Positions 1 through 34,881 of a DNA stretch of 34,881 bases are shown here, in pieces. The stretch lies in contig JAOPYM010000454.1 in NCBI GenBank assembly GCA_025964615.1, positions 1-34,881 of the forward strand, given 5' to 3'. This DNA is from Actinomycetes bacterium. Lineage in GTDB: Bacteria; Actinomycetota; Actinomycetes; Streptosporangiales; Streptosporangiaceae. Positions within the stretch are counted from its first letter, which is position 1, and every line of letters starts with the position of its first letter. The translations under genes and the position numbers were made by a program. The notes beneath the pieces were generated by a model. It ran no database searches and was not told where the DNA came from. It worked only from the letters and a program-made list of their open reading frames with translations.

Positions 1-44
1 GCACTCTTTGCAGAAGAGGTGCGGGAAACGCCACGACTCAACGG
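1..44. repeat. Palindromic element E1, cut by the window start
   Basis: The right arm reads GTGCGGGAAACGCCACGACT then CAACGG (19-44) and matches the arms of four other elements in this window. Bases 1-4 (GCAC) look like the last bases of the left arm, leaving a loop of about 14 bases. The rest of the left arm lies outside the window. The element ends 12 bases before the start codon of the SRAP gene. Confidence 0.75.
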
Positions 45-56
45 CAGGATGGGATC

Positions 57-785
57 ATGTGCGGTCGATATGCCACGGCTAGGCAGCGGCAGGAACTCCT
101 GGACACCTTCGGGATCGAGTTCGACGGAACGGGTGACGATCCGTTCGAGCCGAGCTACAACGTCGCGCCGACCGACCCGGTGCCCGCGATCCTGGAGCGC
201 GGTTCCAAGGACCATCCGGAGGAGGTCGTGCGGCAGCTGCGGCTCCTGCGCTGGGGCCTGGTCCCGTCCTGGGCCAAGGACCTGTCGATCGGCAGCCGGA
301 TGATCAATGCCCGGGTGGAGACCGTCCACGAGAAGCCGGCCTTCCGCAGGGCCTTCGCCAAGCGCCGTTGCCTACTCCCCGCCGACGGGTACTTCGAGTG
401 GTACAAGCTGGAGGACGGCAAGAAGCAGCCGTTCTTCATCCACCCGAAGGACGGCGGGATCATGGCCATGGCCGGGCTGTACGAGCTGTGGCGGGCGCCC
501 GAAGGCGAATGGGTCACGAGCTGCACGGTGATCACGACCGAGGCCACCGACGAGCTGGGCCAAATCCATGACCGGATGCCGATGATCGTCCCGTCCGAGC
601 GCTGGGACGCCTGGCTGGACCCGGCCCGTACCGCCCCCGACGACGTGCGAGGGCTCCTGGTGCCCGCCATCGCCGGAACCCTGGAAGCGTTTCCGGTGTC
701 GAATCTGGTGGGCAACGTCAGAAACAACGGTCCGGAACTCGTACAACCGTTGTCCAGTGGGGATAACCCGGACACTCTCTTCTGA
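57..785 (+). CDS. SRAP-domain protein (YedK/HMCES family)
   Basis: A 242-residue protein of the SRAP (SOS response-associated peptidase) family. These proteins crosslink covalently to abasic sites in single-stranded DNA through Cys2, exposed after removal of the start Met, and so shield the lesion. The product begins Met-Cys-Gly-Arg-Tyr, the family signature. Other expected residues are present: Asn35 in PSYNVAPT, the WGLVPSWA segment (66-73), INAR (83-86), the Glu114 region (DGYFEW) and His171 in IHDRMP. The length is typical and the ATG is fixed by the need for Cys at position 2. A DksA-like zinc-finger gene follows 28 bases later on the same strand. The palindromic element E1 lies immediately upstream. 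No LexA-like site is visible in the short upstream sequence available. Confidence 0.93.
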   Translation: MCGRYATARQRQELLDTFGIEFDGTGDDPFEPSYNVAPTDPVPAILERGSKDHPEEVVRQLRLLRWGLVPSWAKDLSIGSRMINARVETVHEKPAFRRAFAKRRCLLPADGYFEWYKLEDGKKQPFFIHPKDGGIMAMAGLYELWRAPEGEWVTSCTVITTEATDELGQIHDRMPMIVPSERWDAWLDPARTAPDDVRGLLVPAIAGTLEAFPVSNLVGNVRNNGPELVQPLSSGDNPDTLF

Positions 786-813
786 AACTCCCGGTGGGAG
801 GTGGCGACGGATC

Positions 814-1146
814 GTGGACACCGCGACCGCTCGGACCCGTCTCGAGGACATGCTCTGTGATCTGGATCGATCCATTTCGATCCTGACGGGCCAGCATCCC
901 GGATTCGACATGCATCCGGCGGACGCGGGGGCAAGCCTGACCGACGCGGATCGGGCGGAGGCGGCGGTCGAGGCCATGGAACGGCAGCGGTCCGCGGTGC
1001 TGGCGGCCCTGCTCAGGCTGGAGAACGGCGCCTACGGAAGATGCGTGGACTGCGGACAGCCCGTATCCGAGGGCCGCCTGGACGCCCGCCCGGACGCCGC
1101 TCGCTGCGTCATCTGCCAGGGCAAGTACGACAAGACCCAGCACTAA
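814..1146 (+). CDS. DksA/TraR-family C4 zinc-finger protein
   Basis: About 110 residues, with a predicted helical region followed by a C-terminal four-cysteine zinc finger (CVDCGQPV ... CVICQ), the pattern of DksA/TraR-family proteins. Members of this family bind RNA polymerase through its secondary channel in proteobacteria. The function of actinobacterial versions is mostly unknown, so an RNA polymerase role here is inference. I chose the GTG at 814 because GGGAGG lies about 11 bases upstream. An in-frame GTG at 757 would add 19 residues and overlap the SRAP gene, but has no clear ribosome binding site. The gene is probably co-transcribed with the SRAP gene. It is convergent with the next gene across a GC-rich hairpin. 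Confidence 0.8.
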   Translation: MDTATARTRLEDMLCDLDRSISILTGQHPGFDMHPADAGASLTDADRAEAAVEAMERQRSAVLAALLRLENGAYGRCVDCGQPVSEGRLDARPDAARCVICQGKYDKTQH

Positions 1147-1152
1147 GCCCTA

Positions 1153-1209
1153 GGGCCGCGTGAGGGGAGGCCGCGCGTCAAGGCCCGAGTGCCGCGCCGG
1201 GAAGACTAG
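1153..1209. repeat. GC-rich hairpin repeat of the second family, copy 1
   Basis: The sequence GGGCCGCG ... CGCGTCAAGGCCC can pair GGGCC with GGCCC around a loop of about 24 bases. The motif CGCGTCAAGGCCC recurs at 14305 and 19077. It fills the gap between two convergent genes and may act as a bidirectional terminator. There is no T-tract. Confidence 0.4.
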
Positions 1210-1955
1210 AGACGGCGGGCGCTTGCCACCAGGTGGATGCCCATGGACTCGTCCGGGGCGGGGCCGGACAGCTCGGAGCGGACCAGTTTGGTGAGCGCCT
1301 GCGGGTCGGAGGCCAGGATGTGCTCGACCGTGGAGGGCGAAAGCACCGTGCGCGGCCGGATCCACTCCACCTCAAGGCCCACGTCGGTGAGCAGCTCCCG
1401 CAGCTGCTCCGACCAGAAGCACCGGGTGATCATGCCATCCGGCCAGGGCACCAGGACCACCTCGGCGCTCGGCACGTCCGACAGGTGCGCCCAGTAGTTC
1501 TGCTCGGCCAGGATCGCCATGCCGAGCATCAGCGAGTCCACGCAGAGCAGCACCCGCCCGCCCGGCCGCAGCACCCGCGCGATCTCGGCGACGAGGCCCT
1601 CGGTCACCAGGTACCGGGAGAGCACCCGGTCCTCGGCGATCACCGCGTCGACCGAACCGGAGGCGACGAAGTCCAGGGAGGAGCCGTCCCCGACGACGGC
1701 GTGCACCCCCCGTGGCAGCGGCTCCTCAGGCAGCCGGGGCAGTACCGAGACCACCGTGTGACCGGCCCGGGCGGCCTGGCAGGCGCACTGGGCCCGGAGC
1801 CCGGACAGATCGAGCAGCAGCGCGGGCCGGTTCGGCAGCCAGCGGGCGAGCTGCGCGGCGGCCACCGCCCAGTAGAACCGCCAGTAGATCGCCAGCGAGT
1901 CGCCGTCCCCGGGATCGTGACGGAGGCTGGCGATGGAGGGCTGCAGCGGCGGCAA
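1206..1955 (-). CDS. SAM-dependent methyltransferase-like protein
   Basis: 249 residues with a class I methyltransferase layout: a strand-loop at 47-68 where motif I should be, a GDGSSLDF-type segment and acidic residues in the middle (VDAVIAED), then the post-motif III pattern EIARVLRPGGRVLL seen in Methyltransf_11 proteins. Motif I is unusual: LLLDLSGLRAQ replaces the normal glycine-rich DxGxGxG loop. Cofactor binding may therefore be altered. The start is TTG, supported by AAGGAG at a good distance (AAGGAGATCACC before TTG). The substrate is unknown. The gene runs leftward, divergent from sigR, and converges on the DksA-like gene. I am fairly sure of the fold and unsure of activity. Confidence 0.7.
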   Translation of the reverse strand: MPPLQPSIASLRHDPGDGDSLAIYWRFYWAVAAAQLARWLPNRPALLLDLSGLRAQCACQAARAGHTVVSVLPRLPEEPLPRGVHAVVGDGSSLDFVASGSVDAVIAEDRVLSRYLVTEGLVAEIARVLRPGGRVLLCVDSLMLGMAILAEQNYWAHLSDVPSAEVVLVPWPDGMITRCFWSEQLRELLTDVGLEVEWIRPRTVLSPSTVEHILASDPQALTKLVRSELSGPAPDESMGIHLVASARRL

Positions 1956-2079
1956 AGGTGATCTCCTTGGTCTTCAGCCCGGTGAGGGGCCCGCCCGGCC
2001 TCTATGCCCGTTCCTTCCCCGTTTGGCCGTGTTCCATCACACTCCGTGCAGGTTGGAGTGATCTGACTCTCGGCTTTTC

Positions 2080-2106
2080 GGGAATCGAAGCGGCCGTACA
2101 GGTGTT
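2080..2106 (+). promoter_or_regulatory. SigR-type promoter of sigR-rsrA
   Basis: The -35 element GGGAAT (2080-2085) is followed after exactly 18 bases by GTT (2104-2106). This is the established SigR consensus GGAAT-N18-GTT of Streptomyces. It lies 50 bases before the first sigR start codon, so the sigma factor very probably drives its own transcription after thiol oxidation. Confidence 0.8.
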
Positions 2107-2156
2107 GCCCACTATTACTTCCAGCTCGCGGCCGGAGTTCCCGATCCGGCCACGTA

Positions 2157-2915
2157 GTGACCCGTCAGAGACGCGAAGAGGTCCTGCCGATGAACGGCGT
2201 TCTCACCCTGCCGTACCCCGAGGATGTGCAGGGCGCTGTGATGATCCGGCAGCGCGGCCCGATATCGTCGTGGTCAGACGGCGCTTCAGGGGCCGTGTTG
2301 ACGGAGGGGGTGGGTCAGGTCCCGGGCACTGCGGAGACCACGGAGCAGCGCGGCGAGCGCTTCCAGCGCGATGTGCTGCCGTTCCTGGATCAGCTGTACT
2401 CCGCCGCGCTGCGGATGACGCGCAATCCGGCCGATGCGGAGGATCTCGTTCAAGAGACCTTTGCCAAGGCGTTCGCGTCCTTCCACCAGTTCAAAGAGGG
2501 CACCAACCTCAAGGCCTGGCTGTACCGGATCCTCACGAATACCTTCATCAACTCGTATCGCAAGAAGCAGCGCGAGCCCAAACAGGCAGGTGGCGAAGAG
2601 GTCGAGGACTGGCAGCTCGCCAGGGCCGAGTCGCACACCTCCGCCGGGCTCAAGTCCGCTGAGGCCGAGGCGCTCGAGCACCTCCCCGACTCCGACGTGA
2701 AGACCGCTCTGCAGGAGCTGCCTGAGGAGTTCCGGATCGCGGTCTACCTCGCCGACGTCGAGGGCTTCGCGTACAAGGAGATCGCCGACATCATGGGCAC
2801 TCCCATCGGTACGGTGATGTCGCGTCTGCACCGCGGGCGCCGGCAACTACGCGGCATGCTCGAGGACTACGCTCAGGAGCGCGGCCTCATGCGCGCGAGG
2901 GAGGGCTCGTCATGA
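2157..2915 (+). CDS. sigR: ECF sigma factor SigR/SigH (thiol-oxidative stress)
   Basis: An ECF sigma factor of the SigR (Streptomyces) / SigH (Mycobacterium) group that responds to disulphide stress. Region 2 includes the [16 protein letters not shown] segment and [15 protein letters not shown]. Region 4 follows with [17 protein letters not shown] and the recognition helix [12 protein letters not shown]. From the ATG at 2157 the product has 252 residues. That is a long form: core homology begins near residue 57, and an in-frame GTG at 2295 (codon 47) would give a length close to the usual SigR. In Streptomyces the induced transcript makes such an extended, unstable SigR' form. The SigR-type promoter just upstream suggests the same arrangement here. 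The last four bases overlap rsrA (ATGA), so the pair is translationally coupled. Confidence 0.93.
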
Positions 2916-3190
2916 GCTGCGGTAACCACCACGACACCCCGTGCAGTGAGGTGCTCGATCGCGTCTACACCTACCTCGACGGCGAGCTCGACAAGAGCAG
3001 CTGCTCGGAGGTCAAGCAGCACTTGGACGAGTGCGGGCCCTGTCTGCGGGAGTACGGCCTGGAAGAGGTCGTCAAGAAGCTGGTGAACAAGTCCTGCGGC
3101 TGCGAGCCCGTACCGGGCGATCTGCGGGCCAAAGTGCTGGACCGCATCCAGGCGCTGCGCGCGGAGATCGGCGAATCCGAGACCGCCTAG
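2912..3190 (+). CDS. rsrA: Zinc-binding redox anti-sigma factor RsrA
   Basis: A 92-residue anti-sigma factor of the ZAS family. It carries the H-x3-C-x2-C motif (His37, Cys41, Cys44) and further cysteines at 3, 11, 31, 62 and 64. Numbering matches Streptomyces RsrA, where zinc is released and a disulphide involving Cys11 forms on oxidation, freeing SigR. Those details are family knowledge; the sequence shows the residues. The start overlaps the sigR stop codon by four bases. A 9-bp GC-rich hairpin directly after the stop is the likely terminator. Confidence 0.93.
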
Positions 3191-3192
3191 GT

Positions 3193-3220
3193 GCTCGGGC
3201 CGCGCGGCAAGGGCCCGAGC
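3193..3220 (+). terminator. Hairpin after rsrA
   Basis: GCTCGGGCC (3193-3201) pairs with GGCCCGAGC (3212-3220) around a 10-base loop, two bases after the rsrA stop. The loop region resembles the second repeat family. There is no T-run, as is common in high-GC actinobacteria. Confidence 0.6.
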
Positions 3221-3416
3221 GCCGCGTGAGCGGAGCGAACGCCAGCAAACAAGGTACTGGGCGTCGGCTACTCTAGGTGACGATTCGTTCACACTTTGCT
3301 CACGTTTCCCTCTTGACCTGTGTGACCAGGGTCTCCCGCGTTAGGCTTGGTGCCGTCATTCAGTGGCGGGGAGCATTGTGCTGGCCCGAGAGATCGGGCC
3401 CGGGGAGGCAAGGGAA

Positions 3417-3506
3417 ATGCTCAATCGTGTGATGCTGGCGGTGCTGTTCGCTGCCATCATGGTCATGGCGCTGCTGCCACAACCCACGGGCGTGTCCTGG
3501 GTCTAG
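3417..3506 (+). CDS. Small single-span membrane ORF, 29 residues, unknown
   Basis: An ATG at 3417, preceded by GGGGAGG about 9 bases upstream, opens a 29-residue frame ending in TAG at 3504-3506. The product begins MLNRVMLAVLFAAIMVMALL and ends PQPTGVSWV. It is almost entirely hydrophobic and would form one membrane helix with a short polar tail. It lies 59 bases before the HD-GYP membrane gene, on the same strand and in a different frame. I do not recognise a family. It could be a genuine small membrane protein, a leader peptide affecting the next gene, or chance. The good ribosome binding site and uniform hydrophobicity favour translation. Confidence 0.45.
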   Translation: MLNRVMLAVLFAAIMVMALLPQPTGVSWV

Positions 3507-3565
3507 GCATCACCGACCTGGGCGGCGACCCTCTCATCGTCGGCTCTCCCACAGAGGGGACGGCA

Positions 3566-4915
3566 ATGCGTGGTCTACCCCTCGCTGCCTGGGCGTACGT
3601 AGGTGGGGTCGTCGCCGTGGCGGGGATCCTCATCGCAACGGCGCCCTACACGGGACTGCACTGGAGCACGCTCGCCGTGCTCGCGGTGCTGTTCCTCGTG
3701 TGCGACTCGGCTCCCGCGCTTCTCAACATCGAGAGCGCGCAGGTGGCGCCGAGTTATTCTGCGAGCCTCGCCTCGGTCGTACTACTCGGCCCGGTGGGGG
3801 CCGCCCTGGTCGGTGTCAGCGCGGTCATCACGGCGCAGCGCCATCGCGGCGCGGTCAAACGCCTGTTCAACGGCGCGCAGTTCGCTCTGTGCGGCTACCT
3901 GGCAGGCGAGGTGTACGTGCACGTCGGCGGGACGCTGGGGACGCTCGACCCCGCTTCGGTGTCGAGAACACTCGGCCCCTTCATCGCCGCCGACGTCACG
4001 TTCGTCGCAGTCAACCTGCCGCTCGTCACCGGCATCCTGCTGCTGACCAAGACCGCGAACCTGCGCGAGTGGATCGACGAGCTCCGCCCGCTCGCGGTGG
4101 GCTATCTCGGGTACGGGATGCTCGGCCTGCTCATCGCCGGCCTGTGGAACAAGGTCGGGGCGTCGGCCGCCGTCCTGGTGCTGCTGCCGCTGTTCGTCGC
4201 CCGCTGGGCCTTCGCCCAGTCCCGGGCGCAGCAGGAGGCTTACGACGCGACCATCGCCGCGCTCTGCCAGGCGGTCGAGACCAAGGACTACTACACCCGG
4301 GGCCACAGCGAGCGGGTCAGCCGAGGGTCCGGCATGATCGCCGACGAGATCGGGATGCGGCCGGAGCGGGCCGCTGCCATCAGGTACGCGGGCATGCTGC
4401 ACGATGTCGGCAAGCTCGGCGTCTCCACCAAGGTGCTGCAGAAGCCGGGCAACCTCACCGAGGAGGAGTACGCGGCGGTCCAGCTGCATCCGATGCGCGG
4501 CCTGGAGATCGTACGGGAGATCGGGTTCCTGGACGAGGCACTCGCCGGGATCATGCACCACCACGAGAAGATGGACGGCAGCGGCTACCCGATGGGGCTG
4601 GCCGGTGAGGAGATCCCGGAGTTCGCGAGGGTCATCTCGGTGGCCGACGTCTTCGACACGCTGACCTCCACCCGCTCCTACCGGACCGCCTGGACCCTGG
4701 AGGAGGCCGTCGGCGAACTGCGGCGCAGCGCGGGCCACCATTTCGATCCGGTCATGGTCGAGGCCTTCCTGCGCGCCCTCGACCGGGTCGGCTGGGAACC
4801 GCCGGAACCGGTCGTACTCCCGGAACGTGACAGGGTGCAGACCACCCGGCAGGACCACGACGACCCGACCAGCCCGCTCAAGGTCGCGGGCGACCACCTG
4901 ACCCAGCAATGGTGA
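3566..4915 (+). CDS. Membrane HD-GYP domain protein (probable c-di-GMP phosphodiesterase type)
   Basis: 449 residues from the ATG at 3566, which has AGAGGGGA just upstream. A longer frame reaches back to 3347, but its added part is non-hydrophobic and overlaps the small ORF. Residues 1-215 form several hydrophobic segments, a membrane sensor region resembling that of other actinobacterial HD-GYP proteins. The HD-GYP domain occupies about 225-420 and is complete: GHSERVS (His247), HDVGK (279-283), HP (308-309), and HHHEKMDGSGYP (331-342). HD-GYP enzymes hydrolyse cyclic di-GMP with two or three metals. This activity is inferred from the intact motifs. The following gene overlaps by 7 bases and encodes a related but degenerate protein, so the two may work as a pair. 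Confidence 0.85.
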   Translation: MRGLPLAAWAYVGGVVAVAGILIATAPYTGLHWSTLAVLAVLFLVCDSAPALLNIESAQVAPSYSASLASVVLLGPVGAALVGVSAVITAQRHRGAVKRLFNGAQFALCGYLAGEVYVHVGGTLGTLDPASVSRTLGPFIAADVTFVAVNLPLVTGILLLTKTANLREWIDELRPLAVGYLGYGMLGLLIAGLWNKVGASAAVLVLLPLFVARWAFAQSRAQQEAYDATIAALCQAVETKDYYTRGHSERVSRGSGMIADEIGMRPERAAAIRYAGMLHDVGKLGVSTKVLQKPGNLTEEEYAAVQLHPMRGLEIVREIGFLDEALAGIMHHHEKMDGSGYPMGLAGEEIPEFARVISVADVFDTLTSTRSYRTAWTLEEAVGELRRSAGHHFDPVMVEAFLRALDRVGWEPPEPVVLPERDRVQTTRQDHDDPTSPLKVAGDHLTQQW

Positions 4916-6207
4916 ACCGCACGGAACAGCGCTCCGCCTGGCAGCTGCTCGACTCCGGTCAGCTGCTGCTGATCGCCATCGCGGGGCTCGTCGTGATCGT
5001 GGCGGTCACCCAGGTGGCCGCGGTGGGTCTCGACCGGCCGGTCACCGCCGTCATCTTCGGGGTGCTGATCGCGCTCGGTGAGCTGGCCCGGATGGTCATG
5101 CCGGGCAACCGGGAGGTCGCCCCGATCGGTACCGCCGGGGCGCTGGGCTACGCGCTGCTGCTGCGAGTCGGCGAGCAGCCCGCCGACCAGACCCCGCTGC
5201 AGGTGGTCGCCGTCACGGCCGCCGGGATGCTCATCGGCTCACTGCCGCACATCGCGGTCGGCCGCGCGCCAGCGCCCGACCCGATGGCCCGCCGGCTGCT
5301 CTGCATCGCGCTCGTGGCGTTTCTGTTCCGGCCGATCGCAGGCCGGCTGTTGCCCGCCGGTGAGCTGAGCAAGCGCGACTGGCTCCTCGCGCTGGCGTTG
5401 ATGGCCGCCGTGGTCGCCCTCGCCGGCCTCGCCGAGGTGGTCGTCGCCGCGATGATCAGGGCGGAGGCGGTACGGGCCAGGTTCGGCATCGCGCTCGCCG
5501 ACGAGATCGGGGCCCTCATGGCGCTGTGGGTGGCGACCGGCCCCACCGGGATGCTGATCGCGGTCGCCACGTCGGTGATGGGGCTGACCGCGCTGCTGGT
5601 CTTCACCGCGCCGATCCTGGTCACCCAGGTCGCGTTCCGCCGGTACGCGGGGATCCGCGCCACCTACCTGCAGACCATACGGGCGCTGTCGCGGGTCACC
5701 GAGGTCGGCGGCTACGTCGAGCCGGGCCACTCCCGGCGGGTCTCCAGGCTTTCGATCGCGATGGGGCGGGAGCTCGGCATGGCCGAGGCCGAGCTCCTCG
5801 ACCTGGAGTACGGCGCGCTCATGCACGACATCGGGCAGCTCTCACTCGGTGACCCGATCCCGGGCGGCGCGACCGTGCTGGCCTCCCCGAACGAGCAGCG
5901 CAAGATCGCAGAACTGGGCGCCGGGGTCATCGAGCAGACCGGGGTGCTGCCCAGGGTCGCCGAGATCGTCCGCCGCCAGTCCGAGCAGTACCGGGTCGGC
6001 CGGTCGCCGAGCACCGCGCCGCCGCTGGCCAGCCGGATCGTCAAGGTGGCCAACGCCTACGACGACCTGGTCGGGGACTCCGGAGACCGGGACCGTTCCG
6101 CCGCCGTCCTGGAGCGGCTGCGCCTCGACTCGGCCGCCGAGTACGACCCCGCCGTCGTGGAGTCCCTCAGCCGCGTCATCGACCGGGGAGGCCTCGCCCG
6201 CCTGTGA
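4909..6207 (+). CDS. Membrane HD-domain protein, degenerate partner of the HD-GYP gene
   Basis: 432 residues. The first ~240 are rich in hydrophobic segments, likely six or more membrane spans. A cytoplasmic HD-type domain follows. GHSRRVS (His274) and HD (306-307) are kept, but HDxGK has become HDIGQ (Lys to Gln310) and the HHExxxGxGYP motif is missing, replaced around 355-364 by RRQSEQYRVG. Metal coordination and cyclic di-GMP hydrolysis are therefore doubtful. A regulatory or scaffolding role is more likely. The ATG overlaps the end of the upstream HD-GYP gene, implying coupled translation. Similar architecture of the two suggests an old duplication followed by loss of catalysis. Confidence 0.8.
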   Translation: MVNRTEQRSAWQLLDSGQLLLIAIAGLVVIVAVTQVAAVGLDRPVTAVIFGVLIALGELARMVMPGNREVAPIGTAGALGYALLLRVGEQPADQTPLQVVAVTAAGMLIGSLPHIAVGRAPAPDPMARRLLCIALVAFLFRPIAGRLLPAGELSKRDWLLALALMAAVVALAGLAEVVVAAMIRAEAVRARFGIALADEIGALMALWVATGPTGMLIAVATSVMGLTALLVFTAPILVTQVAFRRYAGIRATYLQTIRALSRVTEVGGYVEPGHSRRVSRLSIAMGRELGMAEAELLDLEYGALMHDIGQLSLGDPIPGGATVLASPNEQRKIAELGAGVIEQTGVLPRVAEIVRRQSEQYRVGRSPSTAPPLASRIVKVANAYDDLVGDSGDRDRSAAVLERLRLDSAAEYDPAVVESLSRVIDRGGLARL

Positions 6208-6322
6208 GCCCGACAAATCTACGGGCGGGTATTTGTGTGCTGCGATGATCGGCCCGCGTGCGCGGCGGCACTAGTGTCGGGCGGGTCCACCCGTACCGTC
6301 GCACCACCGAGGGGTCTGCAAG

Positions 6323-7660
6323 GTGTTCGAGTCCGTGCTCGTCGCGAACCGCGGGGAGATCGCCGCCAGGGTGATCCGTACCGTGCGGGCGATGGGCCTC
6401 AAGGCCATCGCCGTGTACTCCGAGGCCGACGCGGAGCTGCCGTTCGTCGCGGCGGCCGACGAGGCGATCCTGATCGGGCCCGCCCAGCCCGCGGCCAGCT
6501 ACCTCAACGTTGACGCGATCCTGGAGGCGGCAGCGCGGACCAACGCCCAGGCCGTACATCCCGGGTATGGCTTCCTGGCCGAGAACGCGATGTTCGCGCA
6601 GCGGGTCATCGACGCCGGCCTGGTCTGGATCGGCCCGCCGCCCGAGGCCATCGTGCGGATGGGCGACAAGATCAACGCCCGGAACCTGATGGAGAAGGCC
6701 GGGGTACCCGTCGCGGGAGGTACCCGGGAGCCGGTCCAGGACGCCGAGGTGGCGGTGGCCGCCGCGAAAGAGATCGGTTACCCCGTCATGGTCAAGGCCG
6801 CGGGTGGTGGCGGTGGCATCGGGATGAGTGTCGCCCACGATGAGGCCGCACTGAGGTCCGCGTACGAGACAGCGCGCACCCGCGCGGAACGTTTCTTCGG
6901 CAACCCCGACATCCTGCTTGAGCGGTACATCGAACGGGCCCGCCACGTCGAGGTGCAGATCCTCGGCCTGGCCGATGGAACGGTCGTCGCACTGGGTGAA
7001 CGGGACTGCTCGGTGCAGCGCCGCCACCAGAAGGTCGTCGAGGAGACGCCGTCACCCGGCATCACCCCTGAGCTGCGCGCAAGGATGCTGGCGGCGGCCG
7101 TGCGCGCGGGCGAGGCGGTCGGCTACCGGGGTGCGGGGACGGTCGAATGCCTGGTCGACTCGGTACGCCAGGACTTCGTCTTCCTGGAGATGAACACCCG
7201 GCTGCAGGTCGAGCACCCGGTCACCGAGCTGGTCACCGGTATCGACCTGGTCGAACAGCAGTTGCTGATCGCCGCGGGTGAGCCGGTCTCCTTCGTGGCC
7301 GCCGCGCCGCAGGGGCACGCGATCGAGTTCCGGGTGTACGCCGAGGACCCCAAGCGCTTCCTGCCGGGACCGGGCGTGATCAAGGTCTGGGAGGAGCCCG
7401 CCGGTGAGGGCATCCGGATCGACGCGGGCTACGTCGAGGGCAACACGGTCACGCCGTTCTACGATCCGCTGCTGGCCAAACTCTGCGTGTACGGCGCGGA
7501 CCGGGCGGCGGCGCTGGAGCTGGCCCGCGCGGCGCTGGCGAGGTTCCGCATCGAGGGACCGAAGAACAACCTTCCGTTCTTTACCGAACTCCTGGACGAC
7601 GGGGAGTTCGCGGCGGGCACCTACGACACGGGACTCGTCGATCGGATGCGCGCCCGGTAA
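6323..7660 (+). CDS. accC: Biotin carboxylase subunit of an acyl-CoA/acetyl-CoA carboxylase
   Basis: A 445-residue stand-alone biotin carboxylase that carboxylates biotin on a carrier protein using ATP and bicarbonate. The N-terminal domain starts VLVANRGEIAARVIR. The ATP-grasp region has MVKAAGGGGGIGM (156-168, Lys158) and EMNTRLQVEHPVTE (289-302), which holds the catalytic Glu, Asn and Arg. The length equals that of single-domain AccC proteins, unlike the fused AccA3/BccA type common in actinobacteria. The start is GTG with GAGGGG 8 bases upstream. The carrier protein gene follows after 27 bases. No carboxyltransferase gene is in the window, so the acyl-CoA substrate cannot be told. Confidence 0.92.
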   Translation: MFESVLVANRGEIAARVIRTVRAMGLKAIAVYSEADAELPFVAAADEAILIGPAQPAASYLNVDAILEAAARTNAQAVHPGYGFLAENAMFAQRVIDAGLVWIGPPPEAIVRMGDKINARNLMEKAGVPVAGGTREPVQDAEVAVAAAKEIGYPVMVKAAGGGGGIGMSVAHDEAALRSAYETARTRAERFFGNPDILLERYIERARHVEVQILGLADGTVVALGERDCSVQRRHQKVVEETPSPGITPELRARMLAAAVRAGEAVGYRGAGTVECLVDSVRQDFVFLEMNTRLQVEHPVTELVTGIDLVEQQLLIAAGEPVSFVAAAPQGHAIEFRVYAEDPKRFLPGPGVIKVWEEPAGEGIRIDAGYVEGNTVTPFYDPLLAKLCVYGADRAAALELARAALARFRIEGPKNNLPFFTELLDDGEFAAGTYDTGLVDRMRAR

Positions 7661-7687
7661 TGGTTTGTTCACTGAGAGGATTTCGTT

Positions 7688-7900
7688 GTGGCTGAGGTAC
7701 GCGCTGAGATGGTCGCGAACGTGTGGAAAGTCGTCGTCGCCGAGGGCGACACGGTGGAGGACGGGGACACGTTGGTGATCCTTGAGTCCATGAAGATGGA
7801 GATCCCGGTGCTGGCCGAGGACGCCGGGACGATTTCCAAGCTCTCAGTGGCCGAGGGGGACGTCGTCCAGGAGGGCGACCTCATCGCCGTGATCCAGTGA
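7688..7900 (+). CDS. Small biotin carboxyl carrier protein (BCCP, TB7.3-like)
   Basis: A 70-residue protein consisting only of a biotinyl domain. ESMKMEIP (33-40) holds the biotin-accepting Lys36 between the two conserved methionines. The second half repeats the beta-hammerhead pattern (AEGDVVQEGDLIAVI). It closely resembles the 71-residue mycobacterial biotinylated protein TB7.3, which also lies near a SigH/anti-sigma pair and pdtaS. The GTG start has GAGAGGA upstream. It is probably translated with accC and supplies that enzyme with its biotin substrate. Confidence 0.92.
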   Translation: MAEVRAEMVANVWKVVVAEGDTVEDGDTLVILESMKMEIPVLAEDAGTISKLSVAEGDVVQEGDLIAVIQ

Positions 7901-7922
7901 CCCACTGAGTAAGGTGCTGATC

Positions 7923-8102
7923 GTGACCTACTGCGACCACTGCGGCGAACCCGCCCCGCAGACCCATGAGGCCTGTGCGATCGCCCGCCGGATGGAGCCG
8001 CCGCGTTACTGCGGAGAATGCCGCCGGCGGATGGTCGTACAGGTCACCCCGCACGGCTGGACCGCCCGCTGCGTCGAACACGGCATCCTCACGTCGGCCT
8101 GA
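7923..8102 (+). CDS. bsaP: Probable biotin synthase auxiliary protein (BsaP-like)
   Basis: About 59 residues with cysteine pairs: YCDHCG near the start, YCGECRRRM in the middle, and a later ARCVEHG. From memory, RRMVVQVTP and GWTARC followed by HG are hallmarks of the actinobacterial BsaP family. Mycobacterial BsaP is needed for biotin synthase to convert dethiobiotin to biotin. bioB lies about 740 bases away on the other strand, which supports the call. I chose GTG at 7923 because AAGGTG precedes it; GTG at 7914 would add three residues. The gene is 22 bases after the biotin carrier gene, so it is probably co-transcribed with biotin users instead of the bio genes. The alternative is a generic zinc-ribbon protein. 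Confidence 0.68.
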   Translation: MTYCDHCGEPAPQTHEACAIARRMEPPRYCGECRRRMVVQVTPHGWTARCVEHGILTSA

Positions 8103-8119
8103 GACCTTCGGGAGCCTCG

Positions 8120-8158
8120 TTCAGAGGTTCAGTTCAGAGGTTCAGTTCAGAGGTTCAG
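8120..8158. repeat. Three perfect tandem 13-bp repeats
   Basis: TTCAGAGGTTCAG occurs three times head to tail (8120-8132, 8133-8145, 8146-8158). The third copy encodes the final residues and stop of the GNAT gene. The repeat lies in the convergent gap after the BsaP-like gene. Copy number may vary between strains. Confidence 0.85.
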
Positions 8159-8635
8159 GAAGTACGTGATGAGGTTGACCCCGGGGAGTGGTGACCAGTC
8201 GCGGTCCGGGGTCCGCTCGAAGCCGATCCGCTCGTAGATCCGGTGTGCGGCCTGCATGTTCCGCTGGGTCGAAAGGCGGATGCCGGTGAATCCAGAGGAC
8301 TTCGCGCGGTCGATGCACTCCTGGATCAATGCGCCGCCGATGCCCCTGCCCCGGACGGCGTCCCGTACCGCGAGCATCCGGAACTCGGCCTCGTCGGGAG
8401 CGGCCAGTTCCGCGTACGGGCTGTCGGGCGGGCAGTAGGCCACCGAGCCCACGATCTCCCCGGCCAGCTCGGCGACGATCAGCTCGGCCATGTCCCCCCG
8501 GTCTGCGGCGTCCCGCAGGATGTTGAAGTATGTCGAAGCAGGGTTGATCAGGTCGTCCTTGAGGTACACGGCGACGGTGAGCTCCCCGATGAGGTCGTAC
8601 TCCTCAGGGCGGGCGGTGCGGATCACAAGGGTCAT
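8147..8635 (-). CDS. GNAT-family N-acetyltransferase
   Basis: About 162 residues from the ATG at 8635 (MTLVIRTARPEEYDLI), the usual opening of GNAT proteins. The acetyl-CoA binding motif A is VRDAVRGRGIGGALIQECID, with R/Q-x-x-G-x-G/A as RGRGIG. The motif B region includes NMQAAHRIYERIGFER. An in-frame TTG at 8689 would add 18 residues with no family resemblance. The substrate is unknown. The C-terminus is encoded by the third 13-bp tandem repeat. The gene stands alone between the BsaP-like gene and the bio cluster and need not belong to either. Confidence 0.82.
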   Translation of the reverse strand: MTLVIRTARPEEYDLIGELTVAVYLKDDLINPASTYFNILRDAADRGDMAELIVAELAGEIVGSVAYCPPDSPYAELAAPDEAEFRMLAVRDAVRGRGIGGALIQECIDRAKSSGFTGIRLSTQRNMQAAHRIYERIGFERTPDRDWSPLPGVNLITYFLNL

Positions 8636-8770
8636 AGGCCAGGGCATTCCATGATTCGGCGGCTGGGTCACGAGATCATTACCGTACAAGAGCGGTGACG
8701 GGACTCCAACACACGCCCGTCATCCGGAAGACGTTAGCAAGGCACCGTCCGATTCGGTAACGCCCGCTGA

Positions 8771-8834
8771 CCGTTGAGTCGTGGCGTTTCCCGCACCGAA
8801 CGCCGAAACGGTGCGGGAAACCACGGCTCAACGG
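8771..8834. repeat. Palindromic element E2, after bioB
   Basis: The left arm CCGTTGAGTCGTGG ... CCCGCACCG pairs with the right arm CGGTGCGGGAAA ... CCACGGCTCAACGG. The loop is about AACGCCGAAA. The right arm lacks a CG pair present in the other copies, giving a small bulge. It ends 5 bases from the bioB stop codon, so it could act as a bioB terminator. Confidence 0.85.
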
Positions 8835-8839
8835 AGAGG

Positions 8840-9835
8840 TCAGAGGGTCTGCTGGAGGGCTTTGACGGGCATCTGGAGGTCGGCCAGGAGGTCGAGGTCC
8901 TGCTGGGCGGAACGGCCGAGCGTGGTCAGGTAGTTGCCGACGATGATGGCGTTGATGCCGCCGAGCATGCCCGAGCGGGTGCCCAGGTCGCCGAGGGTGA
9001 GCTCACGCCCGCCCGCGTAGCGCAGGATCGTGCGCGGCAGCGCCAAGCGGAACGTACCGATGGTCTTGAGCGCCTCGGTGCCCTCGACCAGCGGGAGCGT
9101 GCCGAACGGGGTACCGGGGCGGGGGTTGAGGAAGTTCAGCGGGACCTCGTCGGGCGCCAGTTCGGCCAGCTGACCGGCGAACTCGGCCCGCTGCTCGATC
9201 GACTCGCCCATCCCGATGAGCCCGCCGCAGCACACCTCCATGCCCGCCTCCTTGACCATCAGGAGGGTGTCCCATCGCTCCTCCCAGGAGTGCGTGGTGA
9301 CCACGTTCGGGAAGTACGATTTGGCGGTCTCGAGGTTGTGGTTGTAGCGGTGCACGCCCATCTCGGTCAGCTCGTCGACCTGGGCCTGGGTCAGCATGCC
9401 CAGCGAGCAGGCGATGTTGATCTCGACGGCCTCATTGATGGCCTTGATGCCCTCGCGGACCTGGGACATCAGCCGCTCGTCCGGGCCCCGCACGGCGGCG
9501 ACGATGCAGAACTCAGTCGCGCCGGTCTTCGCCGTCTCCCGGGCCGCCTCCACCAGCGAGGGGATGTCCAGCCAGGCGGACCGTACCGGGGACTCGAAGG
9601 TGCCGGACTGGGAGCAGAAGTGGCAGTCCTCGGGGCAGCCGCCGGTCTTCAGCGAGACGATGCCCTCGACCTCGACCTCCGGGCCGCACCAGCGCATCCG
9701 CACCTCGTGCGCCAGCGCGAGCAGGTCCTCAATGCGCTCGTCGGGGAGGTTCAGGCACTCCAGCGCCTGCGCCGCGTTCAAGCCCTTGCCCTCGTCCAGC
9801 ACCTGGCGGCGCGCGACGTCGAGGATGTCGGTCAC
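8840..9835 (-). CDS. bioB: Biotin synthase
   Basis: A 331-residue radical SAM enzyme that inserts sulphur into dethiobiotin. The radical SAM cluster motif is [10 protein letters not shown] with Cys67, Cys71 and Cys74. Other family stretches include [17 protein letters not shown] and [11 protein letters not shown]. Its start overlaps the end of bioD by four bases (ATGA), so bioD and bioB are coupled. A BsaP-like auxiliary protein is encoded nearby, in line with mycobacterial BioB enzymes that depend on it. The palindromic element E2 lies immediately after the stop. Confidence 0.97.
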
Positions 9836-10557
9836 TTGGTCTCCTTATGAGGGGCGTGGGTGTCTCGAAAAGTAGCAGCGTCGAATACCCCGCCGAGCAC
9901 CGGGGACAGCCCCTGACGTGCGGCGAGCAGGAACTCAGCGGGATCCAGGCCGCCCAAGCCCGACGGCAGGACCCCGGCCAGCGGCCGGGATGCGATGGTC
10001 TCCAGGTCCCGGATGTTGCACCGCATCGCCAGGTCCGGGTCGGCCGGCCAGGACCCGATCACAATCCCGGCGGGTTGGACCCCCCGGTTTGCCATGGCCT
10101 CCAGGGTGAGCGCGGTGTGGTTGAGCGTCCCGAGGTCGGGCCGGGCCACCACGACCACCGATGCGCCCAGCCACCGGGCCAGATCGGCCAGGGTCGAGCC
10201 GTCCTCGTCGAAACGGACGAGCAGCCCGCCCGCGCCCTCGACCAGGATCAGCTGCCGATCGAGTGCCTGGATCCGCTCGGTGGCCTCGACCAGGCTCAGC
10301 GCGGGCACTCCGGCCTGCCGTGCCGCGGCGGCGGGGGACAACGGGTCGGGGAACCGTGCGAACTCGTGCAGGTCGGTGATGCCCGCCATACGCCGTACAT
10401 CGTCCAGATCTCCTGGCTCACCGGCCTTCACGCCGGTCTGGGCCGGTTTGACCACGGCCACCGAGGCCCCCCGCGCGCGGGCCAGGGTGGCAAGCGCGGC
10501 GGTGACCACGGTCTTGCCGACTCCGGTGTCGGTCCCCGTCACTACGATCACGCTCAC
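9832..10557 (-). CDS. bioD: Dethiobiotin synthetase
   Basis: 241 residues. The enzyme closes the ureido ring of dethiobiotin from 7,8-diaminopelargonate, CO2 and ATP. The P-loop is GTDTGVGKT (8-16), followed by the catalytic KPAQTG segment (Lys37, Thr41) and VEGAGG (106-111), all expected for BioD. It follows the GntR regulator gene after 129 bases and overlaps bioB by four bases. The adenosylmethionine aminotransferase gene (bioA) is not in the window, so diaminopelargonate must come from an enzyme encoded elsewhere. Confidence 0.96.
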
Positions 10558-10686
10558 GTTCGCAGGCTAGCGTGACCCCTCAGAGGCGCTGGTTACCGGA
10601 ACCCACAGTGTTCACCAGGCGGTTTTTGTACGGCGGCCATCGGCGGCCATCGGTGGACACCCGGTGGGCGGGCGGCCGGACAGGCG

Positions 10687-11460
10687 TCAGCGGGCTTCGG
10701 GCCTGGGGCGGCGCAGCTTGGTGACGAACTTGTAGCGATCGCCTCGGTAGAGGGACTGTGCCCACTCCACCGGCTCGCCGTTGCGGTCGAAGGAGTGCCG
10801 GGACAGCAGCAGCATCGGCAGCCCGACGTCCACGCCGAGGAGCTGGGCGTCGTGCGGGGTCGCCAGCACCGTCTCGATCGTCTCCTCGGCCTCGAACAGG
10901 TGCACGTCGTACGCCGTGGCGAGGGTCTGGTAGAGCGACAGGTGCCGGGGGAGTTCCTTGCGGAGGCCCGGGAAACGGCGGGCCGGCAGGTGCGAGGTGT
11001 CCACCGACATGGTGACCCCGTCGGCCAGCCGGAGCCGGTGGATGCGCAGCACCCGGCCGCCCGGGCGGATGCCTAGCAACATCGCGAGCCGCTCGTCGGC
11101 GCTCACGTACCCGATGTCGAGGATACGGGTCTCCGGGTGCAGGCCGTGCGTGCGCATGTCCTCCGTGTAACCCATGAGCTGCAGCTCGTGGGCCACCTTC
11201 GGCTTGGCGACGAACGTGCCCTTGCCCTGGATCCGCTGGAGCCGGCCCTCCACGACCAGCTCCGCGAGCGCCTGCCTGACCGTCGTACGCGACGTACCGT
11301 AGCGTTCGGCCAGCGTGCGCTCGGGCGGCAGCGGGCTGCCGGCTCCGAGCGACTGGATCAGCTCGACCAGCAGTTCCTTCAGCTTGTAGTACTTCGGGAT
11401 CCGGGGTCCTCCGATGACGGAGGGCCGGTAGTCGTCAAGGGGCGCCCGTTCGACCGTCAC
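10687..11460 (-). CDS. GntR/HutC-family regulator, DasR-like, inside the bio cluster
   Basis: 257 residues. The N-terminal winged helix covers roughly 20-90: [14 protein letters not shown], then [22 protein letters not shown] and [18 protein letters not shown]. The C-terminal UTRA ligand domain covers about 100-245, with [43 protein letters not shown] and RGDRYKFV. These stretches strongly resemble Streptomyces DasR, the GlcNAc-responsive regulator. The GTG start has AGGAGGG upstream and overlaps the bioF stop by four bases (GTGA), so the gene is translated with bioF. No clear dre operator (ACTGGTCTAGACCAGT-like) is seen nearby. It may be a DasR paralogue controlling biotin genes, or DasR itself carried in this location. 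Confidence 0.85.
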
Positions 11461-12650
11461 GTGCCCTCCTTGTGTTCACCGGCGGTTGGCCCCGATGTTA
11501 CGTGATCGGTTTCGGCTGCAACCACTGCGAGGGCCTCGGAGAGCACGGCGAGTTCGATGTCGGTGATCGAGGCGCGGGCGGTGATCCGCAGGCAGGCCCG
11601 GCCCTTCGGTACCGACGGTGGCCGGAAACAGCCCACCCGCGCGCCGTACTCGGCGCAGATCTCCGCCGCCCGCACCGCCGCCTGCGGCTCGCCGAGGAAG
11701 ACCGGGACCACGGCGGCCGCGGGCTCGGTGGTCTCCAGGCCCAGCTCCGCGGCCATCGCCGAGATGGCCCGCGCCCGGCTCCGGGCCCGCCCGGGCAGCT
11801 CGGGCTCGGCGGTCAGGACGTCCAGCGCGGCAAGTGCGGCACCTGCGGCCGGCGGGGTGAGGCCGGTATCGAAGATGAAGGCGCGGGCGGTGTCGACCAG
11901 GGTCTCGATCACCTCGGGGGCGCCCAGGACCGCCCCGCCCTGGGTGGCCAGGGACTTGGACAGCGTCAGGGTCAGTACGACGTCGGGTTCGCCCGCGATC
12001 CCCGCCGCCTGCGCCGCGCCCTGCCCCCGGGCCCCGACCACGCCGAGCGCGTGGGCCTCATCGATCACCAGGATCGCCCCGTACCGGCGAACCACCGAGT
12101 GCAGCGCGGCGAGCGGCGCGAGATCACCGTCCACCGAGAAGACCGAGTCGGTGACGACGACCGCGTGGTCCTCGTCACGCTCGGCCAGCGCCAGCTCGAC
12201 CGCGGCCACGTCCCGGTGCGCAGTGATCACCACGCGGGCCCGCGACAGCCGGCAGGCATCCACGATCGACGCGTGGTTCACCTGATCGGACACCACCAGG
12301 GTGCCGGGTCCCGACAGCGCCGTGACCGCGCCCAGGTTGGCCAGGAAGCCCGAGGAGAACACCAGGCCCGCAGCCGTACCGACGAACGAGGCCAGCCGCG
12401 CGTCCAGCTCCGCGTGCAGCGCCGTCGTACCGGTGACCAGCCGGGACCCGCCCGCTCCCACCCCCCACATGCGCGCCGCCCGTACCGCGCCCTCGATCAG
12501 CCGGGGGTCACGCGACAGCCCGAGATAGTCGTTGGAGGCCAGATCGATCAGCCCGTCGTGGTCGGCGGTGCGGGGCCGCAGGCCGCGCCGCAGGCCGGCG
12601 GCCGCACGGGACTGCGTCGCCTGGCGCAGCCGCTGCAGAGGATCGCTCAT
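11457..12650 (-). CDS. bioF: 8-amino-7-oxononanoate synthase
   Basis: 397 residues from the ATG at 12650. A longer open frame to 12890 is antisense to pdtaS and has no homology. BioF is a PLP enzyme that joins pimeloyl thioester and alanine, the first committed step of biotin ring assembly. Visible features: ASNDYLGL (39-46), GSRLVTG (68-74), NHAS (125-128), [10 protein letters not shown] (197-206) and the PLP lysine in [11 protein letters not shown] (Lys232). The stop overlaps the GntR gene start. The promoter must lie in the 43 bases shared with the divergent kinase gene or within its coding start. Confidence 0.95.
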
Positions 12651-12693
12651 ATCCGGGATCCTGCCAGGTCGAAGCGGCTGCGATGATGGGCGG

Positions 12694-14163
12694 GTGCCTA
12701 CCTTGACCGACCTGGTGCGCGGCAACACCGACCTCGACGACGCCGACCTGGAATGGCTGCACTCCCTGGTGTCGGACTGGCAGCTGCTCGCCGACCTCTC
12801 CTTCGCCGACCTCGTGCTCTGGGTGCCACAGGCCGGGGAAGCGACGGGCTGGATCGCGGTCGCGCAGATGCGGCCCACCACCGGCCCCACGGCCTATCCC
12901 GGCGACCTCGTCGGCACGGTCGCCAAGGCGGGGCGGCGCGGACTGATCGACGTCGCCTGGCGGGAGCGCCGTATCGTCCGGGAGGGCGATCCCGAGTGGG
13001 GCAGCGGCATCCCCATCAGGGAGGAGTCGATCCCGGTACGGCGGGGTGCCAAGATGCTGGGCGTCATCCAGCGCAGCACCAACCTCAGCTCGGTCCGTAC
13101 TCCCTCCAGGCTGGAGCTCACCTACCTCGACATCGCCAGCGTGCTGGCGCAGATGATCTCCGAGGGCAGGTTCCCGGTGGACGGGGAGGAGCCCAACTTG
13201 GTCCGCTCGCCCCGGGTGGGAGACGGGCTGCTCAGGCTGGACCGGTCCGGGCTCGTCATCTATGCCAGCCCGAACGCCGAGTCCGCGTTCCGCCGCCTCG
13301 GTCTGGCGACGGACCTGGTCGACACCCATCTGGGCGTGACCACGGCCGCGCTCTGCGACACCGGCGAGCCGATGGACGAGTCGCTGACCGTCATCCTCAG
13401 CGGCCGGGCGCCCCGCGAGGCGGAAGTGGAGCACAACGGGTCGGTGGTGCAGCTGCGGCTGATCCCGCTGATCCACGACGACGACCGGGTCGGCGCGGTC
13501 GTCCTGCTCAGGGATGTCACCGAGCTGCGCTGGCGGGACCGCGAGCTGATGACCAAGGACGCCACCATCCGGGAGATCCACCATCGGGTGAAGAACAACC
13601 TGCAGACCGTGGCCGCGCTGCTCCGGCTGCAGGCCAGGCGGTTGCAGATCCCCGAGGGCCGGGCGGCGCTCGATGAGGCTGTACGGCGAGTGGGGTCGAT
13701 CGCGGTCGTGCACGAGACCCTCTCGCACACACCCGAGGAGCTCATCGACTTCAACGACATCGCCGACCGGGTGCTGATGATGGCCGGTGAGGTCTCCACA
13801 GCCGAGACGCGGGTGATCCCCAAGCGGATCGGCAGCTTCGGGGTGCTGCCCGCGGTCATCGCGACCCCAGTCGCGATGGCACTCACGGAGCTGCTGCAGA
13901 ACGCCCTGCAGCACGGGCTGCCGGGCCGGTTCGGCCTGCTCGAGGTGATCGCGACCCGCGACGGCGACCGGCTGACCGTGGTGGTCGCCGACGACGGGGT
14001 GGGAATGCCGGCCGATTTCGACATCGAGTCGACCGTGAGCCTCGGCCTGCAGATCGTCCGTACCCTCGTCGGCGAGATCGGCGGGCGCCTGGAGTTCAAC
14101 GAGCGGCCCAGCGGCGGCACCGAGGTCGTGATCGACGTGCCGGTCAGCGGCGAGCGCCGATGA
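12694..14163 (+). CDS. pdtaS: Sensor histidine kinase, PdtaS type
   Basis: 489 residues from the GTG at 12694. The sequence VPTLTDLVRGNTDL matches the opening expected for PdtaS. A GAF-like domain lies at about 25-160, a PAS-like domain at 178-275, then a HisKA_2 box REIHHRVKNNLQT (293-305, phosphoacceptor in the His296-His297 pair) and a HATPase domain with N-box TELLQNALQHG and DDGVGMP. There are no membrane spans, so it is cytoplasmic. PdtaS signals to PdtaR, an ANTAR RNA-binding regulator, which is not in this window. In mycobacteria pdtaS also lies next to whiB1. A perfect terminator hairpin follows. Confidence 0.92.
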   Translation: MPTLTDLVRGNTDLDDADLEWLHSLVSDWQLLADLSFADLVLWVPQAGEATGWIAVAQMRPTTGPTAYPGDLVGTVAKAGRRGLIDVAWRERRIVREGDPEWGSGIPIREESIPVRRGAKMLGVIQRSTNLSSVRTPSRLELTYLDIASVLAQMISEGRFPVDGEEPNLVRSPRVGDGLLRLDRSGLVIYASPNAESAFRRLGLATDLVDTHLGVTTAALCDTGEPMDESLTVILSGRAPREAEVEHNGSVVQLRLIPLIHDDDRVGAVVLLRDVTELRWRDRELMTKDATIREIHHRVKNNLQTVAALLRLQARRLQIPEGRAALDEAVRRVGSIAVVHETLSHTPEELIDFNDIADRVLMMAGEVSTAETRVIPKRIGSFGVLPAVIATPVAMALTELLQNALQHGLPGRFGLLEVIATRDGDRLTVVVADDGVGMPADFDIESTVSLGLQIVRTLVGEIGGRLEFNERPSGGTEVVIDVPVSGERR

Positions 14164-14166
14164 CCG

Positions 14167-14198
14167 CCGAACGCCCGTGACACGTCACGGGCGTTCGG
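14167..14198 (+). terminator. Terminator hairpin after pdtaS
   Basis: CCGAACGCCCGTGAC (14167-14181) and GTCACGGGCGTTCGG (14184-14198) form a perfect 15-bp inverted repeat with a minimal loop, 4 bases after the pdtaS stop. Confidence 0.8.
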
Positions 14199-14217
14199 AT
14201 GTGCGCTTGAGCCAATG

Positions 14218-14346
14218 GACTGAGGAGCGAGGGACCCCGGGCGGGCCGCGTCGTCTGGGCTGAGGAGCGAGGGAGCGTAGCGAGGGAGTGACGAGGGAAG
14301 ACGGCGCGTCAAGGCCCGCCCGGCGCCGTGCCGAAGGCGCGGCCAT
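14218..14346. repeat. GC-rich repeat of the second family, copy 2
   Basis: It contains GAGGAGCGAGGGA twice and a 28-base stretch (14290-14317) identical to 19062-19089. CCGGGCGGGCC (14237-14247) pairs with GGCCCGCCCGG (14313-14323), so the unit can form a long stem with a purine-rich loop. It fills the gap between the convergent pdtaS and whiB1 genes. Confidence 0.75.
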
Positions 14347-14355
14347 GAACAAGGG

Positions 14356-14610
14356 TCAGACGTTGGCGCGGGCCCGGGCCCTGGCGTTACGGCGCTTGAG
14401 TGCGCGTCGCTCGTCCTCGCTCATGCCACCCCATACGCCCGCGTCCTGGCCGGACTCAAGGGCCCAGCGGAGGCAGGCCTCTGTGGCGGGGCAACGACGG
14501 CATACCTGCTTGGCCTCTTCGATCTGCAGCAAGGCCGGGCCGGTGTTGCCGATCGGGAAGAACAGCTCGGGGTCCACGTCACGGCAGGCTGCTTCGTGGC
14601 GCCAGTCCAT
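14356..14610 (-). CDS. whiB1: WhiB-family iron-sulphur regulator WhiB1 (WblE)
   Basis: 84 residues, the same length as mycobacterial WhiB1, starting MDWRHEAACRDVDPELFFP. The four cluster cysteines are Cys9, Cys37, Cys40 and Cys46. GVWGG (58-62) is followed by the basic tail KRRNARARARANV. WhiB1 carries a nitric-oxide-sensitive [4Fe-4S] cluster, binds region 4 of the primary sigma factor and is essential in mycobacteria. A longer frame to 14679 runs through the promoter and is rejected. AAGGAG lies upstream of the ATG. The upstream region carries a perfect CRP-type site. Confidence 0.95.
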   Translation of the reverse strand: MDWRHEAACRDVDPELFFPIGNTGPALLQIEEAKQVCRRCPATEACLRWALESGQDAGVWGGMSEDERRALKRRNARARARANV

Positions 14611-14631
14611 GCGGTCCACTCCTTCGTCAGC

Positions 14632-14667
14632 GTGGAGACTGTGACTCCACTTGTGAACGGTTTCACA
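14632..14667 (-). promoter_or_regulatory. CRP/Cmr-type site and 5' hairpin upstream of whiB1
   Basis: TGTGA-ACGGTT-TCACA (14652-14667) is a perfect match to the CRP consensus TGTGA-N6-TCACA, 42-57 bases before the whiB1 start. In M. tuberculosis the whiB1 promoter is controlled by the cAMP receptor protein Rv3676 through similar sites. Between it and the start codon, GTGGAG-N7-CTCCAC (14632-14650) forms a small hairpin. CRP binding here is inferred from the match. Confidence 0.7.
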
Positions 14668-14807
14668 TGTAGTGAGCAAACCCCGGACGCGACGATCTCG
14701 GTCCGGGGGGATGTTCAGCGGTGCCAGCGGCGAGAGGCGGCGGGGCCGGGCTCCTTGTCAGCGGGCGCAGTTTGAGCGTGTCAGGGCGGCCCAGGGCGAC
14801 GCAAGAG

Positions 14808-14829
14808 CTTTGAGAAATCTTTCTCAAAG
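14808..14829. repeat. 22-bp perfect AT-rich palindrome
   Basis: CTTTGAGAAA and TTTCTCAAAG flank a TC centre. It lies 73 bases beyond the stop of the diacylglycerol-kinase-like gene and about 200 bases upstream of whiB1. It stands out from its GC-rich surroundings. It may be a regulator site or a terminator. Confidence 0.7.
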
Positions 14830-14835
14830 TATGGG

Positions 14836-14851
14836 TGTCGTATGTGTCACA
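14836..14851. promoter_or_regulatory. Imperfect second CRP-like site
   Basis: TGTCG-TATGTG-TCACA matches the CRP consensus except in the first half-site. It lies just beside the 22-bp palindrome and about 225 bases upstream of whiB1. Weak evidence on its own. Confidence 0.3.
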
Positions 14852-14901
14852 TCAGTGGTTCCGGCTTGTAACTTGTCGGTTAATAGTCCATCCGGAGACG
14901 C

Positions 14902-15828
14902 TCATATGACGATGCGTATCGCTTTGGGCACGGACCGGAACTCGATGTGATCCCGCTCTCCAAGGTAGTCGCCGTCCAGCTGAAAGGCGATGGGGCGCGA
15001 GGCCACGAGGGTGACCTCCGGCGCGTCGTGCACGTTGACCGTATGCCGTCCCCGGACCGTGTCGGCCAGCGGGAACAGCATCTGGGCCAGGAGCTTGAGC
15101 GTCGTGGCCGCGGCGAGGTCTCGGGTCCCGAACACGTCGAGCCCTGCGTTGAAGTCCGACTTCGGGCTCGGGAACACCGGCCGGGAACCGAGATAGGTCC
15201 AGGGTGAGGTATTCGACACAATCGCCATGAAGAGATCTTCGAGTGCCGGCAGGCCGGGCCGTTCCAGGGTGATGGCCGGACGGCGCCGGTCGCTCACAGA
15301 GAAGAATTGCCGGAGTGCGGCCCGTACATAGAGCGTCGGCTTGGCGCGGGAACCAGAATTGCGGAGCCTCTCCACCGCGTGCACGACCTCCGCGTCAAGC
15401 CCGATCCCCGCGCAGAAGGTGAAGTACCGCTCGTCCGCACGGCCGAGCCCCACTGACCGGTGCCGGCCGGCCCGCAGCGCGTCCAGGATCAGCCGGGTCG
15501 CCCGTACCGGATCGTTGGGGAGCCCCAGCGCACGGGCGAACACGTTGGCGCTCCCGCACGGCAGCACCGCCAGGGCGGGCAGCCCGGCGTCGGGCCCCTC
15601 GGCCAGCAGGCCGTTCACGACCTCGTTGACAGTTCCATCCCCGCCGAGCGCGACCACCACGTCGAACCGCTCGTCGGCGGCCCGCCGCGCCAGCTCAGTG
15701 GCATGGTTGCGGTGCTCGGTCTCGGCCAGCTCCAGGTCGAGGTCGCCGGAGAAGGTCCGGACCAAGAGATCACGGACTTGCCGGGAGGTAGAGGTCGCCT
15801 TGGGGTTGGCGATGAGCATTGCGCGCAC
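14902..15828 (-). CDS. Diacylglycerol kinase-family lipid kinase
   Basis: 308 residues with the DAGK catalytic domain: ALGGDGTVNEVVNGL (60-74) holds the GGDGT nucleotide motif, and PCGSANVFARALGLP (90-104) is the second conserved block. The C-terminal half has the beta-sandwich pattern of YegS/DgkB-like kinases, ending in FQLDGDYLGERDHIEF. Such enzymes phosphorylate diacylglycerol or related lipids. The exact lipid cannot be told. The start is GTG at 15828; an in-frame ATG at 15819 is possible. The gene is divergent from a small membrane protein gene, with a palindrome (TACCTACAGGTA) in the gap. Confidence 0.87.
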   Translation of the reverse strand: MRAMLIANPKATSTSRQVRDLLVRTFSGDLDLELAETEHRNHATELARRAADERFDVVVALGGDGTVNEVVNGLLAEGPDAGLPALAVLPCGSANVFARALGLPNDPVRATRLILDALRAGRHRSVGLGRADERYFTFCAGIGLDAEVVHAVERLRNSGSRAKPTLYVRAALRQFFSVSDRRRPAITLERPGLPALEDLFMAIVSNTSPWTYLGSRPVFPSPKSDFNAGLDVFGTRDLAAATTLKLLAQMLFPLADTVRGRHTVNVHDAPEVTLVASRPIAFQLDGDYLGERDHIEFRSVPKAIRIVI

Positions 15829-15838
15829 GGCGCCACAG

Positions 15839-15850
15839 TACCTACAGGTA
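15839..15850. promoter_or_regulatory. TACCT-AC-AGGTA palindrome in a divergent gap
   Basis: A 12-bp palindrome centred between the starts of the lipid kinase gene (15828, leftward) and the small membrane protein gene (15861, rightward). It differs by one base from the core of the 14-bp palindrome at 21304-21317. A shared regulator is possible but unproven. Confidence 0.35.
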
Positions 15851-15860
15851 AGTTGGGAAC

Positions 15861-16241
15861 GTGCCTGGACGTCCCTTCACCCTGATCGGCGGCGCCGCCG
15901 TCGAGACCCTCGAGGCGCTCGCCGCCCTCGGCTTCGGCCTGTCCGTCGCGGTCGAGATGATCGCCGGCCGGACCCACGACCCCGCCACCGGCTTCGGCGT
16001 GGTCACGATGACGGTGCTGGCGGGAGCCGGGATGCTCGCGGTGGCCAGGGGGCTGCTGCTGGCCCGCCAGTGGGGCCGGTCACCGGCTGTGCTCACCCAG
16101 CTCTTCGCGCTCTTCATCGCGTACAACCTCATCCAGTCCGACCAGCCGCTGTACGGCTGGCCGCTGGGCGCAGGAGCCGCGGCGGCCCTGGTGATGGTGC
16201 TCAGCCCGCCCACCACCAAGGCCCTCTACGCGGGGGACTAG
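15861..16241 (+). CDS. Small integral membrane protein, unknown function
   Basis: 126 residues with four predicted hydrophobic segments at about 10-34, 43-67, 76-92 and 100-115, and a short polar tail. No catalytic motif is visible. Similar four-helix proteins are common in actinobacteria, without assigned function. The start is GTG. The stop overlaps the 3' end of the convergent sigma factor gene by four bases. It is divergent from the lipid kinase gene and may share its control region. Confidence 0.7.
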   Translation: MPGRPFTLIGGAAVETLEALAALGFGLSVAVEMIAGRTHDPATGFGVVTMTVLAGAGMLAVARGLLLARQWGRSPAVLTQLFALFIAYNLIQSDQPLYGWPLGAGAAAALVMVLSPPTTKALYAGD

Positions 16242-17182
16242 TCCTCGACGGTCAGGCCCTCGCGTAGCTGCGTGAGCGTACGGGCCAGCAGCCGTGACAC
16301 GTGCATCTGGGAGATGCCGAGCTCGGTGGCGATCTGCGACTGGGTCATGTTCCCGAAGAACCGAAGCAGCAGGATCCGCTTCTCGCGCGGCGGGAGCTTC
16401 TCCAGGAGGGGCTTCAGCGACTCCCGGTACTCCACGCCCTCCAGCGCCTCATCGATGATGCCCAGCGAGTCCGCCACGGCGGGCGCGTCCTCGTCACCGG
16501 AGTCGGGCGCATCCAGCGAGACGGTCGAGTAGGCGTTCGCGGACTCCAGTCCTTCGAGCACCTCCTCCTCGGTCATCTGCAGGTGCTTGGCGAGCTCGGC
16601 GACGGTGGGCGCGCGGCCCTCCTTCTGGGCGAGCTCGCTGATCGCCTTGGTGAGCGACAGCTTCAGCTCCTGGAGCCGCCGGGGAACCCGGACGGCCCAG
16701 CCCTTGTCCCGGAAGTGCCGCTTGATCTCACCGACGATGGTCGGCGTCGCGTACGTCGAGAACTCGACGCCGCGCTCCAGGTCGAAGCGGTCGATCGACT
16801 TGATGAGGCCGATCGTCGCGACCTGGATGAGGTCGTCCAGCCACTCGCCCCGGTTGCGGAACCGCCGGGCCAGGTACTCCACCAGCGGCAGGTGCAGTTC
16901 GACCAGCTGATCTCGGACGCGCTGCCGCTCCGCGTCGCCGTCGGGCAGCTCGTGCATGCGTTCGAACAGGCGCCGGGCTCTGGCCCGGTCGGGCACGCCT
17001 GAACTCGTCGAGCGCGGGCTGACCTCGACGACCTCGACGACGTCGTCAACCGCCTCTACGACGTCGTCGACCACCGCCTCTACGACGTCGTCAACCGCCT
17101 CGACGGCCTCGTCAACCGCCTCGACGGCTTCGTCGGGGCTCTCGCTGGGGTTTTCGCTGTCCAAGGTGGTCTTCTCCGTCAT
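16238..17182 (-). CDS. SigF/SigB-type alternative sigma factor with acidic heptad N-terminus
   Basis: 314 residues. Region 2 (about 90-170) includes LVEYLARRFRNRGEWLDDLIQVATIGLIKSIDRFD and the STYATPTIVGEIKRHFRDKGW block of SigB/SigF/SigG factors. Region 3 has GRAPTVAELAKHL. Region 4 has LPPREKRILLLRFFGNMTQSQIA with the helix ISQMHVSRLLARTL. An RsbW-like gene lies directly upstream with a four-base overlap (ATGA), the classic partner arrangement. Unusually, residues 17-54 form near-perfect acidic heptads of the type DEAVEAV and DDVVEAV, encoded by 21-bp repeats. This lengthens the N-terminus compared with typical SigF proteins of about 260 residues. Confidence 0.92.
   Translation of the reverse strand: MTEKTTLDSENPSESPDEAVEAVDEAVEAVDDVVEAVVDDVVEAVDDVVEVVEVSPRSTSSGVPDRARARRLFERMHELPDGDAERQRVRDQLVELHLPLVEYLARRFRNRGEWLDDLIQVATIGLIKSIDRFDLERGVEFSTYATPTIVGEIKRHFRDKGWAVRVPRRLQELKLSLTKAISELAQKEGRAPTVAELAKHLQMTEEEVLEGLESANAYSTVSLDAPDSGDEDAPAVADSLGIIDEALEGVEYRESLKPLLEKLPPREKRILLLRFFGNMTQSQIATELGISQMHVSRLLARTLTQLREGLTVED
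17021..17134 (-). repeat. 21-bp coding minisatellite in the sigma factor gene
   Basis: Repeats of about 21 bases (CGTCAACCGCCTCGACGGCC and variants on the plus strand) encode five heptads of the form D-D/E-A/V-V-E-A-V, with one extra Val. The period keeps the reading frame, so copy number can change without a frameshift. Confidence 0.75.
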
Positions 17183-17607
17183 GGAGCCCCCGCCGCGCCG
17201 CGCCGCTTCTGCAGCACGACGGTCACACGGTCGTCGGCGGCCACGGACGAGTCGACGTCGCCCGCGAGCGACGACAGCACTGTCCAGGCGAAGGTGTCAC
17301 GGCTGGGCTCGGTCCCGCTGACGGTGAGCACCGACACGGCGATGCGCATCGCGTCACCGGTCAGTTCGAACTCGCACTCCAGGTCCGTCCCCGGCACCGC
17401 CTCGGCGAGCAGCATCGCGCAGGCCTCGTCCACCGCGATGCGGAGGTCCTCGATCTCGTCGAGGGTGAAGTCCAAGCGCGCCGCGAGCCCTGCGGTGGCG
17501 GTCCGCAGGACCGATAGATAAGCACTGGCGGCGGGCAACCGGACGGTCACCACGTCACGCAGGGTCAGCTTCGTACCAGTTGGCATAGCCGCGGTGTCCT
17601 CTGTCAC
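17179..17607 (-). CDS. RsbW-like anti-sigma factor (HATPase_c_2)
   Basis: 142 residues resembling serine-kinase anti-sigma factors. The region DEIEDLRIAVDEACAMLLAEA (50-70) corresponds to the ATP-binding N-box helix, and the following strands (LECEFELTGDAMRIAVSV) fit the family. The canonical N-box Asn is not seen in this stretch (DEACAMLL), so kinase activity is uncertain while sigma binding remains likely. The GTG start has AAGGAG upstream. The stop overlaps the sigma factor start by four bases. I infer that it sequesters the SigF-type factor. No anti-anti-sigma gene is adjacent. Confidence 0.85.
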   Translation of the reverse strand: MTEDTAAMPTGTKLTLRDVVTVRLPAASAYLSVLRTATAGLAARLDFTLDEIEDLRIAVDEACAMLLAEAVPGTDLECEFELTGDAMRIAVSVLTVSGTEPSRDTFAWTVLSSLAGDVDSSVAADDRVTVVLQKRRGAAGAP

Positions 17608-17682
17608 GTGTCTCCTTCAATGGAGTCATCCGCAGTTTCGAACGTACCGCTTACCGGGGCCGCTTCGTGGGACGAGCGGAGA

Positions 17683-18156
17683 TCAAGAACCTGTGGCGAG
17701 CCGCTTCAGCGCGTCACCGGTCAGCCGGAAGCCGGTCCACTCGTCCTGTGCCACCGCGCCGAGTGCCTTGTAGAACCCGATGGCCGGTTCGTTCCAGTCG
17801 AGTACGGACCATTCGAACCGGGAGTACCCGCGCTCGACTGTGATCTTGGCCAGCTCCACGAGGAGTGCCCTGCCATGGCCACCGCCGCGTACCGAAGGGG
17901 TGACGTAGAGATCCTCCAGGTAGATCCCGTGCCGGCCGGTCCAGGTCGAGTAGTTCAGGAACCACAGCGCGAAGCCCACCGGGACGCCGTCCTGCTCGGC
18001 GAGGTGCGCGAAGGCCTTGGGATCGTCCCCGAACAGGCTCCGGGTCAGATCGTCCTCGGTGGCCTCGACCTCGTGCGCGGCGTGCTCGTACTCCGCGAGG
18101 TCGCGGATGAACCGCAGGATCGTCGGAACATCGTCGGGAGCCGCTGGTCTGATCAT
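17683..18156 (-). CDS. GNAT-family acetyltransferase, spermidine/diamine acetyltransferase-like
   Basis: 157 residues from the ATG at 18156 (MIRPAAPDDVPTILRFIRDLAEYE). The opening, the segment FALWFLNYSTWTGRHGIYLEDLYV, motif A (RGGGHGRALLVEL) and the block FEWSVLDWNEPAIGFYKALGA are typical of the SSAT-like group (diamine N-acetyltransferases). The substrate here is inferred only by resemblance. A longer frame to 18210 runs through the sodN terminator and is rejected. The gene lies downstream of sodN on the same strand. Confidence 0.85.
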   Translation of the reverse strand: MIRPAAPDDVPTILRFIRDLAEYEHAAHEVEATEDDLTRSLFGDDPKAFAHLAEQDGVPVGFALWFLNYSTWTGRHGIYLEDLYVTPSVRGGGHGRALLVELAKITVERGYSRFEWSVLDWNEPAIGFYKALGAVAQDEWTGFRLTGDALKRLATGS

Positions 18157-18175
18157 GTCTGTGAGCCTACGAGAA

Positions 18176-18202
18176 CGGGGCCGGTCCATCGGACCGGCCC
18201 CG
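18176..18202 (-). terminator. Terminator of sodN
   Basis: CGGGGCCGGTCC (18176-18187) and GGACCGGCCCCG (18191-18202) form a perfect 12-bp stem with a 3-base loop, 16 bases beyond the sodN stop in the leftward direction. Confidence 0.8.
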
Positions 18203-18218
18203 CTTCGCATGAAGGTGA

Positions 18219-18617
18219 TCAGGCCTTCTTGGTCTCCCAGAAGATCTTGTCAATCTCCGCGATCTTGTTCAGCAGGTCCTCGGCGACCTTGACGTCGACG
18301 CTGCCCTTGGTGCCGGCGGCACCGGCGAGCTTGGTGGCCTCGTTGAACAGTTCGTGCAAATGCGGGTACTTCTCGAAGTGCGGCGGCTTGAAGTAGTCCG
18401 TCCAGAGCACCCAGAGGTGCTCCTTGACCAGGTTGGAGCGCTGCTCCTTGATCACGATCGCCCGGGCGCGGAACGTCGGGTCCTCGTTGGCGGCGTACTT
18501 CTCGGCGATGGCCTTGACCGACTCGGCCTCGATGCGGGCCTGCGCCGGGTCGTACACACCACAGGGCAGGTCACAGTGCGCGGACACGACGGTCGGGCGC
18601 AGAAGATTGGCGAGCAC
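18219..18617 (-). CDS. sodN: Nickel-containing superoxide dismutase
   Basis: 132 residues. The nickel hook HCDLPCGVYDP begins at residue 14: after removal of a 13-residue leader (ending VVSA), His1, Cys2 and Cys6 of the mature protein bind nickel. Downstream stretches such as SDYFKPPHFEKYP-like WTDYFKPPHFEKYPHLHEL and EIDKIFWETKKA are diagnostic of NiSOD. It forms a cytoplasmic homohexamer in Streptomyces. The start is GTG, with AGGAAGGGG upstream. Divergent from it lies sodX, which encodes the peptidase expected to remove the leader. The 89-base gap must hold both promoters. Nickel-dependent control (Nur) is known in Streptomyces, but I see no certain Nur box. Confidence 0.97.
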   Translation of the reverse strand: MLANLLRPTVVSAHCDLPCGVYDPAQARIEAESVKAIAEKYAANEDPTFRARAIVIKEQRSNLVKEHLWVLWTDYFKPPHFEKYPHLHELFNEATKLAGAAGTKGSVDVKVAEDLLNKIAEIDKIFWETKKA

Positions 18618-18706
18618 TCGGTCGACCCCTTCCTCAGTTATCGGATCATGCTCTCAGGGATCGACATTACTCTTGTCGACCTGGCGGTCGAGCAGAGAGG
18701 TATGCG

Positions 18707-19048
18707 ATGCGGGTGCTTGCGGTACGGGTGGCCGGTGAGTCGATGCTGCCCGCGCTCCGCTCCGGTGATCTGCTCCTTGTACGGCCCGGGGCGCGGGTCG
18801 GGGACATCGTCGTGGCGCGGCACCCCGGCGAACCCGGGCGGTTGATCGTCAAGCGGGCCGCCGGCCACGGCGCGGACGGCTGGTGGCTGGAGAGCGACAA
18901 CCAGCGGGCGGCCGGACGGCAGGACAGCTGGGATTTCGGCGCGGTCCCCGACGCGCTGGTCGTGGGCCGCGCCGTGCTGCGCTACTGGCCCCCGTCGCGC
19001 TGGTCCTCGGCGGTCTCCCCGAGCCTTGGGCCGCGTGGCCTGGACTGA
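18707..19048 (+). CDS. sodX: Nickel-type SOD maturation protease
   Basis: 113 residues of the S26 signal-peptidase family without a membrane anchor. The catalytic Ser12 lies in GESMLPAL and the general base Lys49 in LIVKRAAG. It is expected to cleave the SodN leader before the nickel-binding His. The head-to-head position with sodN is the normal arrangement. The last residues (SLGPRGLD and stop) are encoded inside a copy of the second repeat family, so the C-terminus may have been altered by the repeat. Confidence 0.93.
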   Translation: MRVLAVRVAGESMLPALRSGDLLLVRPGARVGDIVVARHPGEPGRLIVKRAAGHGADGWWLESDNQRAAGRQDSWDFGAVPDALVVGRAVLRYWPPSRWSSAVSPSLGPRGLD

Positions 19049-19121
19049 GGAGCGAGGGAGCGACGAGGGAAGACGGCGCGTCAAGGCCCACCCGGCCGCC
19101 GCGCCGGAGGTGCGGCCATGA
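19028..19121. repeat. GC-rich repeat of the second family, copy 3
   Basis: It begins within the sodX 3' end and shares ACTGAGGAGCGAGGGA and a 28-base identical block (19062-19089) with copy 2. GGGCC (19028-19032) can pair with GGCCC (19085-19089). It ends in GGTGCGGCCATGA, like copy 2 (GGCGCGGCCATGA). It lies between the convergent sodX and CGNR genes. Confidence 0.75.
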
Positions 19122-19134
19122 CACTGCGACTGGC

Positions 19135-19680
19135 CTATCGGGTGTCCGCGCCGTCGAGGCGGCGGGCTCGCAGCGCGGCGACATTGGACCGGCCGGCGCA
19201 CCGCTCGGAGCAGTACCGTTTCGAGGAGTTCTTGGTCTCGTCGAAATAGATGTTGCTGCACCCATCGGCCTGGCATACCCCAAGCCGTTCGATGCCGTGG
19301 TCGCTGATCTTCACCGCCAGCCCCATGGCGGCCCCGGCTGCATACCGGTCCGGAACCGAACCGCCTTCGGTCAGGTGGATATGCCAGTCCTGGCCATCGT
19401 GATTGGACATCTGCGGATGTATCGGGTGCTGGATGAGCAGCGTGTTCAGCCGGTCGATCGCCGTCGCCTCGTCTCCGCTCGCCGCCGCGACGAAGATGCT
19501 CCGCATCTCGGCCCGCAGCTCGCGCATCGCCTGCAGGGTGTCGCGGGTCAGCCGGCCGCTCAGATGGGGCCGGATCGTCAGCAGTTCACGCAGTGAGTCG
19601 AGGTCCTTGAGTGAGTCCTCGGCGGGGTCCTGGGTGTTGACCAGCTCGATCACCAGGTCCGCGTAAGAGGCGAGGTCCAC
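19135..19680 (-). CDS. CGNR zinc-finger protein (ABATE domain type)
   Basis: 181 residues. The N-terminal ~120 residues are mostly helical, as in the stress-linked ABATE domain. The C-terminus has a zinc finger with Cys136, Cys141, Cys157 and Cys161 in the layout C-x4-C-x15-C-x3-C, followed by SNVAALRAR. The usual CGNR tetrad is CAGRSN here, a one-residue change that keeps the cysteine. Such proteins are thought to be DNA-binding regulators; the target is unknown. The start is GTG at 19680. The upstream region has an SigR-like GGGAAT, but the matching GTT is not at 18 bases. Confidence 0.82.
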   Translation of the reverse strand: MDLASYADLVIELVNTQDPAEDSLKDLDSLRELLTIRPHLSGRLTRDTLQAMRELRAEMRSIFVAAASGDEATAIDRLNTLLIQHPIHPQMSNHDGQDWHIHLTEGGSVPDRYAAGAAMGLAVKISDHGIERLGVCQADGCSNIYFDETKNSSKRYCSERCAGRSNVAALRARRLDGADTR

Positions 19681-19880
19681 GTGCCGCTCCCTACGGAATC
19701 GACCCGACTGTAAGAGTCATTCCCCTGATTTGAGTATTACACGCGGTACCGTTCCGGGCGCGCTCTTCACCGAACCTGAGACGGATTTTGTACAGCTGGA
19801 GCTGGTATCCACCGGCACTTTCATCGCAGAAATGCTCTCCCGACATAGATCTTCACAATCGACCACCAGGAGTTGCAGAA
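19681..19880. other. Intergenic region between the CGNR gene and the malic enzyme terminator
   Basis: About 200 bases, less GC-rich than its surroundings, holding the leftward promoter region of the CGNR gene. I see no convincing ORF or RNA gene. On the minus strand GGGGAAT is followed after 18 bases by GAT where SigR promoters have GTT, so a SigR promoter is not called. Confidence 0.4.
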
Positions 19881-19913
19881 CGGCCCGTACCCCCTTCTGA
19901 GGGGCACGGGCCG
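19881..19913 (-). terminator. Terminator of the malic enzyme gene
   Basis: CGGCCCGTACCCC pairs with GGGGCACGGGCCG with one mismatch, about 20 bases beyond the stop. It resembles the hairpin after the ABC transporter at 24174-24211. Confidence 0.75.
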
Positions 19914-19933
19914 CCTGGTCTGCGGGGCCGGGG

Positions 19934-21127
19934 TCAGATCCGGTTGACGCCTTCCTTGCGGGCCTGCGCGGAGACGGCCGCGGTGACGGCCGGTGCGACC
20001 CGCTCGTCGAACGGGCTGGGGATCACGTAGTCCTCGGACAGATCGTCGCCCACCACGTCGGCCAGCGCCTCCGCGGCGGCCAGCTTCATGCCCTCGGTGA
20101 TCGTGTGCGCCCGCACGTCGAGGGCACCGCGGAAGATGCCGGGGAACGCCAGGACGTTGTTGATCTGGTTCGGGTGGTCGCTACGGCCCGTGGCCACCAC
20201 GCGGGCGTGCCTGCGGGCGACGTCCGGCTCGACCTCGGGGGTCGGGTTGGACAGGGCGAACACGATCGCATCCTCGGCCATCGTGGCGATGGCCGCCTCC
20301 TGCACGGTGCTTCCCGACAGGCCGATGAACACGTGCGCCCCGCGCAGCGCCTCCTCGGTCGAGCCCCGCAGCTCAGCCTTGTTGGTGTCGCGCGCGAGCG
20401 CCTCCTTGATGGGGTTGAGCCCGTCCCGGCCCTCGTAGATCAGGCCCTTGCTGTCGGAGACCGCGATGTCGCCGATCCCGGCGTTCAGCAGGATCCGGGT
20501 CACCGCCACACCCGAGGCGCCCGCGCCGACCACGACGGCGCGCAGCTCGGAGAGCTCCTTGCCGATCAGCCGGGCGGCGTTGGTCAGCGCCGCCAGGACG
20601 ACCACGGCGGTGCCGTGCTGATCGTCGTGGAAGACGGGGATGTCCAGCGCCTCGCGGAGCCGGTCCTCGATCTCGAAGCAGCGCGGGGCGCTGATGTCCT
20701 CGAGGTTGATGCCGCCGAAGCTCGGTGCGAGCCGGATTACGGTCTCGACGATCTCGTCCACGCCGGTGCAGGCGAGGGCGATCGGCACGGAGTCGAGGTC
20801 CGCGAACTCCTTGAACAGCAGGGACTTGCCCTCCATGACGGGCATGGAGGCGGCCGGGCCGATGTCACCCAGGCCGAGCACGGCGGTGCCGTCGGTGACG
20901 ACCGCGACGACCTTGGATGTCCAGGTGTAGACGTAGGCCAGCTCGGGGTTGTCGGCGATCGCGGTGCAGACCCGGGCCACACCCGGGGTGTAGGCCATGG
21001 ACAGGTCGTCCTTGTTCCGGACCGGGATGGTGGAACGGACCTCCAGTTTCCCGCCCTTGTGCAGCAAGAAGACCGGGTCGTTCTCGTAGTCGATGGTATT
21101 TTCGAATGAAGCAGGCTCAGTAGCCAC
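19934..21127 (-). CDS. Malic enzyme (NAD(P)-dependent)
   Basis: 397 residues, the short bacterial malic enzyme type without a phosphotransacetylase domain. It decarboxylates malate to pyruvate with reduction of NAD or NADP. Visible features: MAYTPGVA with Tyr46, MEGKSLLFK with Lys101 (catalytic pair), NLEDISAP (141-148), [11 protein letters not shown] (167-177) for metal binding, and the nucleotide fold GAGASGVA (201-208). Cofactor choice cannot be set from this. The start is GTG, with AGGGG upstream. The gene diverges from an amino-acid ABC transporter operon over 347 bases. Confidence 0.93.
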
Positions 21128-21303
21128 AGCGACCCCTGTGTTGATGGCGATTTCGGGCAGACGCCACGCGGCGGTGCGCTACAGGTGGACGCAACAGGTG
21201 GTCGTCTCTCGACATACGGGGGTCACCCGTTGCCCGATTGTGCCATACCCGGACAGGGGATCGCCCCAGCTCACCGTATGGCCCGCTCGGCCCGGACCGG
21301 ACG

Positions 21304-21317
21304 TTACCTGCAGGTAA
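21304..21317. promoter_or_regulatory. 14-bp palindrome TTACCTG-CAGGTAA
   Basis: A perfect palindrome in the divergent gap, 158 bases before the lipoprotein start and 177 bases from the malic enzyme start. It is a plausible operator for an unknown regulator. Its core (TACCT-N2-AGGTA) recurs at 15839-15850. Confidence 0.5.
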
Positions 21318-21374
21318 AAACCGCGTCTGACCTGATCGGCCACTGTTGCGTCACAGGTACGGTCACTGTCGACC

Positions 21375-21403
21375 TTGTTGTCCGATCGTGTCGCAGACTT
21401 AAT
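21375..21403 (+). promoter_or_regulatory. Possible promoter of the ABC transporter operon
   Basis: TTGTTG and CTTAAT are separated by 17 bases. Each matches the housekeeping consensus only in part. It lies 72 bases before the GTG start. Confidence 0.3.
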
Positions 21404-21474
21404 CCAGGCAACCCCTGCCGTACGTCAGGATGGCCTCGATCGTCCGCAAACATCTACCTAAGAAGGGGGACGCC

Positions 21475-22443
21475 GTGACGACCGGTCAGCTGCGTCACCG
21501 CGCCGTCGGAATCGGCGCCGTCGTACTCACGGGCGCCCTCGCGCTCTCAGCCTGCGGCTCTAGCAAGTCCACCGCAACCACCCCGGCCCCTGGCGCGAGC
21601 TCCGTCGGTGACATCTTCTCCTCGATCCAGGTCGACCCGACCCTCAAGGCCAAGCTCCCCTCGGCCCTGCAGACGGCAGGCTTCATCGTGGCGAGCGACG
21701 CGTCATACGCGCCGAACGAGTTCTTCGACACCGACAACAAGACGATCATCGGTATGGACGTGGACCTCGGCAAGGCGCTCAGCAAGAAGATCGGCGTGCC
21801 GTTCACCTTCCAGAACGCCGGATTCGACTCGATCATCGGCGGCATCAACTCCGGCAAGTACCAGCTCGGCATGTCGTCGTTCACCGACAGCAAGGTGCGG
21901 GAGCAGACGGTCGACTTCGTCACCTACTTCAGCGCCGGCGTCTCGGTGATCGTCAAGGCCGGGAACCCACAGAACCTCAAGCCGATGGACGTCTCGCTGT
22001 GCGGCAAGAAGATCGCCGTGGAGAAGGGCACCACCGAGCTCGACGAGCTGTCGCCCATCGTGGATGCGAAGAAGGGTCTCGGTGACGTCACGGCCCTGTG
22101 CAAGACGGCCGGGAAGCCGATCGCGATCGCTCAGCCGTACCCGGACGAGAACGGCGCCAACCTGGCGCTGTCCACCGGCCGGGCCGACGCGATCATGGCG
22201 GACTCGCCGGTGGCCGCGTACGCCATCAAGCAGTCCAACGGCCAGTTCGCAACTGCCGGTGCGGCCTACGGGACCGCTCCGTACGGCATCGCCGTCGGGA
22301 AGAACCTCGGCGGGTCCAAGGACGCGATCCTCGCGGCGCTCAAGGGCCTGATAGCTGACGGCTCGTACCAGAAGGTGCTCCAGAAGTGGGGCGTGCAGGA
22401 CGGTGCGATCACCAGCCCGGTGATCAACGGCGCGACGAGCTGA
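21475..22443 (+). CDS. Polar amino-acid ABC transporter substrate-binding lipoprotein
   Basis: 322 residues from the GTG at 21475, which has AAGGGGG upstream. The signal sequence ends in the lipobox LSAC, with Cys27 as the lipidated residue. The mature part follows the SBP_bac_3 pattern: GFIVASDASYAPNEFFD, IIGMDVDLGKALSKKIGV, then FDSIIGGINSGKYQLGMSSFTD and the inter-lobe DFVTYFSAG. This family binds glutamate, glutamine, arginine or similar; the exact ligand is not clear. The permease gene follows after 3 bases. An in-frame ATG at 21430 is possible but would put extra charged residues before the signal. Confidence 0.92.
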   Translation: MTTGQLRHRAVGIGAVVLTGALALSACGSSKSTATTPAPGASSVGDIFSSIQVDPTLKAKLPSALQTAGFIVASDASYAPNEFFDTDNKTIIGMDVDLGKALSKKIGVPFTFQNAGFDSIIGGINSGKYQLGMSSFTDSKVREQTVDFVTYFSAGVSVIVKAGNPQNLKPMDVSLCGKKIAVEKGTTELDELSPIVDAKKGLGDVTALCKTAGKPIAIAQPYPDENGANLALSTGRADAIMADSPVAAYAIKQSNGQFATAGAAYGTAPYGIAVGKNLGGSKDAILAALKGLIADGSYQKVLQKWGVQDGAITSPVINGATS

Positions 22444-22446
22444 CGC

Positions 22447-23400
22447 ATGGCCCTCAAAGACGAGGTACGACCGGGACGGCCGGAGAACATCCGAGCCGTC
22501 CCGGTCCGCCACTATGGCCGCTGGATCGCCACCGCCGTCCTGGTCTACCTCGGTGTCTGGCTGGCGCTCGGTGTCGCGAAGAACCCGAACTTCGAATGGA
22601 ACGTCGTCGGTCAGTACTTCACGAGCTCGACGGTCCTCGACGGCCTGGATCTGACGTTGCGGATCACATTCGCCGCCATGTTCATCGGTATCGTCGGCGG
22701 GGTCATCCTCGCCGTCATGCGGCTGTCGCCCAACCCGCTCGTCTCCGGGTCGGCCTGGCTGTACATCTGGTTCTTCCGGGGCACCCCGGTGCTGGTGCAG
22801 ATCCTCGCCTGGAACTTCATCAGCGTGCTGGCGCCGAAGGTGGGGCCGACCAAGATCCCAGAGTTCGGGATCGGCATCCCGTTCGGCCCGACGTTCGTGC
22901 ACTTCAACGCCAACAACATCATCACGCCGCTGGTCGCCGGCATCCTGGCACTCGGCCTCAACGAGGCCGCCTACATGTCGGAGATCGTCCGGGCCGGGAT
23001 CCTGTCCGTCGAAACGGGTCAGTCTGAGGCGGCCCAGGCGCTGGGGATGACCAGGTTGCTGGTGCTGGGAAGGATCGTGCTGCCGCAGGCGATGCGGATC
23101 ATCATCCCGCCGACCGGCAACGAGACGATCTCGATGCTCAAGACCTCGTCGCTGGTCAGCGTGATCGCGGTCTCCGACCTGCTCTACTCGGTGCAGATCA
23201 TCTACGGCCGGACCTTCCAGCAGATCCCGCTGCTCATGGTCGCGGTCCTCTGGTATCTGATGATGACGTCGGTGCTCAGTGTGGGGCAGTTCTACCTTGA
23301 GCGTTACTTCGGCCGGGGCATCGCGCAGCGGCAGACCATGCTCGAGAAGCTCTGGGCCAATCTGCGGACCGTACGTCCGGCATCGGGGGGTATCCGATGA
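22447..23400 (+). CDS. Polar amino-acid ABC transporter permease
   Basis: 317 residues with an N-terminal span (about 25-43) and a HisM/GlnP-type core. [12 protein letters not shown] and the EAA loop ([23 protein letters not shown]) that docks the ATPase are clear. An insertion between WNFISV and NIITPLV is rich in Gly and Pro. Only one permease gene is present, so the transporter may use a homodimer. The last four bases overlap the ATPase gene (ATGA). Confidence 0.92.
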
Positions 23401-24167
23401 GCGACCAGGAGTACATGGTCAAGGCCGAGGGAGTGCACAAGAGCTTCGGCCGGCTCGAGGTGCTCAAGGGTATTGATCTCACCGTGAAGCCGCAGGAGGT
23501 GATGTGCATCATCGGGCCGTCCGGCTCGGGGAAGTCGACCTTCCTGCGGTGCATCAACCACCTGGAGAAGATCAACGCCGGCCGGCTCTGGGTAGGCGAC
23601 AGCCTGGTCGGATACCGGCAGAAGGGCGACAAGATCTTCGAGCTGCACGAGAAGGAGGTGGCCGCACAGCGCCAGGAGATCGGCATGGTCTTCCAGCGGT
23701 TCAACCTGTTCCCGCACATGACGGCGCTGGAGAACGTCATGGAAGCGCCGATCAGGGTCAAGAAGGAGCCGAAGCAGGTCGTCCGCGAGTGGGCACTGAC
23801 CCTGCTCGGCCAGGTCGGCCTGTCGGACAAGGCGTCGAGCTACCCGTCCCAGCTGTCCGGTGGCCAGCAGCAGCGGGTGGCGATCGCCCGGGCGCTGGCC
23901 ATGCGGCCGAAGCTGATGCTCTTCGACGAGCCCACCTCGGCGCTCGACCCGGAGCTGGTCGGCGACGTCCTGGAGGCCATGAAACAGCTCGCCCTGGGCG
24001 GGATGACCATGATCGTAGTGACCCACGAGATGGGTTTCGCCCGCGAGGTCGGCGACTCGCTGGTCTTCATGGACTACGGGGTCGTCCTGGAACAGGGACA
24101 TCCACGGGAGATCCTGGCCAACCCGCAGCACCCGCGTACCCAGGACTTCCTGTCCAAGGTGCTCTGA
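23397..24167 (+). CDS. Polar amino-acid ABC transporter ATP-binding protein
   Basis: 256 residues of the GlnQ/HisP type. Walker A is GPSGSGKST (40-48), the Q-loop is at [13 protein letters not shown], the signature LSGGQQQR starts at 153, Walker B is [13 protein letters not shown] from 173, and the switch His is in VVTHEMGFA. It energises the permease encoded just upstream. A perfect hairpin follows the stop and closes the three-gene operon. Confidence 0.95.
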
Positions 24168-24173
24168 GCGCGC

Positions 24174-24211
24174 TACGGCCCGTACCCCTGCGTCAAGGGG
24201 TACGGGCCGTA
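24174..24211 (+). terminator. Terminator of the ABC transporter operon
   Basis: TACGGCCCGTACCCC (24174-24188) and GGGGTACGGGCCGTA (24197-24211) form a perfect 15-bp stem with an 8-base loop, 6 bases after the stop. Confidence 0.85.
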
Positions 24212-24230
24212 CTGGCTTAGGGTGGGCGCC

Positions 24231-25199
24231 ATGTTCGCTGTCACCGCCGCGCGTATCGACGCAGAGAACCCCGTCAACGGCCTGGAGCTCGGTGAGCACC
24301 CCGACCCGGTGGCGCCCGAGGGGTGGGCCACCGTCACGGTGCGGGCCACCTCCCTCAACCACCACGACCTGTGGACGCTGCGCGGTGTCGGCGTGCGTCC
24401 CGAGCAGCTGCCGCTCGTGCTCGGCTGCGACGCCGCCGGGATCGACGAGGACGGCAACGAGGTCATCGTGCACGCCGTCATCGGAGATCCCTCCCGGGGC
24501 GGCGGCGACGAGACCCTGGACCCCAAGCGCTCGCTCCTCTCGGAGGTCCACGACGGGACCCTGGCCCAGCAGGTGGTCGTACCGCGGCGCAATCTCGTAC
24601 CCAAGCCGGCGGAGCTGTCGTTCGAGCAGGCGTCCTGCCTGCCGACCGCGTGGCTGACCGCCTACCGGATGCTGTTCGACAAGTCGGGCGTGCAGCCGGG
24701 CTCCACCATCCTCGTGCAGGGTGCCGGCGGGGGCGTGGCGACCGCGCTCATCGCGCTGGGCTCGGCGGCGGGCTACCGGGTCTGGGCGACCAGCCGGAGC
24801 GAGGCCAAGCGCGCGCAGGCGCTCAAACTGGGGGCGGCGGCGGTCTTCGAGTCCGGGGCGCGGCTACCGGACCGGGTGGACGCCGTGATGGAGACGGTCG
24901 GCCAGGCGACCTGGGCGCACTCGGTGAAGTCGCTGCGGCCCGGCGGGCGGATCGTGGTGTCGGGGGCGACCAGCGGCCCGATGCCGCCGGCCGAGCTGAC
25001 CCGGGTGTTCTTCCTGCAGCTGTCGGTGGTCGGCTCCACGATGGGCACCCGTGACCAGCTCGAGCGGCTCGCCCGGTTCCTGGTCACCACGGGGGTACGG
25101 CCCGTCATCGACCGCACGCTGCCGCTCATCCAGGCCCGCGAGGGCTTCGCCGCGCTGGAGACCGGCGACGTCTTCGGCAAGATCGTCTTCACGGTATAG
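24231..25199 (+). CDS. Zinc-type alcohol dehydrogenase / quinone reductase-like MDR protein
   Basis: 322 residues of the medium-chain dehydrogenase superfamily. The N-terminal GroES-like domain has SLNHHDLWTLRG and LGCDAAG; the Rossmann domain has VQGAGGGVATALIALGSAAGY (the GxGGVG-type loop). The NADPH:quinone reductase-like ending GDVFGKIVFTV is present. The catalytic-zinc cysteine/histidine set typical of alcohol dehydrogenases is not obvious, so a quinone or enoyl reductase role is more likely. I preferred ATG at 24231 over GTG at 24222. The gene stands alone and converges on padR. Confidence 0.83.
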   Translation: MFAVTAARIDAENPVNGLELGEHPDPVAPEGWATVTVRATSLNHHDLWTLRGVGVRPEQLPLVLGCDAAGIDEDGNEVIVHAVIGDPSRGGGDETLDPKRSLLSEVHDGTLAQQVVVPRRNLVPKPAELSFEQASCLPTAWLTAYRMLFDKSGVQPGSTILVQGAGGGVATALIALGSAAGYRVWATSRSEAKRAQALKLGAAAVFESGARLPDRVDAVMETVGQATWAHSVKSLRPGGRIVVSGATSGPMPPAELTRVFFLQLSVVGSTMGTRDQLERLARFLVTTGVRPVIDRTLPLIQAREGFAALETGDVFGKIVFTV

Positions 25200-25203
25200 C
25201 TCT

Positions 25204-25256
25204 CGTGATCGCGGAAAGAAACAGGCCTTCAGGCCCTGTTTCTTTCCGCGATCACG
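25204..25256. terminator. Long bidirectional terminator hairpin
   Basis: CGTGATCGCGGAAAGAAACAGG-type arms (25204-25225 and 25235-25256) pair perfectly over 22 bp around a 9-base loop. The right arm includes the padR stop codon. It ends both the rightward reductase gene and the leftward padR gene. Confidence 0.85.
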
Positions 25257-25989
25257 AAGGTGGGAAGACCTCGGTCTTCAGCCTGCGCAGGGTGTCGTCG
25301 AGGATGGAGCGGGCGGCGGTCAGCTTCTCCTCGTCGAGCCCGCTTCGGTGCGTGGAGCGCCGTACGTCCTCGACGAACTGGCGCAGCGCGCGGTCCAGCT
25401 TGAGGGCGGCGACGTCCTCCTGGCTACCGGTCGCGGTCTTCCACGCGTCCTCCCAGGTGCCGCGCCACTCCTCTTTCCAGGACTGCCAGTACTCCTTCTG
25501 GCGCCGCCACTCGTCCTTCTGCCGTTCCGTGGCGCCCTTCCAGGAGTCCTTGGCGGCCCTGTCCTGCTCGCGGAGCTCCCGGGTGGCGCTGCGGCCGTGG
25601 TCGCGCATGTCCTTGGCGACCTGGGTGAGCTCGTCGCGCAGGGTCCGCACGGTCTGCCGTACGTCCTGCTGGACCTCACGGGCGAACTCGGAGGCGGAGG
25701 CGGTGATCTCCTCCTCCAGCTCGGCCAGCTCGTCCATCCGCCGCACGACCTCGGCGCGGCCCTTGTCGGTGACCGTGTAGACCTTCTTGCCCTTGACCAC
25801 CTCGTGGGTGACCAGGCCCTCCTCCTCGAGGCGCGCGAGGCGGGGGTAGATCGTGCCGGGGGAGGGCGAGTAGACCCCGAGGAACCGGTCCTGGAGCAGC
25901 CGGATGATCTCGTAGCCGTGCCTTGGGCTCTCCTCAAGGAGCTTGAGCAGGTAGAGCCGCAGCCGGCCGTGACCGAAAACAGTGGCCAT
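25252..25989 (-). CDS. PadR-family regulator with a Trp-rich C-terminal helix
   Basis: 245 residues. The N-terminal winged helix (5-85) is PadR-like: LRLYLLKLLEESPRHGYEIIRLL, SPSPGTIYPRLARLEEEGLV and KKVYTVTDKGR. The C-terminal part is longer than usual and highly charged. Between 150 and 183 it carries seven tryptophans (150, 161, 168, 171, 175, 179, 183) at mostly 3-4 or 7 residue spacing, forming one face of a helix. The ATG overlaps the stop of the DUF4097-type gene by one base (TGATG), so both are translated from one message. It is likely an autorepressor acting at the palindrome near 26828. Confidence 0.9.
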   Translation of the reverse strand: MATVFGHGRLRLYLLKLLEESPRHGYEIIRLLQDRFLGVYSPSPGTIYPRLARLEEEGLVTHEVVKGKKVYTVTDKGRAEVVRRMDELAELEEEITASASEFAREVQQDVRQTVRTLRDELTQVAKDMRDHGRSATRELREQDRAAKDSWKGATERQKDEWRRQKEYWQSWKEEWRGTWEDAWKTATGSQEDVAALKLDRALRQFVEDVRRSTHRSGLDEEKLTAARSILDDTLRRLKTEVFPPS

Positions 25990-26786
25990 CAGTTCTCCAG
26001 TTCCGACCGGCTCAGCAAGGTGACACTGCCCGATACGGTGTTCACGGTCAGCTGCCCGGCACCATCGCCGAGCGTACCCGTGAGGCTCTTCGGGACGGAC
26101 CGGGCACCTCGGTCCAGGCCCTCGAATGCGCTGTCGATCCGGCCCGCCGCCGACGTGAGGCTGACCTTGGCGGAGGTGAAGGCGGGCAGCCGGAGGGTCA
26201 CCTCGCCGGAGACCGTGGTGACGGTCACCTGGCCGGAGGCGCCCATCGAGATGTCTGCCGCGATCTTGCCGTTGACGGACTTGGCGTTGAGCATGTCCAG
26301 GTAGCCGCCCGCCAGCGCGAGATCACCGGAGACCGAGTTGAAGGTCATGGTGCCGGCCAGGTCCTGCGCCTCAACGGCGCCCGAGACGGTGCTGACATCG
26401 ATCCGGCCGGTCACCCTGCCCAGGGTGACGTCCCCGGAACCGGTCCTGACCGAAGTACGGGCGGTGAGCCCGGCGATCACCGCTTCGGCGGTCACCAGAT
26501 TGATCGTGACGGGGCAGTCGGGCGGCACCATGACGGTGACCGTGGCACGGCTGCGGTTGCTGCTGAGCCACTGCAGGATGCCCCCCAGGACGTTCTCGTG
26601 GGCGATGGTCAGCATCCCGGCCTCGTGGGTGACCGTCAGGGGGCTCCCGTGCACGTCGCTGACACGGACGGACGGCCTCTCGTCGCCGGCGACCACCGAG
26701 ATCGCGCCCGCCACCAGACCGGCCTTCAGCGCCACGACACCCTCGAAGTCCAGAGTCGTCGGCTCATCGATCATCCACCGCGCCAT
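25989..26786 (-). CDS. DUF4097-type beta-repeat protein
   Basis: 265 residues from the ATG at 26786, with AAGGGATGAGG upstream. A longer frame to 26933 runs through the promoter and a palindromic element and is rejected. The protein is mostly short beta strands with repeated patterns such as VRTGSGDVTLGRV, VSTVSGAVEAQ, FNSVSGDLALAG and VTTVSGEVTLRL, the hallmark of the DUF4097 beta-helix family. There is no signal peptide or membrane segment. The function is unknown. It is the first gene of an operon with padR, so the two probably act in one pathway, perhaps with the beta-repeat protein influencing the regulator. Confidence 0.83.
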   Translation of the reverse strand: MARWMIDEPTTLDFEGVVALKAGLVAGAISVVAGDERPSVRVSDVHGSPLTVTHEAGMLTIAHENVLGGILQWLSSNRSRATVTVMVPPDCPVTINLVTAEAVIAGLTARTSVRTGSGDVTLGRVTGRIDVSTVSGAVEAQDLAGTMTFNSVSGDLALAGGYLDMLNAKSVNGKIAADISMGASGQVTVTTVSGEVTLRLPAFTSAKVSLTSAAGRIDSAFEGLDRGARSVPKSLTGTLGDGAGQLTVNTVSGSVTLLSRSELEN

Positions 26787-26826
26787 GGCCTCATCCCTTC
26801 CCGCCACCAGCACACTCTGCACAAAA

Positions 26827-26854
26827 ACGATATATCGCGTCTCCGAAAAGTCAA
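26827..26854 (-). promoter_or_regulatory. Promoter and probable PadR operator of the DUF4097-padR operon
   Basis: On the minus strand TTGACT (26849-26854) is followed after 16 bases by TATCGT (26827-26832). The perfect palindrome CGATATATCG (26828-26837) overlaps the -10 element. AT-rich palindromes of this kind are typical PadR targets, so PadR binding here would block transcription. Operator function is inferred. Confidence 0.55.
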
Positions 26855-26871
26855 GACATGTCGCGTCTACT

Positions 26872-26936
26872 CGTTGAGTCGTGGCGTTTCCCGCACCTAA
26901 GAGCGAAACAGTGCGGGAAACGCCACGAGTCAACGG
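26872..26936. repeat. Palindromic element E3, after the DUF6104-like gene
   Basis: The arms CGTTGAGTCGTGGCGTTTCC + CGCAC and GTGCGGGAAACGCCACGAGT + CAACG pair almost perfectly around the loop CTAAGAGCGAAACA. It ends one base before the stop codon of the DUF6104-like gene and lies about 17 bases upstream of the DUF4097 promoter. Confidence 0.9.
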
Positions 26937-26937
26937 G

Positions 26938-27111
26938 TCAGTCTTCGTCGTCGAGGCGGGCGAGCCAGGTGGCGAGGCGTTCTATGGGGGTCTCGAATTC
27001 GGGGTTGAGGTCGACGAACTCGCGGAGGCGCTCGGCGAGCCACCCGATGCCGACCTCCTCGGAGCCCCGTCGCTCGACGAGTTCCTCGATGCCCCGGTCT
27101 GTGAAGTACAT
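26938..27111 (-). CDS. Small conserved actinobacterial protein, DUF6104-like
   Basis: 57 residues: it starts MYFTDRGIEELVERRGSEEV, contains WLAERLREFVDLNPEFETP (24-42) and ends ERLATWLARLDDED. From memory this matches a small, conserved actinobacterial family now called DUF6104. The ATG has a strong GGGAGGA site. The protein is acidic, mostly helical and cytoplasmic by composition. Its function is unknown. It lies downstream of kgd on the same strand, separated by a terminator hairpin and element E4. Element E3 follows its stop. The gene is thus bracketed by two palindromic elements. Confidence 0.82.
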   Translation of the reverse strand: MYFTDRGIEELVERRGSEEVGIGWLAERLREFVDLNPEFETPIERLATWLARLDDED

Positions 27112-27124
27112 GGGTCCTCCCTTT

Positions 27125-27209
27125 CGTTGAGTCGTCCAACAAAGGCAGGCGTTTCCCGCACCGTTTCGCTCTCAGGTGCGGGAAACGCCAGCTTCTATTG
27201 GACGAGTCG
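27125..27209. repeat. Palindromic element E4, between kgd and the DUF6104-like gene
   Basis: The inner arms GGCGTTTCCCGCACC and GGTGCGGGAAACGCC are perfect. The outer arms GAGTCGTCCAA and TTGGACGAGTC pair with one mismatch, with an unpaired inner stretch. Its loop, read on the minus strand (TGAGAGCGAAACG), matches the plus-strand loop of E3, so E4 is inverted relative to E3. It starts 13 bases from the start codon of the DUF6104-like gene. Confidence 0.85.
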
Positions 27210-27249
27210 ACGAAGGCCCCGGCGCGAGCGCTGCGGGGCCTTCGTCGAC
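27206..27249 (-). terminator. Terminator of kgd
   Basis: GTCGACGAAGGCCCCG (27206-27221) pairs perfectly with CGGGGCCTTCGTCGAC (27234-27249), 10 bases beyond the kgd stop. It abuts element E4. Confidence 0.85.
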
Positions 27250-27259
27250 TGCCTGAAGG

Positions 27260-30200
27260 TCAGGCGCGGGGGAACAGGTAGTCGAGCATGGCCTCCTGCT
27301 CGGCCAGGTGCAGCTTGGCCGAGCCCACCGCGGGCGAGGACGCCGGGGGCCGCGAGACCCGGGTGATCTTCCGCTCTCCGAAGACGTTCGGGAAGACCAG
27401 GCCGAAGAAGGGCCAGGCACCCATGTTCTTCGGCTCGTCCTGCACATACACGACCTCGACGTCATCGGCGTACTTCGCCAGTTCCGCCTTGATCTCGTCG
27501 ATCGGCGTCGGGTAGAGCCGCTCGATCCGGACCACGGCGGTGTCCGTGGAACCGGAGGCGTCCCGGGCCGCGGCCACCTCGTAGTAGATCTTCCCGGTGG
27601 TCAGCAGCACCCGGCGGACCCCGGCGGGCTCCACCGTGGAGTCCCCGATGACCGGCCGGAACGCCCCCGAGGTGAACTCGACGGTCGGCGAGGTCGCCGC
27701 CTTGTGCCGCAGTAGCGACTTCGGGGTGAAGACGATCAGCGGCTTCTGGCGCCCCGACAGGGTCTGCCAGCGCAGCAGATGGAAGTAGTTCGACGGGGAC
27801 GTCGGGTAGGCCACGGTCATGTTGTCCTGGGCGCACATCTGCAGGTAGCGCTCGATGCGGGCCGAGGAGTGGTCGGGGCCCTGACCCTCGTAGCCGTGCG
27901 GCAGCAGCAGGACCAGCGAGGACCGCTGCCCCCACTTGGCCTCACCGGACGAGATGAACTCGTCCATGATCGTCTGAGCGCCGTCGGCGAAGTCGCCGAA
28001 CTGGGCCTCCCAGAGCACCAGCGCGTCCGGCCTGGTGAGCGAGTAGCCGTACTCGAAGCCCATCGCCGCGTACTCCGAGAGCAGCGAGTCGTGCACGTAG
28101 AACTTCGAGACGCCCTGCCCGAACTGGCGCAGCGGGGCGTACTCCTCACCGTTCTTGCGGTCCACCAGGACCGCGTGCCGCTGGCCGAAGGTGCCACGCC
28201 GGCTGTCCTGCCCGACGAGCCGTACCGGATGACCGTCGATCAGCAGCGACCCGAGGGCGAGCAGCTCACCGGTGGCCCAGTCGATCGAGTCCTCCTCGAT
28301 CATGGCCGCCCGCTTGGTCAGCATCGGCTGCAGCCGGGGGTGCACCGTGAACCCCGGAGGCAGGTTCAGCTGGGTGTCGATGATCCGCTTGACCGTCTCG
28401 TCCGAGATCGCCGAACCGGCGGCGCCATGGTCGACGGGGATGGTCTCCTCGTCGGCGGGCCGTACCACGGAACCCGGCTCGAGCGGCCGCTTGACCGCCT
28501 CGCGGGTCTCGGTGAAGGCCCGCTCCAGCTGCTCCTGGTAGTCGCGCAGCGCGTGCTCGGCCTCTTCGACGGTGATGTCGCCGCGGCCTATCAGCGCCTC
28601 GGTGTAGAGCTTGCGGACCGAGCGCTTGGCGTCGATCAGGTCGTACATGAGCGGCTGGGTGAACGAGGGGTTGTCGGCCTCGTTGTGCCCGCGCCGCCGG
28701 TAGCAGACCAGGTCGATGACGACGTCCTTCTTGAACGCCTGGCGGTACTCGAACGCGAACCTGGCCACCCACGCGCACTGCTCGGGATCGTCGCCGTTCA
28801 CGTGGAAGATCGGCGCCTGGATCATCCGGGCGACGTCGGTGCAGTAGACGCTGGAGCGTGAGTACTCCGGCGCGGTGGTGAAGCCGACCTGGTTGTTGAC
28901 CACGACGTGCACCGTGCCACCGGTGCGGTAGCCGCGCAGCTGGGACAGGTTCAGCGTCTCCGCGACCACGCCCTGCCCCGCGAACGCCGCGTCGCCGTGG
29001 ATCAGGATCGGCAGGACCGTGAAGCCCGCCTCACCGACGTCCAGGATGTCCTGCTTGGCCCGGGTGACGCCCTCGGCGACCGGGTCGACGGCCTCCAGGT
29101 GCGACGGGTTCGCCACCAGCGCGGTACGGATCTTCGCGCCGTCTGAGGCCACGAAGTCGCCCTCGGCGCCCAAGTGGTACTTGACGTCGCCGGAGCCCTG
29201 CGCGCTGCGCGGGTCCAGGTTGCCTTCGAACTCGCCGAAGATCTGGCCGTAGGACTTGCCGACGATGTTGGCGAGCACGTTCAGGCGCCCGCGGTGCGCC
29301 ATGCCCATGACGACCTCGTCGAGGTGCCACTCGGCGGCCGACGTGATCACCGAGTCGAGCAGCGGGATCAGCGACTCGCCGCCTTCGAGAGAGAACCGCT
29401 TCTGCCCCACGAACTTGGTCTGCAGGAACGTCTCGAAGGCCTCCGCGCTGTTGAGCCGGCGCAGGATGTGCAGCTGCTCCTCGCGGTCCGGCTTGACGTG
29501 CGGTACCTCGACGCGCTCCTGGATCCAGGCCCGTTCGCCCGGGTCCTGGATGTGCATGTACTCGATGCCGACCGTACGGCAGTACGAGTTGCGCAGTACC
29601 CCGAGGATGTCGCGCAGCTTCATGGTCGGCTGACCGCCGAAACCGCCGGTGGCGAACTCCCGCTCCAGGTCCCACAGGGTCAGCCCGTGCTGCAGGATGT
29701 CCAGGTCCGGGTGGCGCCGCTGCTTGTACTCCAGCGGGTCGGTGTCGGCCATCAGGTGGCCGCGTACCCGGTAGGAGTGGATCAGCTCGTGCACCCGGGC
29801 GATCTTGGCGACGTCGTTCTCGTGGGTGGCCGCGATGTCGAGTACCCAGCGGACCGGCTCGTACGGGATCCGCAGGGCTTCGAAGATGTCGTCGTAGAAG
29901 CCCTCCTCACCCAGGAGCAGGGCGTTGATGTGGCGCAGGAAGTCGCCGGACTGGGCGCCCTGGATGATCCGGTGGTCGTAGGTCGAGGTCAGCGTCATGG
30001 TCTTGCTGATGCCGAGCCGCGACAGCGTCTCGGGGTTGGCCCCCGCGTACTCGGCCGGGTACTCCATGGCGCCCGCGCCGATGATGCAGCCCTGTCCGGG
30101 CATCAGCCGCGGCACGGAGTGCACAGTGCCGATGGTGCCCGGGTTGGTCAGGCTGATCGAGGTGCCCTGGAAGTCGTCCAGGGTGAGCTTGTTGGCACGC

Positions 30201-30937
30201 GCCTTGCGGACGACCTCCTCGTACGCCGCCCAGAACTGGCGGAAGTCGAGGGTCTCGGCGGCCTTGATGCTGGGCACCACGAGCTGCCGCTGGCCGTCGG
30301 CCTTCTTGACATCGATGGCCAGGCCGAAGCCGACGTGCTCCGGCTGCACCAGGACGGGCTTTCCGTCCACCTCTGTGTAGTACGCGTTCATTTCCGGCAT
30401 CGCGTCCAACGCCCGGACGATCGCGTAGCCGATGAGGTGGGTGAAGGACACCTTCCCGCCACGGCCGCGCTTGAGGTGGTTGTTGATGACGATGCGGTTG
30501 TCGATCAGCAGTTTCGCCGGTACGGCCCGTACGCTCGTCGCGGTCGGCACCGAGAGGCTGGCCTCCATGTTGGCGACCGTCCGCGCGGCCACGCCCTTGA
30601 GGCGTACCTCGGTGGCGCCCGCCGCGACCGCAGGAGTGGCGGCCGGAGGCTTCACTGGGGCCTTCGCCGCCGCTGGAGCCGGTGGAGCCGGTGGAGCCGG
30701 TGGTGGCGGTGGGGCAGGCGGCGCGGCCGTCCCGGTACCGGCCTGAACCAGGCTGGTGGGGCTCGCCGTCACCGGACGGGAATCCGGCTGATAGTCGGCA
30801 AAGAAATTCCACCAGGCCTGGTCAACGGAGTTCGGGTCTTCGAGGTACTTGTTGTACAGCTCGTCGACCAGCCACTCGTTGGCGCCGAAATCTGTGTTCT
30901 TGGGGTCGGCGCTTGTACGCGACGCCTCTGTCGACAC
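27260..30937 (-). CDS. kgd: Multifunctional 2-oxoglutarate decarboxylase/dehydrogenase E1-E2 fusion
   Basis: 1225 residues, the length of mycobacterial Kgd (SucA). A short N-terminal segment (1-55, [17 protein letters not shown]) is followed by a Pro/Ala linker (70-105). The succinyltransferase-like E2 domain (about 110-340) has the active site [15 protein letters not shown] with His322. The thiamine-diphosphate E1 domain covers the rest, with [34 protein letters not shown] and [11 protein letters not shown]. As in other actinobacteria there is no lipoyl domain, so a separate acyltransferase and lipoamide dehydrogenase are needed. It feeds the TCA cycle or makes succinic semialdehyde. The start is GTG. 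Control by the FHA protein GarA is known elsewhere; no garA is in the window. Confidence 0.97.
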
Positions 30938-31135
30938 GGCGGAGATCGCCCTCTTCCGCAGCTAGCAAGGGTTCTGGAAACCGTTCAAGGTTACTCGTTG
31001 GGCTCCGTAGCCGAGCCATGCTCGGTTCAGAAGGCACCTACTACATCCGATTATTGAGGATCTTGGCCCTCACTCTCTCAACGTTCGGACAAGATCGTTT
31101 AATTCTCGCTGCCGGGTTCGGGCAGGTGAGATGGG
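30938..31135. other. Upstream region of kgd
   Basis: 198 bases between kgd and the AIM24-like gene, both leftward. It contains AT-richer stretches around 31050-31060 and 31090-31105 suited to a promoter, but no pair of boxes is convincing. I see no terminator for the AIM24-like gene and no RNA gene. Confidence 0.4.
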
Positions 31136-31708
31136 TCACCTGAGGTTCTCCCCCGACTGGACCAGGACAAAGCCCTGGCCCTGGAAGGCGAGCTGGATGG
31201 CCGCCCCGCCGCGCCCGGTCCCGCTCACGCCGACCTGCAGATCGGTGCTCCAGCAGACCACGGAGGGGGCGTCGGCGAAGGTCGGAGCCCTCCCGGTGTC
31301 GAGCAGCACCGGTGATCCGTGCGTGCACACGGCAGCCCAGCCGGTGCCGTGCAGGGTCGTGACATACGCGTCCTGGGTGGGCTGGATGTCCCAGTTCAGC
31401 GTGGAGTCGAAGGCCAGCAGGCCGCCGCCGTTGACGGTCAGCCCGTCGCCCTCCAGATAGAACAGGTGGACGTCGTACGCGTCGTGGGACAGGAACACCA
31501 GGCCCTGGCCCCGGCAGCGCATCAGGGCCGCGGGCCGGGCGGGCGCCACCCCCTCTTCGACGTCCACCTGCCCCTGGCACGCGATCATGGTGCCGGGCCG
31601 GGCGAGCACCTCACCGTTGAGCCGTACCCGGAGGATCTTGGAATTCTGCAGGGCGAAGTGGCCGGGCAACTGGCGCTGATCCAGGTTCCCGAAGAACGAG
31701 CTGCGCAT
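31136..31708 (-). CDS. AIM24-family protein
   Basis: 190 residues from the ATG at 31708 (MRSSFFGNLDQRQLPGHFALQ). A frame to 31774 adds a low-complexity stretch and is rejected. The protein is rich in beta strands and has the AIM24/TerD-neighbour style segments MIACQGQVD, GLTVNGGGLLAFDSTLNWDIQ and GFVLVQSGENL. AIM24 proteins form a double-psi-like beta fold; bacterial members have no firm function. No signal peptide or membrane span is seen. It is divergent from the dedA gene over 112 bases. Confidence 0.8.
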   Translation of the reverse strand: MRSSFFGNLDQRQLPGHFALQNSKILRVRLNGEVLARPGTMIACQGQVDVEEGVAPARPAALMRCRGQGLVFLSHDAYDVHLFYLEGDGLTVNGGGLLAFDSTLNWDIQPTQDAYVTTLHGTGWAAVCTHGSPVLLDTGRAPTFADAPSVVCWSTDLQVGVSGTGRGGAAIQLAFQGQGFVLVQSGENLR

Positions 31709-31820
31709 GCCGAGCAGCGTAGGTGGTCCTCGCGGGGGATGGGCGCCGGTCCCTTCGGCCGATGTACGGGCCACGGGGCGCGGCTAACATCGAGGTCGTA
31801 CGGGACCGAAGGGGACGCTC

Positions 31821-32474
31821 TTGTCGAACATCACCGGATTTCTGCTGGGCCTGCACGGGCCGGTGATCTATGCGCTGGTGGCCGCGCTGGTGTTCGGTGA
31901 GGCGGCGCTCTTCCTGGGCTTCGTGATCCCCGGCGAGACCGCGATCGTGATCGGCGGGGTGCTGGCGCACCAGGGGCGGGTGTCGCTGCCGGTGCTCATG
32001 GTGATCGTGGTGCTGGCCGCGATCACCGGGGATTCGGTGGGGTACGAGGTCGGGCGGCGGTTCGGGCCGAGGCTGCTGAGCACCAGGGCCGTCCGGAAGT
32101 ACCAGCACAAGGTCGGCAAGGCCCAGGATCTGATCAGGCGGCGCGGGCCGCTGGCCGTCTTCATCGGCCGCTTCACCGCCCTCCTTCGCGCCCTGATGCC
32201 CGCGCTGGTGGGCAGCTCGAAGATGCCGTACCCGAGGTTCCTGCTCTTCAACGCGATCGGCGGGGTGGCCTGGGGGGTCACCTTCACACTCGGCGGCTAC
32301 TTCGCCGGGGCCGCCTTCGAGCACTGGGCCAAGCTCGCGGGGCGGGGCGCAGCCATCGCGGCCGCCGTGGTCGTGGTGATCGCCCTGGCGGTCTGGTCCG
32401 TACGAAGACACCGCAAGGAGGCGGCTGCGGAACCGGTCCTACCGGAGTACGCCCCGTCCAGTGATCAGGGGTAG
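31821..32474 (+). CDS. DedA-family membrane protein
   Basis: 217 residues from a TTG start with GAAGGGG 6 bases upstream. Membrane segments lie near 15-40, 55-75, 135-165 and 175-195. The family motifs are clear: ALFLGFVIPGETAIVIGG (Glu and Pro-Gly-Glu region) and FIGRFTALLRALMPALVG (the conserved GRF-x4-R). DedA proteins are thought to move lipid carriers such as undecaprenyl phosphate or phospholipids across the membrane. The specific cargo is not shown here. A possible -10 TAACAT lies at 31785-31790. Confidence 0.9.
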   Translation: MSNITGFLLGLHGPVIYALVAALVFGEAALFLGFVIPGETAIVIGGVLAHQGRVSLPVLMVIVVLAAITGDSVGYEVGRRFGPRLLSTRAVRKYQHKVGKAQDLIRRRGPLAVFIGRFTALLRALMPALVGSSKMPYPRFLLFNAIGGVAWGVTFTLGGYFAGAAFEHWAKLAGRGAAIAAAVVVVIALAVWSVRRHRKEAAAEPVLPEYAPSSDQG

Positions 32475-32606
32475 GTCCAGCGGTTCGCCGGATTGCCGCA
32501 ACCTGGTTCGGCGGGGGCGATACCGAGCGAGATTCGGTTGGCGTGGTACCACTGGGTAACCCCCAGATGGTTACCTTGGGCTTGACCACTTACTTGAGGA
32601 GGCAGG
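32475..32606. other. Upstream region of the SDR gene
   Basis: 132 bases. The main feature is GGTAACC-N7-GGTTACC (32555-32575), a perfect inverted repeat 31 bases before the SDR start. No terminator for dedA is seen. Confidence 0.5.
32555..32575 (+). promoter_or_regulatory. Inverted repeat GGTAACC-N7-GGTTACC, candidate operator
   Basis: Two perfect 7-bp half-sites separated by 7 bases, just upstream of the SDR/enoyl-CoA hydratase operon. The size and position fit a TetR-type repressor of acyl-CoA metabolism, but no such regulator gene is in the window. Confidence 0.45.
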
Positions 32607-33506
32607 ATGTCGGAACTGCGGTTCGACGGACGGGTCGCGATCGTCACCGGAGCGGGCCACGGCCTCGGCCGGCAGCACGCGCTCGAGCTCGCGGCTCGCG
32701 GCGCCAAAGTCGTCGTCAACGACCTGGGCGGCGACGTCAAGGGCGATGGATCCTCCGCAGGCCCCGCCCAGGAGGTCGTCGAGGAGATCACCAAGAACGG
32801 CGGCGAGGCCGTCGCCAACGGTGGCAACGTGGCGACCGAGGAGGGCGCACGGTCGATCGTGCAGTCCGCCCTGGACAGCTTCGGCAAGATCGACATCGTC
32901 ATCAACAACGCCGGCATCCTGCGCGACAAGTCGTTCAAGAACATGACCGCCGCCGAGTTCGACGGGGTCATCGCCGTGCACCTGCGCGGTTCGTTCCTGG
33001 TCGCCCAGGCGGCCTGGGAGCACCTGCGCAACCAGGGGTACGGCCGGATCATCAACACCTCGTCCCCGGCGGGCCTGTTCGGCAACTTCGGCCAGGCCAA
33101 CTACTCCACCGCCAAGATGGGCCTGGTCGGATTCACCAAGACGCTCGGCATCGAGGGCGCCAAGTACAGCATCAAGGCCAACGCCATCGCGCCCGTCGCC
33201 TACACCCGGATGACCTCGGACGTGCTCCCCGCGGACTTCGCCGACAAGCTCGGCGTCGACAAGGTCACTCCGCTGGTGGTCTTCCTCGTCCACGAGAGCA
33301 ACGAGTCGACCGGTGAGACCTACACCGTCGGCGGCGGCCGGATCGCCCGCGCGTTCGTGGCCGAGGGCCCGGGGTGGGTGAAGAAGGACGGCTTCAGCGT
33401 CGAGGACGTGGCCTCCAACTGGGCCGCCATCAACGCGGACGCGCCGTACATCATCCCGGCCAACCCGGCCGAGCAGATGGGCCCCCTCTTCGAAGCCCTG
33501 AAGTAA
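32607..33506 (+). CDS. SDR oxidoreductase, (3R)-hydroxyacyl-CoA dehydrogenase-like
   Basis: 299 residues of the short-chain dehydrogenase family. The cofactor motif is TGAGHGLG (14-21), then NNAG (100-103). The active-site set is Ser152/Ser153, Tyr166 and Lys170 in TSSPAGLFGNFGQANYSTAK. The stretch LFGNFGQANYS and the extended C-terminus resemble the dehydrogenase part of peroxisomal multifunctional enzyme type 2 (HSD17B4), which oxidises (3R)-hydroxyacyl-CoA. A GAGGAGG site precedes the ATG. The next gene starts one base after the stop and belongs to the enoyl-CoA hydratase family, fitting a beta-oxidation-like operon. Confidence 0.9.
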   Translation: MSELRFDGRVAIVTGAGHGLGRQHALELAARGAKVVVNDLGGDVKGDGSSAGPAQEVVEEITKNGGEAVANGGNVATEEGARSIVQSALDSFGKIDIVINNAGILRDKSFKNMTAAEFDGVIAVHLRGSFLVAQAAWEHLRNQGYGRIINTSSPAGLFGNFGQANYSTAKMGLVGFTKTLGIEGAKYSIKANAIAPVAYTRMTSDVLPADFADKLGVDKVTPLVVFLVHESNESTGETYTVGGGRIARAFVAEGPGWVKKDGFSVEDVASNWAAINADAPYIIPANPAEQMGPLFEALK

Positions 33507-34301
33507 ATGGACAACGTGCTCTTCGAACGGCGGGACGGGCTGGCGATCGTCACCCTGTCCCGCCCTTCGCGGCTGAACGCGGTCACCCCGGCGCTCGTCG
33601 AGGACCTGCACACGGTCCTGGACGAGCTGGCCGCGGACTCGTCGGTCTACGTCGTGGTGCTCACCGGTGCCGGCCGGGGGTTCTGCTCCGGGATGGACAT
33701 CGCCGGGGGTGACCCCGGGTCTTCTGATGAGGGCCGGATGCAGCGCATCTACCGGGGCATCTCCCGCGGCGGCGAGGCGGTGGCCAGGCTCAGGGAGATC
33801 CCGCAGCCGGTGATCGCGGCGCTGCACGGGCCGGTGGCCGGCATGGGCATCTCGCTGGCCCTCGCCTGCGACCTGCGGATCGCCGACGCCACCACGAAGT
33901 TCGTGTCGCCCTTCACCGACCTCGGGCTGTCGGGCGGGGACGTCGGCCTGTCCTGGCTGCTGCCGCGCCTGGTCGGCCCGGCCAAGGCCGCGGAGATCCT
34001 CTACCGGTCGCAGACCCTGACCGCCGACCAGCTCGACGGACTCGGCGTCTTCACCCGGCTCACCCCTGCCGGGGGCGACCTCGACGCGGCCCTCGAACTG
34101 GCCGCGGAGCTGGCGGCCAAGTCGCCGTACGGGCTGCGGCACACCAAGGAACTGCTCAACCTGTCGCTGGACGCCCCCGGACTCCGGCAGCACCTGGCGA
34201 TCGAGAACCGGACCCAGACGATGGCCTTCTTCACCGAGGACTTCGCCGAGGGCCTCACGGCCGCCGCCGAAAGGCGCCCCCCGGTCTTCAGGAACCGCTG
34301 A
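33507..34301 (+). CDS. Enoyl-CoA hydratase/isomerase-family protein lacking the hydratase Glu pair
   Basis: 264 residues of the crotonase superfamily. The oxyanion-hole segments are FCSGMDI (59-65) and HGPVAGMGISLALACD (107-122). The two glutamates of true hydratases are absent: by alignment to rat crotonase they correspond to Ser116 and Phe136. An Asp at 145 (SGGDVGLSWLLPRLVG) lies where isomerase-type members carry an acid. An isomerase or other crotonase reaction is therefore more likely than simple hydration. The ATG directly follows the SDR stop codon, so the two are coupled. Confidence 0.88.
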   Translation: MDNVLFERRDGLAIVTLSRPSRLNAVTPALVEDLHTVLDELAADSSVYVVVLTGAGRGFCSGMDIAGGDPGSSDEGRMQRIYRGISRGGEAVARLREIPQPVIAALHGPVAGMGISLALACDLRIADATTKFVSPFTDLGLSGGDVGLSWLLPRLVGPAKAAEILYRSQTLTADQLDGLGVFTRLTPAGGDLDAALELAAELAAKSPYGLRHTKELLNLSLDAPGLRQHLAIENRTQTMAFFTEDFAEGLTAAAERRPPVFRNR

Positions 34302-34331
34302 CCCCGCGTTCCGGAAGCGTTACGCCATCCT

Positions 34332-34393
34332 GTTGACTCGTGGCGTTTCCCGCCCCGCTCTATCGTTCGGTGCGGGAAACGCCACGAGTCAAC
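34332..34393. repeat. Palindromic element E5, before the phosphatase gene
   Basis: GTTGACTCGTGGCGTTTCCC and GGGAAACGCCACGAGTCAAC form a perfect 20-bp stem, with a loop of about 22 bases that holds part of the conserved inner arm (GCCCC / GGTGC). It ends 13 bases before the GTG of the phosphatase gene and lies about 30 bases after the hydratase-family gene. Confidence 0.9.
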
Positions 34394-34406
34394 GGAGGGT
34401 GGGGAC

Positions 34407-34881
34407 GTGGAGCGGGAGATCGGTCTTGCGGGGTGTGTGAACTTCCGGGACGTCGGGGGGTATCAGGCCGAGGGCGGGAACGTGGTGTGGCGTCGGCTGT
34501 TCCGCAGTGACGCCCTGCACGAGCTGACGCCCTCGGACGTCGGGCTGCTGCGGGACCTCGGGCTGACCGTGGTCATCGATCTGCGCTCGGACTTCGAGCG
34601 CGCCCACGACGGAGCGGGCCCGCACCCGCTGACGGCGCTCGGCGCCACGTTCGTGCATGCCCCGATCATCAACGAGCACAACGGGGCCTTCATGGCCGAC
34701 ACCTCACTGACCCTCGCCCGGCGGTACGCCAAGATCACCGAGGCGGCCGGGCAGCCGCTCCTGGACGCCGTCACCGCCATCGCGGAGGCGCCGGGCGCGG
34801 TGGTCTTCCACTGCGCGGCGGGCAAGGACCGCACCGGCCTGGTCAGCGCGGTGGTCCTCGGCGCGCTCGGAGTCGATGACG
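34407..34881 (+). CDS. Tyrosine phosphatase-family protein, cut by the window end
   Basis: 158 residues are visible before the window ends. The frame opens at GTG 34407 with GGAGGGTGGGG upstream. NFRDVGGY (12-19) near the start and the catalytic loop HCAAGKDRTG (135-144, Cys136 and Arg142) identify a Y_phosphatase3 (PtpB/MptpB-like) protein. Such enzymes act on phosphotyrosine and sometimes phosphoinositides. The Asp61-containing stretch IDLRSDFER is also typical. The C-terminal part lies outside the window. The palindromic element E5 sits immediately upstream. Confidence 0.9.
   Translation, partial: MEREIGLAGCVNFRDVGGYQAEGGNVVWRRLFRSDALHELTPSDVGLLRDLGLTVVIDLRSDFERAHDGAGPHPLTALGATFVHAPIINEHNGAFMADTSLTLARRYAKITEAAGQPLLDAVTAIAEAPGAVVFHCAAGKDRTGLVSAVVLGALGVDD

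Follow-up and report, generated by a model that had tools for sequence, protein, structure and literature searches.

The window, by which we mean the whole 34,881-nt stretch of DNA analysed here, carries a gene of 180 nt that lies between a biotin carboxylase and carrier protein pair on one side and a convergent biotin cluster on the other. The features needed to follow its placement are:

6212–6237, no strand assigned: inverted repeat GACAAAT-N12-ATTTGTG, a candidate operator; several clade members have the same site ahead of accC
6269–6280, plus strand: conserved CACTAGTGTCGG, a possible -10 region (TAGTGT) of an accC promoter, read by eye
6323–7660, plus strand: accC, stand-alone biotin carboxylase of 445 aa (PF02786, PF00289, PF02785)
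7688–7900, plus strand: single-domain biotin carboxyl carrier protein (BCCP) with an ESMKM biotinylation motif (NF004547/PRK05889, 128.3 bits, cut-off 75; PF00364)
7923–8102, plus strand: bsaP, biotin synthase auxiliary protein of 59 aa (NF052237; comparisons of 24 and 106 sequences)
8147–8650, minus strand: GNAT acetyltransferase between bsaP and bioB (PF00583)
8840–9835, minus strand: bioB of the BsaP-dependent type (TIGR00433, 355 bits; A142, E57, E108, R163, E230)
9832–10557, minus strand: bioD, dethiobiotin synthase (TIGR00347, 117.6 bits, cut-off 83.3)
10687–11460, minus strand: GntR/UTRA regulator within the bio cluster (PF07702, PF00392)
11457–12890, minus strand: bioF (TIGR00858, 381 bits, below the cut-off of 426, match from residue 107; position in the bio cluster)

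BCCP starts 27 bp behind accC, and bsaP follows BCCP after 22 bp on the strand opposite bioB, the anatomy that the initial annotation of this DNA had described. bsaP probably forms one transcription unit with accC and BCCP, in which it is the third gene. The annotation had also set this position against that in mycobacteria, where bsaP is beside bioB. The contrast stands for the strand but not for the distance: only 737 bp separate bsaP from bioB, and this interval holds a single gene, that of the convergent GNAT acetyltransferase. A short tandem repeat, GAGGTTCAGTTCA, occurs in about three copies at 8115–8160, where bsaP and the GNAT gene converge, and overlaps the GNAT stop codon.

The same genome encodes three biotin carboxylases, the window accC included, and five carboxyltransferase-domain genes, none of them in the window; one bioA above the cut-off and one birA also lie outside it. 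The true start of bioF is probably about 240–270 bp inside the open reading frame. The GntR/UTRA regulator, DasR-like by eye, is kept between bioF and bioD across Streptosporangiales loci, with identity of up to 90%, a higher degree of conservation than bioD shows. No DasR-type operator turned up in the window. Single-domain BCCPs of the PRK05889 type beside a sigma-R/sigma-H gene represent what we take to be the Rv3221c type. Similarly, a sigR-like gene and two HD-domain genes lie upstream of the window BCCP, and the block in which the stand-alone accC and the 70-aa BCCP (6323–7900) sit behind these genes is conserved across loci. Unlike BCCPs of that type, the one in the window is followed by bsaP.

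BsaP is the product of Rv1590 and MSMEG_3195, and BioB depends on it for the step from dethiobiotin to biotin (Qu et al., 2024; PMC11099021). Assignment of the 7923–8102 gene to this family, first made in the initial annotation, is borne out by an hmmscan match to the NCBIfam model NF052237 (biotin_BsaP) of 88.5 bits (cut-off 39, E = 2.1e-25) that spans model positions 1–53, its full length. NF052237 is an equivalog model and the only NCBIfam match of this open reading frame. The Pfam scan returned no BsaP model; its match to Lentivirus_VIF was sub-threshold (12.5 versus 25 bits) and was taken as a chance hit on cysteine spacing. Both hallmark motifs named in the annotation, RRMVVQVTP and GWTARC, are present in the 59-aa protein exactly as given there. 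We favour the GTG at 7923 as the start codon because an AAGGTG ribosome-binding-like site lies 6 nt upstream of it; the alternative GTG at 7914, chosen in the automatic listing of open reading frames, falls inside this site. The gene is, on sequence criteria, a genuine bsaP that belongs to a known family and is ordinary within it.

Residue correspondences match this assignment. C30, C33, and C50 equal Cys44, Cys47, and Cys64 of the M. tuberculosis protein (BsaP.tb) in spacing, so that the window protein has the CxxC, the third cysteine, and the 17-residue interval of Rv1590 and MSMEG_3195, and these positions are invariant among 24 aligned homologues. R35 and R49 match Arg49 and Arg63 of BsaP.tb by their spacing from the cysteines. 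Arg66 of the mycobacterial protein has been termed highly conserved (PMC11099021), but the window protein has E52 at this position and many relatives likewise have Glu, so that the arginine is not a strict mark of the family.

Two groups of potential metal ligands can be read from the protein, a C-terminal one made of C30, C33, C50, and H53 and an N-terminal one made of C4, C7, H15, and C18. Mycobacterial BsaP has three conserved cysteines and gains Fe-S-like absorbance upon reconstitution, and the main text of that report names only cysteines at the cluster site (PMC11099021). Among 106 homologues that we scanned, however, the last cysteine is followed by histidine in a CxxH arrangement in 105, the exception (L098) having Asp, and the C-terminal site is possibly a 3Cys-1His site (CxxC..CxxH). 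The strict N-terminal pattern C-x2-C..H-x2-C is found in 99 of the 106, with a variant in L180, and is absent from six, all members of one family (f6) that we take, from order and near-identical cysteine positions, to include the mycobacteria. It is also absent from a named Tsukamurella BsaP; a plasmid search for BsaP found only three weak relatives, one of which is a Tsukamurella bioB-bsaP pair without the N-terminal motif. The window protein thus differs from mycobacterial BsaP by an extra N-terminal C-x2-C-G..H-x2-C. We tentatively suggest that BsaP may generally be a protein with two metal sites, the mycobacterial form being reduced and its cluster maybe His-ligated; this is a possibility to which we give somewhat less than even weight. 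An AlphaFold model of the window protein is confident (pLDDT 90.5). Fold searches of the PDB returned nothing significant (best Z 2.4), and the weak matches are zinc-ribbon-like: RPB9, NrdR, ZPR1, and HVO_0758. H53 and the N-terminal Cys/His motif are residue-level predictions that bear on how BsaP works.

The window BioB is the only BioB in its genome, and it is of the kind that would be expected to need such a partner. Five residues differ between the E. coli enzyme and BsaP-associated BioBs (PMC11099021). When aligned with E. coli BioB (1R30), the window enzyme carries the BsaP-type residue at all five positions: A142 for C128, E57 for S43, E108 for R95, R163 for Y149, and E230 for S218. 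It shares these substitutions with the BioB partner of mycobacterial BsaP. All five are found in every sampled BsaP-type BioB that covers the sites, and they do not occur as a set in E. coli-like BioBs.

Most bsaP genes are located directly downstream of bioB (PMC11099021), whereas the window gene ends an accC-BCCP run on the strand opposite bioB. We compared gene order in the 80 named loci nearest to the window, a sample mapped with window proteins and therefore biased to its kin. Half of these loci (40/80) have bsaP on the strand of bioB or of a bioB-GNAT pair, often directly behind bioB, and the stop codon of bioB overlaps the bsaP start (TGATG) in several loci of the Actinoplanes type. On the accC/BCCP strand, bsaP is found in 36 loci. 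It is co-directional with and within 200 bp of accC or BCCP in 25, comprising 21 Thermomonosporaceae-type loci, with gaps of 20 to 143 bp, and four from Frankiaceae. Another 11 loci place it on the same strand 399–655 bp from accC/BCCP, and the four of these that were read all hold a minus-strand, small-thioesterase-like open reading frame in the gap. In Streptosporangiaceae, a gene between BCCP and bsaP was considered as a member of the run and rejected, as the best candidate frame is on the minus strand and, judged by its sequence alone, resembles a small hot-dog thioesterase. A GNAT gene lies directly upstream of bsaP on the same strand in 9 of the 80 loci. Such a gene is a neighbour of bsaP in L097, L099, L104, L108, L109, L152, L154, and L160, and in several lineages it stands 6–50 bp upstream, between bioB and bsaP.

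The window arrangement recurs gene for gene in L087, an unclassified Streptosporangiaceae MAG. Loci from Actinomadura, Spirillospora, and Thermomonospora (L092, L095, L112, L139, L141) share the accC-(BCCP)-bsaP run with its 20–143 bp gaps and belong to the same clade of the BioB tree. Most loci of these genera have bioD-bioB on the accC strand and often lack BCCP, whereas the window and L087 have bioB on the opposite strand; many Actinomadura loci have no BCCP in the run, and bsaP comes straight after accC. Actinomadura rayongensis (L141) has accC-BCCP-bsaP-bioD-bioB on one strand. Pseudonocardia has a BioB-BsaP fusion (PMC11099021), which links the same two functions physically; the window has separate genes on opposite strands.

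In an unrooted BioB tree of 73 rows made with a quick method, the window groups with 19 Thermomonosporaceae-type loci, all of which have the co-directional run (SH-aLRT 91). The branches require that the co-directional state arose no fewer than two times, Frankiaceae being the second case. Although genuine, the accC-BCCP-bsaP run is not unusual: it is clade-wide in Thermomonosporaceae-type actinobacteria and arose independently in Frankiaceae. Two loci from the same larger group as the window, L099 (Actinomadura sp. DC4) and L108 (an Actinoallomurus MAG), have accC-BCCP facing bsaP-GNAT-bioB. Their gene order equals that of the window save for the strand of bsaP, which makes an in-place inversion of bsaP the simplest path between the two states; as the tree is unrooted, we infer the direction of the flip from the wider distribution.

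These comparisons bear on whether the placement is selected. We lean towards a neutral origin, in which bsaP changed strand where it stood and transcription from accC-BCCP continues into it for want of a terminator, constitutive expression being enough. The identical gene order of L099 and L108, save for the bsaP strand, is what this explanation would predict, and M. smegmatis bsaP is functional from a separate genomic location (PMC11099021). It fits less well with the tight gaps of 20–60 bp, which persist in many species despite other rearrangements, and with the second, independent origin in Frankiaceae.

The inverted repeat at 6212–6237 is a candidate local control site of the accC-BCCP-bsaP unit, or it may belong to the 3' end of the HD gene that precedes it. 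Exact GACAAAT/ATTTGTG arms at equal spacing are found in L087, L089, L117, and L139, and in L131 with one changed base next to an arm; near variants are found in L101, L112, and L141, and several clade members lack the repeat. Many members of the clade have a sequence similar to CACTAGTGTCGG ahead of accC. The repeat occurs once in the whole genome of the window, so no bio gene shares it, and it gives no support to coordination with bioF-bioD-bioB. No palindromes or 9-mers common to the upstream regions of accC, bioF, bioD, and the GntR gene were found. Within 6100–8300, no sigma-70-like promoter was found and one weak terminator-like pattern is located at the accC end. An Rfam search gave no match.

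The alternative that bsaP is held in the accC operon by selection for common control with biotin-using proteins, possibly through the inverted repeat, we consider rather unlikely, at roughly one chance in four. The arrangement is kept across a clade of 20 loci, arose again in Frankiaceae, and survives both the absence of BCCP and inversions of bioD-bioB; the extended run of L141 and conservation of the repeat in part of the clade point the same way. On the other hand, the repeat is unique in the genome and missing from several clade members, and sister Streptosporangiaceae have the minus-strand thioesterase-like frame between BCCP and bsaP. If true, a biotin-responsive accC operon would be a simple way to match vitamin synthesis to need.

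The distribution of bsaP was compared across 60 related genomes. BioBs in this sample fall into two sharply separate kinds, with either 71–100% or 34–38% identity to the window enzyme; 27 genomes have the former, 14 only the latter, and 19 have no BioB. G024 has both kinds. bsaP is present in 26 of the 27 genomes with a BsaP-type BioB and in none of the 33 others (p = 4e-16, a value that, owing to kinship among the genomes, overstates the number of independent events). The exception, G047, in which bsaP was not detected, is an assembly of 970 contigs. Single-domain BCCP, in contrast, is found in 22 of 26 genomes with bsaP and in 26 of 34 without it (p = 0.53), that is, with no association. Kinship affects both p-values in this way, but the contrast between BioB and BCCP stands.

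One draft genome, G033, represents a natural genomic experiment that links bsaP with BioB rather than with the carboxylase. Its bsaP (L053) is frameshifted and has lost invariant core residues, and its BsaP-type bioB (L079) is split over two frames, contains an in-frame stop, and has Tyr in place of one of the three radical-SAM cysteines. accC and BCCP beside the broken bsaP are full length, and the genome carries a separate, E. coli-like BioB (37%). Sequencing error is unlikely to explain so many lesions in bioB, and one biotin synthase system has apparently been replaced by the other.

The tracking of BsaP-type BioB rather than BCCP, together with the joint decay in G033, argues that the function of BsaP is to help BioB and not the carboxylase. 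That BsaP moved to act on AccC or BCCP instead, as its position beside these genes in Thermomonosporaceae and Frankiaceae might suggest, is highly improbable given the same BCCP in most genomes that lack bsaP, the intact accC and BCCP of G033, and the many loci with accC-bsaP and no BCCP. The proposal in the initial annotation that the arrangement ties sulphur insertion to the expression of biotin users stays a hypothesis: bsaP follows the type of BioB across genomes, has been lost together with bioB next to an intact accC and BCCP in G033, and often adjoins accC where BCCP is missing, and accC and the bio genes have no operator in common. This evidence does not require biotin synthesis to be coupled to biotin use, although such coupling is plausible; a plain inversion of bsaP, at a place where accC-BCCP already faced the bio cluster, would also give this arrangement.

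We are thus highly confident in the overall reading of the locus as a genuine bsaP that helps the sole BsaP-type BioB, probably expressed in an accC-BCCP-bsaP unit, in a position that is clade-wide and derived by an in-place flip. BsaP would help this single BioB convert dethiobiotin to biotin. The working model for mycobacteria is that BsaP supports a sulphur-donating cluster at the altered auxiliary site of BioB (PMC11099021); by analogy, the window protein would most likely provide or maintain an iron-sulphur, sulphur-donor site at the altered auxiliary-cluster pocket. The gene would have changed strand in place where the accC-BCCP unit meets the convergent bioB cluster. BsaP-dependent biotin synthesis would then extend to Thermomonosporaceae-type actinobacteria. 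To our knowledge, direct biochemistry of BsaP covers mycobacterial proteins only.

A separate, palindromic repeat, consisting of GTTGAGTCGTGGCGTTTCCCGCACC, a variable loop, and a mirror arm, occurs in the window at 8771–8821, between bioB and the GNAT gene, and at 26869–26938, 27123–27214, and 34332–34393, with a half copy at 17–44. It was not seen in the related loci examined. The genome contains about 270 such hairpins (275 forward and 271 reverse half-matches, 0 in a reversed control), and many copies lie at contig ends; the repeat is REP- or MITE-like.
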